The notes beneath the pieces were generated by a model that was given only the letters and a program-made list of their open reading frames with translations, was not told where the DNA came from and made no database searches. Shown here piece after piece: positions 1 to 64,000 of a stretch of 64,000 nt of DNA. Location of the stretch: contig JAEUPL010000005.1 in assembly GCA_016790165.1 (NCBI GenBank), forward strand, positions 146,843-210,842. Reading direction: 5' to 3'. Origin of the DNA: Burkholderiales bacterium (GTDB lineage: Bacteria > Pseudomonadota > Gammaproteobacteria > Burkholderiales > Casimicrobiaceae). Made by a program: the position numbers and the translations under genes. The first letter of the stretch is position 1, and each line of letters starts with the position of its first letter.

Positions 1-1
1 A

Positions 2-388
2 TTATTTCTTCTTGGCAGCTGCTTTCTTGGCAGGCTTCTTAGCTGCGGCTTTCTTGGCCGGCTTTTTAGCGGCTGCTTTCTTGGCAGGCTTCTTGGCGGC
101 TGCTTTCTTGGCAGGCTTCTTAGCTGCGGCTTTCTTGGCCGGCTTTTTCGCTGCTGCTTTCTTGGCCGGCTTTTTCGCTGCTGCTTTCTTGGCAGGCTTC
201 TTGGCTGCGGCTTTCTTGGCCGGCTTCTTGGCCGCGGCTTTCTTGGCCGGCTTCTTAGCAGCCGGCTTCTTCGCAGCGGCTTTCTTCGCCGCAGGCTTCT
301 TGGCGGCCGGCTTCTTCGCAGCGGCTTTCTTCTTGGCCGGGGCCGGGGCTGCAGCCGCCGGGGCCGCCATCGTCATCATGTCGCTCAT
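2..388 (-). CDS. Histone H1-like Ala/Lys/Pro-repeat DNA-binding protein
   Basis: A 128-residue protein made almost entirely of Ala, Lys and Pro. After a short acidic/Ala-rich start ([14 protein letters not shown]) it consists of tandem AAAKKPAKK-type units to the C-terminus. This composition matches the bacterial histone H1-like proteins (eukaryotic H1 C-terminal tail type, as in Bordetella BpH1 and other Burkholderiales), which bind and compact DNA non-specifically. The ATG at 386-388 has GGAGACC just upstream, so this start is favoured. No globular domain is visible and the protein should be disordered. The repeat number is probably variable between strains because the DNA is itself a tandem repeat. 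Confidence 0.85.
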
Positions 389-706
389 AGTGGTCTCCTA
401 AGGTTGACTCTCACAGTTTGAACATCACTTGAGGTGATCCTTTGGGCCATTTCACACGCTGCCTACCGGTGCAAGAAAGCACAGAATTCAACGCGAGTTA
501 CAACGCAACACACCTCAGTGTCAGACGCGTTGCAAACGGTTCAAGGCACACGAACTTGTTTACAACACACACGTCTGATGTCGCGAATTCTAGCTTGATT
601 TTTTTTGCTATCGCGATTATTCGCGCGCGCGATTTGTACGTGAGAAAAATTTCTGTTGTTTTGTTGCACAAAATTTTTGCGCGACGCGCGCTATCTGCGT
701 TGCGAT
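389..706. other. Intergenic region upstream of the histone-like gene
   Basis: No convincing gene is seen. The middle (about 560-680) is clearly more AT-rich than its surroundings, with runs such as TTTTTTTT and AAAATTTTT, and probably holds the promoter region of the histone-like gene on the minus strand. Short open frames here have no ribosome-binding site or recognisable product. Confidence 0.5.
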
Positions 707-1009
707 TCAACACATCACGCGCGCCAGCGACGTCACGCGATCTGCGGCACGTCGATCAATCACGCGCTCGCGTGCGATGCGATCTCCGAACTGCTCGCGT
801 TCTCGAATGCGATGCGCGTGATCGCCATCGACGATCACTTTACTCAGCGCCCCGCGCTCCGCCGATGACACGGGGGGCGCCATTAGCGCGTACTTGGCGG
901 GGACCAGCGGGCCTTTCTGGCCGCAACCGACGAGCAGAACCGCAGCGACCACAAGCGCCGCGCCAGCGCGACAACGCGATGCAACGCCACACGAAGAACG
1001 AGTACGCAT
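707..1009 (-). CDS. lptM: LptM-like lipoprotein (LPS translocon maturation chaperone, YifL type)
   Basis: Starting at the ATG at 1007-1009 the product has a basic N-terminus, a hydrophobic stretch and a lipobox ending in VGCGQKGPLVP. The GCGQKGPL(Y/V)xP signature is characteristic of LptM/YifL, a small outer-membrane lipoprotein that helps mature the LptD/LptE complex. The gene is divergent from cyaY, the usual neighbourhood (lptM-lysA/cyaY). The predicted 100 residues are longer than the usual 55-70, and the Arg-rich tail after about residue 55 is not typical. lysA, which often follows, is not present here. An upstream in-frame start at 1072 would put residues before the signal peptide and is rejected. 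Confidence 0.8.
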   Translation of the reverse strand: MRTRSSCGVASRCRAGAALVVAAVLLVGCGQKGPLVPAKYALMAPPVSSAERGALSKVIVDGDHAHRIREREQFGDRIARERVIDRRAADRVTSLARVMC

Positions 1010-1047
1010 AGACTTCAGCCCCGGGAAATTGCAATCAATCGTAGCAA

Positions 1048-1398
1048 ATGGACACGACACGCCACGCCGCATCTGACGCCTTGTCTGCTACAGAATTCAG
1101 CGCAATGGCCGACGATCTGCTTGAACACATCGCCGAAACCGTTGATACGGTCGAAGGCATCGAGGATGCTTCTCTCAATCAGGGCGTGCTCGAGATTCAC
1201 TGCGACAACGGCAGCCAGATTGTCGTGAACCGGCACGCACCGACACAGGAAATCTGGGTTGCCGCCAGGAGCGGCGGCTATCACTTTCGCCGTACGGCCG
1301 GTCGTTGGAGCGACACCCGCAGTGGTGAGACCCTCTCAGCTGCGCTCACGCGCGTGCTGGCGGAACAAACCGGCGCCACTGTCCGTTTTTGCGTTTGA
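1048..1398 (+). CDS. cyaY: Iron-sulfur cluster assembly protein CyaY (frataxin)
   Basis: A 116-residue protein matching the frataxin family. It has an acidic first helix (FSAMADDLLEHIAETVD), a beta sheet with LEIHCDNGSQIVVN, and the core EIWVAARSGGYHF. Frataxin binds iron through acidic residues on helix 1 and modulates the IscS/IscU Fe-S assembly complex in the cytoplasm. Length fits (CyaY about 105-115). The gene is transcribed divergently from lptM, with the two starts overlapping by about 40 bp only if the upstream lptM start were used; with the chosen lptM start there is a 38-bp promoter gap. Confidence 0.92.
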   Translation: MDTTRHAASDALSATEFSAMADDLLEHIAETVDTVEGIEDASLNQGVLEIHCDNGSQIVVNRHAPTQEIWVAARSGGYHFRRTAGRWSDTRSGETLSAALTRVLAEQTGATVRFCV

Positions 1399-1428
1399 GC
1401 TTCCCGGCGGGAGCGGCGCAGCCGCCGG

Positions 1429-2223
1429 TCACAATTCAAGCAGCACCGAATAGCCCCTGATCGCGCGCTTGTGCGCCTCGCATTGCGGATCAAGCTGCTT
1501 CACAATGGCCCAAAACCGACGCGAGTGATTGAACTCCAGGAGGTGAGCCAACTCATGCGCCACGACGTGACGCATGAGTGCCGGCGGCAACTGCAACAGG
1601 CGGAAATTCAACCGCACGCGACCATCACTGGTGCAACTGCCCCACATCGTACGCGCCCGACTCAGGGTGGCTGCTTTGAGCGGCAGGGACGCCGCTGAGG
1701 CCATCTGCATGGCCATCGCCGGGAGCTCGTGACGGGCGTGACGCATCAGCTCAGCGTCCAGCAGCGCGCGGTCGAGTTCGCCGCTGCGGGTGGTCACGAT
1801 GCAGTGCCGCTCGGTGAGATCGACGCTGTCAAACAAACCTGCGCGCACTTCAACGGCCAGTTTTTCGCCACGATACAGCAGATGACCGCCATCGCGGTAC
1901 TCAGTCAGCTGCGTCAGGCGCGCCCGTTGTCGCGCGAGTGCAGCAACGATCCACGACTCACGCTCCTGAATGGCGGCATCGATCTCGTAGAGTGGGGTCC
2001 AGTTTGGCGCCCGAATCAGCAGCCCGTCGGTCGTAATGACCAGCCCGATGGATTTGCGCCGCACGCGTTGCAGACGGAACGGGATGCCTGATGAGCTGAC
2101 TCGCAATCGCTCATCGACCATCGATGGCGCGCTGCGACGTGACGGAACACGCGGGCGGCTGAGCGCCCCGGGCGACCGTGATGCCGGTGTTGGCGAGCCA
2201 AAAAACGCGTTCCAGAGGCCCAC
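1429..2223 (-). CDS. YgjP-family (DUF45) M48-like metallopeptidase
   Basis: A 264-residue protein ending in the YgjP/DUF45 signature: MWGSCTSDGRVRLNFRL, then VVAHELAHLLEFNHSRRFW. The HELAHL zinc motif plus the downstream NHSxxFW segment are the expected zinc ligands and family hallmark of this gluzincin-like predicted metalloprotease. The cellular substrate of the family is not established. The N-terminal 40 residues are low-complexity and Arg/Ser-rich, so the true start may be internal. It is the last gene of the minus-strand run beginning at glyQ, 8 bp after plsC. Confidence 0.85.
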   Translation of the reverse strand: MGLWNAFFGSPTPASRSPGALSRPRVPSRRSAPSMVDERLRVSSSGIPFRLQRVRRKSIGLVITTDGLLIRAPNWTPLYEIDAAIQERESWIVAALARQRARLTQLTEYRDGGHLLYRGEKLAVEVRAGLFDSVDLTERHCIVTTRSGELDRALLDAELMRHARHELPAMAMQMASAASLPLKAATLSRARTMWGSCTSDGRVRLNFRLLQLPPALMRHVVAHELAHLLEFNHSRRFWAIVKQLDPQCEAHKRAIRGYSVLLEL

Positions 2224-2231
2224 GCGGCGAA

Positions 2232-2972
2232 TCAGCGCGACGCGCTCGCCCGCGAATCGCCCAGCCGCGCGACTTCGGTCTCGATCACGCGCTCGATCTC
2301 CTCATTGAGATCGGTCAGGGCACGGCCCGCGGTCGAAATCGGCGGCAGGATAGACAGTGTCACCTTGCCGGGAAATTTCTTCCATGGGTGACGCGGCCAG
2401 CAGTATCCCGCGTTGTGCGCAATGGGCAGCACCGGCACCTCACAGCCGATGGCCAACCGTGCGCCTCCCGTCTTGTACTTGCCCCTGCTGCCCGCCTTGA
2501 TGCGCGTCCCCTCGGGGAAAACGACGATGGTGAACCCGCGCTGATGCAGCCGCTCCTTGCCCTGCACAATCATCTGCTCCATCGCCTGCGCTCCCGCTTT
2601 GCGGTTGATGGTGATCGGCGAAGACAGCGCGAATCCCCAGCCAAAGAACGGCACCCAGAGCAGCTCCTTCTTGGCGACGAAACTGCCCGGCGCGAACATG
2701 GTTTCCAGCATCAGCGTCTCCCACGTGGAGGAGTGCTTGGAGAGGACGATGAACGGCGCTGACGGTCCAGACGGAATGTTTTCGCGGCCGATCACTTCGT
2801 AGTCAATGCGACAGAGGTGCTTGGCAAGCCAGATAAACAGTCCCGTGTACGACGCACAAAGCAGATTGCGTTGTCGGGGTGGCAACCAAAATGTGCCGCA
2901 AATGACCAGCGCATACAACGGTGTAAGCAGCAATTGCAGCAGGATGTACAGCGTGTTGCGTAACGCTTGCAT
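2232..2972 (-). CDS. plsC: 1-acyl-sn-glycerol-3-phosphate acyltransferase (PlsC family)
   Basis: A 246-residue membrane-associated acyltransferase that would convert lysophosphatidic acid to phosphatidic acid in phospholipid synthesis. It has an N-terminal hydrophobic segment (residues 5-28), motif I KHSSTWETL with H80, and motif III FPEGTR at 152-157. The canonical HX4D is HX4E here (H80, E85), a variation seen in beta- and gammaproteobacterial PlsC-like proteins. Placement next to gmhB and glyQS is common in Burkholderiales, suggesting an envelope-related operon. Confidence 0.9.
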   Translation of the reverse strand: MQALRNTLYILLQLLLTPLYALVICGTFWLPPRQRNLLCASYTGLFIWLAKHLCRIDYEVIGRENIPSGPSAPFIVLSKHSSTWETLMLETMFAPGSFVAKKELLWVPFFGWGFALSSPITINRKAGAQAMEQMIVQGKERLHQRGFTIVVFPEGTRIKAGSRGKYKTGGARLAIGCEVPVLPIAHNAGYCWPRHPWKKFPGKVTLSILPPISTAGRALTDLNEEIERVIETEVARLGDSRASASR

Positions 2973-2983
2973 GGCAACTCCGG

Positions 2984-3523
2984 TCAGGTGGTCGCGAGGA
3001 TGTGATCGACGGCGCCAGCGAGGTGATCAAAAACCAGCGTCTTCTCGGGCAAATCGCCCCCGGCCAGCGTATGCGCGCCCTTGCCCGTAAGCACCAGCAT
3101 GGGCTGCGCGCCGGCTGCAGCGGCAGCCTGCAGATCGCGCAACCCGTCACCGATACACGGTACGCCAGCAAGCGGCACATTCAGCCGCTGCCCGATATCG
3201 AGGAACATCCCTGGCAATGGTTTGCGGCAACGGCAATCCACATCCCCCGAATGGGGGCAGTAATAAATCACGTCGATCCGCGCGCCTACCTGTTGCGCCG
3301 CCTTGAGCATCTTGGCGTGAATGGCGTTAAGCGCGTTCATGTCGAGCAGCCCGCGCTCAATGCCGGACTGATTTGTCGCCACCGCGACGTGATACCCCGC
3401 ACCATTGAGCCGGGCAATCGCCTCCAGCGAGCCAGGAATGGGGCGCCATTCGTCGGGCGTCTTGATGAAACGCTCGCTGTCGAAGTTGATCGTCCCGTCG
3501 CGATCAAGGATGACGAGTTTCAT
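2984..3523 (-). CDS. gmhB: D-glycero-beta-D-manno-heptose 1,7-bisphosphate 7-phosphatase
   Basis: A 179-residue HAD-family phosphatase that removes the 7-phosphate during ADP-heptose synthesis for LPS inner core. The catalytic DxD motif is DRDGTIN at residues 7-13. A Cys/His zinc loop typical of GmhB follows as CPHSGDVDCRCRKP. The C-terminal GDGLRDLQAA supplies the last acidic HAD motif. It lies 17 bp after the small membrane protein and 11 bp before plsC, consistent with co-transcription. Confidence 0.93.
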   Translation of the reverse strand: MKLVILDRDGTINFDSERFIKTPDEWRPIPGSLEAIARLNGAGYHVAVATNQSGIERGLLDMNALNAIHAKMLKAAQQVGARIDVIYYCPHSGDVDCRCRKPLPGMFLDIGQRLNVPLAGVPCIGDGLRDLQAAAAAGAQPMLVLTGKGAHTLAGGDLPEKTLVFDHLAGAVDHILATT

Positions 3524-3540
3524 GCGTTGCTTGGAATCAG

Positions 3541-3795
3541 CTAGCGAAACGGAAAACTTTGCAGGCGGTCGGCGAAGCGTCGCATCGCATCATCCCCGCT
3601 GTACAGTGCAAGCAAACATACGCACAGCGACGCACACGCGACAAGCCCTGCGACCGCAAGCATGACATGACTTCCCTCGCGCCAGTTGGCGAAAATCGAA
3701 TAGGCGATGACCAGCGCGAATATCCCCGGCACGAAGGCGCACAGCCATCGATACCCGCGAACGGGTGAATGCAAAAGCTTCTCGTGCAGCCTCAT
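3541..3795 (-). CDS. Small two-helix inner-membrane protein of unknown function
   Basis: An 84-residue protein with two predicted membrane segments (about residues 17-36 and 43-66) separated by a short charged loop, and a basic amphipathic tail. Its ATG overlaps the glyS stop codon (ATGA at 3794-3797), so translation is probably coupled to glyS. I do not recognise a family; similar small proteins are found between glyS and gmhB in related bacteria, but that is recollection rather than something shown here. Confidence 0.7.
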   Translation of the reverse strand: MRLHEKLLHSPVRGYRWLCAFVPGIFALVIAYSIFANWREGSHVMLAVAGLVACASLCVCLLALYSGDDAMRRFADRLQSFPFR

Positions 3796-5939
3796 CAGGC
3801 CGCCAACTTCGACAGGTCGGCGACCTTGTTCATCGCATCGCGCAGGTCTCGCAGTAGCGCCAGGCGATTGGCGCGTACGGCCGGGTCGTCCGCCATCACC
3901 ATCACCTTGTCGAAGAATTCGTCGACCGGGGCCTTGAGGGCAGCGAAGGACTTGAGGTAGCCGGTGAAATCGCCTTTCGCGTAAGTTGCATCGGCACCGG
4001 GCGCCACGGCGTCAAGCGCTTGTCGCAACGCCTGCTCGGCCAGCTCCTGCGGTGCGTTGCTCACGGCGATTGCCTCGCCCGCGTCGAGCGCTTTCTTCAG
4101 AATGTTGGCCACCCGCTTGTTGGCGGCGTTCAGGCTGGCCGCTTCCGGCAGCGAGGCGAACGCCTGTACCGCTGCAAGCTGCGCCGGTACCGAGGCGAGC
4201 ACACCGGGCATCGGGGCCACGACCGCCTCAATCTCGTTGGTACTGGCGCCAGAATCTTTCAGGAAGCCGCGCAGCCGATCGTAGATGAAGGCGGAAAGCT
4301 CGCCGCTGGCGTCAGTTACCTTGCCGCCGAAACTTGCAAACGACGCATTCAGCAGGGGCGCCAGCGCAACAGGCAACTTCTGTTCGATCAAAATCCGGAT
4401 CACCCCCAGCGCATGACGGCGCAGCGCGAACGGGTCTTTGTCGCCCGTCGGTGTCTGACCGATCCCGAACAGGCCGGCGAGGGTTTCCAGTTTGTCGGCC
4501 AAGGCGACCGCAGTGGGCACCCCGGCTGACGGCGGCGCGTCACCCGCAAAGCGCGGCTGATAGTGCTCGGCGCAGGCGGCGGCCACATCGGCAGGCTCGC
4601 CGTCGTTCAACGCGTAGTAGCGGCCCATCGTCCCTTGCAACTCCGGGAATTCGCCGACCATCAGCGTGACCAAATCGGCCTTCGCCAGCGTCGCCGCCCG
4701 CTCAGCGCGAGCGCGATCCGCGCCCATCAGCGTGGCAATCTCGCCGGCTAGCTGCGACACCCGGCCGATGCGTTCGCCCTGCGTGCCCAGCTTGTTGTGG
4801 TAGACCACTTTCGAGAGCTCGGGCACGCGGTCAATGAGCTTGGTCTTTTTGTCGGTCTCGAAGAAAAAGCGCGCATCGGCCAGACGCGGACGCACCACCC
4901 GCTCGTTGCCTTCGATCACCTTTTTCGGTTCAACCAGTTCCATGTTGGACACAATCAGGAACTGGTTCTTCAGCTTGCCCGTGCCGTCAAACAACGGGAA
5001 GTACTTCTGATTGGTCTTCATCGTCAGAATCAGGCATTCCTGCGGCACCGCGAGGAATTCCGGCTCGAACTGACAGACGTAAACCGTTGGCCATTCCACC
5101 AGCGACGTGACTTCGTCGAGCAAGTCGGCGTAGCTCGCTGGCGCGCCAAGTGTCGCACCCAGGTCGTTGGCTTTGCCATCGAGTTGCGACTGGATCATCG
5201 CCCGACGTGTGGCGAACACCGGCTCCACCTTGCCGTATTGCCGCAGCAGCTGCTCGTATCGGACGGCAGTGTCGAGTTCGACGTTGTTCGCGCCCTGAAA
5301 GCGATGGCCGTGCGTGATGCGCCCGGCCTCCAGGCCCAGCGCTCGGGCAGAGACCACGTCATCGCCGTGCAACACCACCAACCCGTGCGCGGGACGGACG
5401 AAATTCACGTCCGTCGCGCCATCGGCGAGTTGATAGGTCATCACCTTCGGAATTGGCAACTTGGCGAGCGTCGCGTCAATCGCGTTCTGCACCCCGGCAG
5501 TGAGTTGCGTGCCGGCGGCACGGCCAACCAGGTAGAGGTATTCCGCCTTGCCATCACTCTCGATCAGTAACGTGTCGGCGCCGAGCGTGGCGTTGGGGAA
5601 GCCGTCCGCCAGCGCTTCCCGGCCCAACGAAGCCAGCTTCTTGCGCAATGCGACCGAGGCGTTGCCCGAGGCGTCACGCGCAACCGCCATCGGCATCAGT
5701 TTCTCCTTGATCGCTTTCGCCGGCGCTTCACTCAGCACGGCACTCACGCGCGCGCCCAGGCGGCGCGGCGTGGCGAACGAAACCGTCGTCGCGCCGGCGG
5801 CAAGCAAGCCATCGGCTCGAAGACTGGCCTCGACACCTGCGGCAAAGGCGTCGCCCAGTTTCTTCAGCGCCTTGGGCGGCAGCTCCTCGGTGAAAAGCTC
5901 GATCAGCAGCGGCTTGAAGTTCACGTCAGCGGCGCTCAT
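3795..5939 (-). CDS. glyS: Glycine--tRNA ligase beta subunit
   Basis: A 714-residue beta chain of the alpha2beta2 glycyl-tRNA synthetase, the tRNA-binding subunit. The N-terminal [18 protein letters not shown], internal [15 protein letters not shown] and [14 protein letters not shown], and the C-terminal [13 protein letters not shown] segment are classic GlyS signatures. Length is normal (690-720). The start overlaps the glyQ stop by 4 bp (TGA/ATG at 5936-5939), the usual coupled arrangement. Confidence 0.97.
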
Positions 5940-6877
5940 GCGGCCACCTTTGCAGCAACGGCAGCAGCGGCAGCAGCCGAAGGTTTGTGCAACATCGGGA
6001 AGCCCAATCGTTCCCGGCTTTCGTAGTAACTCTGCGCCACGCTGCGCGCCAGATTGCGGATACGACCAATGTAGGCGGCACGTTCGGTGACGCTGATCGC
6101 ACCGCGGGCGTCGAGCAGATTGAATGTGTGGGCGGCCTTCAGCACTTGCTCGTAGGCAGGCAGTGCGAACTGCTTTTCCATGAGCAACCTGGCTTGCGCT
6201 TCGTAGTCCGCAAAGTGGCGGAACAGCGCCTCGGCGTTGCTGTGTTCAAAGTTGTAGGTCGACTGTTCGACTTCGTTCTGGTGAAACACGTCGCGGTAAT
6301 ACAGCGTGCGGGTCTCACCGTTTTCTTCCCACGTTGTCCATACCAGGTCGTAGACATTGTCGACGCCTTGCAGATACATGATGAGCCGTTCGAGGCCGAA
6401 CGTGATTTCGCCGGTGATCGGTTTGCATGCCAGCCCGCCAACCTGCTGGAAGTAAGTGAACTGCGTGACCTCCATACCGTTCATCCACACTTCCCAGCCA
6501 AGCCCCCAGGCACCGAGCGTTGGGTTCTCCCAGTCGTCTTCGACAAAGCGGACGTCGTTCTCCTGCAGGTTGAATCCCAACGCTTCCAGTGAGCCGAGGT
6601 AGAGCTCCAGAATGTTTGGCGGCGACGGCTTCAGCACAACCTGATACTGGTAGTAATGCTGCAGACGATTCGGGTTTTCGCCGTAGCGCCCATCCTTGGG
6701 GCGGCGCGACGGCTGCACGTAGGCAGCCCGCCACGGCTCCGGGCCCAGCGCACGCAGAAACGTGGCAGTGTGCGAGGTACCGGCGCCAACCTCCATGTCA
6801 TACGGCTGAATGACGGCGCAGCCCTGCTGGTTCCAGTAGTTCTGCAAGCGGAGGATGGCTTCTTGAAACGTGATCAT
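5936..6877 (-). CDS. glyQ: Glycine--tRNA ligase alpha subunit
   Basis: The catalytic alpha chain of glycyl-tRNA synthetase, about 313 residues from the internal ATG chosen here. The protein then begins [15 protein letters not shown], as in known GlyQ. Conserved segments include [33 protein letters not shown] and [18 protein letters not shown]. An in-frame GTG at 6928 would add 17 residues ([17 protein letters not shown]) encoded by a recurrent CGAATGACGA-type intergenic repeat and is rejected. A poly-Ala tail ([12 protein letters not shown]) ends the protein. Confidence 0.97.
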
Positions 6878-7052
6878 GTGCGGGGAAGAACGAATGACGA
6901 CGGACGAACGATGAAAGTCATCGCGCACCGCCCATCGCAGTGATGTTGCCTGGCCTCGATTTTATGAGGGAAACGCTGAACAAGCCCCCCCTGCCGCACA
7001 TCGCGTCGCTGATTTGGACGCGCTGCATCGCCAGGACTGGTTCAGCGTTGCC

Positions 7053-8180
7053 CTATCGTTGGCGCTGGCGGCGCTGAAAATACGGGCGCTCGATCAGCGC
7101 GAAGGAGGCCACCGACACGGCCCAGGTAACGGCGGTCAGCACGCACAGATACAAGGCAATGGCGCCTGGTGCTGGCAAATTCGACCACCGGCCGGGCACA
7201 TCAAACAGCTGCGCCAGTGCGATTACAACCAGCAAATGCCAGAGGTAGATCGAGAACGAAATGCGCCCGATGTGGCTGCCGAGCCGCACCCACAGGGCAT
7301 CGCGAAATGCCTCGTTCGCCGCTTTCAGCACCATGGCTGCTGCGATCGCAGCAAACGCAACCGCATGCCATTCGAAGGGGCCAAATCCGGGCGATTGCAA
7401 ACGCGCTGCCGTGGGCGTCGTCCAGCCGTAAACAAGATTGACGCCAACGTACACCGCCAACAGCGCCCACCACGGAACGCGCTGGAGAGTCGTGCGCCAC
7501 GCGTCGCGTTGCACGGCGCATAGCGCACCGGCCGCAAAAAAAAGCGCATAGGCACCGCCGCGCTGGCTCGTCAGTTTCAACACCGCGACCGCGATCACGC
7601 CGCAGAGCGCCACCGCACACCACGCAGGAAGCGCGCGTTGCACACCCTGCGCTGCGAGCCACGCCACCACCGGCAGCGCCAGATAGAACAACCACTCAGC
7701 CTGCAGCGACCAGGTCACGATCAACAAATGGTGGCTGTCGTCGCGCCGGAACCAGTCGAGAAAAAGCGCGTTCTCCAGCCAGCGCAGCCACGGGTCAGCC
7801 GGCGCTTTGCCCGCGAGCGCGAGCAGCAGCAAGGCGCACGCCAGCGCGAGCCACGCGCCCGGCAAGGTGCGCCACGCACGATCGCGCAGGTAACGCAAGA
7901 CCTGCGGTGCAGGTGGCGTGAACCAGCGCTGCGTCAGCAGGAAACCGCTCAGCACGAAGAACAGATACACGCCATGCTGACTGTGATAAGCCCACAACCA
8001 GAACGCCTCGCCCGCGCCACGCGCGGCACGGATCGGAAGCATTTCGAAGTCACGCCCGAATTGCCACGCGCCAATCGCCCAGACAAAATGCATGGCGCAA
8101 GTGAGGATGATCGCGAGGGCCCGAATCAGATCGAGGCCCACCTGACGCGGTGCGCCCGCACCCGCGCCCGTTGCGCTCAT
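7053..8180 (-). CDS. Acyltransferase family 3 (OafA/NodX-type) membrane protein
   Basis: From the ATG at 8178-8180, which overlaps the lnt stop (ATGA), the protein has about 375 residues. It has the acyltransferase-3 pattern: GLDLIRALAIILTCAMHF near the N-terminus, then about ten hydrophobic helices with FFVLSGFLLTQRW and RISFSIYLWHLLVV. This family transfers acyl groups, often acetyl, to surface polysaccharides or lipids from the inner membrane. The partner polysaccharide is not evident. The 51 extra N-terminal residues of the longest frame lie inside lnt and are rejected. Confidence 0.85.
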   Translation of the reverse strand: MSATGAGAGAPRQVGLDLIRALAIILTCAMHFVWAIGAWQFGRDFEMLPIRAARGAGEAFWLWAYHSQHGVYLFFVLSGFLLTQRWFTPPAPQVLRYLRDRAWRTLPGAWLALACALLLLALAGKAPADPWLRWLENALFLDWFRRDDSHHLLIVTWSLQAEWLFYLALPVVAWLAAQGVQRALPAWCAVALCGVIAVAVLKLTSQRGGAYALFFAAGALCAVQRDAWRTTLQRVPWWALLAVYVGVNLVYGWTTPTAARLQSPGFGPFEWHAVAFAAIAAAMVLKAANEAFRDALWVRLGSHIGRISFSIYLWHLLVVIALAQLFDVPGRWSNLPAPGAIALYLCVLTAVTWAVSVASFALIERPYFQRRQRQR

Positions 8181-9703
8181 TCGCTGCTCGGGCCACGCCG
8201 GCGCAGGCGGTGCGCGGCAGCGACGCCGATGCCCGCGAGGCAAATCAGCAGGATTGGCAAATCGCCCCACATCGTGTACGGTGTCGCGCCCTTGCGGCCT
8301 TGCACGGTGGCTTCGAGAATGCCTTCGGTCCACGGCTCCAGCCGCTGGGTGACGCGGCCACGGTCGTCGATCACGGCGGTGATGCCCGTGTTGTTGGCGC
8401 GCAGCATTGGGCGACCGGTCTCGATGGCCCGCATCTGCGCGAGCTGCAAATGCTGCTCGGCCGCCGCGCTCTTGCCGAACCAGGCATCGTTGCTGATGTT
8501 CACCAGCAGCGTGGCGTCCGGCATCGTGCGCAACACATCGCGGGCGAAGGCATCCTCGTAGCAGATCGAGATGCCGAGCACCTGACCGTTCACGCGGATC
8601 GGCGCCTGCATGGCATCACCGGCCGAGAAGTCGCTCATCGGGATGGTGAGGTTGGCGTAGAACCACGCCAGCGGACCGCGCAGCGGCATGTACTCGCCAA
8701 ACGGCACCAGATGCACCTTGCGATACTGCTGCGCGTCCTCTACTCCCATCGACACGGCAGCGTTGTAGTACTTGCCGCGCTCGTCCACCGGCACGCCGAT
8801 CAGCAGGTTGGCGTTCTTGCTGAAGGCAATGCCACGCAGCTTCTCGATGTATTCCGGTGGAATACGCGATAACGGCGCCGGCAGCGCCGTCTCCGGCAAG
8901 ATGATGAGTTCGCCCTTGGCTTGGGTGACGAGTTTTTCGTAAAGCTGCAAGGTCTGGACGAATTTTTCCGGCTCCCACTTCATGGATTGCGGGACGTTGC
9001 CTTGGAGCAGGGAGACCTGAACCTGCTTGCCAATCGGTGAGGTGAATGCATTGCCAACAAACCCAAACCAGCCAAGGAACAAAAACAACCCAACGAACTG
9101 CGCCACCGCCACCCAATAAGCGGCCCAGCGCCGGACTGCGCCGTTCGCGATCTCGGTCGCGTTGACACCAGCCGCGACGATGTATCCGGCAGTTGCCAGC
9201 ACGACAAAGCCCATGGCAAAGTGCCCAAGCAGCGCGGCGAGGGTTGACGGCGCAAACGGGCCAACTTGCGACACGCCCACACTCAACCACTCAAACCCCG
9301 TAAACAGATGCGCCCGGAGGTACTCGGCGAACGTCCATGCCGAGGCAAACACAAACGCAAAAAACACAGGGTTGCGCGGTTTAGTCCACGCCGTAAACGC
9401 ACACGCCAGCGTCGGGTACAGCGCCAGAAACGCGCAAAACAAAATTGCCGAGAACCACGCCAGCGGCAGTGGCATGCCGCCGAACTCGTGCATGCTCACG
9501 CGCACCCACGACACGCCGACGACGAAGTAGGCCAGTCCAAAGGCGAAACCGAGCAGTGCCCCGCGCCGAACCGTTGACGTGCGCGCGATCAGCACGGCGA
9601 GCACCGCAAATCCCAGGTAGGGGAACCACCACCAGCCGACCGGCGCAAAGCCGAGCCAGGCAGTGAGCGCACCCGCGACCGCCGCCAGGAGTACCGTCAA
9701 CAT
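8177..9703 (-). CDS. lnt: Apolipoprotein N-acyltransferase
   Basis: The inner-membrane enzyme that N-acylates the diacylglyceryl-cysteine of lipoproteins. About six N-terminal membrane segments are followed by a periplasmic nitrilase domain with the catalytic Glu (LPETALPAP), Lys (YRKVHLVPFGEYMP) and Cys (GISICYEDAF). The ATG at 9701-9703 is preferred because the product then begins directly with a hydrophobic segment. The longer GTG start at 9745 lies inside a GTAGGGTG hairpin. Context lnt-corC-ybeY-phoH matches the Escherichia coli ybeZYX-lnt block. Confidence 0.94.
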   Translation of the reverse strand: MLTVLLAAVAGALTAWLGFAPVGWWWFPYLGFAVLAVLIARTSTVRRGALLGFAFGLAYFVVGVSWVRVSMHEFGGMPLPLAWFSAILFCAFLALYPTLACAFTAWTKPRNPVFFAFVFASAWTFAEYLRAHLFTGFEWLSVGVSQVGPFAPSTLAALLGHFAMGFVVLATAGYIVAAGVNATEIANGAVRRWAAYWVAVAQFVGLFLFLGWFGFVGNAFTSPIGKQVQVSLLQGNVPQSMKWEPEKFVQTLQLYEKLVTQAKGELIILPETALPAPLSRIPPEYIEKLRGIAFSKNANLLIGVPVDERGKYYNAAVSMGVEDAQQYRKVHLVPFGEYMPLRGPLAWFYANLTIPMSDFSAGDAMQAPIRVNGQVLGISICYEDAFARDVLRTMPDATLLVNISNDAWFGKSAAAEQHLQLAQMRAIETGRPMLRANNTGITAVIDDRGRVTQRLEPWTEGILEATVQGRKGATPYTMWGDLPILLICLAGIGVAAAHRLRRRGPSSE

Positions 9704-9721
9704 ACGAGCGCGTGACAGAGG

Positions 9722-9751
9722 GGTAGGGTGGGCAGCCCGCTGCACACCCTA
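9722..9751. repeat. GTAGGGTG inverted repeat (REP-like hairpin)
   Basis: GTAGGGTG at 9723-9730 is the exact reverse complement of CACCCTAC near 9744-9751, enclosing a GC-rich loop. It lies between corC and lnt, just upstream of the preferred lnt start. GTAG-headed hairpins are typical of REP elements, but only one copy of this type is seen here. Confidence 0.5.
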
Positions 9752-9804
9752 CAGTTCATTTCGTCATTCGTCATTCGTCTATCGTCCTGGCGCGCAGCGC
9801 CAAG

Positions 9805-10638
9805 CTACACGCGCTCCACCGTCATCAGCCACACCCGGCGTCCGTCCGCGCGCAGCACGGTGAACTTGAGCCCGCCGAGCGTGATGCTTTCACCGCGATG
9901 GGGCACGCGGGCGAACTCCTGCATCAAAAGGCCGCCGACAGTGCCGGAGTCGTCGTCGCTGAATTCCGTACCAAACTTTTCGTTGAAGGCATCGATCTCG
10001 GTCGATGCCTTGACGCGCCACTTGGTGGCGGTCTCAGCGACAATGTTGTCGGCCTCTTCGTCATAGTCGTACTCGTCGATGATTTCGCCGACGATCTGCT
10101 CCAGCACGTCCTCCAGCGTGACCAGCCCGGCCACCGAGCCGTGCTCGTCAATGACGATCGCCATGTGGTTGCGTTGCGAGCGGAACTCGCGCAGCAGCAC
10201 GTTGAGCCGCTTGGTTTCCGGCACAAACACCGGGGGCCGCGCCACCGCCTTCAGCGAAAACGCGTCGGGGTTGACCAGGTAAGCGAGCAGATCCTTCGCG
10301 AGCAGGATGCCGACCACTTCGTCGCGACTGTCGCCAATCACGGGGTAGCGCGAGTGGCGCGTCTCGACCATTTCGGCGATGACTTCGGCCGGTGCGTCGT
10401 CGATCTCAATGACGTCCATCTGCGAGCGCGGCACCATGACGTCGCTGACCGTCATCTCGGCGACTTCGAGCGCGCCTTCGAAGATGGACAAGGCGTCGGC
10501 ATCGAGCAGCCGGCGTTCGTGCGCATCACGAAGCATGTCGAGCAGATCGTCGCGATCCTCCGGTGCGCCGGAAAGCATCGTCGACAGACGCTCGAAAAAC
10601 GTTGGCTTGTGCGCCGTGCCGCCGTCAGCGTCGCTCAT
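9805..10638 (-). CDS. corC: CorC/HlyC-family CBS-domain transporter-associated protein
   Basis: A 277-residue protein (YbeX type) with an N-terminal helical region, a CBS pair containing TVSDVMVPRSQMDVIEID and HSRYPVIGDSRDEVVGILLAKDLL, then a CorC_HlyC domain ending VWLMTVERV. It is linked to magnesium/cobalt homeostasis and, through its operon, to ribosome maturation. It has no membrane segments of its own, as expected for CorC (unlike CNNM/YfjD). It stands between ybeY and lnt in the conserved order. Confidence 0.92.
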   Translation of the reverse strand: MSDADGGTAHKPTFFERLSTMLSGAPEDRDDLLDMLRDAHERRLLDADALSIFEGALEVAEMTVSDVMVPRSQMDVIEIDDAPAEVIAEMVETRHSRYPVIGDSRDEVVGILLAKDLLAYLVNPDAFSLKAVARPPVFVPETKRLNVLLREFRSQRNHMAIVIDEHGSVAGLVTLEDVLEQIVGEIIDEYDYDEEADNIVAETATKWRVKASTEIDAFNEKFGTEFSDDDSGTVGGLLMQEFARVPHRGESITLGGLKFTVLRADGRRVWLMTVERV

Positions 10639-10663
10639 CGCTCATGCCCTGCCATCGGCAGAT

Positions 10664-10785
10664 AACAGCTTCTTCCTGCATCGACCAGCGGGCGGTCGTT
10701 CCGGGCCAGAAAACGTTCCTGTCGACTTGGTGATAAATCGCCATGTGACGACCGTACACTGGTCGCCGGCGGGAAAAAGCTGTTG
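10664..10785. repeat. Pair of inverted REP-like hairpins between corC and ybeY
   Basis: Two related units in opposite orientation. At 10664-10698 the sequence is AACAGCTTCTT..., followed by the hairpin CGACC-AGCGGGC-GGTCG. At 10749-10785 the hairpin CGACC-GTACACT-GGTCG is followed by GGGAAAAAGCTGTT, the inverse of the first unit's head. Related copies occur at 27963-27995, 30383-30414, 34549-34589 and 40183-40216. Confidence 0.6.
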
Positions 10786-10812
10786 CGCGCCATGCGTGTG
10801 GTTGGTATGGGA

Positions 10813-11322
10813 TCAGACCGCTTCATAGGGGTTTTGTATACGAAATCGTTTCAGCACGGCAATTTCGATGGCTTCCATCGCGGCAGCTTCGGTCGCGTCC
10901 TCATGATCGAGTCCCTGAGCATGCAGCATGCCATGCACCACCATGTGCGCGTGGTGCGCCTGGACGGGCTTTTTCTGCTCGCGTGCCTCGCGGGCGATGA
11001 CCGGCGCGCAAATCGCGATATCGGCAAGGTACGGCTGCGCCACAGGACGACCGACCGATGAGGAAGAACGTGATGGAGACGCGGCTGGGGCGCTGGCGCT
11101 GATTTCGTGAACGAAGGTCAACACGTTGGTCGCGTAATCCTTGCCTCGAAAGTCGCGGTTCAGCGCGCGACCTTCCTTTTCGTCAACGTAGCGAATCGTC
11201 ACCACGCCGTCACCCGCACCCGCGTTGCGCGCGTGTGCCGCCAGCGCCCAGCGCCGAACCTGCGCGCGCGAGGGCAGATGCACCGCCGTTGACGCGAACT
11301 GGACGCTGAGACGCAGCGTCAT
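10813..11322 (-). CDS. ybeY: Endoribonuclease YbeY (rRNA maturation factor)
   Basis: A 169-residue metal-dependent RNase needed for 16S rRNA 3'-end maturation and ribosome quality control. It carries the zinc motif HMVVHGMLHAQGLDHE, corresponding to the family H3xH5xH pattern, and the conserved NRDFRGKDYATNVLTF segment. A small insertion of low complexity (ASAPAASPSRSSSSVG) sits between the two halves. It follows phoH in the operon. Confidence 0.94.
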   Translation of the reverse strand: MTLRLSVQFASTAVHLPSRAQVRRWALAAHARNAGAGDGVVTIRYVDEKEGRALNRDFRGKDYATNVLTFVHEISASAPAASPSRSSSSVGRPVAQPYLADIAICAPVIAREAREQKKPVQAHHAHMVVHGMLHAQGLDHEDATEAAAMEAIEIAVLKRFRIQNPYEAV

Positions 11323-11450
11323 GGCTGGGTCGCCGTCGCGCCGCGACGGCGAGGACGAAAGACGAAAGCCGAGCGACGAAAACCGCCTCCCCGTGCAACC
11401 GCATGTGTATCGTCATTCCTCATTCGTCATTCGTCCGGCGGCACCCGCCG

Positions 11451-12497
11451 CTAACTGTTATCCCGTGCGCTCTGCCGCTCGTAGGCGTTCACAATCTTCT
11501 GCACCAGCGGGTGTCGCACCACGTCAACGCTGGTGAAGCGCGTGAAGGCGATGCCCTTGACACCACCGAGCACGTGCTGTGCGTCGATCAGACCGCTCTT
11601 CTGGTTTTTCTGCAGGTCAATCTGTGTCGGATCGCCCGTGACGACCGTTTTGGTGCCGAAGCCGATGCGTGTCAAAAACATCTTCATCTGCTCCGGCGTG
11701 GTGTTCTGCGCCTCGTCGAGGATGATGAAGGCGCCGTTCAGCGTGCGACCCCGCATGAACGCGAGCGGCGCCACTTCGATGGTGCCACGCTCCATGAGTT
11801 TGGTGGTCTTTTCGAAGCCCATCAGGTCGAACAGCGCGTCGTACAACGGCCGCAGGTACGGGTCCACCTTCTGAATCAGATCGCCCGGCAAAAAGCCAAG
11901 CCGCTCGCCCGCTTCCACCGCCGGACGCACCAGCACGATGCGCTTGATCAGGTCGCGTTCAAAGGCATCCACTGCACAGGCCACGGCGAGATACGTTTTG
12001 CCCGTGCCGGCGGGGCCAATGCCGAAGGTGATGTCGTGATCGCGGATGTTTTGAAGATAGGCAAGCTGGGTCGGCGTGCGTGCAGTGAGATCAGCGCGCT
12101 TGACCTTGAGCGGAATGGCACCGGCCGCCGTTTCGAGTGCCGCGAATTCCGCTGCTAACTGCGCCGCATCCGGGCCGCTCGCATCGCTGACGTCGTCGCC
12201 CTGAGCCTCGCGCGCGGCGAGTGGCGCACGCAGTTCGTTCAGGGTCAGTTCGATGTCGTCGTCCGACAGATCCCGCTTGCCACCGCGCGCCACGTAGCGA
12301 AATCGTTCGATGGCCTTTTTTGCCGCCTGCGCGGCGACCGATTCACCCGCGATGGTGAATTTCGCCATGCGCCTTTCGACGGTCACGGCGAATGCCGACT
12401 CGATGCGACGAAGATTGTCGTCCATCGCGCCACACACGGTGGCGAGCGTTGCGTTGTCGATCGGCTCGAGCGTGAGTTCGAGCGAGGCGGTACTCAA
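11451..12497 (-). CDS. ybeZ: PhoH-like ATPase (YbeZ)
   Basis: A 348-residue PhoH family P-loop protein. It has an N-terminal KH-like region, Walker A GPAGTGKTYLA, Walker B FIILDEAQNTTPEQMK, and sensor segment VVTGDPTQIDLQ. YbeZ works with YbeY in RNA metabolism. It is the first gene of the ybeZ-ybeY-corC-lnt run. The true start could be a few codons in, but MSTASLELTLEPIDN reads as a normal N-terminus. Confidence 0.93.
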   Translation of the reverse strand: MSTASLELTLEPIDNATLATVCGAMDDNLRRIESAFAVTVERRMAKFTIAGESVAAQAAKKAIERFRYVARGGKRDLSDDDIELTLNELRAPLAAREAQGDDVSDASGPDAAQLAAEFAALETAAGAIPLKVKRADLTARTPTQLAYLQNIRDHDITFGIGPAGTGKTYLAVACAVDAFERDLIKRIVLVRPAVEAGERLGFLPGDLIQKVDPYLRPLYDALFDLMGFEKTTKLMERGTIEVAPLAFMRGRTLNGAFIILDEAQNTTPEQMKMFLTRIGFGTKTVVTGDPTQIDLQKNQKSGLIDAQHVLGGVKGIAFTRFTSVDVVRHPLVQKIVNAYERQSARDNS

Positions 12498-12616
12498 GTG
12501 GGAAGGGCGGAGTCGGAAAGGCCTGTATTTTCAGCGTTTTGCGCCGTTGCCGCAAATGCTGTGCGGCGCCCGACAGCGCGGCAAAGCGGCGCCGACGCGT
12601 CGATCCGGACGTGACG

Positions 12617-14410
12617 CTACATGCAGGCGCGATAGATCTCGGCGATTGACACGTGTCCCTTGCGCGCCTGCTCAACCCCGTTGACAGGCAGCGTGACCAT
12701 CCCGCCGTCGATGGCGAGCTGACGATATTCGTCACTCGCCACGCCGTCGGCGACGCGGCTGCGAATGCGGTCATTCATCACCATCAGCTCATAGATCGCC
12801 ATTCGTCCGGCGAAGCCCGTGAAGTGGCAGGCTTCGCAGCCCGTGCCGCGCAGAAAGACTTCGCCGGGCAGCAGCCCGAGATTCTCCGCGAGCAGGGGAT
12901 CAACCTTTTCCGGCGCGCGACACTGCGGGCAATTCTTTCGCACCAACCGCTGCGCCAGCACGCCAATCACGGCCGAGCGGATCATGTACGGCGCGATACC
13001 GATTTCCAGCAAGCGCACCAGCGCACTCGAGGCATCATTGGTATGCAACGTGCTGAACACGAGGTGGCCGGTGAGTGCGCTCTCGACCGCGATCTTGCAG
13101 GTTTCGAGATCGCGCATCTCGCCGATCATGATCACGTCCGGATCGTGGCGGAGGATGTGCCTCAGCGCCTGCGGGAAACCAAAGTTGATCTGCGGCAGCA
13201 GCTGAATCTGTCGCGTCTTCGCCAGCTCGTATTCGATCGGGTCTTCGACCGTGATGATGTTGACGTTTTCCTTTTTGACCGCCTGCAACGCCGCGTAGAG
13301 CGTCGTCGATTTCCCCGAACCCGTCGGCCCCGTCACCAGAATAATGCCGTAGCTGCGCCGGATCAAGTCAAGAAAGCGCGCTTTGTCGGCCTCCTTGAAG
13401 CCGATCTCGTCGATCGAGCGCAAGCCAGCGCTCTTGTCGAGAATGCGGATCACAACGCTCTCGCCATACTGCACGGGAATGACCGAGATGCGCAGGTCAA
13501 CCGGCTGTTCGCCGACATCAAGCCGGATGCGGCCATCCTGCGGCAGGCGGCGCTCGGTGATGTCGAGCGATGCGAGAATCTTGATGCGGCTCACCACAGC
13601 CGGCAAGAGCGCGATGCGCAGGCTGCGCATCGGAACCAGCGTGCCGTCGGTGCGATAGAGCACTTCGAATTCGTGCTTGCCGGGCCGGATGTGCACATCG
13701 GAGGACCGCATCCGCACGGCGTCGCGCAGCAGCGCATCGACCAGATTGACGATCGGGGCACGCTTCGCCAGATGCTCGGCATCGCGCCAGATGCGCTCTG
13801 CGTCCTGGTCGGCGTGACTTTCCTGCTCATGCGCCAGCTCGGCCAGCGTGCGCAGCTCGTCCGCCTCCTGCGCCGAGCGATAGCGGCGGTTGATCGCCTC
13901 GTCGATCTGCACGCTGCTGGCCCGCACATAGACGAATCGTCGCTGCAAGGCAAAGCGCAGCACACCCAGCGCTTCGTCGTCGGGCAGATCGATGATGGCC
14001 AGCACCACTGTGTCGCGCCAAAGCATGACCGGCAGCACGCGATAGCGCTCGACAACGGCGGAGCTCAGCAGCGACGACGCGGCGTCCGACAGCGCGAACG
14101 ACTCCAGATTCACCTTGGGAATATCGCGAACCCCATGCAGGGTCTGCCGCGCGATGATAAGCGACGCATCGGACGCGTCGGGCTGCGCTGTGGCCACCTG
14201 TAGTTTGGCACGTTCGTAGTCAAGGCGGCTCGGCGGATCCGAGCGCGTCAGCCAATGCCCATACGCCGAGCTGGACGAGGCGTGCGCATCCAGCAGCGCC
14301 TCGAGTTCATCGGCGTTGGTTACCTCGCGGTCGTGCGTTTTGCTGGTCTGCATACGATGAGCATTTTCTGGAGCAACCCCCGCTACTCCGTTGATGTCGG
14401 CCATTATCAT
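12617..14410 (-). CDS. GspE/PilB-family type II secretion/type IV pilus ATPase (orphan)
   Basis: A secretion-type ATPase with an N-terminal MshEN-like region, Walker A GPTGSGKSTTLYAAL, Asp box TVEDPIEYEL, Walker B DPDVIMIGEMRD, His box HLVFSTLHTNDA, and a C-terminal tetracysteine zinc motif (CPQC and CEAC). It would power pseudopilus or pilus assembly from the cytoplasmic face of the inner membrane. No other gsp or pil genes are in the window, so its machine is elsewhere. The longest frame opens at 14467, 8 bp after the ppc stop; the ATG at 14410 is my preferred start, uncertain by up to 60 residues. Confidence 0.88.
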   Translation of the reverse strand: MIMADINGVAGVAPENAHRMQTSKTHDREVTNADELEALLDAHASSSSAYGHWLTRSDPPSRLDYERAKLQVATAQPDASDASLIIARQTLHGVRDIPKVNLESFALSDAASSLLSSAVVERYRVLPVMLWRDTVVLAIIDLPDDEALGVLRFALQRRFVYVRASSVQIDEAINRRYRSAQEADELRTLAELAHEQESHADQDAERIWRDAEHLAKRAPIVNLVDALLRDAVRMRSSDVHIRPGKHEFEVLYRTDGTLVPMRSLRIALLPAVVSRIKILASLDITERRLPQDGRIRLDVGEQPVDLRISVIPVQYGESVVIRILDKSAGLRSIDEIGFKEADKARFLDLIRRSYGIILVTGPTGSGKSTTLYAALQAVKKENVNIITVEDPIEYELAKTRQIQLLPQINFGFPQALRHILRHDPDVIMIGEMRDLETCKIAVESALTGHLVFSTLHTNDASSALVRLLEIGIAPYMIRSAVIGVLAQRLVRKNCPQCRAPEKVDPLLAENLGLLPGEVFLRGTGCEACHFTGFAGRMAIYELMVMNDRIRSRVADGVASDEYRQLAIDGGMVTLPVNGVEQARKGHVSIAEIYRACM

Positions 14411-14475
14411 CCCGGGAACGATGGGCTCCGTGATGCCGATCAACCGCGCGCCACGCCAGTCGGGCAAAGCAGACC

Positions 14476-17241
14476 CTACCCGGTGTTGCGCAATCCAGCC
14501 GCCAGCCCGTTGATGGTGAGATGCAGCGCCCGCTGAGTTCGCTCTTCCACATCGCCTGAACGCACCCGGCGGATGAGTTCGATTTGCAGATGGTTGAGCG
14601 GATCAAGGTACGGAAAGCGATTGCGGATCGACCGCGCCAGCGTTGGGTTGTCTTCGAGCGGGGCGGCGCCGACGATCTCACGATAGGCAACCTGCGTGCG
14701 CTCCCATTCAACGTGAATCGCAGTCCAGATGCGATCGCGAATGGCACGGTCCTGCACCAGCGTGCCGTAGGCGGCGCCGATCTGCATATCGGTCTTCGAA
14801 AGCACCATGCCGAGGTTCGACAGCACAGCCGCAAAGAACGGCCATTCCCGCGCCATCACCTGCAGGTCCGCCTTCGCCCCCGGTGATTCCTCGATCAGGC
14901 GTGCCACTGCGCTGCCGAAGCCATACCAACCGGGCAGCGCCACGCGCGCCTGCGCCCAACTGAACACCCAGGGGATGGCTCGCAGGTCTTCAATCCGGGC
15001 ACCGGCCTTGCGCGAGGCCGGGCGCGAGCCAATGTTGAGTTCGGCAATTTCCTTGATCGGCGTACTTTCCCGGAAGTAGCTGACGAAGCCGTCGTCTTCG
15101 TACACCAGTGCGCGGTAGGCAGCGTAGGCATAGCCACTTAATTTTTCGGCGAGCGCTTCAAATTGGGTCTGCCGTGCAGTGTCGCCCACCACATTGGGCA
15201 GCAGCGTGCTCTCAAGCACGGCAGCAAGTAGTGTTTCGAGATTGCGCTGCGCGAGATCAGGGTCGCTGTATTTGCTGGAAATGATTTCGCCCTGCTCGGT
15301 GAGGCGCAGGAATCCATTCACGGCGCCTGCGGGTTGCGCGCGAATCGCCTCGTAGCTCGGCCCGCCGCCACGACCGACGCTCCCGCCGCGACCGTGGAAG
15401 AGGCAAAGCCGCACGCCATGCTGGGCAAAACAATCGACCAGAGCCTTTTGAGCGCGGTAGAGCGCCCAGTTGGCAGTGAAATAGCCGCCGTCCTTGTTGC
15501 TGTCGCTGTAGCCCAGCATGATTTCCTGAGCGTCGCCCTGCGCCTTGATCCAGCGCCTGTACAGTGGATGCGCGAACGCTGCGGCCATCACTGCAGGGGC
15601 GTTCTGCAGATCATCGATCGTTTCGAACAGCGGCACAATGGCCACTGCAAGATGCGGCACCTCGCCGCCGCGCGCGAGCCCCACTTCCTTGCACAGTGTG
15701 GCCACCTCGAGCAGATCGGAGACTGACTCGCCCTTCGAGATGATCATGCGCGGCAATGCGGCCGAGCCGAAGCGTGCGTGCACGTCCGCCGCGCGACGGA
15801 AGATGGCGAGCTCAGAGAGCGCCGTCTCGGACAGACGGGTGTAGGGCGAGGCCAGCAACCGCGGGCTTTCGAGTTCGCGGCTCAGAAGCGCAACCTTGTC
15901 GTCCTCGCTGAGCGCTGCATAGTTGGCGCAGACGCCACAGCCAGCGAGCAACTCGGCAATGACCGTCTCGTGCACGGCCGAGTTTTGACGCAAATCGACG
16001 GGCGCCAGATGAAAACCAAACGTCTCCACCGCTCGCTTGAGCGGCAGCACACGAGCATCTGCAATCATGCCGGAACCGTGCCCGCCCAACGATTCGGCGA
16101 TGGTGTCGAGATCATCCGCCAGCTCGTCCGGCGTAGCATAGGGCGCAGCGTCGACGTTGTGCGGCGCGCGCGTCGGCGCGTGTCCAGTCAGGCTGCGGTA
16201 GCTCGCTGCGAGGCGGCTATACATGCCCACCAACGCACGGCGATACGGCTCATCGATACGAAAACGCGAATCGTCTCCTGCACGGTCAGCCAGATCCGCT
16301 AGTGTTGGAGTCACCTCCACCAGGCGACTCGACATCGCCAGCTCGGCACCCAGTGCATGCAGTTCACGCAGGTAGTGCACGAGCGCAAGTTCGCACTGCG
16401 CGCCAATCACGTAGTCGAGCGTGTCCGCATTGACAAACGGATTGCCGTCGCGATCGCCACCAATCCACATGCCCACCTTGAAGAACGGTGGTAGTTCCGC
16501 CACGGTACGATCGTGCGCGGCGAGATGCCTCAGCGTGTTGCCGAGCAAACGCGGCACCTCCGACAGAAAGCTGGCGTGGTAGTACGACAGCGCGTTGTCG
16601 ATCTCGTCGCGCACGCGCAGCTTGGTCAGCCGCAGCATCGCGGTCTGCCAGAGTTGAAGTATCAGCCGATGCAAGTCCTCATCGCGTTCGTCGCGGTCAC
16701 CGACAAGCGCCGCGGCAATCTGCCGCTCTGCATCGAGTGTGCTCTGTCGCTTGATCTCGGTCGGATGCGCGGTGAGCGTGGGACTCACCAACGCCCGCGC
16801 CAGGCAGTGCCAGATCTCGTTGCCCGAGACCTCGGCCGCGGCGAGCCGCGCAAACGCAGCGGTCAGTGAACCGGGCTGTGGTGTCGATCCGCTGCGCTTG
16901 TGATGGCGGCGACGGCGATTCTGGTGCACGTCCTCGGCGATGTTGGCGAGGTGCGAGAAGTAGGTGAACGCGCGAACGACATCCAGCGTCTCCTCGACGG
17001 AGAGGTCGGCGAGCAACGCCTCCAGCGGTCGATGCGACGCGCCGTCGCGATGAAATCGAACCGACTCCTGCCGGATCGTTTCGATCTTGCTGAAGGTCTG
17101 CTCGCCACGCTGCGCCCGAATGACTTCGCCCAACAGGCGGCCTAGCAGTCGGGTGTCGGCTTTGAGCGGGGCGTCCTTGTCGGTCTCGGCAGCACCATTG
17201 ACGCTGGAGAGGGGGGTTTCCGGGGCGTGGGCGGTGTTCAT
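14476..17241 (-). CDS. ppc: Phosphoenolpyruvate carboxylase
   Basis: About 921 residues from the ATG at 17239-17241 (MNTAHAPETP). It fixes bicarbonate onto PEP to form oxaloacetate, an anaplerotic reaction. Catalytic segments are present: TAHPTEIKRQS with the essential His, GYSDSNKDGGYFTANW, and the Gly-rich FHGRGGSVGRGGGPSYEAI. The C-terminus ends NTG, the conserved PEPC tail that lines the allosteric site. An alternative start 6 codons upstream (17259) cannot be excluded. oxyR lies immediately upstream on the same strand. Confidence 0.96.
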   Translation of the reverse strand: MNTAHAPETPLSSVNGAAETDKDAPLKADTRLLGRLLGEVIRAQRGEQTFSKIETIRQESVRFHRDGASHRPLEALLADLSVEETLDVVRAFTYFSHLANIAEDVHQNRRRRHHKRSGSTPQPGSLTAAFARLAAAEVSGNEIWHCLARALVSPTLTAHPTEIKRQSTLDAERQIAAALVGDRDERDEDLHRLILQLWQTAMLRLTKLRVRDEIDNALSYYHASFLSEVPRLLGNTLRHLAAHDRTVAELPPFFKVGMWIGGDRDGNPFVNADTLDYVIGAQCELALVHYLRELHALGAELAMSSRLVEVTPTLADLADRAGDDSRFRIDEPYRRALVGMYSRLAASYRSLTGHAPTRAPHNVDAAPYATPDELADDLDTIAESLGGHGSGMIADARVLPLKRAVETFGFHLAPVDLRQNSAVHETVIAELLAGCGVCANYAALSEDDKVALLSRELESPRLLASPYTRLSETALSELAIFRRAADVHARFGSAALPRMIISKGESVSDLLEVATLCKEVGLARGGEVPHLAVAIVPLFETIDDLQNAPAVMAAAFAHPLYRRWIKAQGDAQEIMLGYSDSNKDGGYFTANWALYRAQKALVDCFAQHGVRLCLFHGRGGSVGRGGGPSYEAIRAQPAGAVNGFLRLTEQGEIISSKYSDPDLAQRNLETLLAAVLESTLLPNVVGDTARQTQFEALAEKLSGYAYAAYRALVYEDDGFVSYFRESTPIKEIAELNIGSRPASRKAGARIEDLRAIPWVFSWAQARVALPGWYGFGSAVARLIEESPGAKADLQVMAREWPFFAAVLSNLGMVLSKTDMQIGAAYGTLVQDRAIRDRIWTAIHVEWERTQVAYREIVGAAPLEDNPTLARSIRNRFPYLDPLNHLQIELIRRVRSGDVEERTQRALHLTINGLAAGLRNTG

Positions 17242-17276
17242 GCACCGATTATGCTGCAACGCACAACTACGTCAAA

Positions 17277-18257
17277 CTACGTCTGCGGCGACACCAAGCT
17301 TGCTGACTTTGCGGTGCGGGCCCGGCGGGCTGTGCGGGCACGGGCGTTGCCCGTAAAGCCCTTGCTACGTGCAAAGATGCGGCCCAGCTCGACGATTTCG
17401 ACGCGGCGCGCCGTGGTTCGACGAAACGCCAGCGCAACCGTACGCGCCGGTCCGCGCGGCGTGAAGCGTCGGGCATACAAACTTGAGCCCGAGAGAATGC
17501 CGCCAGCGATCGCCAGCTCGGGCAACAGGGTGTGGCCGAGTCCGCTCTCCACCATGTGCGTCAACGTGATCAGACTGGTGGCGCCCAGCGTGCGGTTGGT
17601 CTGTGCGCTTTGATAGCCACACGCCGCGATAGCGTGTTCGCGCAGGCAATGCCCGTCTTCCAGCAAAAGCAGGGTTTCCGGTTCAATCTGATCCAGCGGA
17701 AGCGGGGCGTGCGCCGACCCGAGCTTGGCGTCGGCCGTGACGAACAGGAATTCGTCCTCAAACAAAGGCAGTGTGTCGATCCCGGCGGGCAAGTCATACG
17801 GCAACGCAATCAACGCCGCATCCAGCGTGCTCGCCAGCAGACGATCCAGGCACACGGCGGTCAGGTCCTCGCGCAGGAAGAGCTTCAGTTGCGGATACTC
17901 CGCGCGCAGCACGGCCAGCGAGGACGGCAACGCAAACGGTGCGATGGTTGGAATCACGCCCAGACGAAAATCGCCGGTCAACGGGTGGCGCGCCGCAGCG
18001 CATAGCTCCACCAGATCGCTCGCCTGCGCCAGCAACTCGCGGGAGCGCGCGACCACCGCGTCGCCGACGGGCGTAAACGCAACGTGGCGCCGGTCACGCT
18101 CGACAAGCGTTACATCAAGTGTGGTTTCGAGGTCACGCAGGCTTGCCGAGAGGGTGCTCTGGGTGATGAAGCATTTCTCCGCCGCGCGGCCGAAATGGCC
18201 CGCTTCGTGCAGCGCGATCAAGTAACGGAGTTGTTGCAACGATGGCAGGGCCGGCAT
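17277..18257 (-). CDS. oxyR: Hydrogen-peroxide-sensing LysR regulator OxyR
   Basis: A 326-residue LysR protein. The N-terminal helix-turn-helix (GRAAEKCFITQSTLSASLRDLE) is followed by a substrate-binding fold carrying C204 and C213 in GHCLREHAIAAC. The nine-residue spacing matches the redox pair C199/C208 of E. coli OxyR, so peroxide sensing by disulfide formation is well supported. The C-terminal 30 residues are Arg/Ala-rich and longer than usual. No catalase or ahpC gene is adjacent. Confidence 0.92.
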   Translation of the reverse strand: MPALPSLQQLRYLIALHEAGHFGRAAEKCFITQSTLSASLRDLETTLDVTLVERDRRHVAFTPVGDAVVARSRELLAQASDLVELCAAARHPLTGDFRLGVIPTIAPFALPSSLAVLRAEYPQLKLFLREDLTAVCLDRLLASTLDAALIALPYDLPAGIDTLPLFEDEFLFVTADAKLGSAHAPLPLDQIEPETLLLLEDGHCLREHAIAACGYQSAQTNRTLGATSLITLTHMVESGLGHTLLPELAIAGGILSGSSLYARRFTPRGPARTVALAFRRTTARRVEIVELGRIFARSKGFTGNARARTARRARTAKSASLVSPQT

Positions 18258-18392
18258 GACGACGTGGGGCGCCTAGCCTCGTTCGCGGTGCGCAAGACAA
18301 ATGCCACTGGGGAGCACACGCGTCGTCGCCGACCGCTGCGCGATGAGCGGCGACGCAGGTGCGATCGACGTTCTGCCCACACCTGCTCCGCA

Positions 18393-20066
18393 CTACCGCT
18401 TTGCCGTCGCGCGCACTGCGCGCTTGCGCGCAGACCGGCGCGGCGCGGGCGGCGGATCAGCGACGCCAATCTCCGTATGCGCCGTCGCAAACATGGCATC
18501 GAAGGCGCGGGCGTCGGCACCGACATGCCCTTTCTCGCACCACATCAACGACGTGATGAGTTTGTCGAACTCCGGTTCGAATTGGCCGATGATGGCCTCG
18601 GGGTCGGGGCAAAGCTTTCGGTCGGTAATCAGCCCGAACTGCACGCCGCCGGCGTAGGAAAGAATCGACACGCCCACGCCCACGTTGCCACTCTGTGGCA
18701 CCCAGAACATGTTCTGCACGATCTTGCTGCCGGCGAGATACAGCGGCCGAGACGGGCCCGGCACGTTCGTCATCACCGCAGTACCCTTGTCGGAGAACAA
18801 GCCCAGCGCCTGCGACTGCACCGCTTTCGGCAAATACCCCACCACGCCGAGCAGTGCCATGCTGACGGCCGCCTGGTAGCCGGTCTTCAGTGCCGTCATG
18901 CGACGGCGTACCTCGAACACCCGTGCCACCGGATTGGCTTCACCAATCGGCAACTCCAGCGCAACCAGGCCGAACTGATTGCCGAGCTTGTACTCCTTGC
19001 CCTTCGGTCTGAGGTTCACCGGCACAAACGCTCGCAGCAACGCGTCGGGTGCCACTGTCTCGCCGCGCGCCACCAGGTAACTGCGTACGGCGCCAGCGAC
19101 CGACGCCAGCAGCACATCATTCACCGAACAGCCGAGCACATAGCCCACATCCTTGACGCGGTCCAGACGGATCGGATCGCTCCACGCCACGCACTTGACG
19201 GTTCCGGGTTTGCCTTTCAGGCGCGTCACGGTGTCATTGGGCATCGTGGCCAGGTACGCCAGTTCCTGTGCAAAACCAGCAACCAGCTTGGCCGTGTCGA
19301 CCGCTTCCGTGGGGTCATCCACCCAGCGGTGATACTTGGCCACCACGGTGTTGCCGATGCGCGCGCCCTCTTCCACGGCGGACTCGATCGCCGACTCGAT
19401 CGGCGCCTTCAACGGCCCGAGTTGATCGAAGGCCTGCTGAGCGACACCGGCGACCGGCGCGAACGCCTGCAGCAACGGCCCAAGGTTGGCCTGCAGCTGC
19501 TCTCCGATCGGGCCGAGAGAGGCCATCAGGCCACCGCCTCCACCAGCCTTGGTAAATTTTTTGATCTTCGACTTGGGTGTCGGCAACGCGCGAGGTGTGT
19601 CCGGCGCATTCGGGTCTTCATCGGTCATGTTCAGCAGCACGCCGATGAGTGCGATGCCGTCAGCAATGCAATGGTGAATGCGTGTGATCAGAGCCGATCC
19701 GCCGAGATAGTTCTCGATCAGATGCATCTGCCAGAGGGGCTTGCCTTTGTCGAGCCGTTCGCTCGCGAGATCCGCCACCATCGCCTGCAATTCGCGCTCA
19801 CCGCCAGCACCAGGCAGGCGCACGCGCTTGAGGTGCGCGTCCAGATCGAAGTGTTCGTCATCCACCCAGTGCGCCGTCATGCCGTCATCGGTCACGTACT
19901 GGCGGAAACGCGGGTACGCCAGCAGGCGCCCTTCGAGCAGGGTTTTCAGGCGGGCAACGTTGATGGGCGTGTCGAACGTCATGACGCCGACGATCATCAT
20001 CAGGTTGTGGGTCGAATCCATGTGCAGCCAGGCGGTATCGACGCTGCTCATCTTCTCTTTGGCCAC
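18393..20066 (-). CDS. Wax ester synthase/diacylglycerol acyltransferase (WS/DGAT)
   Basis: A bifunctional acyl-CoA:alcohol/diacylglycerol acyltransferase that makes wax esters or triacylglycerol storage lipid. The active-site HHxxxDG motif is HHCIADG (residues 131-137 from this start) and a conserved NVPGPSRPLYLAG segment (the PLW-type region) is near the C-terminus. The GTG at 20064-20066 is chosen because AAGGAGGA lies 4-5 bp upstream; the frame continues VAKEKMSSVDTAW. A longer frame to 20177 is rejected. The gene is divergent from an acyl-CoA-binding protein gene, which fits substrate supply. Confidence 0.92.
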   Translation of the reverse strand: MAKEKMSSVDTAWLHMDSTHNLMMIVGVMTFDTPINVARLKTLLEGRLLAYPRFRQYVTDDGMTAHWVDDEHFDLDAHLKRVRLPGAGGERELQAMVADLASERLDKGKPLWQMHLIENYLGGSALITRIHHCIADGIALIGVLLNMTDEDPNAPDTPRALPTPKSKIKKFTKAGGGGGLMASLGPIGEQLQANLGPLLQAFAPVAGVAQQAFDQLGPLKAPIESAIESAVEEGARIGNTVVAKYHRWVDDPTEAVDTAKLVAGFAQELAYLATMPNDTVTRLKGKPGTVKCVAWSDPIRLDRVKDVGYVLGCSVNDVLLASVAGAVRSYLVARGETVAPDALLRAFVPVNLRPKGKEYKLGNQFGLVALELPIGEANPVARVFEVRRRMTALKTGYQAAVSMALLGVVGYLPKAVQSQALGLFSDKGTAVMTNVPGPSRPLYLAGSKIVQNMFWVPQSGNVGVGVSILSYAGGVQFGLITDRKLCPDPEAIIGQFEPEFDKLITSLMWCEKGHVGADARAFDAMFATAHTEIGVADPPPAPRRSARKRAVRATAKR

Positions 20067-20193
20067 GCGCTCCTCCTTGGGGTGTCTGCGGCGCTTCAAA
20101 CGCCGCTGTGCTTGCGGCACGATGCATGCATCAACAATAATAGCCTCACATCCGCCGGGATCCCCGGCATCATGCACTCAGGGAGGCAGCATC

Positions 20194-20448
20194 ATGGCAA
20201 TCAAGGACGATTTCGAAAAAGCGCAGGCCGACGTCAAGACGTTGAAAGAGAAGCCGGACAACAACACGCTGCTGGATCTCTACGCGCTGTACAAGCAGGG
20301 CACCGAAGGCGACGCCTCGGGACGCCGTCCTGGCATCATGGACCCAGTGGGTCGCGCCAAGTTTGATGCCTGGGCCGGCAAAAAGGGGACGAGCAACGAC
20401 GATGCCATGAAGGCGTACGTCGCGTTGGTGAAAAAGCTTCTCGGTTGA
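20194..20448 (+). CDS. Acyl-CoA-binding protein (ACBP)
   Basis: An 84-residue protein beginning MAIKDDFEKAQADVKTL with GGGAGG about 7 bp upstream. It shows the ACBP core: LLDLYALYKQGTEGD, GRAKFDAWAGKKG and DDAMKAYVALVKKL. The protein binds long-chain acyl-CoA in the cytosol. ACBP is uncommon in bacteria and here stands head-to-head with a WS/DGAT gene, so it may deliver acyl-CoA to storage-lipid synthesis (inference). The downstream gene starts inside its stop codon. Confidence 0.93.
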   Translation: MAIKDDFEKAQADVKTLKEKPDNNTLLDLYALYKQGTEGDASGRRPGIMDPVGRAKFDAWAGKKGTSNDDAMKAYVALVKKLLG

Positions 20449-20894
20449 CCCGCGTGCGACCGCAACCGTCCTTCCGGGTTGCCGCGATGCTCTGCGCGGT
20501 GGGTGCGCTGTTTCCCACGGCTTCGGCCGGGGCCAAGGAGCCGCTCACCGTCGTCTATTGGTCTGCCCGCGATTGTCGCTGGTGCACCTGGTGGGAGGGC
20601 TCGATCATCGGCTCGGGCGGCGAGGCGAAATTTTTGGCCAGCGCCGAAGGCAAAGCGGTGCGCTACGTCGTCATCAAGAAACCGCGACTAGCAGCACCGT
20701 TCGCTGAAGAAGATTTCAAGCCCGATCAGAGGTGGTTGTGGCCGCGAGTCAAGAACGAGACTGACGGCAAGATCAAGGGCTATCCGAGCTTTAGCGTGTA
20801 TGAGGGCGAGAAGTTCGTCGCCTACGCGTTGGGGGAGGACGAGGTTGACGGCAAGCTGCTGCCGGCGATCCGCGCCTGGATGAAGCGCCCCTGA
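20445..20894 (+). CDS. Exported thioredoxin-fold protein with CxxC motif
   Basis: About 149 residues. An N-terminal signal-like segment (VAAMLCAVGALFPTASAGA) is followed by a thioredoxin-like start LTVVYWSARDCRWCTWWEG with a C-R-W-C pair. Toward the end GYPSFSVYEGEKFVAYALG resembles the cis-Pro strand of the fold. A role in periplasmic disulfide chemistry is plausible but not proven. The TTG start overlaps the ACBP stop (TTGA); a GTG three codons on (20454) is an alternative. No good ribosome-binding site is visible for either. Confidence 0.65.
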   Translation: MTRVRPQPSFRVAAMLCAVGALFPTASAGAKEPLTVVYWSARDCRWCTWWEGSIIGSGGEAKFLASAEGKAVRYVVIKKPRLAAPFAEEDFKPDQRWLWPRVKNETDGKIKGYPSFSVYEGEKFVAYALGEDEVDGKLLPAIRAWMKRP

Positions 20895-20971
20895 GTTTCG
20901 GCGACCCCTGCCGTTTCGGCAACCCCTGCTGCGCGCGGCAGGCGAGCACCTCGAATCCATAGAATGCGATC

Positions 20972-21553
20972 ATGAGCGCCGAACGCAGCGATCGCTTTTT
21001 TCAGTTTCTCGACGTCATGGATGCGCTTGTGGCGCGCGATCCGCACGAGGCAATGCTGCTTGACGAAGGCGAAGCCGCGCTACGCGTGCTCATTGCGTAC
21101 GACGACTGGTTGCCGGCCGAGTGTGCCGTGCCCCGCACGGACGGGTACCAGCAGTACCTGCTGTACGCCGATCCGCAGCAGCGCTACAGCGTCACCAGTT
21201 TTGTCTGGGGCCCCGGTCAAGGTACGCCGATTCACAATCACACCGTGTGGGGGTTGGTTGGCGTGCTGCGTGGCGAAGAGCGCTGTGCAGAGTACCCCTC
21301 GCCCGGCGACGCGCCGATGCAGTGTGTACACCAGCATGCACTCGTTCGCGGCGCGGTTGACCGCGTTTCGCCGCGCATCGGCGACTGGCACGCCGTGAGC
21401 AACGCGCTTGCCGACGCGCCGTCAATCAGCATTCATGTCTACGGTGCCGACATCGGTCGCGTGACGCGCAGCGTGTGGGACCCGGCGACGCAGCAACGTC
21501 GGCCGTTTGTATCGGGCTATAGCAATGCCGCTCCCTGGATTGCCACGCGATGA
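20972..21553 (+). CDS. Cysteine dioxygenase-family thiol dioxygenase
   Basis: A 193-residue cupin of the cysteine dioxygenase type (PF05995-like). The metal ligands are in TPIHNHTVWG and the later SISIHVYGADIG. Such bacterial enzymes oxidise cysteine or 3-mercaptopropionate to a sulfinate using O2 and a non-haem iron. The sequence does not let me choose between the two substrates with confidence. The gene overlaps the following enoyl-CoA hydratase by 4 bp, so the two are probably co-expressed; a sulfinate handed to CoA-dependent metabolism would fit but is inference. Confidence 0.85.
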   Translation: MSAERSDRFFQFLDVMDALVARDPHEAMLLDEGEAALRVLIAYDDWLPAECAVPRTDGYQQYLLYADPQQRYSVTSFVWGPGQGTPIHNHTVWGLVGVLRGEERCAEYPSPGDAPMQCVHQHALVRGAVDRVSPRIGDWHAVSNALADAPSISIHVYGADIGRVTRSVWDPATQQRRPFVSGYSNAAPWIATR

Positions 21554-22311
21554 CTGAACCCCAGCGCAGTAGTGACGCCAACGCGCGCGATGGCGTGCTC
21601 ATCGCTGAGCGCGAAGGCACACGCACGGTGCTGACGCTAAATCGACCCGACAAAGCCAACTCGCTGGCCGCTGCGCTGGTCGCGGCGCTGCATGACGCGA
21701 TCAGAATCGCCTGTGCCGACGGCACGACCTTGCTCGTGGTACGCGGCAACGGTCGAAACTTTTGCGGCGGATTCGATCTGGCGAGCATCGAAGCACAAAC
21801 CGACGACGCGTTAGTCCCGCAGCTCATGGCGCTGGAGCGCATGCTGCAAGCCCTGTACTACGCGCCGATGCCGACCGTGGCATTGATTCACGGCGGCGCT
21901 TTCGGGGCGGGTTTTGATCTCGCCATGGCCTGTGACTACCGCATCGCCTGCGCCGACACGCGATTTCGCATGCCGGGCTGGTGCATGGGATTGGCGCTCG
22001 GCACGCGCCGCACGGCGCAGCGGGTGGGCGCCGAGCGGGCGTTTTCGTTCCTGCGCGACGCGAGCGTCATTGACGCCACCCAGGCCGAGGCGCGGCAATT
22101 CATCACGGAGATCACTGATCCGGTCGCCTGGCCGCGCCGGCTGGACGAGATCACCGCGCTCAATCGCGCACTACCGCCCGGCGCCTATGCCCGCCTCAAG
22201 TCCATGCTGCTGACGCCGACCGCCGAACAGGATTTAGCCGACCTGTACGCATCACTGACTGCGACGCCCTTGAAGCCACGGATGCAGGCATACGTTGCGG
22301 CACGCGGCTGA
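21550..22311 (+). CDS. Enoyl-CoA hydratase/isomerase family protein
   Basis: A 253-residue crotonase-fold protein with the two oxyanion-hole segments NGRNFCGGFDLASIE and LIHGGAFGAGFDLAMACDYRIA. The usual catalytic Glu pair of hydratases is not clearly conserved, since FRMPGWCMGLALG replaces the expected E-rich segment, so the exact reaction is uncertain. It is translationally coupled to the upstream thiol dioxygenase. Confidence 0.85.
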   Translation: MTEPQRSSDANARDGVLIAEREGTRTVLTLNRPDKANSLAAALVAALHDAIRIACADGTTLLVVRGNGRNFCGGFDLASIEAQTDDALVPQLMALERMLQALYYAPMPTVALIHGGAFGAGFDLAMACDYRIACADTRFRMPGWCMGLALGTRRTAQRVGAERAFSFLRDASVIDATQAEARQFITEITDPVAWPRRLDEITALNRALPPGAYARLKSMLLTPTAEQDLADLYASLTATPLKPRMQAYVAARG

Positions 22312-22348
22312 CGATCGTTCGAACGGGTTGCGTATTGCCTTTGCCCAA

Positions 22349-22376
22349 AAAAACGCCCGCAGTCGCGGGCGTTTTT
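22349..22376. terminator. Bidirectional rho-independent terminator
   Basis: AAAAACGCCCGC, a 4-nt loop (AGTC), then GCGGGCGTTTTT. The 12-bp stem has a T-run on each strand and serves both the enoyl-CoA hydratase gene (+) and the convergent cytochrome c' gene (-). Confidence 0.9.
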
Positions 22377-22420
22377 GAGTACTGCGAACCGGGGCCATTG
22401 CCCAAGCTCGCCATCAACGA

Positions 22421-22870
22421 TCACTTCTTCTTGAAGTCATCGTGGCAGGACTTGCAGGTGCCGCCCACAGCGCCGAACTGCTTCTTGAATGCCTCGGCAT
22501 CGCCAGCGGCGGCCGTCTGTTGCAGCTTGACCATTTCAGTTTCGAGCTTGCCAGCAAGTTCCTTGAACTTCGCGGTGTTGCTCCATACGGCGGGCAGCGC
22601 TTCGGTGTTGCCGACGTTTTCGGTGCCAGCGACAAAGCCTTCCCACGGCATCTTCGAAAGCGGAACGAGGAAGTTCGTGGCGCGAACGGCGTCATCCTTG
22701 TTGAATGGCTTTTCACCCTTGGCAACCGCACCGAGCGGCCCGAAGTACCACGCCAGCAGCGTGAAGGCAGCCTTGCGCTCCTTAACGAAATTTTCCGGCT
22801 TCGGTTGTGCCATCGCGGTGGCGGTCAGAGCGAACGCGCCAGCTGCGAGCGCGAGTTTTGCAAGTTTCAT
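22421..22870 (-). CDS. Cytochrome c' (class II c-type cytochrome)
   Basis: From the ATG at 22868-22870 (AGGAGACG upstream) the product has a clear signal peptide (MKLAKLALAAGAFALTATAMAQ) and about 128 mature residues. A single C-terminal haem-binding motif CKSCHDDFKKK is placed as in cytochromes c', four-helix-bundle periplasmic proteins that bind NO/CO or carry electrons. It lies 54 bp after the cytochrome b561-type gene in the same direction, so the two could form an electron-transfer pair. Confidence 0.92.
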   Translation of the reverse strand: MKLAKLALAAGAFALTATAMAQPKPENFVKERKAAFTLLAWYFGPLGAVAKGEKPFNKDDAVRATNFLVPLSKMPWEGFVAGTENVGNTEALPAVWSNTAKFKELAGKLETEMVKLQQTAAAGDAEAFKKQFGAVGGTCKSCHDDFKKK

Positions 22871-22924
22871 AACGTCTCCTGAGTGATGATGAGAGGGTTG
22901 GGACAAGAAGGGGGGAGCGATGCG

Positions 22925-23626
22925 CTACTTGAACAGTGCGGGCCAATTCACGATCACGGCGACCGTGGCGATTGCCACGCCGAGTACGGCAACGCCAAGC
23001 GGGATCGAACCGCGACGGGCTGTACTCGCTTGCGCGGCGAGCGCAGGTGGCAAGGACTTCTGCCCGGTGAACATCGCACGAACGAGGTTTTCGCCTTTCA
23101 CGAACAGATGAAACAGCACTGCAGCGATATGCAACCCGGCGAGAATCAACAGCACGTCACCAATCAGGCGGTGGCGTTTCATCAGCGTGATCGAGGTTTC
23201 TTCCGACACGTACCGCGCGAGCGGCCCGCTGGTTGATATTTCGTCGTAACTAAAGAGGCCCAGTCCCGCCTGCGTTGCCAGCAGCAGCAGCAGCGCGATC
23301 ACCATCCAGCCGCCGATTGGATTGTGCCCAGTCACGTACTCATGCGACTTGCCGAGCATGCCTCTGGCAAATTTCAGCGCACGCATCGGACTGGCGACAA
23401 ACGAAGTGAATCGCGCGTATTCACCACCAACAAAACCCCAAACGACGCGAAACAGCACCAACGTCAAGATACCGTAGCCGCACCACATATGCACCTGGAT
23501 GGCGTTGCCACCGATCTCGCCCGTGATCACCGCGATCACGAACAGGCTGACCAGCGACCAGTGAAATACACGCACCATTGCGTCCCATACGGGAGCGGTC
23601 ACGAGTGCTTGTCCCGAATCCCTCAT
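22925..23626 (-). CDS. Cytochrome b561-type membrane protein
   Basis: A 233-residue di-haem b-type cytochrome with hydrophobic helices and spaced histidines: VFHWSLV, QVHMWCGYG, RHRLIGDVL and GLHIAAVLFH. It probably moves electrons from the quinone pool to the neighbouring cytochrome c'. Its ATG overlaps the MarR-gene stop (ATGA at 23623-23626). An extra C-terminal membrane segment (IPLGVAVLGVAIATVAVIVNW) follows a linker. Confidence 0.9.
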   Translation of the reverse strand: MRDSGQALVTAPVWDAMVRVFHWSLVSLFVIAVITGEIGGNAIQVHMWCGYGILTLVLFRVVWGFVGGEYARFTSFVASPMRALKFARGMLGKSHEYVTGHNPIGGWMVIALLLLLATQAGLGLFSYDEISTSGPLARYVSEETSITLMKRHRLIGDVLLILAGLHIAAVLFHLFVKGENLVRAMFTGQKSLPPALAAQASTARRGSIPLGVAVLGVAIATVAVIVNWPALFK

Positions 23627-24075
23627 CGTGCCAATTCCTTTTCGAATGCGTCCCGCAAGTCGGACAGACCTGCCCGCAAGCCGTTCAACTCGCGCTCACT
23701 GAGACGCGAAAACGCGCGCTCAAGGTGCTTCAGGTGGGCAGGAAATACGTCGGCGAACAACGCTTCGCCCTCCGCTGTCAGCGCAATCTGCGCGCGCCGT
23801 GCATCGTTTTCATCCACGCGGCGCGTAATCAGCCCGCGCGCTTCCATGCGATCAAGCACGCCGGTTAGCGTGCCCTTGGTGATGAGCGTACGTTCTCCCA
23901 ACTCCCTGCACGTCATGCCTTTGGTGTTGCCCAGCGTGGCGATCACGTCAAACTGCGATTCCGTCAGACCCAGTGTGCGCACATGGCCGGCCGAATAGCG
24001 TTCGAACGCCTGCGCACAGCTGACCAATTGGCGGAGCGCGGGAAGAAACGCAGGTTTGGTGGCGGAATACGGCAT
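23623..24075 (-). CDS. MarR-family transcriptional regulator
   Basis: A 150-residue winged-helix regulator with the MarR core: LTESQFDVIATLGNTKGMTCRELGERTLITKGTLTGVLDRMEARGLITRR. Here the recognition helix is followed by the Asp/Arg wing (VDENDARR). It is first in a run with cytochromes b561 and c', so it likely controls them and possibly itself. The ligand is unknown. dacB is divergent, 76 bp away. Confidence 0.9.
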   Translation of the reverse strand: MPYSATKPAFLPALRQLVSCAQAFERYSAGHVRTLGLTESQFDVIATLGNTKGMTCRELGERTLITKGTLTGVLDRMEARGLITRRVDENDARRAQIALTAEGEALFADVFPAHLKHLERAFSRLSERELNGLRAGLSDLRDAFEKELAR

Positions 24076-24151
24076 TAGTTCGTATTAGAACAATTTTCGC
24101 GGGAAGCAGCAACCGCACTGCAAGCACGCCTGCTCCCTGATAATTTTGATC

Positions 24152-25618
24152 ATGCTCAAGTGCCCTGAAATTTTCTGCCTCGTGGCGCTCGCCGCGCTCT
24201 GTGCTCCGCCCCCGGCGGTTGCCGCCATCCCACCCCCAATGGCCAGTGCGCTGCGCGACGCGGGCGTGCCGGAAAGCGCGGTCAGTCTCTACGTGCGTGA
24301 GGTCGGGGGCGCGGAGCCGTTCATTTCGCACCGGGCCAGCACAGCGATGAATCCGGCATCAACGATGAAGATCGTGACCACGCTGGTGGGACTTGACGTC
24401 CTGACGCCCGCGTACGCCTGGCAGACCACGTTTTCCAGCAATGCGCGCCTCAGCGCGGGTGTGCTTCATGGCGCTTTGTACGTCAAGGGAAGCGGCGACC
24501 CGAAATTCGTCACCGACCACCTGCAGGCTGCGATCAAGGGGCTGCGCGAGCGCGGTGTGCGCGAGATTGCCGGCGATTTGATCATCGATCGCAGTCGGTT
24601 CGCGCCGATCACGCATGACGCGAACGCATTCGACGGATTGCCACGGCGACCCTACAACGTCGGCCCGGATGCGCTGCTGTTCAATTTCAAGACCGTCGGC
24701 TTTCGCCTCAGTCCGCAGACGGACGGCAGCGTTCGCGTGATGACCGACGGCCCGGCGCCGGACGGACTCAGCATCGACAACCGGCTGCGCAGCACGACGG
24801 GCGCCTGTCCGACCGACTGGCGAAGCCGGACACAGCCAACCTTTGATGATCGCGGCAACGCGGTGACAGCAACGTTCAGTGGCGTTTACGCAACGGACTG
24901 CGGCGACCGCGACTGGTATGTGAGCTTGTTTGATCACTCCGGTCTGTTTGCCGGCATGTTTGCGCGATTGTGGCGCGACGCAGGGGGCGTCTGGCAAGGT
25001 CAGGTCAAATCGGGCGGCGTGCCGCGCAACGCCCGCGTGCTTTACACCCACACCTCGGCACCACTGGCAACGATGGTGACCGACATCAACAAATTCAGCA
25101 ACAACGTCATGGCAAGACAGTTGTTGCTCACCATCGACGCGGAACTCAGCAAGCGACCAGGTCAGGCAAGGCGCGCCGCGAAAAGCGTTCGCGAGTGGGC
25201 GGGCGCGCGCGGCTTCGACTTGCCGGAATTGGTGATTGAGAACGGGTCGGGGTTGTCCCGCAACGAACGCATCTCGGCGCGAAGTCTCGCCGGCTTGCTC
25301 GAATACGGATTGACGGCGCCGTTCGCCAGCGATTTCCTGTCGTCCCTCCCGCTAGCCGCGACCGATGGCACACTGGCCAAGCGCTTCGTCAATCAGGCGG
25401 CGGAGGGCAACGCCTGGCTGAAAACCGGCACCCTCACTGGCGTGAAGGCGCTGGCCGGCTACCTGCTGCTGCCGGATGGCCGCAAGATGCTGTATGTGGC
25501 GATCGTCAATCATGCCAACGCCGAAGCGGCGCAACGCGCGCTCGACGCTGGCGTGGATTGGGTGTATCAAACCCAGGCGCAGACGGCGCGGCCTGCGTCC
25601 ACGTTGCCCGCCCGCTGA
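24152..25618 (+). CDS. dacB: D-alanyl-D-alanine carboxypeptidase/endopeptidase (PBP4 type)
   Basis: A class C low-molecular-weight penicillin-binding protein of about 488 residues with a signal peptide. The active-site SxxK is PASTMKIVT, the SxN motif is FSNNVM, and the KTG motif is LKTGTLTG. It trims or opens peptidoglycan peptide cross-links in the periplasm. The first 30 residues (LKCPEIFCLVALAALCAPPPAVA) are a typical export signal. An ATG two codons upstream (24146) is equally possible. Confidence 0.93.
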   Translation: MLKCPEIFCLVALAALCAPPPAVAAIPPPMASALRDAGVPESAVSLYVREVGGAEPFISHRASTAMNPASTMKIVTTLVGLDVLTPAYAWQTTFSSNARLSAGVLHGALYVKGSGDPKFVTDHLQAAIKGLRERGVREIAGDLIIDRSRFAPITHDANAFDGLPRRPYNVGPDALLFNFKTVGFRLSPQTDGSVRVMTDGPAPDGLSIDNRLRSTTGACPTDWRSRTQPTFDDRGNAVTATFSGVYATDCGDRDWYVSLFDHSGLFAGMFARLWRDAGGVWQGQVKSGGVPRNARVLYTHTSAPLATMVTDINKFSNNVMARQLLLTIDAELSKRPGQARRAAKSVREWAGARGFDLPELVIENGSGLSRNERISARSLAGLLEYGLTAPFASDFLSSLPLAATDGTLAKRFVNQAAEGNAWLKTGTLTGVKALAGYLLLPDGRKMLYVAIVNHANAEAAQRALDAGVDWVYQTQAQTARPASTLPAR

Positions 25619-25643
25619 CCGCCGCGGCATATGGCAACCGCGA

Positions 25644-26015
25644 TTAGCTCACTTCACGCTTGTCGGAGAGGCGCAGCCAGCCTTTGATGATGCGGTACAC
25701 GCCCCAGAGCCATGCGATGCCCCACGGAATCCACGCCACCAGGAAACCAATTCCCAGCGTGACGACCACCAGAAGCCATCCGAGCGAAACCCAGAGGAAC
25801 GACCACCAGAAGGTTCTGATTAGCCAGCGATAGTGGCTCGCGAGGTAGCTGCCCGCCGCATCGTCACGCTTAATGTAGGCAACAATCAAACCGGCAATCG
25901 CCACCAGACCGCCGGTCAACAAGCCCAGCGCGAACAGCGCGTAGGTGACGTGCGTGATCTGCACCGTTGATTCGGTGGGCGCGTTGTTGCTGGGTGGCGT
26001 AATCAGGTCTGACAT
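25644..26015 (-). CDS. DUF4870-like three/four-helix membrane protein
   Basis: From the ATG at 26013-26015, with GAGGAGAAA upstream, the product has 123 residues. It contains the pattern VTYALFALGLLTGGLVAIAGLIVAYIKRDDAAGSYLASHYRWLIRTFWW, which matches DUF4870-type small membrane proteins. Three or four helices alternate with short loops; the function of the family is not known. The longer frame to 26108 has no ribosome-binding site. Confidence 0.8.
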   Translation of the reverse strand: MSDLITPPSNNAPTESTVQITHVTYALFALGLLTGGLVAIAGLIVAYIKRDDAAGSYLASHYRWLIRTFWWSFLWVSLGWLLVVVTLGIGFLVAWIPWGIAWLWGVYRIIKGWLRLSDKREVS

Positions 26016-26206
26016 TTCGTTTTTCTCCTCAGCAGGCTGTGCTCGTTGGTCACGGTCGTGAGCGCCGATGCCTGACTGCAATATCGCTATGATTGTTTGC
26101 GATTGCAAGTGTTTTGCAGTGCGCGCACGATGAACTGCGGGTAGCCGCGACGAAATGTACCGCCGCGTGTCCGAGCAGATGGTTAATTGACAGAAGGAAC
26201 GTTACG

Positions 26207-26539
26207 ATGCCACAGCACATTCCAGACGAGCAGGGCGCCAGCCGCGTGGTGGTCCTCGAAGGCTCGCCGCTCGGAACGCCGGTGGCAACGGCTTTCGCGA
26301 CCATTGAGGACGCCGAAGCACACGTGCTGGCCCGCGTTCGTGCCAACACGCTGGTCAATCTGCGCGAACGCATGGAACACGCTATCAGCGAGCGCATCGT
26401 GAGCGAAGACGGCGTCGCTGCGGTGTCCGAGGTCATCGGAGGCAAGCTCGCGTTCCTGCGCGCGCTGACCACCGCGTATGCGCCACGCGTGACTATTGTG
26501 CCGCGCCACCACGACGATGACGACGACGACCGTCGCTGA
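26207..26539 (+). CDS. Small protein with poly-Asp C-terminus, unknown function
   Basis: A 110-residue protein beginning MPQHIPDEQGASRVVVLEG, with AGAAGGA 9-10 bp upstream. It is predicted mostly helical in the middle (NTLVNLRERMEHAISERIVSEDG) and ends HHDDDDDDRR, a run that could bind metal. No family recognised. It precedes the S41 protease gene by 21 bp and may be co-transcribed with it. Confidence 0.6.
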   Translation: MPQHIPDEQGASRVVVLEGSPLGTPVATAFATIEDAEAHVLARVRANTLVNLRERMEHAISERIVSEDGVAAVSEVIGGKLAFLRALTTAYAPRVTIVPRHHDDDDDDRR

Positions 26540-26560
26540 CTCACCGTCGCCGTCGGCCGT

Positions 26561-27958
26561 ATGACAACCCGCCTGCTCGTCGCCAATTCGTTGCGTCGTC
26601 GCGTCGCGCTCGCCGTTTCGTCGGCCCTCGCACTGGCAACGACCGCGACGCTCACGGGCTGCGCCAGTTTTGACCCGCACAATGTGCTCGGGCGCATGGC
26701 GAAACCCGCCGATCCGCCGCCCGCGCCATTGCCGGCCAGCACGCGGGCCGCTGCGCTCGACGCCGTGTGGACCACGATCAACGAGCGCTACTACCGCGCC
26801 GACCTCAACGGCGTTGACTGGCGCGCCGCGCGCGAGCGCTGGCAGGCAAAAATTCTCGGCGCACCCACCGACGACGAGTTCTGGAAGCTGCTCGACAAGA
26901 TGACCGGCGAGCTGGCCGATTCACACACGCGGGTCGAATCGCCCTCGGTGGTGGAGCGGCAACGCCTGATGCGAACGCCATCGCTTGGCTTGAACCTGCG
27001 GCTGCTTGACGGGCGACTGGCGGTCATGAGCGTGCACCCGGAATCAGAGGCCTGGTGGGCAGGCGTTCGCCCCGGCATGACGGTGGCGCAAATCGACGGT
27101 CAAGATGCGCTCACGCAATGGCGTGGCTGGGCCGGCGATGCGCGCAAGGTCTCCTCGCCACAGGCCGCGTTGCGATTGCCCCATCGTGCGCTGAACGAGC
27201 TGGCGGTCACGCGCAGTTACCGCAAACACGCGACGTTGCCGACGCTCGACGGTCTGGCGGTCAGCTTCGAACGCGACGACGGGACGCGCATTGACACTCA
27301 ACTCAAAGCCTGGGGCCTCAGCACGGCGCCGAGTGTTAGCCACCGCACGCTGCCGAGCGGCATTGGCTACGTTCGCCTCACATCATTCAGTGAGGCGCTG
27401 AAGGCGCCGTTGCTCGCCGCCATCACCTCGCTCAAGGACACGCCCGCACTGATTCTCGATCTGCGCGGCAATGGCGGCGGCTCCGGCGACATGGCCAACG
27501 CGCTGGTCGGCGCGTTTCTCAAGCAAAAAACGGCCTTGGGCGACGTGGTAACGCGCACGGCGAAGCCAGTCACCCTGGGCTTTGGCGCATACAAAATGAT
27601 CGAACTGAAACGGGAGGCCCCCGGCCGCGCCGACGCCTACGCCGGCAAGCTCGCCATCCTGATCGACCACGACAGTGCCAGCGCGTCCGAACTCACGGCG
27701 GCGGCGTTGCAATCGGTGGGCCGCGCCACGGTGGTGGGCGAAGTGTCCTGCGGCTGCCTGCTCGGTTTTCTGGGCTATGCCGCGTTGCCGGGGGGCGGTG
27801 CGCTGGCGTACAGCGAAATCGGATTCCGCACCGTCAAAGGCGACGTGATCGAAGGTCGCGGCGTGCTGCCCGACCTCGCCGTGACACGCAGTCTGAGCGA
27901 CCTGCGCCTCGCGCGGGATCGCGTGCTCGAGCAGGCGCAAGCGGCCCTGCTTCAGTAG
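26561..27958 (+). CDS. S41-family (C-terminal processing) peptidase lipoprotein
   Basis: A 465-residue protein with a lipoprotein signal ending LTGC (C34). A PDZ-like region (LAVMSVHPESEAWWAGVRPGMTVAQIDG) comes next, then the S41 tail-specific protease core with LILDLRGNGGGSGDMANALV and the catalytic Ser in DHDSASASELTAAALQ. It should be anchored in the outer membrane or periplasmic side and degrade or process periplasmic proteins. The catalytic Lys is likely downstream but I did not place it with certainty. Confidence 0.88.
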   Translation: MTTRLLVANSLRRRVALAVSSALALATTATLTGCASFDPHNVLGRMAKPADPPPAPLPASTRAAALDAVWTTINERYYRADLNGVDWRAARERWQAKILGAPTDDEFWKLLDKMTGELADSHTRVESPSVVERQRLMRTPSLGLNLRLLDGRLAVMSVHPESEAWWAGVRPGMTVAQIDGQDALTQWRGWAGDARKVSSPQAALRLPHRALNELAVTRSYRKHATLPTLDGLAVSFERDDGTRIDTQLKAWGLSTAPSVSHRTLPSGIGYVRLTSFSEALKAPLLAAITSLKDTPALILDLRGNGGGSGDMANALVGAFLKQKTALGDVVTRTAKPVTLGFGAYKMIELKREAPGRADAYAGKLAILIDHDSASASELTAAALQSVGRATVVGEVSCGCLLGFLGYAALPGGGALAYSEIGFRTVKGDVIEGRGVLPDLAVTRSLSDLRLARDRVLEQAQAALLQ

Positions 27959-27962
27959 AAGC

Positions 27963-27995
27963 ATCTTTTTGCCTGTATCGACCGGCGGGCGGTCG
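27963..27995 (+). repeat. REP-like hairpin repeat, left of the IS1595 element
   Basis: CTTTTTGCCTGTAT followed by the hairpin CGACC-GGCGGGC-GGTCG (27979-27995), immediately outside the IS target duplication. It is a copy of the repeat family described at 10664-10785. The matching inverted copy lies on the other side of the element at 30383-30414. Confidence 0.55.
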
Positions 27996-28003
27996 TTTCA
28001 GCG

Positions 28004-28011
28004 TAATTTTT
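28004..28011 (+). repeat. 8-bp target site duplication, left copy (TAATTTTT)
   Basis: TAATTTTT directly abuts the left terminal repeat and is repeated exactly at 30356-30363 next to the right terminal repeat. Eight base pairs is the duplication length typical of the IS1595 family. Confidence 0.88.
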
Positions 28012-28036
28012 CGCAATTATCCCCTTGACGCACCCA
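28012..28036 (+). repeat. Left terminal inverted repeat
   Basis: Begins CGCAATTATCCCC then TTGACG. The 25 bases match the inverse of 30331-30355 at 22 positions. The embedded TTGACG doubles as a promoter -35 element. Confidence 0.88.
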
Positions 28037-28053
28037 CTGTGCGGGCGTACAGT
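28025..28053 (+). promoter_or_regulatory. Sigma-70-like promoter starting inside the left terminal repeat
   Basis: TTGACG at 28025-28030, a 17-bp spacer, and TACAGT at 28048-28053, reading into the passenger gene at 28080 (ribosome-binding site AGGAGAG near 28067-28073). Confidence 0.7.
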
Positions 28054-28079
28054 GTTGGTTTCTACTAGGAGAGAATCCC

Positions 28080-28382
28080 ATGGCGTGCGTCCTCATTGGT
28101 TATGACGTCAACAAGACAGGCCAGGATTACACCGACCTGATTGAAGAAATCAAGCGCATTTCCGCGACCCGGTGGCACTGTCTAGATTCCACTTGGATAC
28201 TCAAGACCGATCAATCACCTAAGGCGATCCGCGATCAGTTGAAAGGGCACGTAGACGACAACGACGAGCTACTTGTCATCGCGCTTCAGCGGGAAGCGGC
28301 GTGGCATGGGTTTTCGGATAAGTGTTCGAACTGGTTGCAGAACAACCTTTGGCCCCGCCGTAGAACGCATCGCGCAACTTGA
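28080..28382 (+). CDS. SinR-family/Cas2-like small protein
   Basis: A 100-residue protein beginning MACVLIGYDVNKTGQDYTDLIEEIK, with the central WHCLDSTWILKTDQSPKAIRDQL and DDNDELLVIAL. This resembles the stand-alone proteins annotated SinR family, which look like a Cas2/VapD-type ferredoxin fold; function unknown. AGGAGAG lies 7 bp upstream of the ATG. The last ten residues (WPRRRTHRAT) do not look like the family's usual end and overlap an opposing ORF, so the 3' end may have been remodelled. No cas1 or CRISPR array accompanies it. Confidence 0.7.
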   Translation: MACVLIGYDVNKTGQDYTDLIEEIKRISATRWHCLDSTWILKTDQSPKAIRDQLKGHVDDNDELLVIALQREAAWHGFSDKCSNWLQNNLWPRRRTHRAT

Positions 28383-28440
28383 TCGGCACACGCAACGCCG
28401 CTGCGACAGCGAACAGGATTTTAATTCGCAGCTTCTTCAT
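28276..28440 (-). CDS. Possible small protein opposing the SinR-like gene
   Basis: A 54-codon frame MKKLRIKILFAVAAALRVPIKLRDAF... with GGAGC 7 bp before its ATG. The N-terminal half reads like a genuine small protein with a hydrophobic helix. The C-terminal half is antisense to the SinR-like gene and looks like chance sequence, which suggests a truncated gene joined to its neighbour. No known family recognised. Confidence 0.35.
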   Translation of the reverse strand: MKKLRIKILFAVAAALRVPIKLRDAFYGGAKGCSATSSNTYPKTHATPLPAEAR

Positions 28441-28452
28441 GTTTGCTCCATA

Positions 28453-28480
28453 AAAAAACCGGCTCACTGGCCGGTTTTTT
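28453..28480. terminator. Bidirectional terminator hairpin
   Basis: AAAAAACCGG, 8-nt loop, CCGGTTTTTT. On the + strand it can end SinR-like transcripts. It also sits just upstream of the minus-strand small ORF start, so read-through from the right would be blocked. Confidence 0.75.
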
Positions 28481-28579
28481 GTTTTGCGTTGGTTGCAGTC
28501 GCTTCATTGCGGGTTTGTTGTTTTTTTGCGTGGCTTGGTGGGGTCATAAGCATGCGGGTAAGCGTTTCATCGAATCCGC

Positions 28580-28607
28580 TTGATTTGCTTTCCTCTGCGG
28601 ATACAAT
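28580..28607 (+). promoter_or_regulatory. Predicted promoter for the HARE-like gene
   Basis: TTGATT at 28580-28585, a 16-bp spacer and TACAAT at 28602-28607, about 35 bp before the ATG at 28642. No clear Shine-Dalgarno follows. Confidence 0.55.
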
Positions 28608-28641
28608 CGTCGCATCGGGACTAACTGCTTTTTCTCTTCCC

Positions 28642-29082
28642 ATGTCTACTAACTCCGATGACATTGTGTCAAAACGCCTTGCGGAACTCCAAGCGGAAAT
28701 GCAAGAGCTACAGGTCTACCTGAAAGTTAAGGCTCGCCTAGAAAGCGCGCAAAACGCCGCCAGCTCGAAAAGCAAGCCCGCTCAAACCCGAGCGCATCTA
28801 GCCGTTGCAAGTAAACCTCGCGGAAGCACCAAGGATGCGATCCAACGCGCCGCCGAACAAGCAATTGCTGCATTCGGAAGCATGAAGTCTACTCCGCTAC
28901 TTGAAGCAATTGATGCGAAATTCAACGGCCTTGAGCTAGTTCGCGGCAAGGACCACAAGGCGCGTATTGCCAACTTGTCTTCAACATTAAGCCGTTCTGC
29001 TCGTTTTGAAAGCAGCCCCTCTGGATGGGTTGTCGTTCAAAAAGACAAACCCCCTCAAACCGCGAAGCTTGAGGGGGTTTAG
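28642..29082 (+). CDS. Coiled-coil plus HARE-type winged-helix protein
   Basis: A 146-residue passenger protein. Residues 8-40 form a heptad-like helix (IVSKRLAELQAEMQELQVYL) likely to dimerise. After a basic linker, residues 63-132 resemble the HARE/winged-helix module found in restriction-modification and chromatin proteins, with TPLLEAIDAKF and the hallmark NLSSTLSRSARFESSPSGWVVV. A DNA-binding role, for example transposition control or target modification, is inferred. The longer frame to 28273 is rejected. The stop codon lies inside a terminator stem. Confidence 0.65.
   Translation: MSTNSDDIVSKRLAELQAEMQELQVYLKVKARLESAQNAASSKSKPAQTRAHLAVASKPRGSTKDAIQRAAEQAIAAFGSMKSTPLLEAIDAKFNGLELVRGKDHKARIANLSSTLSRSARFESSPSGWVVVQKDKPPQTAKLEGV
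29047..29080 (+). terminator. Hairpin overlapping the end of the HARE-like gene
   Basis: AAACCCCCTCAA pairs perfectly with TTGAGGGGGTTT (12 bp, 10-nt loop). There is only a short T-run, so it may be a 3'-end processing or partial termination signal upstream of the tRNA-like RNA. Confidence 0.65.
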
Positions 29083-29088
29083 GGTTTC

Positions 29089-29158
29089 GGGGCAGTCATC
29101 GGTATGACGCGGAAGACTTTGGACCTACCGCGCGCCAGTTCGACTCTGGTCTGCTCCA
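29089..29158 (+). ncRNA. tRNA-like RNA with expanded anticodon arm
   Basis: The segment can fold as a cloverleaf. Acceptor GGGGCAG (29089-29095) pairs with CTGCTCC (29151-29157). The minimal D arm is TCAT-CGGT-ATGA. The T arm is GCCAG-TTCGACT-CTGGT, with the canonical TTCGA loop. A discriminator A is followed by CTT rather than CCA. The anticodon arm is abnormal: GCGG/CCGC closes a 15-nt region containing CTTTGGA, which could present a UUG (Gln) anticodon with internal mismatches. It may be a degenerate or specialised element-borne tRNA-Gln, or a tRNA mimic. Covariance scoring was not possible here. Confidence 0.55.
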
Positions 29159-29208
29159 CTTTGTGCAACTCAACCAAGGAGATTTAAATGCAACCAACCT
29201 AGCCCGCG

Positions 29209-29220
29209 AAAGGAGGTGAG
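29209..29220 (+). promoter_or_regulatory. Near-complete anti-16S Shine-Dalgarno
   Basis: AAAGGAGGTGAG is complementary to the 16S rRNA 3' end over about 11 bases, much longer than an ordinary ribosome-binding site. It lies 4 bp before the ATG of a 14-codon ORF. Confidence 0.6.
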
Positions 29221-29224
29221 CTAC

Positions 29225-29269
29225 ATGCCGCCGCCACGAATGGCTGCGCTGAGAAAACCCATTAGCTGA
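29225..29269 (+). CDS. 14-residue micro-ORF behind a super-Shine-Dalgarno
   Basis: Encodes MPPPRMAALRKPIS followed by TGA. An even shorter frame (ATG CAA CCA ACC TAG, 29188-29202), with AAGGAGAT upstream, precedes it. The strength of the ribosome-binding site argues that ribosomes are recruited, but whether the peptide matters or the binding itself is the function cannot be decided from sequence. Confidence 0.35.
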   Translation: MPPPRMAALRKPIS

Positions 29270-29322
29270 GTCCGGCGCGCTTGGCACCGTCTACAACTTT
29301 CCACAAAAGTACTGTAGTTTGC

Positions 29323-29358
29323 AAGCAACAAGGAGTCAATCTTCTTGTTGCTTTTTTT
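29323..29358 (+). terminator. Rho-independent terminator after the tRNA-like/micro-ORF region
   Basis: AAGCAACAAG pairs with CTTGTTGCTT across an 11-nt loop and is followed by TTTTTTT on the + strand. It ends rightward passenger transcription just before the 3' end of the transposase gene. Confidence 0.8.
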
Positions 29359-29366
29359 CGCTTTCT

Positions 29367-30290
29367 TCATCGGCGACTTGGTTGCGAATACATCAACCTC
29401 TTCCCGCCAATTCCAACCAACGCCAAGTTTGCGCGCTGTACGTCACTCATCTTGCGCGCGTTGTACCTGAAGTCAAATTCCTTGATGTATCGACGCAGAT
29501 GCTTTTTGCCGACATGATGAAAAGTACCAATCAGGCCACGTTTCAGGATGCTGAAAAAGCCCTCAATCGTGTTCGTATGGGCATTTCCACGGGCGTACTC
29601 TTTCGCCGAGTGTTTGACCGTCTGATGACTCGCGAATTCCTTGCCGATAGGCTTGTAGAGCTTCAACTCGTCAGTCATCAGGTTCGCTTCTTCGGCGATG
29701 TGTTCTTTCAGAATGGTGCGCAGTGTCGTTCCGTTGACCGCTTTGACGTGGAAACTACGCACATTGCCGTCACGCTCAACTAGCGCCACGATCTTTTCCT
29801 TGTGGTCGCCACCACGGCCTTTGTATTTGCGGCCAATCTTGCTGCGCTTACTGTTACCCCAGTACGTTTCGTCCGCCTCAACCGTTCCGCCACCAGCGCC
29901 TAGCAAACCGTTCGGATCATTGGTCATCGCTTCGCGGATGCGGTGCGACATGAACCACGCGGTTTTGTATGTCACGCCGAGCATGCGCTTCAATTGCAGA
30001 CTGCTGATGCCTTTCTTGCTGGCGCACATCAGGTACACCGCTTGCAACCAGACATTCAGCGCGATCTTGCTGCGCTCGAATACCGTCCCGACCGTTACCG
30101 TGAACTGCTTACGGCAGTCGCCGCACTTGTAGAGGCCCGCACGGTGCTTTTCGCCTTTCAGGGCATACGCACGATCTACGACGCCACAGTGCGGGCATAC
30201 AACGCCGTTTGACCAGCGCAACGCCTCAAGATACTCGCGGGCCTTGTCCGCGTCTTGGAAGTGAGGTTGGTTTAGTACAGCTGCGCCCAT
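29367..30290 (-). CDS. IS1595-family (ISXO2-like DDE) transposase
   Basis: A 307-residue transposase. The N-terminal zinc ribbon has CPHC and CGDC pairs. The DDE_Tnp_IS1595 core follows, with GGGTVEADETYWGN (first Asp), LMTDELKLY (second Asp) and HTNTIEGFFSILKRG, where the N/H-Glu position completes the active site. Start MGAAVLNQPHF has GGAGAAAATC directly upstream. It reads full length with no frameshift, so the element may still be active. Confidence 0.95.
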   Translation of the reverse strand: MGAAVLNQPHFQDADKAREYLEALRWSNGVVCPHCGVVDRAYALKGEKHRAGLYKCGDCRKQFTVTVGTVFERSKIALNVWLQAVYLMCASKKGISSLQLKRMLGVTYKTAWFMSHRIREAMTNDPNGLLGAGGGTVEADETYWGNSKRSKIGRKYKGRGGDHKEKIVALVERDGNVRSFHVKAVNGTTLRTILKEHIAEEANLMTDELKLYKPIGKEFASHQTVKHSAKEYARGNAHTNTIEGFFSILKRGLIGTFHHVGKKHLRRYIKEFDFRYNARKMSDVQRANLALVGIGGKRLMYSQPSRR

Positions 30291-30313
30291 GATTTTCTCC
30301 GGTCAATGGCGTT

Positions 30314-30342
30314 ATTCTGACTAAATCAGTTGGGTTTGTCAA
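30314..30342 (-). promoter_or_regulatory. Promoter inside the right terminal repeat, reading into the transposase
   Basis: On the minus strand TTGACA (30342-30337), a 17-bp spacer and CAGAAT (30319-30314). The -35 hexamer is part of the terminal repeat, mirroring the left end. Confidence 0.65.
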
Positions 30343-30355
30343 CGGGATAATTGCG
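30331..30355 (-). repeat. Right terminal inverted repeat
   Basis: On the minus strand it begins CGCAATTATCCCG then TTGACA. It matches the left end at 22 of 25 positions. Confidence 0.88.
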
Positions 30356-30363
30356 TAATTTTT
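30356..30363 (+). repeat. 8-bp target site duplication, right copy (TAATTTTT)
   Basis: Exact copy of 28004-28011. Confidence 0.88.
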
Positions 30364-30382
30364 CTTAAAGTCGACATTACAG

Positions 30383-30414
30383 CAAAATGTGCTGTAACGA
30401 CCGCCGGCTGGTTA
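30383..30414 (-). repeat. REP-like repeat, right of the IS1595 element
   Basis: Inverted relative to the copy at 27963-27995. It carries the CGACC-GCCGGCT-GGT core with an imperfect second arm. The IS therefore sits between two oppositely oriented copies, as if it landed in a REP pair. Confidence 0.45.
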
Positions 30415-30511
30415 TTCGCCATAAGAAGCCAATCGCGAAGTCGGCGCCGCGCTGTTATCCAAATCGGGCTAGCATCGCGGCTCCCTCTTCCGGCACCGCG
30501 TCACCGTCCCC

Positions 30512-31687
30512 ATGCAATTCGCCGACCGCCTGCAAAACGTCGAAACCTCCGCCATCCGTGAGTTGTTCAAGCTGCTTGGGAAGCCCGGCATCATCAGCTT
30601 CGCCGGTGGCTTCCCCGACCCGGCGCTGTTTGACGTCGAAGGCGTGCGCCTGGCCACCGAGGCCGCGCTGGCCGACAACCCCGGTGCGGTGCTGCAATAC
30701 GGCGCTACCGAAGGCTTCGGCCCCATGCGCGAGGCCGCCGCCGCCTTCATGCGGAACAAGGGCGCCAGCGTCACGCCCGAGCAGCTGATCATCACCACCG
30801 GCAGCCAGCAGGCGCTCGATCTGATCGGCAAGACCCTGATCACGCCGGGCGACAAGGTGATCGTCGAGGCACCCACATTCCTCGCCACCATCCAGTGCTT
30901 CAAGCTCTACGGCGCCGACCTGATCACCGCACCGATCGACGCCGACGGTGTGCAGGCCGACAAGCTGGAAGCGCTGATCGACGAGCACAAGCCGAAATTC
31001 GTCTACCTGATCCCAACGTTCGGCAACCCGAGCGGCGCCATGCTCTCGCTCGAACGCCGCAAGCGCATCCTCGAAGTCGCGGCGCGCACCCAAACGCTGA
31101 TTGTCGAAGACGACCCGTACGGCGAACTCTACTTCGGCGCCGCGCCGCCACCGTCGATGCTGGCGCTGAGCGATGGCATTCCAGGCAGCCGCGACTGGCT
31201 CGCGCACTGCGGCAGCATGAGCAAAATCCTCTCGCCGGGCCTGCGCGTGGGCTTCCTCATCGCGAGGCCCGAGCTGCTCGCCAAAGCCACGATGTGCAAG
31301 CAGTTCAGCGATGCCCACACCAGCAACCTCACGCAAGCCACCGCCGCCAAATACTTGGGCCTCGGCCGCCTCGACAACGCGCTCGCCAAAGTGCGCGCCA
31401 CCTACGCCGAGCGCGCCCGCGTGATGGGCGAATGCCTCAAACGCGAGCTCGGTGACGCCATCGAATTCAACGCCCCGCACGGGGGCATGTTCGTCTGGGC
31501 GCGGCTGACGGGCGGCCGCAACGCCAACGAGTTCGCACAACGCGCGATCGAAAAGCTCGTCGCCTTCGTGCCCGGCGCGCCGTTCTTCGCCCGCGACCCC
31601 GACGTTTCGACGCTGCGGCTGTCGTTCGCGACCGCCGATCTGGCGAAGATTGAAGAAGGGATTGGGCGATTGGGGAAGGCGTTGTAG
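30512..31687 (+). CDS. PLP-dependent aminotransferase (class I/II, 2-aminoadipate/MocR-core type)
   Basis: A 391-residue fold-type I aminotransferase. Signature segments include FAGGFPDPALFD at the N-terminus, TTGSQQALDLIGKTL, YLIPTFGNPSGAML, the EDDPYGELYF Asp-Tyr pair and the PLP lysine in GSMSKILSPGLRVGFL. This family includes LysN-like 2-aminoadipate and aromatic/branched-chain transaminases; substrate not determined. It begins about 150 bp beyond the IS1595 element. Confidence 0.9.
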   Translation: MQFADRLQNVETSAIRELFKLLGKPGIISFAGGFPDPALFDVEGVRLATEAALADNPGAVLQYGATEGFGPMREAAAAFMRNKGASVTPEQLIITTGSQQALDLIGKTLITPGDKVIVEAPTFLATIQCFKLYGADLITAPIDADGVQADKLEALIDEHKPKFVYLIPTFGNPSGAMLSLERRKRILEVAARTQTLIVEDDPYGELYFGAAPPPSMLALSDGIPGSRDWLAHCGSMSKILSPGLRVGFLIARPELLAKATMCKQFSDAHTSNLTQATAAKYLGLGRLDNALAKVRATYAERARVMGECLKRELGDAIEFNAPHGGMFVWARLTGGRNANEFAQRAIEKLVAFVPGAPFFARDPDVSTLRLSFATADLAKIEEGIGRLGKAL

Positions 31688-31825
31688 GACCGACGTTTCA
31701 GCGCCGACCCGATTCGTGGCCGCAAACGGCCCAACTCAACGGCGACGCCAGTCGGCGTGGTGGGGCGCGGTCAAGGTGTGCTCCAGACGGCGGCGATGCC
31801 GCGCCGCAATGCCGCAGCCGGACCC

Positions 31826-32641
31826 TCAGGCGTCCTGTTCGATGATCGGTAGATCCGCCTCGCGGTGCCCCTGCGCGAGCAGCGCATGCAGCACGGCGAG
31901 CGCGCCATAGGCGTCGTTCGCCGCGTAGACGCATTGCCCTTCGCTCAACTGCGCAGCCGCCCAATTCGACGTGCTCCACCGCTTGGACTTGACGAAGCGC
32001 TGCTGCAGCACCATCGCCACGGCCGTTTTGACGCCGACTTCGTTGCGATAGCCCTGCCTGCGAAACCAGGTGGTGAGGTCCAGCACCGTATGGAGCGGCG
32101 TGCCGAGTCGCGCGCGAATGTGCCCGCGATCTGATCGCAGGCCGAAGCCCACTTTGACCGTCGAGCCCGAGGCAAGCACCGCCGCGAGCGCGTCCCGCGA
32201 GGCGGCGTTGTGCACTTGAAACAGCCATGCGGCGTCGCGCTTGGCGAACTGCACGACGTGCGGCCCCGTCGCCGCCTCGCCGCGCGCGAAGGTGGGCTTC
32301 GATTCGGTGTCGAAGCCGATGTATCGCTCGGCGAGCAATTGCTCCACCGCCTGCGCGAATTGCTCGCGCGTTTGCGGCACCTGGATGCGTGCCAGCGGCA
32401 ACGCGTCGAACGGCGGCAGCGCGTCGATGGCGTCGCGCGAGGGCAACGCGGCGCGCGGTGTTGGGGAGTGCGCTGGCACTCCGCGTGGCGCGGCGGTGAC
32501 AGCAGTCGACGGGACGGCGGATGTCGCCGCGACCTGCTGCGACGTGTCCGCGGTTTGCTCCGTTGCCGCTGGCTCCGGCACCGCACCTGCCGCCCGTTTG
32601 GCGGGCGCGCGCAACAGCGCGGCAACTTCAGTCGCGCACAT
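31826..32641 (-). CDS. RNase D-like 3'-5' exonuclease domain protein
   Basis: From the ATG at 32639-32641 the product has 271 residues. An Ala/Pro/Thr-rich linker occupies about the first 80, then a DnaQ-like 3'-5' exonuclease domain with ExoI YIGFDTESKP (DxE), ExoII-type KVGFGLRSDRGHI, and ExoIII YAANDAYGALAVL (YxxxD). Likely degrades or trims RNA or DNA 3' ends. The start overlaps the SDR gene by 14 bp, so the two are coupled. The 69 extra residues of the longest frame lie inside the SDR gene and are rejected. Confidence 0.85.
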   Translation of the reverse strand: MCATEVAALLRAPAKRAAGAVPEPAATEQTADTSQQVAATSAVPSTAVTAAPRGVPAHSPTPRAALPSRDAIDALPPFDALPLARIQVPQTREQFAQAVEQLLAERYIGFDTESKPTFARGEAATGPHVVQFAKRDAAWLFQVHNAASRDALAAVLASGSTVKVGFGLRSDRGHIRARLGTPLHTVLDLTTWFRRQGYRNEVGVKTAVAMVLQQRFVKSKRWSTSNWAAAQLSEGQCVYAANDAYGALAVLHALLAQGHREADLPIIEQDA

Positions 32642-33386
32642 CGGCAACCGGATCGGCGCCAAAATCGGCGCGGTCAAGCCAGTTGAGCACGCGCTCGGCG
32701 GCGGCCTCCGGCGTCCAGAGCTGGCCGCTCTGCTTGTAGTCCACGAATTGCCCGTGTGCGGGGAAGTCTTCCGGGCGTGCGTTGCGCAGATGCGTTTGCA
32801 TGTCGGTGTCAACAATGCCCGGAGCCAGCGAGACGACCTTCGCACCATTGGCGACCGCCGCCTCCTCGATCGCGATCACGCGTGAGGCGTGATCCATACC
32901 TGCCTTGATGGCACTGTAGACCGCCTGTGATGCCATCGCGCGACGACCGTTGCCCGACGAAATATTGAGCACACGGCGCGGGCACGACCACGCGGACGTG
33001 GCGCGCAGGAACGCGGCCGAGAGTTGCAGCGTGGCCGTGAGACCGACTGCGACGGCGCGCGCAATATCGTCGGCAGCCAGCGCACGCAGCGGCGCGATTT
33101 GCGGCAGCACGGCGGCGTTGTTGATCAGTGTGACGGACCGCGGTGGCGCAGCGTGCCCCGCCTGTGCGAGCCACTCGGCGAGCCGCGCGCTGACCGCCGC
33201 CGCATCACTCAAGTCTGTGCACCACTGCTCAACCGCGGCGCCGTTGCGTGCGGCGTGGGTGGCCAGCGCGTCGCTCGCCGTGCGTGCAACGGTCAGCAGG
33301 CGCACGCCCGGCGTGGCCACCGCGTTCGCCATCGCGAGGCCGAGCCCGCGTGACGCCCCCGTGATGACGTAGATGGCTTCGCTCAT
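32628..33386 (-). CDS. Short-chain dehydrogenase/reductase (SDR)
   Basis: A 252-residue classical SDR: NAD(P)-binding TGASRGLGLAMA, the LINNAAVLP motif, the Ser in LNISSGNGRR, and the catalytic YSAIKAG (YxxxK). The LAPGIVDTDMQ segment is typical. It resembles sepiapterin reductase/benzil reductase-like SDRs, but the substrate is unknown. It follows the Bug-family gene by 3 bp. Confidence 0.9.
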   Translation of the reverse strand: MSEAIYVITGASRGLGLAMANAVATPGVRLLTVARTASDALATHAARNGAAVEQWCTDLSDAAAVSARLAEWLAQAGHAAPPRSVTLINNAAVLPQIAPLRALAADDIARAVAVGLTATLQLSAAFLRATSAWSCPRRVLNISSGNGRRAMASQAVYSAIKAGMDHASRVIAIEEAAVANGAKVVSLAPGIVDTDMQTHLRNARPEDFPAHGQFVDYKQSGQLWTPEAAAERVLNWLDRADFGADPVADVRD

Positions 33387-33389
33387 CGC

Positions 33390-34370
33390 CTACTTCGCGG
33401 CGAGCCCAAGGCGCTCAATCAGCAGTTTGTCCTTGGCGAACGTGTCGCGGGCCCAGCGCGCGTACTCCTCACCGGTTTTGTACCAAGTGTCCTGATTGAG
33501 CTGGTCGAGCACCTCGAGGTGGCGCGGTTCATCCATGGCTTTCTTGAAGGCGTCGTGCAACGCCTTGACGACCGCCGGATCCATGCCCTTCGGGCCAACC
33601 AGGCCATAGGGTGAGTTGCCTATGACGTTGTAGCCCAGGTCTTTCGCCGTGGGCACGCTGGGCCAGCGCTTGGTGCGCTTTTCGCCAAACGTGGCGAGCA
33701 GGCGCATCTGGCCGCCGTCAACGTATTTGTCCCAGCCGCTGGCATCGCTGCCGGCCATGACGTGGCCGCCGAGCACGGCGGTCATCAAATCGGCGTTGCC
33801 TTTGAACGGCACGTGGTTGAGCTGCAGCTTGGCCTCGGCAGCGAGCTCTTCGAGCAGCAAGTGTGGCGAGGTGCCGGTGCCGGTGGAGCCGTAATCAATC
33901 TTGCCCGGCGCCCTGCGCGCGGCCTCAAGGTACTCGGCGAACGACTTGTGCGGCGAATCGCTCTTGACCACGAAGCCAAAGGTGTAGCCCGAGACGCCGA
34001 TGATGAAACTGAAGTCGTTCAGCGGATGCCACGCCGTTTTCTGCATATGCGGGATGCGCAACATGCCCATCGGGTATTGCGCAATCGTGTAGCCATCGGG
34101 CTTGGCGGCGAGCGCCATGTTGCCGGGGCCGAGCGTGCCACCGCCGCCCGGCTGGTTCTGCACCACGATGTTCTGCCCGAGGTGTTTGCTCGCGAGCTCC
34201 GCCAGCGTGCGCAGGTGCCGGTCGGTCGAACCACCAGCCGGCCACGGCACGATCAGGGTGACCGGTTTGGCCGGAAAACTTTGCGCCAGCGCGGGCGCCG
34301 ACGAGAACAGCGGCACGGCGAGCAGCGTTGCGGCCAGCGACAGAAGCAGGCGCTTGAATCGAGATGTCAT
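33390..34370 (-). CDS. Bug-family (TctC) periplasmic substrate-binding protein
   Basis: From the ATG at 34368-34370, with AAGGAGG upstream, the product has 326 residues. It has a signal peptide (LLLSLAATLLAVPLFSSAPALAQ) and Bug signatures FPAKPVTLIVPWPAGGSTDR, NQPGGGGTLGPGNMALAAKPDGYT, GSTGTGTSPHLLLEE and YGLVGPKGMDP. Such proteins capture carboxylates, amides and similar small molecules for tripartite tricarboxylate transporters; no TctAB membrane genes are adjacent, as is common for orphan Bug proteins. The 92-residue N-terminal extension of the open frame is rejected. Confidence 0.93.
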   Translation of the reverse strand: MTSRFKRLLLSLAATLLAVPLFSSAPALAQSFPAKPVTLIVPWPAGGSTDRHLRTLAELASKHLGQNIVVQNQPGGGGTLGPGNMALAAKPDGYTIAQYPMGMLRIPHMQKTAWHPLNDFSFIIGVSGYTFGFVVKSDSPHKSFAEYLEAARRAPGKIDYGSTGTGTSPHLLLEELAAEAKLQLNHVPFKGNADLMTAVLGGHVMAGSDASGWDKYVDGGQMRLLATFGEKRTKRWPSVPTAKDLGYNVIGNSPYGLVGPKGMDPAVVKALHDAFKKAMDEPRHLEVLDQLNQDTWYKTGEEYARWARDTFAKDKLLIERLGLAAK

Positions 34371-34548
34371 CGGGAACCTCCTTGTGGCAGCGATTATGTG
34401 CGGGTCACTCAGTCCGTCGGTGCGCGTTGTCCCGCACCCAACCCATGCCGAAGGGCGAGCACAACGGTTTAGTGGCTTTCTTGCGGCAGCGAGAGACTGG
34501 CGGGCTTTGTGTTGGACTTTTCTGCATAGTCGACAAGCAACATTTTCG

Positions 34549-34589
34549 CGCTGTAATGACCAGCGGGCGGTCGATTCAAGCAAAAAGCC
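34549..34589. repeat. REP-like hairpin repeat upstream of groES
   Basis: Core TGACC-AGCGGGC-GGTCG at 34557-34573 followed by ATTCAAGCAAAAAGCC, the inverse of the GGCTTTTTGCTTG head seen at 40183. Same family as 10664-10785. Confidence 0.5.
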
Positions 34590-34608
34590 ATATCTGAACC
34601 GTGTGTGG

Positions 34609-34636
34609 TTGAAAGTGCGCGGCGCATCCCTATAAT
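34609..34636 (+). promoter_or_regulatory. Sigma-70 promoter of groESL
   Basis: TTGAAA at 34609-34614, 16-bp spacer, consensus TATAAT at 34631-34636. Its -10 abuts the CIRCE operator. Confidence 0.85.
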
Positions 34637-34662
34637 TAGCACTCATCGAAGTCGAGTGCTAA
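34636..34662. promoter_or_regulatory. CIRCE operator (HrcA binding site)
   Basis: TTAGCACTC, 9-nt spacer, GAGTGCTAA: a perfect match to the CIRCE consensus. It overlaps the groESL promoter, so repression by HrcA and heat induction are expected. Confidence 0.97.
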
Positions 34663-34817
34663 CAATGGCTCGCCATCCATCCGACATTCACGTCGATGAG
34701 TTGGCACTCGCTCACTTCGGCGGCTTCGCCCAATGCGATGCCGCAGCGCTGATAGACGATTCCCGTCGTCTGCGCGCTCCTGTCTCAAACCCAAGAATTG
34801 TTCAAGGAGAACTCTTC

Positions 34818-35114
34818 ATGTCACTGAAACTTCGCCCCCTGCACGATCGCGTGATCGTCAAGCGCCTCGAAGAAGAGCGCAAAACCGCGTCCGGCATCGT
34901 GATCCCGGACACCGCCACCGAGAAGCCTGATCAAGGCGAAGTGCTGGCTGTCGGCCCCGGCAAGCGCGATGACAGCGGCAAGCAAAACGCCCCCGACGTC
35001 AAGGTGGGCGACAAGGTCCTGTTCGGCAAGTACGCCGGCCAGACAGTCAAGGTGGATGGCGATGAGCTTCTCGTGATGCGCGAAGAAGACATCATGGCTG
35101 TCGTCACGAAGTAA
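34818..35114 (+). CDS. groES: Co-chaperonin GroES
   Basis: A 98-residue Cpn10 beginning [20 protein letters not shown], with AAGGAGA upstream. It forms the heptameric lid of the chaperonin. The mobile-loop region [23 protein letters not shown] and C-terminal EEDIMAVV are typical. It is the first gene after the CIRCE promoter, with a 156-nt leader. The longer frame from 34605 begins before the transcription start and is rejected. Confidence 0.98.
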
Positions 35115-35115
35115 T

Positions 35116-35196
35116 TTCGGGCGCACTGCTTCGTTGGCGGCGCGCTCGTGTACGTGAGTACACGTCGCACACCGCCGCCTCGCATTGCATCCCGAA
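35116..35196. repeat. Long imperfect hairpin between groES and groEL
   Basis: TTCGGG...CCCGAA ends enclose GGCGGCG/CGCCGCC-like arms and an apical GTGTAC-GTGA-GTACAC hairpin. A clearly related element follows groEL at 36915-37008. Confidence 0.6.
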
Positions 35197-35247
35197 CTTA
35201 CATCGTGATGAGCGCGAGGACACACAGAATTTTCAAGTTTGGAGTAA

Positions 35248-36903
<1,656 letters not shown>

Positions 36904-36914
36904 CGAGCGTCGTC

Positions 36915-37008
36915 TCCGGGCGCGCAGTTGGCAAAAGCGCTTCGCTGCGCTCGACCTCGCGTACGTCAAGTACGCGTCGGCCGAGCGCGCCTCGCACTGC
37001 ATCCCGGA
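36915..37008. repeat. Second copy of the long imperfect hairpin, after groEL
   Basis: TCCGGG...CCCGGA ends, GCGCTCG/CGAGCGC arms and an apical GCGTAC-GTCAA-GTACGC hairpin. It shares the CCTCGCA(T/C)TGCATCCC segment and overall plan with 35116-35196, pointing to a dispersed intergenic repeat. Confidence 0.6.
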
Positions 37009-37039
37009 CACTCGCTCGTTGGTTGATCCAGCCAACGTC

Positions 37040-37073
37040 AAAACAAAAGGCACCTTCGGGTGCCTTTTGTTTT
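37040..37073 (+). terminator. Rho-independent terminator of groESL
   Basis: AAAACAAAAGGCACC, TTCG loop, GGTGCCTTTTGTTTT: a perfect 15-bp stem with a very stable UUCG tetraloop. Confidence 0.92.
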
Positions 37074-37149
37074 ATCCCAATGTCATCGCAACCATTGCAG
37101 AACGGGCGTTCCAGCGGGATCGAGTGCTGGAAACGAATAAACTTGCGGG

Positions 37150-38778
37150 ATGCGCAAATTGAAAGCGACGCGACCGTCCTGGATCGATGCGGAACTGGAC
37201 GCCCTGCGAGCCGGCCCGCAGGTCCAGAGCATTGATGCGCTCGGCCGCGCAGAAAATTTGCTTGATGGTGTCGCCGCGCCCCACTTGAGCAACGATGAGT
37301 TGCAGTACGCGCTGCGGCTCGCGGCGTCTGGATGTCAGTCCGCCGGCCGATGGCTGGATGGGCTGCAGTTTGCGCGCCGGCTGCTGGAGCTTGCCCAGCG
37401 AGATCGAAACCCGGCAGCGAAAATCCCTGCGCTGGCAATCACCAGCAACATCCACTCCTTTCTGCGCAACTACCATCTCGCGCTGCGATCTGCCCGCGAA
37501 GCGCTGGACATTGCCGAGGCAATGCGACTGGATGAAGATCGCGTCAAACTCATGCAGGCGCTTGGAACGTTGTACAGCCGGCTCGAAATGCGAGATCGCG
37601 CGGTGGCAATATACGAACGTGCAGCCGCACTGTGCGCCGAACGCCCCGAACTGGCCTCAGTGCGCGCTGGTGCGCTGAATAATCTGGCCGGCGAATATCG
37701 CGCGCTGGGTCGCATCGACGAGGCGTCTGCAACGATCGCGCGCGCAGCGCAAGTCGCCCTTGAGAGCAAAGCCACCCAATTGGTCGCGCACGTGCTGCAC
37801 ACGCGTGCTGAAATTCGCGCCGCATCCGGCGACGTCGCCGAAGCACTTGACGATGCCGCGATCGCTGCGGTTGAGGCGCGCAAGGCCAGGAACGTGCCGG
37901 TGTTGTTGCGTGTGCTGCTCGACTCGTCGCGTTGGCTGCTGCAGACCGGCCGTGTTGTTGAGGCGCGCAACGCTCTGCTGGAGGCAACTGCGCTGACGCG
38001 CGAGGTCTCGCTCGCTGAGTTGCGCGAGTCCATCGCGCTGGCACGTCTGCAACTTGAGCAGGCGCACGGTGACCCCGAACAAGCCGTGTCAGCGCTCGCC
38101 GATTTTCAGGCAGCGCGCGAAGACTTGCGCATGGTGCGCCTGGAAAGCCAGCGCATTGCGGTGCAGTTTGTTGAGGAAGTGGCGGACGTTGAGGCGCGTG
38201 GCAAGCGGGAGGCCGCCGCCGTCAGCTCACTGACGCTGCGGCTGATCGAATCGCAGGCGGAGGCGCAGCGCATCAGCCGACAGGCGGCGCGCGACCCGCT
38301 CACCGGTGCGCTCAACCGAAACGCGTTTGATAACAGCGTCAGTTTGATCGCGAGCGGTGAAGCCCAGCCCGTCGCCCTGCTGATGCTCGATATCGACAAT
38401 TTCCGCTCTGTGAATTCAACGTATGGGCACCTGGCCGGAGATGCCGTGCTCGAGGCGATGGTGTCGCGCGTGCGGCGCGTACTGCGCACGCACGATTTGC
38501 TCGGACGCTACGGCGGTGACGAATTTGTTTTGCTGTGCCCGAACGTCGGTCCGCGCACCGGCGCCGCCATTGCAAGCCGCGTACTTGCGCAGGTTTCCGG
38601 CGAGCCGGTCAGTCACGATGGCCAACTGATTGGCCTGACGGTCAGTGTTGGCGTCGCTGCCGCGCCGAGTGGCAAGCTGGCCGATTTTGCCTACGTGCTC
38701 AAACGCGCCGACGCCGCGCTCCGCCGCGCAAAGATTCAGGGCAAGAATCGCGCGGTGACGGTGCGTGTCAATGCCTGA
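37150..38778 (+). CDS. TPR-containing GGDEF diguanylate cyclase
   Basis: A 542-residue protein. Residues about 60-330 form helical TPR-like repeats (for example ALGTLYSRLEMRDRAVAIYERAAAL). A short coiled coil comes before a GGDEF domain with DPLTGALNRNAF and the intact active site GRYGGDEFVLL. An RTHD sequence five residues before GGDEF is a canonical inhibitory I-site, so c-di-GMP synthesis with product feedback is expected. No membrane or signal segment is seen; TPRs probably sense a protein partner in the cytoplasm. It overlaps the next gene. Confidence 0.92.
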   Translation: MRKLKATRPSWIDAELDALRAGPQVQSIDALGRAENLLDGVAAPHLSNDELQYALRLAASGCQSAGRWLDGLQFARRLLELAQRDRNPAAKIPALAITSNIHSFLRNYHLALRSAREALDIAEAMRLDEDRVKLMQALGTLYSRLEMRDRAVAIYERAAALCAERPELASVRAGALNNLAGEYRALGRIDEASATIARAAQVALESKATQLVAHVLHTRAEIRAASGDVAEALDDAAIAAVEARKARNVPVLLRVLLDSSRWLLQTGRVVEARNALLEATALTREVSLAELRESIALARLQLEQAHGDPEQAVSALADFQAAREDLRMVRLESQRIAVQFVEEVADVEARGKREAAAVSSLTLRLIESQAEAQRISRQAARDPLTGALNRNAFDNSVSLIASGEAQPVALLMLDIDNFRSVNSTYGHLAGDAVLEAMVSRVRRVLRTHDLLGRYGGDEFVLLCPNVGPRTGAAIASRVLAQVSGEPVSHDGQLIGLTVSVGVAAAPSGKLADFAYVLKRADAALRRAKIQGKNRAVTVRVNA

Positions 38779-40165
38779 TCCAGCGCGCGCGCTGGTCGTC
38801 GACCTCGACGGGACGCTGTGCCGCACCGACACGCTGTGGGAGTGCTTCTTCGCTGCGTGGCGGCGATGCTGGTGGCTACCTTTCGCCGTACCGCTTTGGC
38901 TGGCGCAGGGACGCGCGGTGTTCAAGCAGCGAATTGCAGACATCGCGCTGCCTGACGTGAGCCGCCTGCCGTGGCATCCTGCCGTGGTCGCGGCGATGGC
39001 GCAGGCACAGGCAATGGGTCGCCCTGTCGTGCTGGCGACCGCGGCCGATCAGCGCGTTGCGCGGGTCTGCGCTGCACAGTTTCCAGCGATCAGCTCCGTG
39101 CTGGCCTCGGACGGCACCCGCAATCTCAAGGGCGCGCACAAGGCGAATGTATTGGCGGAAAAGTTCGCCGATACGGGTTTCGACTACATCGGTGACTCGC
39201 GCGCCGATCAGCCGGTGTGGGCTGCAGCGCAGGAGAAGCTGTCGGTATCCGATGTCGTTCCTGCCGGCGGCCGCCAGCTCGCCCCCCCCGAGCCGACGGG
39301 CGTGCAGACGTGGGCGCGGCTGTTGCGCGTCAGGCACTGGGTCAAGAACACGCTGGTGTTCGTCGCGCCGCTCGCCGCGCACCAGTGGAACAACGCAGCG
39401 ATGTGGCAGCCCGTGATTGCCGCGTTCGTGGCCTTCTGCTGCGTTTGCTCGGCCATTTACGTCATCAATGATTTGTTCGACCTCGACGCTGATCGGGCGC
39501 ATCCAAGCAAGCAACACCGGCCGCTCGCCGCTGGCGTGCTGCCGCTGGCGACAGCGGCAGCGATAGCCGTCTTCCTCGCGTTGGCCGGGCTGGCCATTTC
39601 GGCGACTGCTGGCGTTGGTGTCGCTGTCGTCGTGGCGCTTTATGTCGCACTGAATGCGGCCTACACCTTGTGGATCAAGCGGCAACCGGTGTACGACGTG
39701 TTTTGTCTCGCCGGCCTCTACACCTTGCGTATCGTGGCTGGCGCAATCGCGGCCGGTGTGCCCCTGTCGGCGTGGCTCGCCGCGTTTTCCGTTTTCGCCT
39801 TCCTGAGTTTGGCGTTGCTCAAGCGTGCCGCCGACATTGATCGTCTGGCGCCGGACGAGCGCTTGCCCGGACGCGGCTACAGTGGACGCGACGCGGCGTT
39901 CGTCAACGCGTTTGGCGTGAGCTCAGCGATGGCCGCCTGTCTGGTGCTGGCACTGTACGTTGCCGGCGATCAGGTTTCGGCACTCTATGGCAATCCGCTG
40001 TGGCTGTGGGGCATGGTGGCCGTGGTGTTGCTGTGGCTGGCACGCATGTGGCGCACGGCGATGAGCGGAGCAATGGACGACGATCCGGTGCTGTTCGCAA
40101 CCCGTGACATCGTTTCGTGGGGCTGCGCAGCGGCGACGGCGCTCTGTCTGGCGCTCGCAATCTAG
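38765..40165 (+). CDS. HAD phosphatase-UbiA prenyltransferase fusion protein
   Basis: A two-domain protein of 466 residues. Residues 1-180 are a HAD-like phosphatase with VVDLDGTLCRTD (DxDGT), a LATAAD motif II and a GDSRADQPV C-terminal acidic motif. Residues 185-466 are a UbiA-type membrane prenyltransferase with the Asp-rich NDLFDLDADR and multiple helices. It resembles decaprenyl-phosphate phosphoribosyltransferase-like enzymes of arabinose-lipid synthesis, so a polyprenyl-phosphate sugar step is plausible. The GTG start (ATG two codons later) overlaps the GGDEF gene by 14 bp. Confidence 0.87.
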   Translation: MSMPDPARALVVDLDGTLCRTDTLWECFFAAWRRCWWLPFAVPLWLAQGRAVFKQRIADIALPDVSRLPWHPAVVAAMAQAQAMGRPVVLATAADQRVARVCAAQFPAISSVLASDGTRNLKGAHKANVLAEKFADTGFDYIGDSRADQPVWAAAQEKLSVSDVVPAGGRQLAPPEPTGVQTWARLLRVRHWVKNTLVFVAPLAAHQWNNAAMWQPVIAAFVAFCCVCSAIYVINDLFDLDADRAHPSKQHRPLAAGVLPLATAAAIAVFLALAGLAISATAGVGVAVVVALYVALNAAYTLWIKRQPVYDVFCLAGLYTLRIVAGAIAAGVPLSAWLAAFSVFAFLSLALLKRAADIDRLAPDERLPGRGYSGRDAAFVNAFGVSSAMAACLVLALYVAGDQVSALYGNPLWLWGMVAVVLLWLARMWRTAMSGAMDDDPVLFATRDIVSWGCAAATALCLALAI

Positions 40166-40182
40166 CCCGGCCGCCACGACGC

Positions 40183-40216
40183 AACAGCTTTTTGCTTGCA
40201 ATGACGGTCGGATGGC
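40183..40216. repeat. REP-like repeat between the UbiA fusion and tauC
   Basis: AACAGCTTTTTGCTTGCA followed by ATGACGGTCGGATGG. Its head matches the inverted head of the copy at 34574-34589 and the one at 10664. Confidence 0.45.
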
Positions 40217-40315
40217 TCTTCCAGCTCGAAAATCAAGCAACTCAACAAGTAGGAAATACGGGCGTCAAACCCCGTGCAGCAGTCGTCTGCCGCGGAAAGC
40301 TGTACATCACTGACG

Positions 40316-41152
40316 CTAAACCCGTCCCTTCCACGGCACGAGCCACTGTTCGATGCGTCGCATCAACAGATCGAACAGGTACGCCACGACACCGATCACG
40401 ATGATGCCCATGATGACGATATCGGTGCGCAAGAAGTTGGACGCATTGAGCACCATCTGCCCGAGGCCCTCGGTGGCGGCCACCATTTCTGCCGCGACCA
40501 GTGTGGTCCAGCCAAAGCCGATGGCAATGCGCATGCCGGTGAGGATTTCGGGCAGCGCGGCCGGCACAATCACGTGCCAGATCACCTGCCACTTCGACGC
40601 CCCCATCGAGTAGGCCGCGTTGATCTGCTCAATGGTGACTGATTTCACACCCGCACGCGCGGCCATCGCCAGCGGCGCGAAACAGGCGAGATAGATCAGG
40701 ATGATTTTGGCCGTTTCGTCGATGCCGAACCAGATCACAATCAGCGGCAGGTAGGCCAGCGGCGGCAACGGCCGGTAGAACTCGATCGGCGGATCGAAAA
40801 CGCCACGCATGGCACGAGAGACCCCCATCGCCACACCTATGGGTACCGCTGTGGCGACGGCGAGCAGAAACGCCGAGAAGACGCGGATCATGCTCCACAT
40901 GAAATGCTCCGGCAACGCCTTGCCGCCTTGAATATCGCCCTTCATGGCGCTGACGAAGGCACCGGCGATTCTTTCCGGCGTCGGCAGGAACAGGTCCTTG
41001 ATCCAGCCGAAATGCGTGGCGACCCACCAGAGCAGCAACAAGGCGACCACAGTAACGACGCTGATCAGTACGCTGGAGCCTTCCCCGGGAATGCTGTAGC
41101 CGCTGACCGTCTTCACTGCTGCTGGTGTGCGTTGGGTCTCAGTGGCCATCAT
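40316..41152 (-). CDS. tauC: Taurine-type ABC transporter permease
   Basis: About 278 residues with six predicted membrane helices and the binding-protein-dependent permease loop (the EAA motif region [33 protein letters not shown]). Belongs to the TauC/SsuC (nitrate/sulfonate/taurine) group. Start ATG 41150-41152 overlaps the tauB stop by 14 bp. With TauB and TauA it would import taurine or a related sulfonate. Confidence 0.88.
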
Positions 41153-41933
41153 CGTCTCCCGGAGCATCGTGAATCAGTGCGAGGACGCGTTCGCGCATTT
41201 CGATAAATGCGGGAGAGGACTTCACCGCGCGTGAATCCTGACAGTCGATGAACTGTCTTGAGAACTCCAGCTTGAAGCGATGCGCAATGCGACCGGGCGA
41301 GGGCGTCATCACGATCAAGTCGGTGGCCAGAAACAACGCCTCTTCCACGCTGTGCGTGATGAAGAAGAACATCTTTTTCGTCTGCCACCAGAGATTCACG
41401 ATGAGATCCTGGATGTGCGCGCGGGTGAGTGCGTCGAGCGCGCCGAGCGGCTCATCCATCAGCATCACGGCCGGGTCGCTGGCGAGAGCGCGAGCGACTC
41501 CGGCGCGCTGCTGCATGCCGCCGGAAATTTGGTAGATCGGGTAGCGGGCGTATTTTTCGAGCTGCACCAGGCGCAGTTTTTCCATTGCAATGGCATGGCG
41601 CTCTGCCTTGCCAACGCCGCGCATGCGCAGACCGAATTCCACGTTCTCGACCACGTTGAGCCATGGCATCAGGGCGTGCTTCTGAAACACCACCCCGCGC
41701 TCGGCGCCCGGGCCGTGAACAGCGTGGCCGTCGAGCAGGATTTCCCCCTCCGATGGCTGCATGAAACCGGCGATGCACGAGAGCAACGTCGTTTTGCCGC
41801 ATCCCGACGCACCCAGAGCAACGACAAAGTCACCCGGCGCCATGCTGAGATTCACGTTGGATAGCGCCAGTGTGTTCTGGCCGTTGTTGCCCGCGTAGTT
41901 AACACTGAGATTGCGGATATCGAGCGTGCTCAA
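41139..41933 (-). CDS. tauB: Taurine-type ABC transporter ATP-binding protein
   Basis: A 264-residue ATPase: Walker [12 protein letters not shown], signature [15 protein letters not shown] (a variant LSGGQ with GGMQ as in TauB/SsuB), Walker [17 protein letters not shown] and switch His ITHSVEEA. Part of tauABC. Substrate call comes from its neighbours, because SsuB-type ATPases look alike. Confidence 0.9.
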
Positions 41934-42032
41934 TCATGACCCCCGCTGAATGGACGACGCGTCGGCGACGACGCAAGCGCAGATGCGAAAAGAGGGGCGA
42001 TGGCCCCTCCCTTGCGCGAACGCACGAACGGC

Positions 42033-43031
42033 TTACTTCGCCACCTCGGCAGCGTAGCTTGCGTTGACGACGGTTGAATAGTCGGGCAGTGCCTTTTCGA
42101 TCTGCTTCTGCGACAACTGGAACTCAGCGGTTGCCGCCAGCGCTTTGGCGGCGACGGACGCCTTGCCACCACCAAGCCATGTCGTCGCCTGATCTTTGGC
42201 CGTCGGGAAGCGATACAGCGCAATCGCTGCGGGCACGTCCTCAGGCTTCGAGCCCGACCATTTGGCGATCGCCTTGACCTCCGCACCGTCAACCTTCCAG
42301 TTCTTGCCGTCGGCACGGTATTTGGCATCAGCATCGGCCATGATCCTGACGAACTTGACCATGAAGTCGCGGTTCGCCCTGGCCCAATCGCGATTGGCCA
42401 CGTAGCCATCGAACGTCGCTTTGCCCGTGGATGCGGTGATTTGACCAGACGTGATGACGATATTGCCATCCTTTTTGGCATCGGCCAGCACCGGATCCCA
42501 AATGAACGTGGCGTCAATATCGCCACGCTGCCAGGCGGCACGCACTTCAGGCGGACGCATGTTGAGGATCTTGACGTCAGCAGGATTTACTTTGGCCTGA
42601 TCGAGCGCCACCATGGTGTGGAAATGCGTCGTCGAGTTGAAGGGCATGGCGATACGCTTGCCTTTCAGGTCCGCGACCTTGCTGATGCCTGACCCCTTCT
42701 TCGCGACGAGCGCCTCGGCGTCGCCAATGTCGTCGATGATCCAGAAGAGCTCCAGCGGCTCACCGCGGGACACCGCTGCGGCAATGCCCGCCGAACCCAC
42801 TTCACCCACTTGAACCGCGCCCGAGGCCATCGCCTTGATCACCTCACCGCCGCCGCCGAATTGCTTCCAGTTGATCTTGTATCCCGTCGCGGCCTCAAGC
42901 GCCTTGGCGTCCTGCGCCATGCGATAGGGCACGACCATATCCTGATAGCCAATGGTGACTTCCTTCGTCTGCGCGAAGCCCGATACCGATACAAGCGTGG
43001 CAAATGCGCCTGCAAGCACTCTACGAATCAT
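42033..43031 (-). CDS. tauA: Taurine ABC transporter substrate-binding protein
   Basis: A 332-residue periplasmic binding protein with signal peptide MIRRVLAGAFATLVSVSGFAQ. It then reads EVTIGYQDMVVPYRMAQ and contains the TauA-like segments GEVGSAGIAAAVSRGEPLELFWI and MRPPEVRAAWQRGDIDATFIWDPVL. It delivers taurine-type sulfonates to TauBC. A gap of 99 bp separates it from tauB and 125 bp from the aminotransferase gene. Confidence 0.9.
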   Translation of the reverse strand: MIRRVLAGAFATLVSVSGFAQTKEVTIGYQDMVVPYRMAQDAKALEAATGYKINWKQFGGGGEVIKAMASGAVQVGEVGSAGIAAAVSRGEPLELFWIIDDIGDAEALVAKKGSGISKVADLKGKRIAMPFNSTTHFHTMVALDQAKVNPADVKILNMRPPEVRAAWQRGDIDATFIWDPVLADAKKDGNIVITSGQITASTGKATFDGYVANRDWARANRDFMVKFVRIMADADAKYRADGKNWKVDGAEVKAIAKWSGSKPEDVPAAIALYRFPTAKDQATTWLGGGKASVAAKALAATAEFQLSQKQIEKALPDYSTVVNASYAAEVAK

Positions 43032-43156
43032 GTCGTTCTCCCTTTTTGGTGGTCAATGCGATCTGGCAATGTACCGAGTCTGTACTGGCTCGGCTTAGAA
43101 GTTTCTTCGCGAAGGTCATGCCAGCGATTCGAAGGCGTCGCGTCGTCCTCGATTCG

Positions 43157-44506
43157 TCAGGCCTTCGCCAGCACGTCGCGCATCGTCGCGACGATCTGGT
43201 CGATGTGGGCCTTCTCACTGATGAAAGGCGGGGCGACAATCAGGTTGTCGCCGGTACTCTTCAGGTTGATGCCAACGTCGAACAGTCGCTTTTGCAACTC
43301 ATGACCGCGCGCACCCGGCGTGCCATCGACCGCCACCTCGACCGCCGCCATCATGCCCACGGCGCGAATATCGGTCACCACGGGCAGGTCGGACAGCGTG
43401 AACATCGCGTCGATGAAATATGGCGACATCTGCGCAGCCCGGTCAATCAGTTTTTCCTTGCGGAAAATGTCCATCATCGCGAGCCCGGCTGCGGTGCATG
43501 CCGGATGCGCGCTGTAGGTGTAGCCGTGGAAGAACTCGATACCCTTGGCCGGACCTGCATTGGTGATGGTGTCGTAGATGTCGGTGCGGGCCGCAACCGC
43601 GCCGAGCGGCTGCGCGCCATTCGTGATCGCCTTCGCCATCGTCATCAGGTCTGGCGTGACACCAAAGGCATGCGCGGCAAAATTGGCACCCATCCGCCCC
43701 CAGCCGGTGATCACTTCGTCGAACACCAGCAGAATGCCGTGCTGGTCGCAGATCGAACGCAGCCGGTCAAGGTACCCCTTCGGCGGCGGCAGGCATCCGA
43801 ATGAGCCAGCCGTCGGCTCGACGAAGACGGCCGCAATGTTCTCGCCGCCATACATTGCACAGTAGCGCTGCAGGTCATCGGCGAGGTCAGCACCGTGCTC
43901 CGGTTGGCCTTTGACGAACTTGTTTTGCGGCAACGCCGTGTGCCGCATGTGATACACGCCCGGCAGCCCGACGCCGAACGACTTGCGGTTATTGATCATG
44001 CCCGCGAGCGCGACGCCACCCATATTGACACCGTGATACGCCCGCTCGCGACTGATGAAGAGCTGGCGGTGCCCCTGGCCGCGCACGCGGTGGTAGGCGA
44101 GCGCCATCTTCATTGCGCTGTCGACCGACTCAGACCCCGAGCAAACGAAAAACACCCGATCCAGACCTTTCGGCGTGAACTCGGCCACCTCGCGCGCCAG
44201 CTCGAAGCCGAGCGGATGCGCGCGGGTGAAGGGCATGGTGTAGTCCAGCGTGGTGAGCTGCTTGTACACCGCTTCCGCAATTTCCGGGCGGCAATGCCCC
44301 GCCGCCACGCAGAACAGGCCAGAGGAGGCGTCGATCAGTTTGCGGCCGTCCGGCGTCCACAGGTGCATACCTTCGCCCTTGACGAACATCCGTGGTTCGG
44401 CCTTGAATTCCTTGTTCGGCGAGAACGGCATCCAGAAGTTGTCGAGCGCGTGCGCGTCCTGCGCGAAGTTGGCGGCGGTCGTGAGTTGGGGATCCGAATG
44501 GCCCAT
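43157..44506 (-). CDS. Omega-amino acid/taurine:pyruvate aminotransferase (class III)
   Basis: A 449-residue class III PLP aminotransferase starting MGHSDPQL, with AAGGAGG 8 bp upstream. Signatures include LIDASSGLFCVAAGHCRPEI, LVFDEVITGWGR and the PLP lysine in MAKAITNGAQPLGAV. It matches the omega-APT/beta-alanine:pyruvate and taurine:pyruvate (Tpa) clade. Beside tauABC and a divergent MocR/TauR-like gene, taurine (to sulfoacetaldehyde plus alanine) is the likeliest substrate, but beta-alanine cannot be excluded. xsc, the next enzyme of taurine breakdown, is not in the window. Confidence 0.85.
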   Translation of the reverse strand: MGHSDPQLTTAANFAQDAHALDNFWMPFSPNKEFKAEPRMFVKGEGMHLWTPDGRKLIDASSGLFCVAAGHCRPEIAEAVYKQLTTLDYTMPFTRAHPLGFELAREVAEFTPKGLDRVFFVCSGSESVDSAMKMALAYHRVRGQGHRQLFISRERAYHGVNMGGVALAGMINNRKSFGVGLPGVYHMRHTALPQNKFVKGQPEHGADLADDLQRYCAMYGGENIAAVFVEPTAGSFGCLPPPKGYLDRLRSICDQHGILLVFDEVITGWGRMGANFAAHAFGVTPDLMTMAKAITNGAQPLGAVAARTDIYDTITNAGPAKGIEFFHGYTYSAHPACTAAGLAMMDIFRKEKLIDRAAQMSPYFIDAMFTLSDLPVVTDIRAVGMMAAVEVAVDGTPGARGHELQKRLFDVGINLKSTGDNLIVAPPFISEKAHIDQIVATMRDVLAKA

Positions 44507-44583
44507 GGTTGGCCTCCTTGGCGGCGATTGGTCGAAACAGTTGACAGGGTAGGCAGGCTCGCCTTGCCACAATAGAGCCAGAT

Positions 44584-46068
44584 ATGCGACAACGATTAGG
44601 CCAGTTATGGCAAACCCGCTTCGCAAAAAGCGATCCAACCGAGACGCTGCAACAGCGCATCGCCGGGATGCTGCGCCGTGCCGTGCTGGAGCGCGCAGTG
44701 CCGCTCGACGCCCCACTGCCGTCCACTCGCGAGCTTGCCGCCGAGCTGGTGGTAGCACGCGCTACCGTGGCTCTCGCGTATGAGCGATTGCAAATCGAGG
44801 GGGTGATTGAGTCACGCGAGCGCCGGGGCTTCTTCGTCACGGCGGCATTCGCCGAGAAACGCGCTGAATTTCATGAAAGCGACCAGCTCTCGCTGTTGCC
44901 ACCGCCCGACTGGGGGCGCCATTTTCGCGCGTTGGACGTGCCGTATCGGCCCGTGCGCAATCCGCAGGACTGGTATCGCTACCGGTACCCTTTCGTCTAC
45001 GGCCAGATTGACGCCCGGCTGTTCCCGCTCGCAGACTGGCGCGAGTGTGTCGAACGCGCCACCAAGCTCGAAAGTGTGGAGACGTGGACGGTCGATCGTG
45101 GTGATCAAGATGACCGTGGGCTGATCGAACAGCTACGCACACGGGTGCTGCCGCGTCGTGGTGTGTGGGCAGCGACGGACGAGATTCTCGTCACCGTTGG
45201 CGCACAGCAGGCGCTGTACCTGATTGGTCAATTGCTCGGCGGCCCCGGTCGGCGCATCGCCGTTGAAGAGCCCTGCTATCCCGACGTTCGGGCGATCTTT
45301 GCCATGACCGGCGCGAGTCTTCTGCCGCAGGCGATGGACGCCATGGGCATGCTGCTCGATGGCCTTGGCGCAGTCAGCGCGGCGCCCCATGTGGCGGTGG
45401 TTACGCCATCACATCATTGCCCCAGCGGTGTGCGCATGAGCGATGAACGGCAACGCGCACTGTTGTCGTGGGCCACCGAGACCGATAGCCTGATTGTTGA
45501 AGACGACTACGAGCCGCAACTCGGCACCGGACACGAGGCGCATGCAGCGCTCAAGAGCATCGACATGAATGGTCGCGTGTTCTACGTCGGGAGTCTGTCG
45601 AAAACACTAGCGCCTGGCCTGCGACTTGGTTACGTCGTCGCGCCGCGCGAAGCCATCGAGGCGCTGCGCCGACTGCGTCGTTTGATGCTCCGCCACGTGG
45701 CGAGCAACAACGAACGCGCGCTAGCATTGTTCCTCGCGCAGGGCCACTTTGAAGCGCTGCAGCGCCGACTTGGCCATGCCTATCAGGTGCGACTTCAGCT
45801 ATTGCGGCAGGCGCTGGCCGCGTCGCTGCCGGACTGGCATGTGGAAAGTCCGCTCGGAACGGGTTCCTCGCTCTGGGTGCGATTGCCGGACGGAATGCGG
45901 GCAGACGCGGTGGTGACGCGGGCGCGCGCTGCTGAGGTCGTCGTCGAGCCAGGCGGCGGCTTTTTTGGCACGCCGCCGCCGGGCGAATATCTGCGCATGG
46001 GTATTTCGGCGATCCCGACGCACCTGATTGCGGCCGGCGTCTCGGCTCTGGCGAAAGCGGCTAGATAG
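44584..46068 (+). CDS. MocR-family (TauR-like) PLP-dependent transcriptional regulator
   Basis: A 494-residue protein. An N-terminal GntR-type winged helix (PLPSTRELAAELVVARATVALAYERLQIEG) is joined to a fold-type I aminotransferase-like domain that keeps the PLP lysine in YVGSLSKTLAPGLRLGY. Such regulators sense an amino-group ligand through PLP. Divergent from the aminotransferase and tauABC across a 77-bp gap, as TauR is in Rhodobacter, so it is the probable activator of taurine use. It converges on waaA with an 8-bp end overlap. Confidence 0.87.
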   Translation: MRQRLGQLWQTRFAKSDPTETLQQRIAGMLRRAVLERAVPLDAPLPSTRELAAELVVARATVALAYERLQIEGVIESRERRGFFVTAAFAEKRAEFHESDQLSLLPPPDWGRHFRALDVPYRPVRNPQDWYRYRYPFVYGQIDARLFPLADWRECVERATKLESVETWTVDRGDQDDRGLIEQLRTRVLPRRGVWAATDEILVTVGAQQALYLIGQLLGGPGRRIAVEEPCYPDVRAIFAMTGASLLPQAMDAMGMLLDGLGAVSAAPHVAVVTPSHHCPSGVRMSDERQRALLSWATETDSLIVEDDYEPQLGTGHEAHAALKSIDMNGRVFYVGSLSKTLAPGLRLGYVVAPREAIEALRRLRRLMLRHVASNNERALALFLAQGHFEALQRRLGHAYQVRLQLLRQALAASLPDWHVESPLGTGSSLWVRLPDGMRADAVVTRARAAEVVVEPGGGFFGTPPPGEYLRMGISAIPTHLIAAGVSALAKAAR

Positions 46069-47329
46069 GTTTCAGCAGCGCTATCGTTCGAGCCGTCGCG
46101 CCGCGATGAGCCGCCACAAATTGTGCGGCGGCTGCGCTGGCCGCGGCGCGTGCTGACGGGTCGTCGAACCACGCCAGCACTGCGTCCATTGCGTCGGTCG
46201 CCGTGCCGACCGCACGAGCGGCCCCTGTAGCGAGCGCTTCGTCGGCGGCTTGCTGAAAGTTAAACACGGACGGGCCAAGCACGACCGGCACGCCGACGGC
46301 GCAGGGCTCAATCAGGTTTTGCCCCCCGGTACCCGCCAGCGTACCACCCATCACCACCGCGATCGCATTGGCGTAGTAAGCAAGCATTTCCCCCATGCTG
46401 TCGCCCACGATGACCTCGGTGTCGCCAGCTATCGATGCGCCGCTGCGGCTGGCGACGCGATACCCTAGCTGTTGCGCGAGCTCAAAGGCGCTTTGCCAGC
46501 GTTCAGGGTGTCGCGGCACGATCACCGCGACTGCCCGTTGCCGCAATGGATGCGCTGCGAGCGCCTGCAGCAGCAGTGCTTCCTCCCCTTCACGGGTGGA
46601 ACCTGCGACCCAATACGGTCGGCCTGCGGTCAACTGCTGTGCCAGAGCTTTTGCCTGCCGCGAAATGTCGTCAGCGATGTCCAGATCAAATTTGATGTTG
46701 CCCGTCACCGTGACGTTGCGGGCGCCAATGGCAAGAAAGCGGTCACGGTGTGCGGGCGACTGCACAGCCACGCCCGTGAGCAGGCGAAGCATCTGCCGCG
46801 TCAGCGCACCGCCACGCGCATAGCCGTCGGCAGACCGCTGCGACAATCGGGCATTGATGAGCCAGAGCTTGGTGCCTGCGCGAAACGCCGCATCGCACAC
46901 GCCCGGCCAAAGCTCAGTTTCAACCAACAGCCCCAACCTGGGTCGAAAGGTGACGAAGAATCGGCGCAGCAGCCACGGCGCGTCAAACGGGAGGTAGCAG
47001 ATCGCAACCTCGGAGGCGCCTTGTGCTGAAAGCAGAGCCTGCAGCGTGTCGCGTCCCGTCGGAGTGGTGCAGGTGACCAGTATTCGCCGCCGCTGCGCGC
47101 GCAGCGCTCGAAGGACAGGCTGTACGGCGCGGACCTCGCCGACCGAGACTGCGTGAATCCACACATCGACCGGTCCAGCCGGCAGCGTCAGGCTCAGGCG
47201 TTCGCGCCAGTGCTGGCGATAAGCGCGGTTGCCCGCAGCCCCCGAACTCTTCCACCAAAGTCGGGCCAACGCGAAAGGCAAGGCAAGCAGCCAGAGCAGG
47301 CTGTAGCCAATACAGAACCAAAAGGGCAT
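46061..47329 (-). CDS. waaA: 3-deoxy-D-manno-octulosonic acid (Kdo) transferase
   Basis: A 422-residue inner-membrane-associated GT-B glycosyltransferase that adds Kdo to lipid A precursor. N-terminal hydrophobic anchor then VDVWIHAVSVGEVRAVQPVLRAL, LLVETELWPG, and the C-terminal NLIEPCAVGVPVVLGPS donor-binding segment are diagnostic of WaaA/KdtA. It lies head-to-head with the rfb operon, joining LPS core and O-antigen precursor genes. Confidence 0.95.
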   Translation of the reverse strand: MPFWFCIGYSLLWLLALPFALARLWWKSSGAAGNRAYRQHWRERLSLTLPAGPVDVWIHAVSVGEVRAVQPVLRALRAQRRRILVTCTTPTGRDTLQALLSAQGASEVAICYLPFDAPWLLRRFFVTFRPRLGLLVETELWPGVCDAAFRAGTKLWLINARLSQRSADGYARGGALTRQMLRLLTGVAVQSPAHRDRFLAIGARNVTVTGNIKFDLDIADDISRQAKALAQQLTAGRPYWVAGSTREGEEALLLQALAAHPLRQRAVAVIVPRHPERWQSAFELAQQLGYRVASRSGASIAGDTEVIVGDSMGEMLAYYANAIAVVMGGTLAGTGGQNLIEPCAVGVPVVLGPSVFNFQQAADEALATGAARAVGTATDAMDAVLAWFDDPSARAAASAAAAQFVAAHRGATARTIALLKPI

Positions 47330-47427
47330 GGCGCGTGATTATCGCGTGGCTGCGGGTTCTGGCGGTACGCCGCCGGATGCGGGCATTCCCTAAAATCGCA
47401 GTGCAACACACTGCGAATTGCAAAAAC

Positions 47428-48483
47428 ATGATTCTGGTTACTGGCGGCTGCGGATTCATCGGCAGCAACTTCATTCTCGACTGGCTCGCGCTGCACGACG
47501 AACCTGTGGTCAACGTGGACGTCCTGACCTATGCCGCCAATCCCAAGACGTTGGCCAGTCTTGATGGCGATGCCCGCTACGCGCTTGAGCGTGCCGATAT
47601 CTGCGATCGGGCGGCGATTGACGCGATCCTCCGCAAGTACCAGCCCCGCGCCGTAGTGCACTTTGCCGCCGAAAGCCATGTCGACCGGTCGATTCACGGC
47701 CCGATGGCGTTCATGCAGACCAACGTCATTGGCACCGGTACGCTGCTGGAGGCAAGCCGGACGTACTGGAAGACCTTGCCGTCCGAACGGGCGAAACAGT
47801 TTCGCTTTCTGCATGTATCGACCGATGAGGTGTTCGGCTCCCTCGGACCGAACGACGGCAAATTCAACGAAGCGTCGCAATACCAGCCGAATAGTCCGTA
47901 CAGCGCATCCAAGGCCGGCTCGGACCACCTGGCGCGCGCGTACTTCCACACCTACGGCATGCCGGTGCTGGTGACCAACTGCTCCAACAACTACGGCCCG
48001 CGCCAGTTCCCGGAAAAGCTGATCCCGCTGATGATCGTGAACGCTGCAGCCGGAAAGCCGCTGCCGGTTTACGGCGATGGGCAGCAAATTCGTGACTGGC
48101 TCTACGTCGGCGACCACTGCAGCGCCATTCGTCGCGTACTGGACGCCGGTCGCCCGGGTGAGCTGTACCTGATTGGCGGTGATGCCGAGAAGCCGAATCT
48201 GGACGTGGTGAAAACCATCTGCCGCCTGATGGCGCAACACGCGCCGGGCCGTGAGTACGAACAACAGATCACCTACGTCGCGGATCGGCCAGGTCATGAC
48301 CGCCGCTATGCCATTGATTTCTCGAAGCTTGAGCGCGAGCTTGGCTGGCGCCCGACCGAGAGCTTCGCCAGCGGGCTTGAAAAGACGGTGCGCTGGTATC
48401 TCGACAACGCCGCCTGGGTGGCCGACGTACAGTCGGGTGAGTACAAACTGTGGGTTGAGAAGAACTACGTGTCGCGCGGCTGA
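47428..48483 (+). CDS. rfbB: dTDP-glucose 4,6-dehydratase
   Basis: From the ATG at 47428 the product has 351 residues. It has the NAD-binding TGGCGFIGSNF, HVSTDEVFGSLG, and the catalytic YSASKAGSDHL (YxxxK). It is the second enzyme of dTDP-L-rhamnose synthesis. The 31 extra residues of the longest frame are non-homologous and rejected. First of the four rfb genes on the + strand. Confidence 0.96.
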   Translation: MILVTGGCGFIGSNFILDWLALHDEPVVNVDVLTYAANPKTLASLDGDARYALERADICDRAAIDAILRKYQPRAVVHFAAESHVDRSIHGPMAFMQTNVIGTGTLLEASRTYWKTLPSERAKQFRFLHVSTDEVFGSLGPNDGKFNEASQYQPNSPYSASKAGSDHLARAYFHTYGMPVLVTNCSNNYGPRQFPEKLIPLMIVNAAAGKPLPVYGDGQQIRDWLYVGDHCSAIRRVLDAGRPGELYLIGGDAEKPNLDVVKTICRLMAQHAPGREYEQQITYVADRPGHDRRYAIDFSKLERELGWRPTESFASGLEKTVRWYLDNAAWVADVQSGEYKLWVEKNYVSRG

Positions 48484-48513
48484 TGACACGCGCGGACGAA
48501 AGACGAGTGAGTA

Positions 48514-49416
48514 ATGACGAAACTAGCTTCAAGCCCGCGGCGTAAGGGCATCATCCTCGCCGGTGGGGCGGGGACGCGCCTGCATCCGGTGACGCAGGCG
48601 GTATCCAAGCAGCTGATGCCGATCTACGACAAGCCGATGATTTACTACCCGCTCTCGGCGTTGATGCTCGCCGGGCTCCGGGATATCCTGATCATCTCGA
48701 CACCGCAGGACACGCCGCGGTTTCGCGATCTGCTGGGTGATGGCGCTCAGTGGGGGATGAATCTGCAGTACGCCGTGCAGCCCTCGCCGGATGGCCTTGC
48801 CCAGGCTTTCATCATTGGCCGAGACTTCATCGGCGACGATCATGCCGCGCTGGTGCTGGGCGACAACGTGTTCTATGGGCACGAGTTGCAGCAACTGCTG
48901 GAACACGCGCATGGGCGCGACAGCGGCGCCACGGTGTTTGCCTACCCCGTGAGCGATCCGGAGCGTTATGGCGTGGTTGAGTTCGATGGCGCGGGCCGCG
49001 CGATCAGCCTCGAAGAAAAGCCCAAGCAACCGAAGTCACGGTACGCAGTCACCGGAATTTATTTTTACGACAACAGCGTCGTTGAACTAGCGGCGAATCT
49101 GAAGCCGTCGGCGCGTGGCGAGCTGGAGATCACCGATCTCAACCGCCTTTACCTGGATGCCGGCAAGTTGAACGTCGAAATCATGGGCCGTGGTATGGCC
49201 TGGCTTGATACGGGTACCCACGATTCACTGCTCGAAGCAGCGCAATTCGTGCAAACCATTGAGCGCAGACAAGGCTTGAAGGTGTGCTGCCCGGAAGAAG
49301 TAGCCTATCGTCAGGGCTTCATTGATGCGATCCAACTCGAGCGGCTGGCGCAGCCGCTTGCCAAGAGTGGTTATGGCAAGTATCTGCTCGATGTGTTGAA
49401 AGAACAGGTGTTTTGA
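48514..49416 (+). CDS. rfbA: Glucose-1-phosphate thymidylyltransferase
   Basis: A 300-residue nucleotidyltransferase with [35 protein letters not shown] and [11 protein letters not shown]. It makes dTDP-glucose from dTTP and glucose-1-phosphate. It lies 30 bp after rfbB; the stop overlaps the rfbC start (TGATG). Confidence 0.96.
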
Positions 49417-49958
49417 TGAAGGTGGTGCGAACCAGCCTCTCGGGCGTGCTCGTCATTGAGCCCCAGGTATTTTCTGACGACCGCGGTTACTTTGTTGAAA
49501 CCTTTAACCTGCAGAAATTCCGCAACGCCACGGGCGCAATGGTGAATTTTGTGCAGGATAACCAGAGCTACTCGAAGGCCAACGTGCTGCGCGGCCTGCA
49601 CTATCAGATTGAGCAGGCACAAGGCAAACTGGTCCGAGTGGTCAGCGGCGCAGTGTGGGATGTCGCGGTCGATCTGCGCCGCAGTTCGCCGACCTTTGCG
49701 CAATGGACGGCGGTGGAGCTGACCGGTGACAACCAGCGCATGCTTTGGGTGCCCGCTGGCTGTGCGCATGGCTTTGTGGTCACCGGCGACCACGCGGTTT
49801 TTCAGTACAAGGTGACCGATTACTGGGCGCCGCAACACGAGCGTTGCATCGTGTGGAACGATCCAGGACTCAACATCAAATGGCCGGTAGACGCACCGAT
49901 TGTGAATGACAAAGACGCCGCCGGCCTCACCTTGTCGAAAGCCGCTACGTACGCTTGA
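49416..49958 (+). CDS. rfbC: dTDP-4-dehydrorhamnose 3,5-epimerase
   Basis: A 180-residue cupin epimerase: DRGYFVETFNLQKF, the catalytic-His segment VLRGLHYQIEQAQGKLVRV and WVPAGCAHGFVVTGDHAVFQYKVTDYW. The ATG at 49416 overlaps the rfbA stop. It acts between RfbB and RfbD. Confidence 0.96.
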   Translation: MKVVRTSLSGVLVIEPQVFSDDRGYFVETFNLQKFRNATGAMVNFVQDNQSYSKANVLRGLHYQIEQAQGKLVRVVSGAVWDVAVDLRRSSPTFAQWTAVELTGDNQRMLWVPAGCAHGFVVTGDHAVFQYKVTDYWAPQHERCIVWNDPGLNIKWPVDAPIVNDKDAAGLTLSKAATYA

Positions 49959-49974
49959 TCCGACGGCGAATGCA

Positions 49975-50868
49975 GTGAAGATCCTCATCACCGGTGGCGA
50001 TGGACAACTCGCGCTGGCGCTGGCGCGCGCGCTACGCAGCGCGCACGAGCTCACTCTCGTTTCCCGCCGCGAGCTGGACATCACTGACGCCGCGGCCTGT
50101 CAGCGCTGGATCGGCCATGTCCGCCCCGACGTGGTGCTCAACGCCGCGGCCTACACAGCGGTCGATCGTGCGGAGAGCGAGGTTGACCTCGCGTTCGCAG
50201 TCAATTGCGACGGCCCCGGACATCTCGCTCGCGCCTGTGCTGGTGTAGATGCGCTGCTAGTGCATTTTTCAACGGACTACGTGTTCGATGGTCATCCCTC
50301 ACAGCGCCGGGCCTACCGCGAGGACGATGCCACCGCTCCGCTCGGCGTGTATGGCGCGAGCAAGCTGGCTGGCGAACAAGCAGTCGCCTCGCTTTGTCCG
50401 GCACACCTGATCTTTCGCCTGTCGTGGGTTTACAGCAACGATGGCGCAAATTTCTACAAGACCATGCTCCGACTCGCGGGAGAACGCAACGAGCTGCGCG
50501 TGGTGGCGGACCAATGGGGGGTGCCGAACTACGCGGCGGACCTTGCCGCGACCATCGCGCGCATCGCAACGTTGCCGCTGGACGAACTCCGGGCGCGACG
50601 CGGCGTCTACCACCTCAGTGCGACGGCTGAAAACCCCGACCACGGCGTGAGCTGGCACGCCTTCGCGACCGCCATCGTGGCGGGCGCCGGTCTTGGGAAC
50701 CGTGTCGCAGTGACGCCGATCAATACGTCTGACTACCCGACCGCAGCACGTCGTCCGGCATTCAGCGTGCTCGATGGCGAGCGTGCGCGTAAGACCTTTG
50801 GCCTGAACCTACCTGACTGGCGCGACGCCTTGATACGTTGTCTGGCTGCGCGCGCGTCAACGAGATAA
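49975..50868 (+). CDS. rfbD: dTDP-4-dehydrorhamnose reductase
   Basis: From the GTG at 49975 (VKILITGGDGQLALALARAL) the product has 297 residues. It shows the NAD(P)-binding motif, VLNAAAYTAVDRAE, and the catalytic YGASKLAGEQ. It finishes dTDP-L-rhamnose synthesis. An in-frame ATG at 49906 would lie inside rfbC and is rejected. Confidence 0.95.
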   Translation: MKILITGGDGQLALALARALRSAHELTLVSRRELDITDAAACQRWIGHVRPDVVLNAAAYTAVDRAESEVDLAFAVNCDGPGHLARACAGVDALLVHFSTDYVFDGHPSQRRAYREDDATAPLGVYGASKLAGEQAVASLCPAHLIFRLSWVYSNDGANFYKTMLRLAGERNELRVVADQWGVPNYAADLAATIARIATLPLDELRARRGVYHLSATAENPDHGVSWHAFATAIVAGAGLGNRVAVTPINTSDYPTAARRPAFSVLDGERARKTFGLNLPDWRDALIRCLAARASTR

Positions 50869-50937
50869 GCTATCGATCGCGCCGTACAACTAACCCTCAC
50901 CCTGCCCGTGCAGGTGATTGCCATAAAGGAGACCGCG

Positions 50938-52890
50938 ATGCGGAATCGTCTATTTGCTTGCGCAGGCTTGCTATGCGTCGTCGCCGGCGCGCCGTTGCCT
51001 GCCGTGGCCGCGAGCCCGGAGGGCCTGCGATCCATGCCGGGCGCTGCGGTCGAAACGACCAAGGGGCTCGCGACTGAGCGCTTTCTTAGTCCGGCCGTCG
51101 TCGCCTATCGCATTGAAGCCCAACCGTGGAACGGTGTTCCTGCGCAAGATTCGCTCAAATCCGCCAGCAGTGACCGGGCCAAGCGCGCGCAAATTGGCTT
51201 CGGCCGCCTAGTCTCGGCAGACGCGCAGTCGGTACCGTTGGGTGCGCTGGATTGGCAGACATTGGCCGACGGCAGCAAGGCGGCTCGCATCCAGATTTCG
51301 GCACCGGAGGCAGCAGGCGTGCGTGTCGCCTACCGGATCACCGGTCCGGGCGAGGGTTACGAAGTTCGCTTCGCCGGGTCGGCGCGCGATGACGTCTACC
51401 TCGAAAGCGTTGTGACGACTGGCGTGGGCGAAACGCTGTGGTCTCCGATGCTTGAAGGTAGTGACGCAACGCTTGAATTTCGCCTCAAGCGCGGATTCGA
51501 TCCCGGTCAATATTCGCTCAGCGTACCTCAGCTCTCGCATTTGATTGCGGTCGGCGCCGATATCCCGAAGGTGTTGAACATCGGCAGCTCCGAGTCGTGC
51601 AATGTGGATGTCGCCTGCGTAGCCAGTCCGAGTGCTGCGCTGCTCAACATCGCGAAAGCAACAGCAAAGATGGCGTTTACTGACTCCGCAACCGGGGGGT
51701 CCTATCTTTGCACCGGCACACTGATCAATTCGTCATCGGGTGCCAACTATTTCTACACCGCCGCTCATTGCATCAGTACTCAAGCGTCGGCGAGCACGCT
51801 GAACACCTACTGGTTCTTCGACGCGGTGGCTTGCAACAGTACTGCCACGCCGCCCTATCAGTTGTTGACGGGGGGCGCGAACCTGCTCGTCACTGACCCG
51901 ACGATGGACGTCACGCTGCTTGAGCTTCGGTCCTCACCGCCATCGGGCGCATTTCGTGCAGGCTGGAACGCCACGGTCGTTCCCACCGGAACCGTGGTGG
52001 TTGACGTGCACCACCCCAGCGGTGATCTCAAGAAGTTTTCGCAGGGCACCATGCTGGGCTACGCGCAGGGGCCAGAAGCGTATGGCAGTGAGCTCCGGTT
52101 CCAGTATCAACGAGACAGTTTCATCACCGTTCGCTGGACCAACGGCACCACTGAGGGCGGTTCCAGCGGGTCCGGCGCGTTTACCTACAACGCCACAGGC
52201 GGTTACTACGAATTGCGTGGCGGGCTGGAGGGCGGGGGTGCGTCCTGTTCGAGTCCCAACGGAATTGACCGCTTCTCGCGCATGGATCTGGTGTTTACGA
52301 AGCTCGCGCCTTACCTTGCCCCCTCGTCGATCATTCCAGTGACGACGTCGGCACAGGCGACGATGGTCGAGTTCTACGTCCCGATTGCCGACTACTACTT
52401 CATGACGTCGCGCGAAAGTGAAAAGTCGCTGCTTGATTCGGTAATGGATGCCAAGAACAATCCGGCGTTCTACCGCACCGGGTATTGGTTCAAGACCGAT
52501 CCGGCGTCGAGTTCGTCGACGTCATCAATTAGCCGCTACATGATCCCCGGCGCTGCGCGCGCTGGTACCCGGTCGTCACACTTTTACACGGCGTTGAATG
52601 CCGACAAAGCGGCCATTACCGGTACCGGCAAGGAGCGCTTTGCTGCCAACTGTGCTGGCGTCCCGAACGGGTACTTCTGCAACGAGGGGATCGACTCCTA
52701 CATCAGCATGCCGATCGGTACGGGATCGGCGGCGACTTGCGCCTCGGGTTTGCTGCCTGTCTATCGGGTATTCCGAACCGCGACAGACGACGCGAATCAC
52801 CGCTACCTCACCAACGGCACGATGTACAGCTACATGGTGAACGATCAAGGCTGGGCTGGCGAATCGATCGCATTTTGCGCTCGTCCGTAA
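50938..52890 (+). CDS. Secreted trypsin-like serine protease with C-terminal DUF5648-like repeats
   Basis: A 650-residue exported protein with AAAGGAGA upstream and signal peptide MRNRLFACAGLLCVVAGAP. The central domain has a chymotrypsin-like triad: FYTAAHCIST (His), PTMDVTLLEL (Asp) and GGSSGSGAF (Ser), in the style of lysyl endopeptidases. From about residue 475 three repeats of the type FYVPIADYYFMTSRESEK, SHFYTALNADKAA and NHRYLTNGTMYSYM resemble the DUF5648 carbohydrate/surface-binding repeats. Likely released for protein breakdown or cell-surface action. Confidence 0.85.
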   Translation: MRNRLFACAGLLCVVAGAPLPAVAASPEGLRSMPGAAVETTKGLATERFLSPAVVAYRIEAQPWNGVPAQDSLKSASSDRAKRAQIGFGRLVSADAQSVPLGALDWQTLADGSKAARIQISAPEAAGVRVAYRITGPGEGYEVRFAGSARDDVYLESVVTTGVGETLWSPMLEGSDATLEFRLKRGFDPGQYSLSVPQLSHLIAVGADIPKVLNIGSSESCNVDVACVASPSAALLNIAKATAKMAFTDSATGGSYLCTGTLINSSSGANYFYTAAHCISTQASASTLNTYWFFDAVACNSTATPPYQLLTGGANLLVTDPTMDVTLLELRSSPPSGAFRAGWNATVVPTGTVVVDVHHPSGDLKKFSQGTMLGYAQGPEAYGSELRFQYQRDSFITVRWTNGTTEGGSSGSGAFTYNATGGYYELRGGLEGGGASCSSPNGIDRFSRMDLVFTKLAPYLAPSSIIPVTTSAQATMVEFYVPIADYYFMTSRESEKSLLDSVMDAKNNPAFYRTGYWFKTDPASSSSTSSISRYMIPGAARAGTRSSHFYTALNADKAAITGTGKERFAANCAGVPNGYFCNEGIDSYISMPIGTGSAATCASGLLPVYRVFRTATDDANHRYLTNGTMYSYMVNDQGWAGESIAFCARP

Positions 52891-52968
52891 CGTCGCCGCA
52901 CTGCCGGTGGGCTGTGCCTGCCGGTGGCCACGATCGGTTTCAGCGGGCGCTGGTGAGTGCGGTGGGGA

Positions 52969-53835
52969 CTAAAAGCGATACGTTGTGCGCACCGGCATAC
53001 CGGTGCGGACGTCACCCGCGGCAACCACGATGGCATTCCAGCCAAACGTGACGCCGCCAAGATCCGGGTTGTTGCGAAACGTCGCGAGCGTATCCAGCGG
53101 CTCCGAACTGAGGCGTCGACCGCTCTGCTGGTTCGTCGCCGTTACCAGGCAGCGCACACAAGGCTTGACCAATTTCAGCGCCACGGCGCCGATTGCCAGC
53201 GTGTCGACGAAGTCCTCATCCCAGGCGGGCAGTCCGCGCACCACCACGTTGGGGCGAAAACGATCCATCGGCAGCGGCGCGCCACCGCGCGCCACGATGC
53301 GCGCATTGAGGTTGTCGAGCGAAGCGGTGTTGGTCACGAGCACCGGGTAGCCGTCGGCAAACCAGGTGTGCGCCCCGCTTTCGCCCGAGTAGGCCACACT
53401 GCAAAGCCGGGTGCGGGCGGTATCGAAGCGCACCAGTCGCACGCTGCCCACCGGTTGCCCCAGCGCGGTGGCGCACCAGTGCGCGGCGACATCGCCTGCG
53501 TCTTCAGCCAGCGTGTCAAAGCTCCACACCTTGACGTGCCGCGACGACGTATAGTCAGACGTACGAATGCTGATCGACGCAACTCCCGGCCGCGATAGCG
53601 TCAACTCGCCAGACGCATCGACGGACGCCGCCAGCGTGGCCATGTCGGGCAACTCGCGTTGCGACAAGAACTGTGCGGGCGTTCGCCGCGAATCCACCAG
53701 CATCCAGCGCCGGTCATGCGGTGTCCCGGTGACCGCGACCGTAGCTGCATTCAGCGTGACGCCGCGCATGCCCTTCACTGGATAAGTAAAAAGCCCGTCA
53801 ACGGTCACGTCGATCGGGCTTGGCTGATCAGTCAT
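52969..53835 (-). CDS. MOSC domain-containing protein
   Basis: From the ATG at 53833-53835 the product has 288 residues. An N-terminal beta-barrel (MOSC_N: VTVDGLFTYPVKGMRGV) is followed by a MOSC domain with FRPNVVVRGLPAWDED and the conserved Cys in LKLVKPCVRCLVT. Members bind molybdenum cofactor and reduce N-hydroxylated compounds (YcbX/mARC-like). No partner reductase is fused. The extra 18 N-terminal residues of the open frame are rejected. Confidence 0.88.
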   Translation of the reverse strand: MTDQPSPIDVTVDGLFTYPVKGMRGVTLNAATVAVTGTPHDRRWMLVDSRRTPAQFLSQRELPDMATLAASVDASGELTLSRPGVASISIRTSDYTSSRHVKVWSFDTLAEDAGDVAAHWCATALGQPVGSVRLVRFDTARTRLCSVAYSGESGAHTWFADGYPVLVTNTASLDNLNARIVARGGAPLPMDRFRPNVVVRGLPAWDEDFVDTLAIGAVALKLVKPCVRCLVTATNQQSGRRLSSEPLDTLATFRNNPDLGGVTFGWNAIVVAAGDVRTGMPVRTTYRF

Positions 53836-53898
53836 GCGGCGCTTGCGTAAGTCGCGGCGGGGTCGCCCACAACATGGCGCCGGCCGCAAATCGCGGAA

Positions 53899-54564
53899 CT
53901 AGTTGGCCTTGAGGCCTGCGGCGTACTCGGCGAGTTGCTTGACTTCGTCGTCGGTGAGACGCGCCGCAACGGCTGCCATCATCTTGCCATTAGCGTCATC
54001 TTTGCCCGCACCGCGCTTGCCGGCGCGGAACGCGGTGAGCTGGGCTAGCGTGTACTCAGCGTGCTGGCCCCCGATGCGCGGGTATTGCGATGGGATGCCT
54101 GCGCCCGTCGGCGAATGGCAACCGGCACACGCCGGGATGCCGCGCGTGGCGTCACCCGCGCGGAAGAGCTTCTCGGCCTTCTTCGCTAGGTCCTTGTCTT
54201 TAGTGCCGACCGGACGGGCGGGCTTGGTTGCGTAGTAGGCACCAAGGTCGCGCATGTCCGCGTCGCTTAGATTGGCAACGAAGCCCTTCATGATCGCGTT
54301 GTCGCGTTGGCCGGACTTGAACTGCGCCAGTTGCTTAGCGATGTACGTGCCGCTCATCCCCGCGAGGTTCGGTTGCGTCGGCACCGGGCTGATGCCGTCG
54401 GCACCGTGGCAGCCGGCGCAAACACCGGCCAACGCCTGACCCTTGGTCGCGTCGGGTGCCGCTACGCCCTTTTTCTCGCCTTCGCTGGCGAACGCTGAAT
54501 TGGCGGCGACACCGATAAATGCGGCGGTCAGCGCGACGACGGAAAGACGACGAATGAGAGTCAT
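53899..54564 (-). CDS. Cytochrome c4 (di-haem)
   Basis: A 221-residue periplasmic or membrane-associated di-haem cytochrome. Signal peptide MTLIRRLSVVALTAAFIGVAANSAFA; two CxxCH motifs, VCAGCHGADG and ACAGCHSPTG, each followed by a Met-containing domain. It passes electrons to terminal oxidases. A long N-terminal extension of the open frame (to 55362) covers engB in reverse and is not real. Confidence 0.93.
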   Translation of the reverse strand: MTLIRRLSVVALTAAFIGVAANSAFASEGEKKGVAAPDATKGQALAGVCAGCHGADGISPVPTQPNLAGMSGTYIAKQLAQFKSGQRDNAIMKGFVANLSDADMRDLGAYYATKPARPVGTKDKDLAKKAEKLFRAGDATRGIPACAGCHSPTGAGIPSQYPRIGGQHAEYTLAQLTAFRAGKRGAGKDDANGKMMAAVAARLTDDEVKQLAEYAAGLKAN

Positions 54565-54774
54565 GGCCGGAATGCTTGCGGTGTTTTTATGTTTGGAACG
54601 ACCCACTCGTGGCGCCGGTATCCCGCCCAGTCCCGCGCTGGGAAGGCGCGGCGGACGACCCGGTACGACAGAGCGATCATGGTGACAGCCTAAAATTATA
54701 GCTTTGGCGGCTCCTGTGGCCCGCGGCCGTTGTATCCGGGCGCGGCAACCGGCAACCGCTCTCGCACCACCTCC

Positions 54775-55470
54775 ATGAGCACGCCCCGCCCGACACCGCC
54801 TCGATCCTCCAGCACACCGGCACGGCTGGAGCGCATCAACGCTTTTGCCAGCGCGGCGTTCGTCAAGTCGGTGGTTGACCGCGAGGGCTTGCCGCCCGAA
54901 TCCGGGCCCGAGATTGCATTCGCGGGGCGCTCGAACGCCGGGAAGTCCAGCTCGATCAATCGGCTGGCGGGGCAGACCCGGCTGGCCTATGCCAGCAAGA
55001 TGCCGGGGCGCACGCGCGAACTCAATTTTTTTGCGCTGCGTGGCGGCGGCCATCTCGTTGACCTGCCCGGCTACGGCTTCGCCCGCACCCCGCGCGACAA
55101 GCAGCGCGTGTGGACCGGGGTAATTGAGGACTACTTTCGCGAGCGCGCCGCGTTGTCGGGCATCGTGCTGGTGCTCGACGTGCGCCATGCGCCGACTGAT
55201 CTCGACGTACAGTTCGTGCAATGGCTGTCGCGCCTCGGCGTGGACCGCCCGCCCGTGCTGTGGCTCCTGAACAAGGCAGACAAGCTGACACAGAGCGAAC
55301 GCATCAAAGCGCGCAACGCGTTCAGCGCGAGCGTCGAACCGCTGCTCGGGGATGACGACCATATCGTGCTGTTCTCGGCGGCGACCGGGCTCGGCATGAA
55401 GGAGTGCGATGCGGTGTTCGCCAACTGGCTGACTCCGTTGGCCGAGAACGCGGCCACGTCGGGCGACTGA
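54775..55470 (+). CDS. engB: Ribosome biogenesis GTPase EngB (YihA/YsxC)
   Basis: A 231-residue GTPase required for 50S assembly. G1 FAGRSNAGKSS, G2 TPGRT-type MPGRTRELNFF, G3 DLPGYGFARTP, G4 LNKADKL. The start at 54775 (MSTPRPTPPRSS) lacks the 15 preceding residues of the longest frame. It is divergent from cytochrome c4. Confidence 0.94.
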   Translation: MSTPRPTPPRSSSTPARLERINAFASAAFVKSVVDREGLPPESGPEIAFAGRSNAGKSSSINRLAGQTRLAYASKMPGRTRELNFFALRGGGHLVDLPGYGFARTPRDKQRVWTGVIEDYFRERAALSGIVLVLDVRHAPTDLDVQFVQWLSRLGVDRPPVLWLLNKADKLTQSERIKARNAFSASVEPLLGDDDHIVLFSAATGLGMKECDAVFANWLTPLAENAATSGD

Positions 55471-55535
55471 TCGGCCGTCGCAGCGCGGTGGCTGGTGACG
55501 CCCTCACGGCGTCGCCGGTACAGCGCTGCGTTGCG

Positions 55536-56000
55536 TCAATCCATCCGCCGATACCCAACTGCCTCTGCCGCATGGGCGACGGTGATTGGCTCGCTCCCGG
55601 CGAGGTCGGCGATCGTCCTTGCCACGCGGCAGATGCGGTGCTGAGCTCGTGCCGATAAGCCCAGCCGCGCGCTCGCCTGCCGCAACAACGCCTCACCGTG
55701 ATGATCCAGCCGACAGTGAGTATCCACTTCTGTCGCGCTCAACTCAGCGTTTGACTTGCCTTGCCGTGCCCACTGCCGTTCGGTGGCGAGCGTCACGCGC
55801 GAGCGAACCGTGGCAGATGCCTCGCCATCCGGCGCGCTACGCAAAGATTCGCTGGGCAGCGCGGGTACCGTAATTTGCAGGTCGATCCGATCCAGTAACG
55901 GCCCGGAGAGCTTGCCCCGATAACGCGCAATCTGGTCGGGCGTGCAACGGCAGGGCTTCGCTGGAATGCCCGCGCCCAGAAAACCATCCGGACAAGGGTT
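55536..56000 (-). pseudogene. comM: 3' remnant of comM (Mg-chelatase-like helicase)
   Basis: The last about 154 codons of comM: NPCPDGFLG, CRCTPDQIARYRGKLSGPLLDRIDL, and the C-terminal helical region ending VGYRRMD. ComM is a hexameric helicase that extends D-loops during natural transformation. The first two-thirds of the gene are missing here because a mobile island is inserted at the NPCP(C)G codons; they should lie beyond the right end of the island. The remnant is in frame with the recombinase. Confidence 0.88.
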
Positions 56001-57545
56001 AGTTGCCTTTTTGCCGTTGTTTAAAGGGGAAGCCGAAGGGGAGCCTGATCCGCTTCCGGGCGATCCGCTTCCACCTTCGGAGCCCCCGCCCAGCTTGCCT
56101 TCTGGCTGATACAGGAGGTCAATGGTGATGTCATCCTTGCCGACGACAATCCTTTCGGTGATTGCCTCCACAATCCGCCGCTTGTCCTGATGGGCCAAGG
56201 AAGCCCAACGGGTATACAAGTCCCTGGCCCCAACGATGATGTCTTCCTGGGACAGTTGAGCGATCTTGAGGGCATCGACTTCCGCCTGGAGTGCTGGTAG
56301 TTCTGCCTCCAGTTCCTGCTTCCTGGCCGCGAGGGGAAAGTATTTCTGACCAAATCCAGTCTTGTCGATGGCTCCGGACTGGTAAAGGTCATGCAATTTG
56401 TCGATCTGAGCGGCAACGCTCTTCAGTTCCTTTTCCTGTGTCGACAAAAGCTGCCCCTTCTCAGCGATAGCGCTCGTGGCAATCGACAGGTGTTTGGCGA
56501 TTTCCTCTGGCGAGAAAAAGAAATTCCTCAGTTGTTCCTGGAACACCGCTTCCATGTCGGGAAGGGGAATCTTGTTCCGGCAATGGTCGCAGGTGTACTT
56601 CGGGTTATTGGACGGCACATACATCTTCCGCCCGCATTGGCAGTAAATCACCCCCGAAAATAAGTTCACAACCCGCTTGGCCTTGGTACCTTCCGGAGAC
56701 CGGACTTTGGCGTATACAGCCTGAACTTCATTCCACTTGTCCTCGGAAAGGATGGCCGGGGCCGGAATATTTAGCCACTCGCCCTCGTCTTTCATCACCG
56801 GCGAGCCATTCTGCTGCCTGGCGGCGCTCGAATAGTTCATTCGGCGATTGCCTTTGGCAATCGGATCAACTAAGAGGCGTTTGATGCCGGAATCGGTGAA
56901 CTCATGGCCAGCTCGCGTGCGATAGCCACGAACGGACATGATGCGAGCAACGGACTTGAAGCGTTGATGCTCTAGGAACAGGTCATACATTTCCCGGCGT
57001 ATTACTGCTTCCTTTTCCTCAACGACAAGCTTGCCGTCAATCCAGGCATAGCCGAAGGGGGCGCTCCCGCCGAGTGACTTGCCGAGCTTGGCGCGAATGG
57101 GAATTGAAGCGGAAACGCGAGTGGCAATCTCATCCCGCTCCCACGTGGCCATAGCGGCGATGATGGTGAAGAACAAGCGACCAGCGGGCGTCGAGGTATC
57201 GATACTCTCGCCGAGAGAAATCATTTCCGCGTCGTGCTGGCGGAAATAGTCGGCAAAGTCGAGAAGTTCTTTGGTATTCCTCGCGAGCCTCGCCAGCTTG
57301 GAAAAGATAAGCCCCTGAATCTGTCCGGCTCGGACATCGGCGAGCATGCGCTTGGCTTCCGGGTGCTCCTTGACCGTCTTTCCGGATACACCTTCAAGGT
57401 GATAGACCGTTACGACGGTCCAGCCTTTGGCTTCGGCATAGTGTCGAGCCCGCATTTCGTGGTGTTCAGGAGATTCGCCGCGTGCCTGGTCTTCGGTGGA
57501 AACACGAATCCAGATGGCAACGCGTTTTTGGGTGTCGTTCTTCAT
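55536..57545 (-). CDS. Large serine recombinase fused in frame to the ComM C-terminus
   Basis: A 669-residue frame starting at ATG 57545 (GGAG seven bases upstream). Residues 10-150 are a resolvase catalytic domain (WIRVSTEDQ with the nucleophilic Ser, then IFSKLARLARN). A recombinase domain and a zinc-ribbon (CQCGRKMYVPSNNPKYTCDHC) follow, then a coiled coil and a Gly/Ser-rich linker (GGGSEGGSGSPGSGSGS). From residue about 516 it becomes ComM (NPCPDGFLG...). It would catalyse attP x attB integration and excision. Fusion probably arose because attP overlaps the recombinase 3' end. Confidence 0.88.
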   Translation of the reverse strand: MKNDTQKRVAIWIRVSTEDQARGESPEHHEMRARHYAEAKGWTVVTVYHLEGVSGKTVKEHPEAKRMLADVRAGQIQGLIFSKLARLARNTKELLDFADYFRQHDAEMISLGESIDTSTPAGRLFFTIIAAMATWERDEIATRVSASIPIRAKLGKSLGGSAPFGYAWIDGKLVVEEKEAVIRREMYDLFLEHQRFKSVARIMSVRGYRTRAGHEFTDSGIKRLLVDPIAKGNRRMNYSSAARQQNGSPVMKDEGEWLNIPAPAILSEDKWNEVQAVYAKVRSPEGTKAKRVVNLFSGVIYCQCGRKMYVPSNNPKYTCDHCRNKIPLPDMEAVFQEQLRNFFFSPEEIAKHLSIATSAIAEKGQLLSTQEKELKSVAAQIDKLHDLYQSGAIDKTGFGQKYFPLAARKQELEAELPALQAEVDALKIAQLSQEDIIVGARDLYTRWASLAHQDKRRIVEAITERIVVGKDDITIDLLYQPEGKLGGGSEGGSGSPGSGSGSPSASPLNNGKKATNPCPDGFLGAGIPAKPCRCTPDQIARYRGKLSGPLLDRIDLQITVPALPSESLRSAPDGEASATVRSRVTLATERQWARQGKSNAELSATEVDTHCRLDHHGEALLRQASARLGLSARAQHRICRVARTIADLAGSEPITVAHAAEAVGYRRMD
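55985..56004. other. Probable attachment site (island/comM junction)
   Basis: The point where recombinase-side sequence changes to comM is near the AACCCTTGTCCG codons (NPCP), a stretch strongly conserved in comM. The matching junction at the island's other end is outside the window, so the crossover dinucleotide cannot be fixed. Confidence 0.55.
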
Positions 57546-57704
57546 AGATCGACTCCGGCCAATGCAAAGACTCACTGTACATTACAACAGTATTTGTTGC
57601 AACAATTTTGAGCACCTAGTTTTTGAACGAACCCACTTGAAAAGGTGGGAGTTCCGTTGCTTGAATTCAGCGAAGATTTGACTTCGATTCTCGGGGAGCG
57701 AACG

Positions 57705-58130
57705 ATGTGGCGTTATGTGCAAAGTACGGGTGATTTGTTCCTGAACGACCAATACATGGAGACAGGGTACTCCGGGGCTGTACCCAACGGGAAGAACAAT
57801 CCGGACATGGAATGCGTCAAAAATGTTGGGCCGATTCCAAGAGGCATGTACACGATTGGTCCCGTTATCGACAAGCCAACGCCTGTCACACTCCGTCTGG
57901 CGGCGGATAAGCCGGACTACTGCAATCCACCGCGATCAGGATTCCTGATTCATGGCGACAATACGACGCACACCGCCTCGCAAGGCTGCATCATTCTGTC
58001 GCGAGGCATGCGGCAAACTATTGCGGACAGTGGAGACAGTCGCCTGATGGTGGTGCGTGACTCTGTCTTGTCCGCGCGGCACACAACAAGCGGCGCTACG
58101 CGCTGGCGTGCCAGGAGCAATCAGCTATAG
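57705..58130 (+). CDS. Tlde1/DUF2778-like L,D-transpeptidase-fold protein
   Basis: A 141-residue protein starting MWRYVQSTGDLFLND, with GGGGAG upstream. The GYSG..NGKNNP, VGPIPRGMYTIG and FLIHGDNTTHTASQGCIIL segments match the Tlde1 (DUF2778) domain, with H83 and C95 as the YkuD-like catalytic pair. Tlde1 proteins are type VI secretion effectors that cut or modify peptidoglycan tetrapeptides, but similar genes occur in mobile elements. No immunity gene or secretion tag is visible, so function as toxin or wall-remodelling enzyme is open. It converges on the nuclease gene. Confidence 0.78.
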   Translation: MWRYVQSTGDLFLNDQYMETGYSGAVPNGKNNPDMECVKNVGPIPRGMYTIGPVIDKPTPVTLRLAADKPDYCNPPRSGFLIHGDNTTHTASQGCIILSRGMRQTIADSGDSRLMVVRDSVLSARHTTSGATRWRARSNQL

Positions 58131-58137
58131 CCACCAA

Positions 58138-58650
58138 TCACTCCACCCCTCGATTCTTCCGAAATTCCCACGGGGGAGTCGGGGACGGGTCACGCCATAG
58201 TCCTCGCTTGGCTTCTCTGGCTTCATCTTCGGCCGCGCTGTATAGAGCCCGGTCAGCCTTTTTCTGTTCTCGCTGATACTGCTTATAGTGCCAGGCGAAT
58301 CCAGCCTTCACTTGCTCCAAGTTGGCGTCCACACCGTCAACAAGCACCTTGCCCACAGTGCGGCCATAACGATCAGTCTTATTGCCCTCGACGGTCACGG
58401 TCTTACGATAGACCAAATCCGATAGGTGCTCCTTGGAGCGCTGGCCGAACGCCTGCTTCTTCTCTGGTGCATCGATACCCGCCAAGCGAATCTTGTGTTG
58501 CGTCTTGGATTCATCGAGAACGGTGATGGTGTCGCCGTCGGAGACGCCGACGACGAGGCCGGTGACATCCGCCCAACAGCAAGTTGACAGCAGCGCCGAA
58601 AGCAAGATCGGCGCAACGCAAACGTAGTTGATTTTCTTTAGCATCTGCAT
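58138..58650 (-). CDS. Secreted thermonuclease (staphylococcal nuclease homologue)
   Basis: A 170-residue SNase-fold nuclease with a signal peptide (YVCVAPILLSALLSTCCWA). Catalytic residues are in place: D39/D41 in VSDGDTITV, R55 and E63 in HKIRLAGIDAPEKK, and R97 in DRYGRTVGKV. It should cut DNA and RNA in the periplasm or outside, with calcium. Such genes are frequent cargo of plasmids and conjugative elements. Confidence 0.9.
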   Translation of the reverse strand: MQMLKKINYVCVAPILLSALLSTCCWADVTGLVVGVSDGDTITVLDESKTQHKIRLAGIDAPEKKQAFGQRSKEHLSDLVYRKTVTVEGNKTDRYGRTVGKVLVDGVDANLEQVKAGFAWHYKQYQREQKKADRALYSAAEDEAREAKRGLWRDPSPTPPWEFRKNRGVE

Positions 58651-58770
58651 TTGCTGAAGATTGCCACATGCTTGGCGATTTTGCGACAGTGGCCTTCGCA
58701 GATAAGTTACAGGCAGTCGAGTCTCGTGAAAGTCGCCGAAGCTTTTGCATGCAGTTGCGGTTGAGCGAAG

Positions 58771-61700
58771 CTAATCGTCCTCATCGTCTGAATCCGTGCG
58801 TTCATCAATTTCGCGTTGCGAATTTTTTTTGATCCGCTCGTACAGATTCCAAGCACGTGAGAAGCGATCCAAAGTTGAAAGGATACCTTTCACCTTTTGG
58901 ACGGTCTCTATGTCGCGGGGAAATGGTTCGCCATATGTGCCTTGTCGTTGGCCGTAGGCCCCAGCACAATAAAGCTCACTCTCAATCGTCCGGGCAACAA
59001 CTTCCCCAAATCTGCTCCCGACTTCAAGGAACCGCTCAACGTCGGTGGTGCGTTCGAGTATTGGTTTGTATCCTGCTCTGCAGTAGGCCGAACAAGCCAA
59101 CGTTGCGCCAGCAGCGTCCTCCTCGGCAACCTGCAAGAGGAAGGAAAAATACTCTCCGTCGAAAGGACTTAGCGTAGCGGCTAGAAGATCGGTGGCTACA
59201 TATAGTTGAGCCCCTCCATGCATCGCGAATTGTTTCGCCCATCGCCAGAGTTCATCGCGTACTTGTAAGTAGCCTACGGCTTCACGAAATTTGACTGGGT
59301 GAAAGTCGTCGACCAGTGTCGCATAGTGACGCATTTCGTTGCCATCGAATTGCCGCTCAATACTCGTGGTTAAGACTCGAACAACCTCGTGTGGATGTGA
59401 TCGGGAGACACTCGACATGAACTCTGCGACACCAAACCCACCTGTCTTCGATAGTGTCGATAGGCGGTGGAAAACAGGAGCAAGACTTTCGCTAGTCAGT
59501 GTGGCGAGAGGCGGGGACTTGATCGTGCACAACTGCGTTAGCACCTCGTTTGCGACCTTCGTGGACTTGGTGAAATCGATTGTGATCAGTAACTGCTGTG
59601 CCACTTCGGGAAATCGGGCAGACAGTGCTCTGATCGAATCCGCTGCAGCCACGGCGATATCTTCATTCTTCGATTCAACCAGCTCGAGTAACAGTGGAAT
59701 GACTGAGTCCTCTATTTGGCTCTGAGTAGCGCGCTGAAAAAGTGAGCCAAGAGCATTGGCAACCTCGTGCGTAATCACATCGTCACCAACCTCCACGAGG
59801 CGCGTTGCCTGTGCGATCGCCACTGAAATATCACATTGGGCCAGCGCGTGTAGTCCCACTGCCACATACGTCCGAGACGTGTCAGCCGTTCCCGTGAGTA
59901 GGCAATCACGGTACGCCGGCGACCTTACACACAATTCATAGAGAAAGGGGCGCGCTGACAGGGAGTCGAACCCGCTGACCTCTTGGTGACTTTTGAGGAC
60001 GGTACAAATCTTGGTGTGAAGCCCTGCTATGTCGGAATGTTGCTTGATGGCGTCGTCGGCTGTTTCTGTCAACACCACTGACCACTCGGCGCGCCGACGA
60101 GCGTGATCTGCATCATCGTAGAGATGCCCGAAGCCATCGATGAGGGCGAGCGTGATCCGATACTCTAGGTCATTTGGCTGCGTTGCCAACACGGCGCGCG
60201 CAGCCGTTTGCACCTCTGACTTGGAATACTTCGCCAGATACGCCACGGATTTGGCGACTCGGAATACGATCAGGTTGTCATGTTTGTATTTCGACAGGCA
60301 TCGGCGAACCTTCTTGAGAGTAGAGACAAATTCGTCCTGCCACGCTTCCTTCTTGTCCAACTCAGAAGGGCTAGTTGCACCTATCATCGGCGGGCGAAAC
60401 GCCTCCTCCAAAAATACAGCGGCTCGCCAGGCTCGGCTCAGGTCCTCATCGTCCAACTGCAGTATGGCTCGATCAATGACGCGCCGCCGAATGTTTGCTA
60501 CTGCTGCATGTTGAACGGCAAAGTGTCGAAGTGAGAATGACTTTCCTTGCCATTCGGTATCCAAGCCGTCCGCACGTAAACTGCCCGCCAGAGCATCGTA
60601 TGGGCAGAGTCCTTTTGTCCAAGCGGAGTCGCGGTCGAGCAGCGACAGCATCCTGTCCGTAACCTTGGCACAAAACACGGTGGGTTTGTTCGGGGCCACC
60701 GACACCAACTCGACAAGCTTTGATAGCGCCCCTGATCGAGTCTGGTTTCCATTCATCTGTTCACGTTGCGCAAGTACCCACAACGTTTCAATTGCGTGGT
60801 CAACATGCTCGAAGTGGTGCGCTGCACTAAAGACCACCTGCTCCAGACTGTCGACGATTTTGCCGGTGCGGATGCAGTCATCCGCGAACGCAAGCGCTCG
60901 TGCCGGCTCAAAGTACGCCAGTCTTTGCAGGGTGTGTGTGTTGCGTTCATACGTGACACACCTTTCCTTCGCTTTTTCCCAAAGCAGGTCAAGCAGACAG
61001 TTGTCGCTCTTGGCTGATGAATCGCGCAGCCAGTATGTTTTGCTGACGTTCGTAATGATGTTGTTGATGAGGTGTGGCGGAGCCTTGTCGAGTAACTGCT
61101 CGGCAAAGCCAGTTGACTTTCCGCCCACGGCAAAGCAGGCATCATTGACAAGCTGGTCAGCCACAAGGTCTGGGACGATGCGTAGCCGTCCCTTACGCTG
61201 CAATATCAACCCAGTATCGACATATCGCTTTAGCGTTTGATGAATCTGCAACGTGGTTGACAGACCATCGTTGCCGAGCAGGTTCGATATGTCGCGAGCG
61301 TCACTAACTGGCTGGATAAGCGCCAAGCATTGCAGGACTTGCCGCGTTTGGGCGCTTTCGACAGGCCGGGCAGGATCGATGCTTGCGACATCGGCGTAAC
61401 GTTGAAGCACCAACTCTCGAAATGCACGATGCGAAGGCAGCCTTGATGGATATATTCCGTCGTGCGCCACGCTGAACGCCCCGGCGACCAGGGCAAGGGT
61501 ACAGTTCTCAGACGCCGCCGCAAGTGCATCGGCCAGTCCCGCGTCGGCACCAAATGCTTCCAGTGCGTTGACCGCGAGCGCTCGCGCGGAAGTCCTCGGT
61601 AGTGCGTCAACATGCACGATGCGCAACCGCTCGTCGATGATTGCGAACTTCCATAGCGAGTGTTGCACTTTCGCGAGTCCATGCGTTCTCGTTACGAACA

Positions 61701-62772
61701 GCACCCGCGAACCATCTTCACTTGAGGCGACGTAGCGGCCAATGGCTACGAGGTCATCACTGTCGTGGGCGTCGTCGACTACGATTAGCTTCTTGCCTTC
61801 CCCGAGCGCAGATAGCTTAACCTCTCCGGCATCTCGACGCTCCGCGAGCAGGTAGATATGTTGAAACGATTCTCTGATGGGTTGAGACTCCAGGACGTGC
61901 CGAATCAGCCTGGTTTTTCCAATGCCCGCATTGCCGGCAACAATGACCGCGACCGCCGATGGTGAAAGCAATGCTGCGGTAATAGCGTCTTGCTCTACGT
62001 TTCGGCCGATCAATGGCCATGCATGATTGAACCGCTTGTCGGGCTGCAACCAAGGCTTGAAGTAGTCTTGTGGACTTAGCCAGTGGAGGTCTTCGTCGCG
62101 GCCAATCAACGCTAGCTTGCGGCCTGGGAAAAAAGTGTCGAGGATCGGCGAAAGCTGTGCCGGGCGGAGTTGCCGCAATTTCAGCGAAATATCCTCAAGG
62201 TCCCAAATTCCCCATCGCTCGTGCGCGCGTACAGCGTCACGCGCCCTACCGCTGGCTGTGCGCGACAGCAGAATGAATACCCGGTCCGCCTTGCCGTGGT
62301 ATTTGTTGACGATGGCGGCTATCTGGCCTGGCCCAAATTTCGCCGCCCGCTTGCACTGATACTCGAAATTCTCGCCAGCCGGCGTTTTTACGCTGATGTC
62401 AATGCCTCGCTGATCATGTCCGGTGCTACCGTGGAGGTGCACTTCGTAACCTTCGCCGTAGTGAGCTTGAAGAAACATCGCACAGAATCGCTCGAAGGCA
62501 CGGGGGTTCAGAGTCCCTAGCGGGAAGGGCGAGTCGAAACTCGTTGATTCCTCGGGTTGTGCTGGCGGCTGACGTTCACCGAAAAGCACCTGTAAGTCGC
62601 TTGCCGGCACTCGAAGTGCCTTCGCCAGCATAGGCAAGTCCTTGCCGCGTGGCCGTGATGCCCCCTTCTCCCAACGGCTAACTGTCTGTTGCTTGACCTT
62701 GATTGCGGTGGCCAAATCTTGTTGAAGCGGAAAACCCGCGTCTACCCTCAGTTCGGCAAATGTTTTACCCAT
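58771..62772 (-). CDS. XRE-Mrr-like nuclease-STAND NTPase-helical repeat protein (putative Avs-type defence protein)
   Basis: A 1333-residue multidomain protein (ATG 62770-62772, GGTGAG upstream). Residues 3-63: XRE helix-turn-helix (LATAIKVKQQTVSRWEKG). Residues about 85-200: Mrr/PD-(D/E)xK nuclease with D125 in RGIDIS and E137-x-Q-x-K141 in FEYQCKR. Residues about 250-480: STAND NTPase with Walker A GNAGIGKTR (280-288), Walker B LIVVDDAHD and an LFVTRTHG sensor. The remaining about 850 residues are helical repeats that in Avs proteins sense phage products. Nuclease plus STAND plus sensor is the Avs plan; the N-terminal XRE domain is unusual. I infer antiphage activity. A palindromic operator sits just upstream. 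Confidence 0.8.
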   Translation of the reverse strand: MGKTFAELRVDAGFPLQQDLATAIKVKQQTVSRWEKGASRPRGKDLPMLAKALRVPASDLQVLFGERQPPAQPEESTSFDSPFPLGTLNPRAFERFCAMFLQAHYGEGYEVHLHGSTGHDQRGIDISVKTPAGENFEYQCKRAAKFGPGQIAAIVNKYHGKADRVFILLSRTASGRARDAVRAHERWGIWDLEDISLKLRQLRPAQLSPILDTFFPGRKLALIGRDEDLHWLSPQDYFKPWLQPDKRFNHAWPLIGRNVEQDAITAALLSPSAVAVIVAGNAGIGKTRLIRHVLESQPIRESFQHIYLLAERRDAGEVKLSALGEGKKLIVVDDAHDSDDLVAIGRYVASSEDGSRVLFVTRTHGLAKVQHSLWKFAIIDERLRIVHVDALPRTSARALAVNALEAFGADAGLADALAAASENCTLALVAGAFSVAHDGIYPSRLPSHRAFRELVLQRYADVASIDPARPVESAQTRQVLQCLALIQPVSDARDISNLLGNDGLSTTLQIHQTLKRYVDTGLILQRKGRLRIVPDLVADQLVNDACFAVGGKSTGFAEQLLDKAPPHLINNIITNVSKTYWLRDSSAKSDNCLLDLLWEKAKERCVTYERNTHTLQRLAYFEPARALAFADDCIRTGKIVDSLEQVVFSAAHHFEHVDHAIETLWVLAQREQMNGNQTRSGALSKLVELVSVAPNKPTVFCAKVTDRMLSLLDRDSAWTKGLCPYDALAGSLRADGLDTEWQGKSFSLRHFAVQHAAVANIRRRVIDRAILQLDDEDLSRAWRAAVFLEEAFRPPMIGATSPSELDKKEAWQDEFVSTLKKVRRCLSKYKHDNLIVFRVAKSVAYLAKYSKSEVQTAARAVLATQPNDLEYRITLALIDGFGHLYDDADHARRRAEWSVVLTETADDAIKQHSDIAGLHTKICTVLKSHQEVSGFDSLSARPFLYELCVRSPAYRDCLLTGTADTSRTYVAVGLHALAQCDISVAIAQATRLVEVGDDVITHEVANALGSLFQRATQSQIEDSVIPLLLELVESKNEDIAVAAADSIRALSARFPEVAQQLLITIDFTKSTKVANEVLTQLCTIKSPPLATLTSESLAPVFHRLSTLSKTGGFGVAEFMSSVSRSHPHEVVRVLTTSIERQFDGNEMRHYATLVDDFHPVKFREAVGYLQVRDELWRWAKQFAMHGGAQLYVATDLLAATLSPFDGEYFSFLLQVAEEDAAGATLACSAYCRAGYKPILERTTDVERFLEVGSRFGEVVARTIESELYCAGAYGQRQGTYGEPFPRDIETVQKVKGILSTLDRFSRAWNLYERIKKNSQREIDERTDSDDEDD

Positions 62773-62786
62773 CTTGATAAGCTCAC

Positions 62787-62832
62787 CACATTCGATATTG
62801 CACACATTTTAATGTGTGCAATATCGAATGTG
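62787..62832. promoter_or_regulatory. Perfect 22-bp-arm palindrome upstream of the XRE-nuclease-STAND gene
   Basis: The 22 bases at 62787-62808 are the exact reverse complement of 62811-62832, separated by TT. The centre is GCACACATT-TT-AATGTGTGC. It ends immediately before the GGTGAG ribosome-binding site. It is the likely operator of the gene's own XRE domain; TTGCAC and AATATC-like hexamers within it could be promoter elements. Confidence 0.8.
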
Positions 62833-62857
62833 TCTGTACTGGTGAGCATGTGAATGC

Positions 62858-62881
62858 AAAACGGCCCCGAGGGGCCGTTTT
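62858..62881 (-). terminator. Rho-independent terminator after the XRE/RuvC-like pair
   Basis: AAAACGGCCCC, GA, GGGGCCGTTTT: an 11-bp stem beginning 2 bp after the RuvC-like stop codon, with T-runs on both strands. It insulates the STAND gene from upstream transcription. Confidence 0.85.
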
Positions 62882-62882
62882 G

Positions 62883-63386
62883 CTATTCGATCAGGGCGTA
62901 GTAGCTCAGCCCAAGAGTCGCCGCGTCATATAGTCCTTGCCGCCTTGACTCGGACATCCAGGCACGTCGTGGGGCGGGCGCCAGGTGCTTGAACGCAGTG
63001 ATTTCGCGAGCGATCACCACCGCAATCTGATTCTTGGTCTTAGCGCCAAAGCGGCTAAAGACATGGCGTATGGTCTCGCGGGACACGGTCTCTACCGAGA
63101 CTCCACGCAGTTCTGCCAGATTGCGAATCGCGACGTACAAGGTTCGCATCCTCGCCGGGCGCCTGAACACTGGCGCATCAAAGGCTTCGACCACCAGAAC
63201 ATCCGGGTGATACCGCTCAATCAGCAGTTCCAGATCATCCAGTATTCGTGCCATACGGGTACTACGGGGCAAATCTTTTGTTCCCCAGTCAAACGGTGAA
63301 AGTGGGCCGTCAAACAGGGCAAAGGCATAACCACGGGTGGTAGGGTACAAAGATAAGACGGTGACGTTTTGTTGTTTACTCCACAT
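62883..63386 (-). CDS. RuvC/RNase H-fold-like protein
   Basis: A 167-residue protein whose order of strands and motifs resembles RuvC-type resolvases. VTVLSLYPTTRGYAFALFDG occupies the first strand, PDVLVVEAFDAP the second acidic motif, and SRRQGLYDAATLGLSYY the C-terminal Asp motif. The first catalytic Asp of RuvC is replaced (LYPTT), so activity is doubtful or uses other residues. It overlaps the XRE gene by 11 bp and is surely co-expressed. Possible roles: element resolution, or a regulator partner. Confidence 0.6.
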   Translation of the reverse strand: MWSKQQNVTVLSLYPTTRGYAFALFDGPLSPFDWGTKDLPRSTRMARILDDLELLIERYHPDVLVVEAFDAPVFRRPARMRTLYVAIRNLAELRGVSVETVSRETIRHVFSRFGAKTKNQIAVVIAREITAFKHLAPAPRRAWMSESRRQGLYDAATLGLSYYALIE

Positions 63387-63738
63387 GAAGGGTTGAAGGG
63401 TTCCGTTCGGTCACACGGTCGAGAACATCAATCAGAAGTTCACGCTTACGCTGGGCGCTCAACGACTCGACCGCTTCCAGGCGATCACGCAGGCGCTCCA
63501 CGCGTCGAATCGTCTTCGATTCGACCTCCTTGAATTTGTGTGGAAAGAGGAAGCAGATTCGCTCGCCGGTCAGCAGTTCAAAGGCGATGGCAATCTCAAG
63601 GCTAGGCGCACGATGTCCGTTCTCGATACGAGATACGTGTGTCGTGCTCTTGATCCCGAGCAGTGACGCAATTTCCTTCTGCTTAAGAGCGAATCCACGC
63701 CGCCACGGTCGCAGCCGTGGCCGAACAGGAGTGTGCAT
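63376..63738 (-). CDS. XRE-family transcriptional regulator
   Basis: A 120-residue helix-turn-helix protein (FALKQKEIASLLGIKSTTHVSRIENGHRAPSLEIAIAFELL) with a basic coiled tail (RRVERLRDRLEAVESL). First gene of the XRE/RuvC-like pair. A small palindrome (63751-63770) lies just before the ATG and may be its own operator. The ribosome-binding site is weak. Confidence 0.8.
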   Translation of the reverse strand: MHTPVRPRLRPWRRGFALKQKEIASLLGIKSTTHVSRIENGHRAPSLEIAIAFELLTGERICFLFPHKFKEVESKTIRRVERLRDRLEAVESLSAQRKRELLIDVLDRVTERNPSTLHVE

Positions 63739-63750
63739 GGTTCTATAAGT

Positions 63751-63770
63751 AGTTCCCGTTAGCAGGAACT
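63751..63770. promoter_or_regulatory. Inverted repeat upstream of the XRE gene
   Basis: AGTTCC, 8-nt spacer, GGAACT, 12 bp before the start codon; candidate autoregulatory operator. Confidence 0.5.
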
Positions 63771-63865
63771 GCCCCTAGTGTGTGCCGGAAAGCGATCTGC
63801 GGGTAGGGGGTGGAATGTGCCTGTGGGGATAACTCCGCAGTTCGTCATCAAAAATGCGCGCTAGA

Positions 63866-64000
63866 TGTGATGTTTCAATAGGTTGTTCACCTGAAAGATT
63901 CTGGGAGACTGGAGTTACCACGCTTCAGAACTCTCAGAGGAAATCAACCAGGTGAACAGCCATAAGAATGCCAGATTGACCGTGGAAGGACGCAAGTTGC
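63866..64000 (+). mobile_element. IS481-family insertion sequence, left end (truncated by window)
   Basis: The left end begins TGTGATGTTTCAATAGGTTG, close to the known IS481 terminus. It is preceded by GCTAGA (63860-63865), fitting the NCTAGN target preferred by IS481. The rest lies beyond the window. Confidence 0.8.
63952..64000 (+). CDS. IS481-family transposase, N-terminal fragment (partial)
   Basis: From the GTG at 63952 (AGAGGAAA upstream) the frame reads VNSHKNARLTVEGRKL, the usual N-terminus of IS481 transposases. It is cut off by the window edge. Confidence 0.75.
   Translation, partial: MNSHKNARLTVEGRKL

Follow-up and report, generated by a model that had tools for sequence, protein, structure and literature searches.

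The gene and its surroundings

Within the window, i.e., the whole 64-kb stretch of DNA that was analyzed, a single open frame starts at an ATG at position 62772 and runs down to position 58771 (Table 1), which bears out the 1333-residue frame claimed in the initial annotation and fixes its strand as minus. Domain models and fold matches also recovered the claimed domain order, namely a Cro/CI-type helix-turn-helix (HTH), an Mrr-type nuclease, a STAND ATPase and a HEAT/ARM-like solenoid. A chance frame could be excluded, since relatives have the same order.

Table 1. Positions of the features at the XRE-Mrr-STAND locus.
Feature	Position	Strand	Details
Large serine recombinase	55536..57575	minus	in frame into C-terminal part of ComM/YifB; island end
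Tlde1-domain protein, neighbor	57645..58130	plus	Pfam 2.7e-10
SNase-domain nuclease, neighbor	58138..58650	minus	Pfam SNase 9.9e-27
XRE-Mrr-STAND-solenoid gene	58771..62772	minus	1333 aa + stop
HEAT/ARM-like alpha-solenoid, proposed sensor	58774..61110	minus	residues 555-1333; AF2 model, Foldseek
STAND ATPase	61138..62016	minus	residues ~253-545, end judged from model; NB-ARC, Foldseek, Walker motifs
Mrr_cat nuclease	62191..62514	minus	residues 87-194; conserved Q121, D125, Q139-C-K141; Pfam and conservation
Cro/CI-type (XRE) HTH	62584..62772	minus	residues 1-63; recognition helix QQTVSRWE; HTH_3 E 1.5e-8
Perfect palindrome, candidate operator	62787..62832		22-nt arms, 2-nt loop, core ACACAT-N4-ATGTGT; -60 to -14 of ATG
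GC-rich palindrome, possible terminator	62856..62883		13-nt arms, after RuvC-like ORF; palindrome search
RuvC-like ORF, neighbor	62883..63386	minus	167 aa; weak match below cutoffs
Separate XRE gene	63376..63738	minus	120 aa; promoter without dyad, best 8/12

The gene sits in a split-comM island. The XRE gene, SNase and comM described as its neighbors are all real; between the XRE gene and this gene, however, the RuvC-like ORF and the palindrome with 13-nt arms intervene. At this GC-rich palindrome the terminator scan reported none. No conserved partner gene was detected among 392 neighbor ORFs together with the neighbors in R. etli and in the window, the largest group comprising 4 loci. With regard to the defense-island neighborhoods of homologs, whose inspection had been proposed, the picture was clear in R. 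etli, where four of the ten scanned neighbors were defense genes (PtuB, a PtuA piece, GajA and GajB, i.e., Gabija and Septu genes), and weak among ten large or adjacent neighbors chosen from other loci, one of which had a defense match. The other nine had no PADLOC model at E ≤ 1e-15, and so a defense context is not general. A scan of 137 neighbors matched 131 models, a figure that counts models and not neighbors with matches.

Domains and relatives of the encoded protein

The N-terminal XRE DNA-binding domain was confirmed by Pfam HTH_3, which matched residues 17–60 at 35 bits (cutoff 23). An HTH model was found in 24 of 24 members of the family (E ≤ 0.01), and the HTH family profile matched the P22 C2 and 434 repressor chains. 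Three members without the HTH retain the Mrr-like region and the STAND domain; in one of these, L030, the nuclease residues are altered. Mrr_cat (PF04471) was detected at residues 87–194 with 26.4 bits (cutoff 21) when residues 1–640 were scanned alone, was absent from the Pfam matches of the full-length chain at E ≤ 1, and was present in 23 of 24 members (E ≤ 0.01). In an alignment of 33 rows, of which L047 duplicates L020, Q139 was invariant, D125 and K141 were each found in 32 rows and E137 in a single one, and the predicted active site is thus D...QxK. The nuclease site proposed in the initial annotation, D125/E137/K141, was hence right in its first and last residues and wrong in E137.

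The claim of a STAND NTPase with intact Walker A and B motifs was upheld, as NB-ARC reached 28.8 bits (cutoff 23.5; best stretch 322–370) and the residues G280/G283/G285/K286 of Walker A and DDAHD at 333–337 were identical in all 33 aligned rows. AAA_16, which stayed under its cutoff at residues 253–306 of the window protein, was found together with nSTAND5 in 24 of 24 members (E ≤ 0.01). With residues 1–640 as the query, the top Foldseek match was the SIR2-STAND protein EfAvs5 (PDB 9jap), with NLRs from plants and animals making up most of the next matches, all at low TM-scores; Apaf-1 was also among the matches supporting the STAND ATPase. In line with the very long helical-repeat C-terminus that had been described, residues 555–1333 were nearly all helical in the AF2 model (pLDDT 84.8) and HEAT/ARM-like, with importins and the PP2A scaffold as Foldseek matches. 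HEAT_2 was found in 9 of 24 members.

Single-sequence scans of genome contigs and viral contigs returned no relatives, and a profile scan was therefore needed. This gave 40 loci, ten of which (L037–L046) were dropped as they contained short matches only. The search for homologs with the same order thus yielded about 30 long relatives, largely proteobacterial to judge from record titles and 23–30% identical to the window protein, with the majority sharing its domain order. The profile scan of viral contigs gave one partial nuclease match, and in two phage records the matches fell within repressor genes and involved nothing but the HTH. E. coli genomes contained no near DNA match to the L027 gene used as the query. 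Sampling for the family returned 1 of 100 (the window's own only), 2 long matches in 369, and 5 of 295, one with an internal stop. A tally of 204 of 398 was set aside, since it consisted mostly of short HTH or AAA matches; the long matches within it were only G000, G562 and, in part, G528.

A 4.3-kb unit was 94–98% identical among L007, L013, L018 and L027, with no further common flank save for about 90 bp extra in L013 and L027. Judged from this comparison, the unit, with the gene and its promoter, has evidently moved between genera. A search for terminal repeats at the unit edges gave nothing clear, and a plasmid search with the L013 stretch gave no match. The XRE-Mrr-STAND family is rare, mobile and single-gene.

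A palindrome in the promoter

The perfect palindrome upstream of the ATG is the only dyad scoring at least 11 of 12 within the window, and the site occurs once in its own assembly, allowing up to three mismatches. Promoters were scored out of 12 with the motif ACWCAT-N2-4-ATGWGT, in which the gap of 2 was included after inspection of L015; start codons were chosen by us. With this motif, derived from the same promoters that were later scored and therefore partly circular, a dyad of at least 10/12 was present in 25 of 26 members with a standard recognition helix (22 of 23 after dropping three near-identical ones), in none of the 6 members with the HTH lost or altered, and in 8 of 538 control promoters, which are regions upstream of mechanically listed ORFs, unverified as genes and partly from near-identical loci. 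Outside the derivation of the motif were G997, an expected negative that scored 8/12, L031, a broken gene that scored 10/12, and the HTH-less members. The 22 own-promoter windows carried 26 dyads of at least 11, compared to 2 in the rest of the same loci (455,250 bp). In several members (e.g., L009, L014 and L008), the dyad overlaps a TTGACA-17-TATAAT-like promoter. A sigma-70 promoter scan found no match in the window gene's own promoter, where the best hexamers scored 9/12.

We rejected the neighboring XRE gene as the owner of the palindrome, since the dyad is missing from that gene's promoter (best score 8/12) and accompanies the XRE-Mrr-STAND family among other neighbors. Self-repression through the N-terminal XRE domain, as initially suggested, is supported by the palindrome in the gene's own promoter and by the co-variation of the dyad with the HTH; repression of its own gene by the XRE-Mrr-STAND protein is, as a prediction, well supported. 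In view of this matching site, expression of the dangerous nuclease is probably kept low by the protein itself in the absence of a trigger.

Proposed mode of action and known systems

Comparison among relatives establishes the domain order, the conserved catalytic and ATPase residues, a putative self-operator co-varying with the HTH, and transfer of the gene with its promoter; DNA binding, a trigger, cutting, defense and loss of repression on activation are what we infer. We favor, with some confidence, a one-gene NLR/Avs-like immune effector that acts as its own transcriptional repressor. In the resting state, the XRE domain would sit on the promoter palindrome, probably in dimeric form, and limit the amount of nuclease, and the helical sensor would keep the STAND core closed. 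The solenoid would bind a foreign trigger, probably a protein of a phage or mobile element, upon which the STAND core would open and multimerize and the Mrr nuclease would cut DNA, so that the invader is stopped or the cell killed. More tentatively, STAND assembly might pull the XRE domain off the operator, in a feedback switch where activation would free the nuclease to act and at the same time boost its production; this is possible, and we lean slightly against it.

The HTH might instead aim the nuclease at operator-like sites on phages or plasmids, with binding to its own promoter being secondary. The matches of the HTH profile to phage repressors, and the two phage records matched in repressor genes through this part alone, fit such a role, which is nevertheless unlikely given that 25 of 26 members carry the dyad at their own promoter and that protection from self-cutting would be required. 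We give little credence to a transcription regulator of the MalT kind, with the HTH as output and a nuclease fold that is structural only: the nuclease residues are near-invariant, the candidate operator lies at the gene's own promoter and is unique in the assembly, and the three HTH-less members keep the Mrr-like region and STAND (with altered nuclease residues in L030), even though bacterial STAND proteins do include transcription regulators (PMC7159879; for MalT, PMC6468293).

The mobility of the 4.3-kb unit and its location in a split-comM island would also suit a selfish maintenance or addiction module, in which an autorepressed nuclease is timed after host entry and defense is a side effect. 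Restriction-modification control proteins time expression after entry into a new host in this manner. Such a module leaves the large STAND-sensor part unexplained and has no conserved partner gene of any kind alongside, and we regard it as improbable.

How bacteria quiet lethal NLR-like immune proteins, and whether attack raises them, is a largely open question, on which the self-repressing effector that we favor would bear. The cases found in the literature rely on a separate regulator gene, whereas the XRE-Mrr-STAND family has the regulator in the same chain. Together with a defined candidate operator and natural HTH-less or operator-less variants, this makes the coupling of repression and activation testable in one gene.

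Avs proteins recognize phage terminase or portal, multimerize and activate their nuclease. An N-terminal effector, a central STAND domain and a helical C-terminus are common to EfAvs5 and the window protein, which adds an N-terminal XRE domain, a HEAT/ARM-like solenoid and a candidate self-operator. The PADLOC and NCBIfam libraries contain curated Avs/AVAST models; no Avs name occurred among the families of both libraries listed for the window protein, nor among those listed for 24 members (all 23 in one listing and the first 25 of 40 in the other). Thus, the assignment as Avs-type made in the initial annotation agrees with the order and the EfAvs5 fold match and not with any listed family name, and the label holds by analogy only. 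With RmrA and other HTH-bearing PADLOC proteins, the window protein shares just the HTH (about residues 5–60), and nothing matches beyond it.

In Caulobacter, the toxic CARD-NLR-like system LypABC is repressed by the XRE repressor CdxB (PMC13236601). As is proposed here, a toxic STAND/NLR-like system is kept down by an XRE repressor; CdxB, however, acts in trans from its own gene, whereas here the repressor domain is fused to the nuclease-STAND protein. Likewise, WYL regulators control defense islands and BREX (PMC9122601; BrxR, PMC9122589), and share with the present case, a candidate defense gene, the control by a dedicated regulator; theirs are separate genes of a different fold. MalT-type STAND regulators (PMC6468293) also combine a STAND ATPase, a repeat sensor and a DNA-binding domain. 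In the window protein, in contrast, the HTH is N-terminal and Cro/CI-like. MalT is not known to contain a nuclease. Among titles and abstract openings, with subscription literature mostly outside the search, no description of an XRE-Mrr-STAND-solenoid protein with a self-operator was found.

Domain architecture and nuclease active site

In the window protein, Pfam assigned to the full chain an N-terminal Cro/CI-type (XRE) DNA-binding domain (HTH_3, residues 17–60, 35 bits against a cutoff of 23) and NB-ARC (28.8 bits against 23.5, best stretch 322–370), with AAA_16 under its cutoff at 253–306. Mrr_cat was absent from the Pfam list for the full 1333-residue chain and appeared at residues 87–194 (26.4 bits, cutoff 21) on scanning residues 1–640 separately. 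The top PDB fold matches of the AF2 model of residues 1–640 (mean pLDDT 81.8) included the EfAvs5 SIR2-STAND protein at rank 1, Apaf-1 and plant NLRs, with low TM-scores; together with the Mrr_cat and NB-ARC scores, they bear out the nuclease and STAND parts read in the initial annotation. Because importins and the PP2A scaffold were among the top matches of the model of residues 555–1333 (mean pLDDT 84.8; TM-scores low), the C-terminus is predicted to be a HEAT/ARM-like solenoid, in agreement with the long helical repeat proposed earlier. The G+C content of the gene was 55%, against 62% for the window.

Of the D125-E137-K141 triad initially assigned to the nuclease, D125 and K141 held (32/33 aligned rows each, one row being a duplicate), whereas E137 occurred in one row and Q139 in all 33, which makes the active site D...QxK and not D-E-K. 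The translation of the L030 member carries E and R at the places of D125 and K141 and also lacks the HTH, a double change hinting that repressor and active nuclease may go together.

Features of the window and of related loci (L-numbers, loci holding relatives; G997, a further member)
Feature	Position	Strand	Remark
XRE-Mrr-STAND-solenoid gene	ATG 62772 to 58771	minus	one open frame, 1333 aa
Perfect palindrome, 22-nt arms	62787–62832		directly upstream of the window gene start codon; proposed operator
Large serine recombinase ORF	55536–57575		runs in frame into the C-terminal portion of ComM/YifB; N-terminal portion on another contig
XRE gene and RuvC-like ORF	62883–63738		upstream of the window gene; overlap of 11 bases
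Contig end	63880–64000		by eye, resembles the beginning of an insertion sequence
1345-aa protein	L002 18466–22500		near the R. etli member; no PADLOC match at E≤1e-5
4.3-kb single-gene unit	about 9811–14108 in L007, L013, L018, L027		surroundings differ
L030 member	L030 4124–8197		HTH lost, nuclease active site altered
tRNA-Leu-adjacent starts	L022 9867–9980; L085 9370–9485		Rhodopseudomonas sp. AAP120 and G997 (apparently same genus)

Proposed operator and its co-variation with the HTH

By reading 28 upstream regions of the family, we derived the dyad ACWCAT-N2-4-ATGWGT, which lies over a TTGACA-17-TATAAT-like promoter in several members and at the start codon in others. Scored out of 12 over the interval −80 to +15, it reached at least 10 in 25 of the 26 members whose recognition helix is the standard one (the window gene, the R. 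etli gene and 24 of the 26 profile-scan loci with the HTH in frame) compared with 8 of 538 regions upstream of other ORFs of 150–1249 aa in the same loci, a test that is partly circular, as the motif came from the same promoters. The corresponding values were 21/26 and 2/538 at 11 or more, and 12/26 and 1/538 at 12. The sole standard-helix member under 10 was L032 (9/12), and 22 of 23 remained at 10 or more once three near-identical members were taken out. Gap 2 was admitted only after L015 had been seen; with gaps 3 and 4 only, 4/538 controls scored at least 10 and none higher. The broken L031 gene, outside the derivation set, scored 10/12. Across 22 loci, dyads of at least 11 numbered 26 in own-promoter windows versus 2 in the remaining 455,250 bp; the 64-kb window held one, and the inner palindrome occurred once in its own assembly (91.9% complete), with up to three mismatches allowed.

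Six members have lost the HTH (L003, L030, L033) or carry an altered recognition helix (L022, G997, L034), and none of them reached 10. Within 400 bases upstream of the three HTH-less members, whose start codons (chosen by the analyst, as for all members) are uncertain, no dyad of at least 10 was found (best 9). The L022 and G997 genes, with changed HTH and without the dyad, start 24 bases past a tRNA-Leu gene, and thus a different promoter may drive them; having altered HTH and place in common, they were counted as one event. Palindrome, dyad enrichment and co-variation together provide good comparative evidence for the earlier suggestion that the fused XRE domain may repress its own gene.

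Distribution, mobility and gene neighbourhood

Searches of plasmids by tblastn yielded a relative from Rhizobium etli IE4771 that covers 98% of the query at 27% identity, and one from Xanthobacter, without the HTH, that covers 82% at 26.5%. A profile scan of genome contigs gave 40 loci, 30 with long matches; the order expected from the initial annotation recurred, with the HTH in frame in 26 of these 30, while L012 ends at a contig edge, L031 has a broken frame, and L030 and L033 lack the HTH. The L025 frame is full length, though its tblastn match reached residue 882 only. The window protein shares 23–30% identity with every other member, and hosts are, by record title, proteobacteria (in the former wide sense that takes in deltaproteobacteria), except L031, titled Frankia. 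The family is rare, since long matches occurred in 2 of 369 genomes of the host's class and matches in 5 of 295 in one family. The PADLOC and NCBIfam families listed included no Avs model, one listing comprising the first 25 of 40 families.

L007, L013, L018 and L027, from three hosts with different genus names and one with a class name only, have about 4.3 kb in common at 94–98% identity, comprising the gene together with ~160 bp before it and ~100 bp after it. In L013 and L027 the common stretch is ~90 bp longer, and one related neighbour gene occurs in both at differing distances. No clear terminal repeats were found at the unit edges, where short TCGGCC/GGCCGA motifs were seen by eye.

The comM island initially proposed was recovered: comM is split between model positions 2–347 on contig C2 and 344–499 on C6, behind the serine recombinase. 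As the window stops at the end of C6 (210842), the other side of the island probably lies on C2.

No neighbour family was common to more than four loci. Defence context appears real in places but not general: PtuB, a PtuA piece, GajA and GajB were among 10 neighbours scanned in R. etli, where the stretch has 15 annotated genes besides the family member. At the other loci, a pooled, uncontrolled scan of 137 genes, taken from 153 near neighbours, matched 131 PADLOC models (E≤1e-10); CBASS cyclases, a SAVED-HNH effector, Old and AriA were among the 25 models shown. Pfam families listed for these 137 were mostly household enzymes, with one or two members each, and a further 10 neighbours, mostly large ones omitted earlier, gave one match, RmrA.

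Comparison with known systems

The family combines known parts in an unusual arrangement, of which we found no description in the literature searched. STAND proteins are, according to PMC6468293, closed monomers at rest that multimerise once triggered; here, activation may also free the promoter from the XRE domain. A precedent is the CARD-NLR-like LypABC, which, according to PMC13236601, is toxic if overproduced and is repressed by the XRE protein CdxB. In that system the repressor is a separate protein, whereas in the window family it is fused to the effector.
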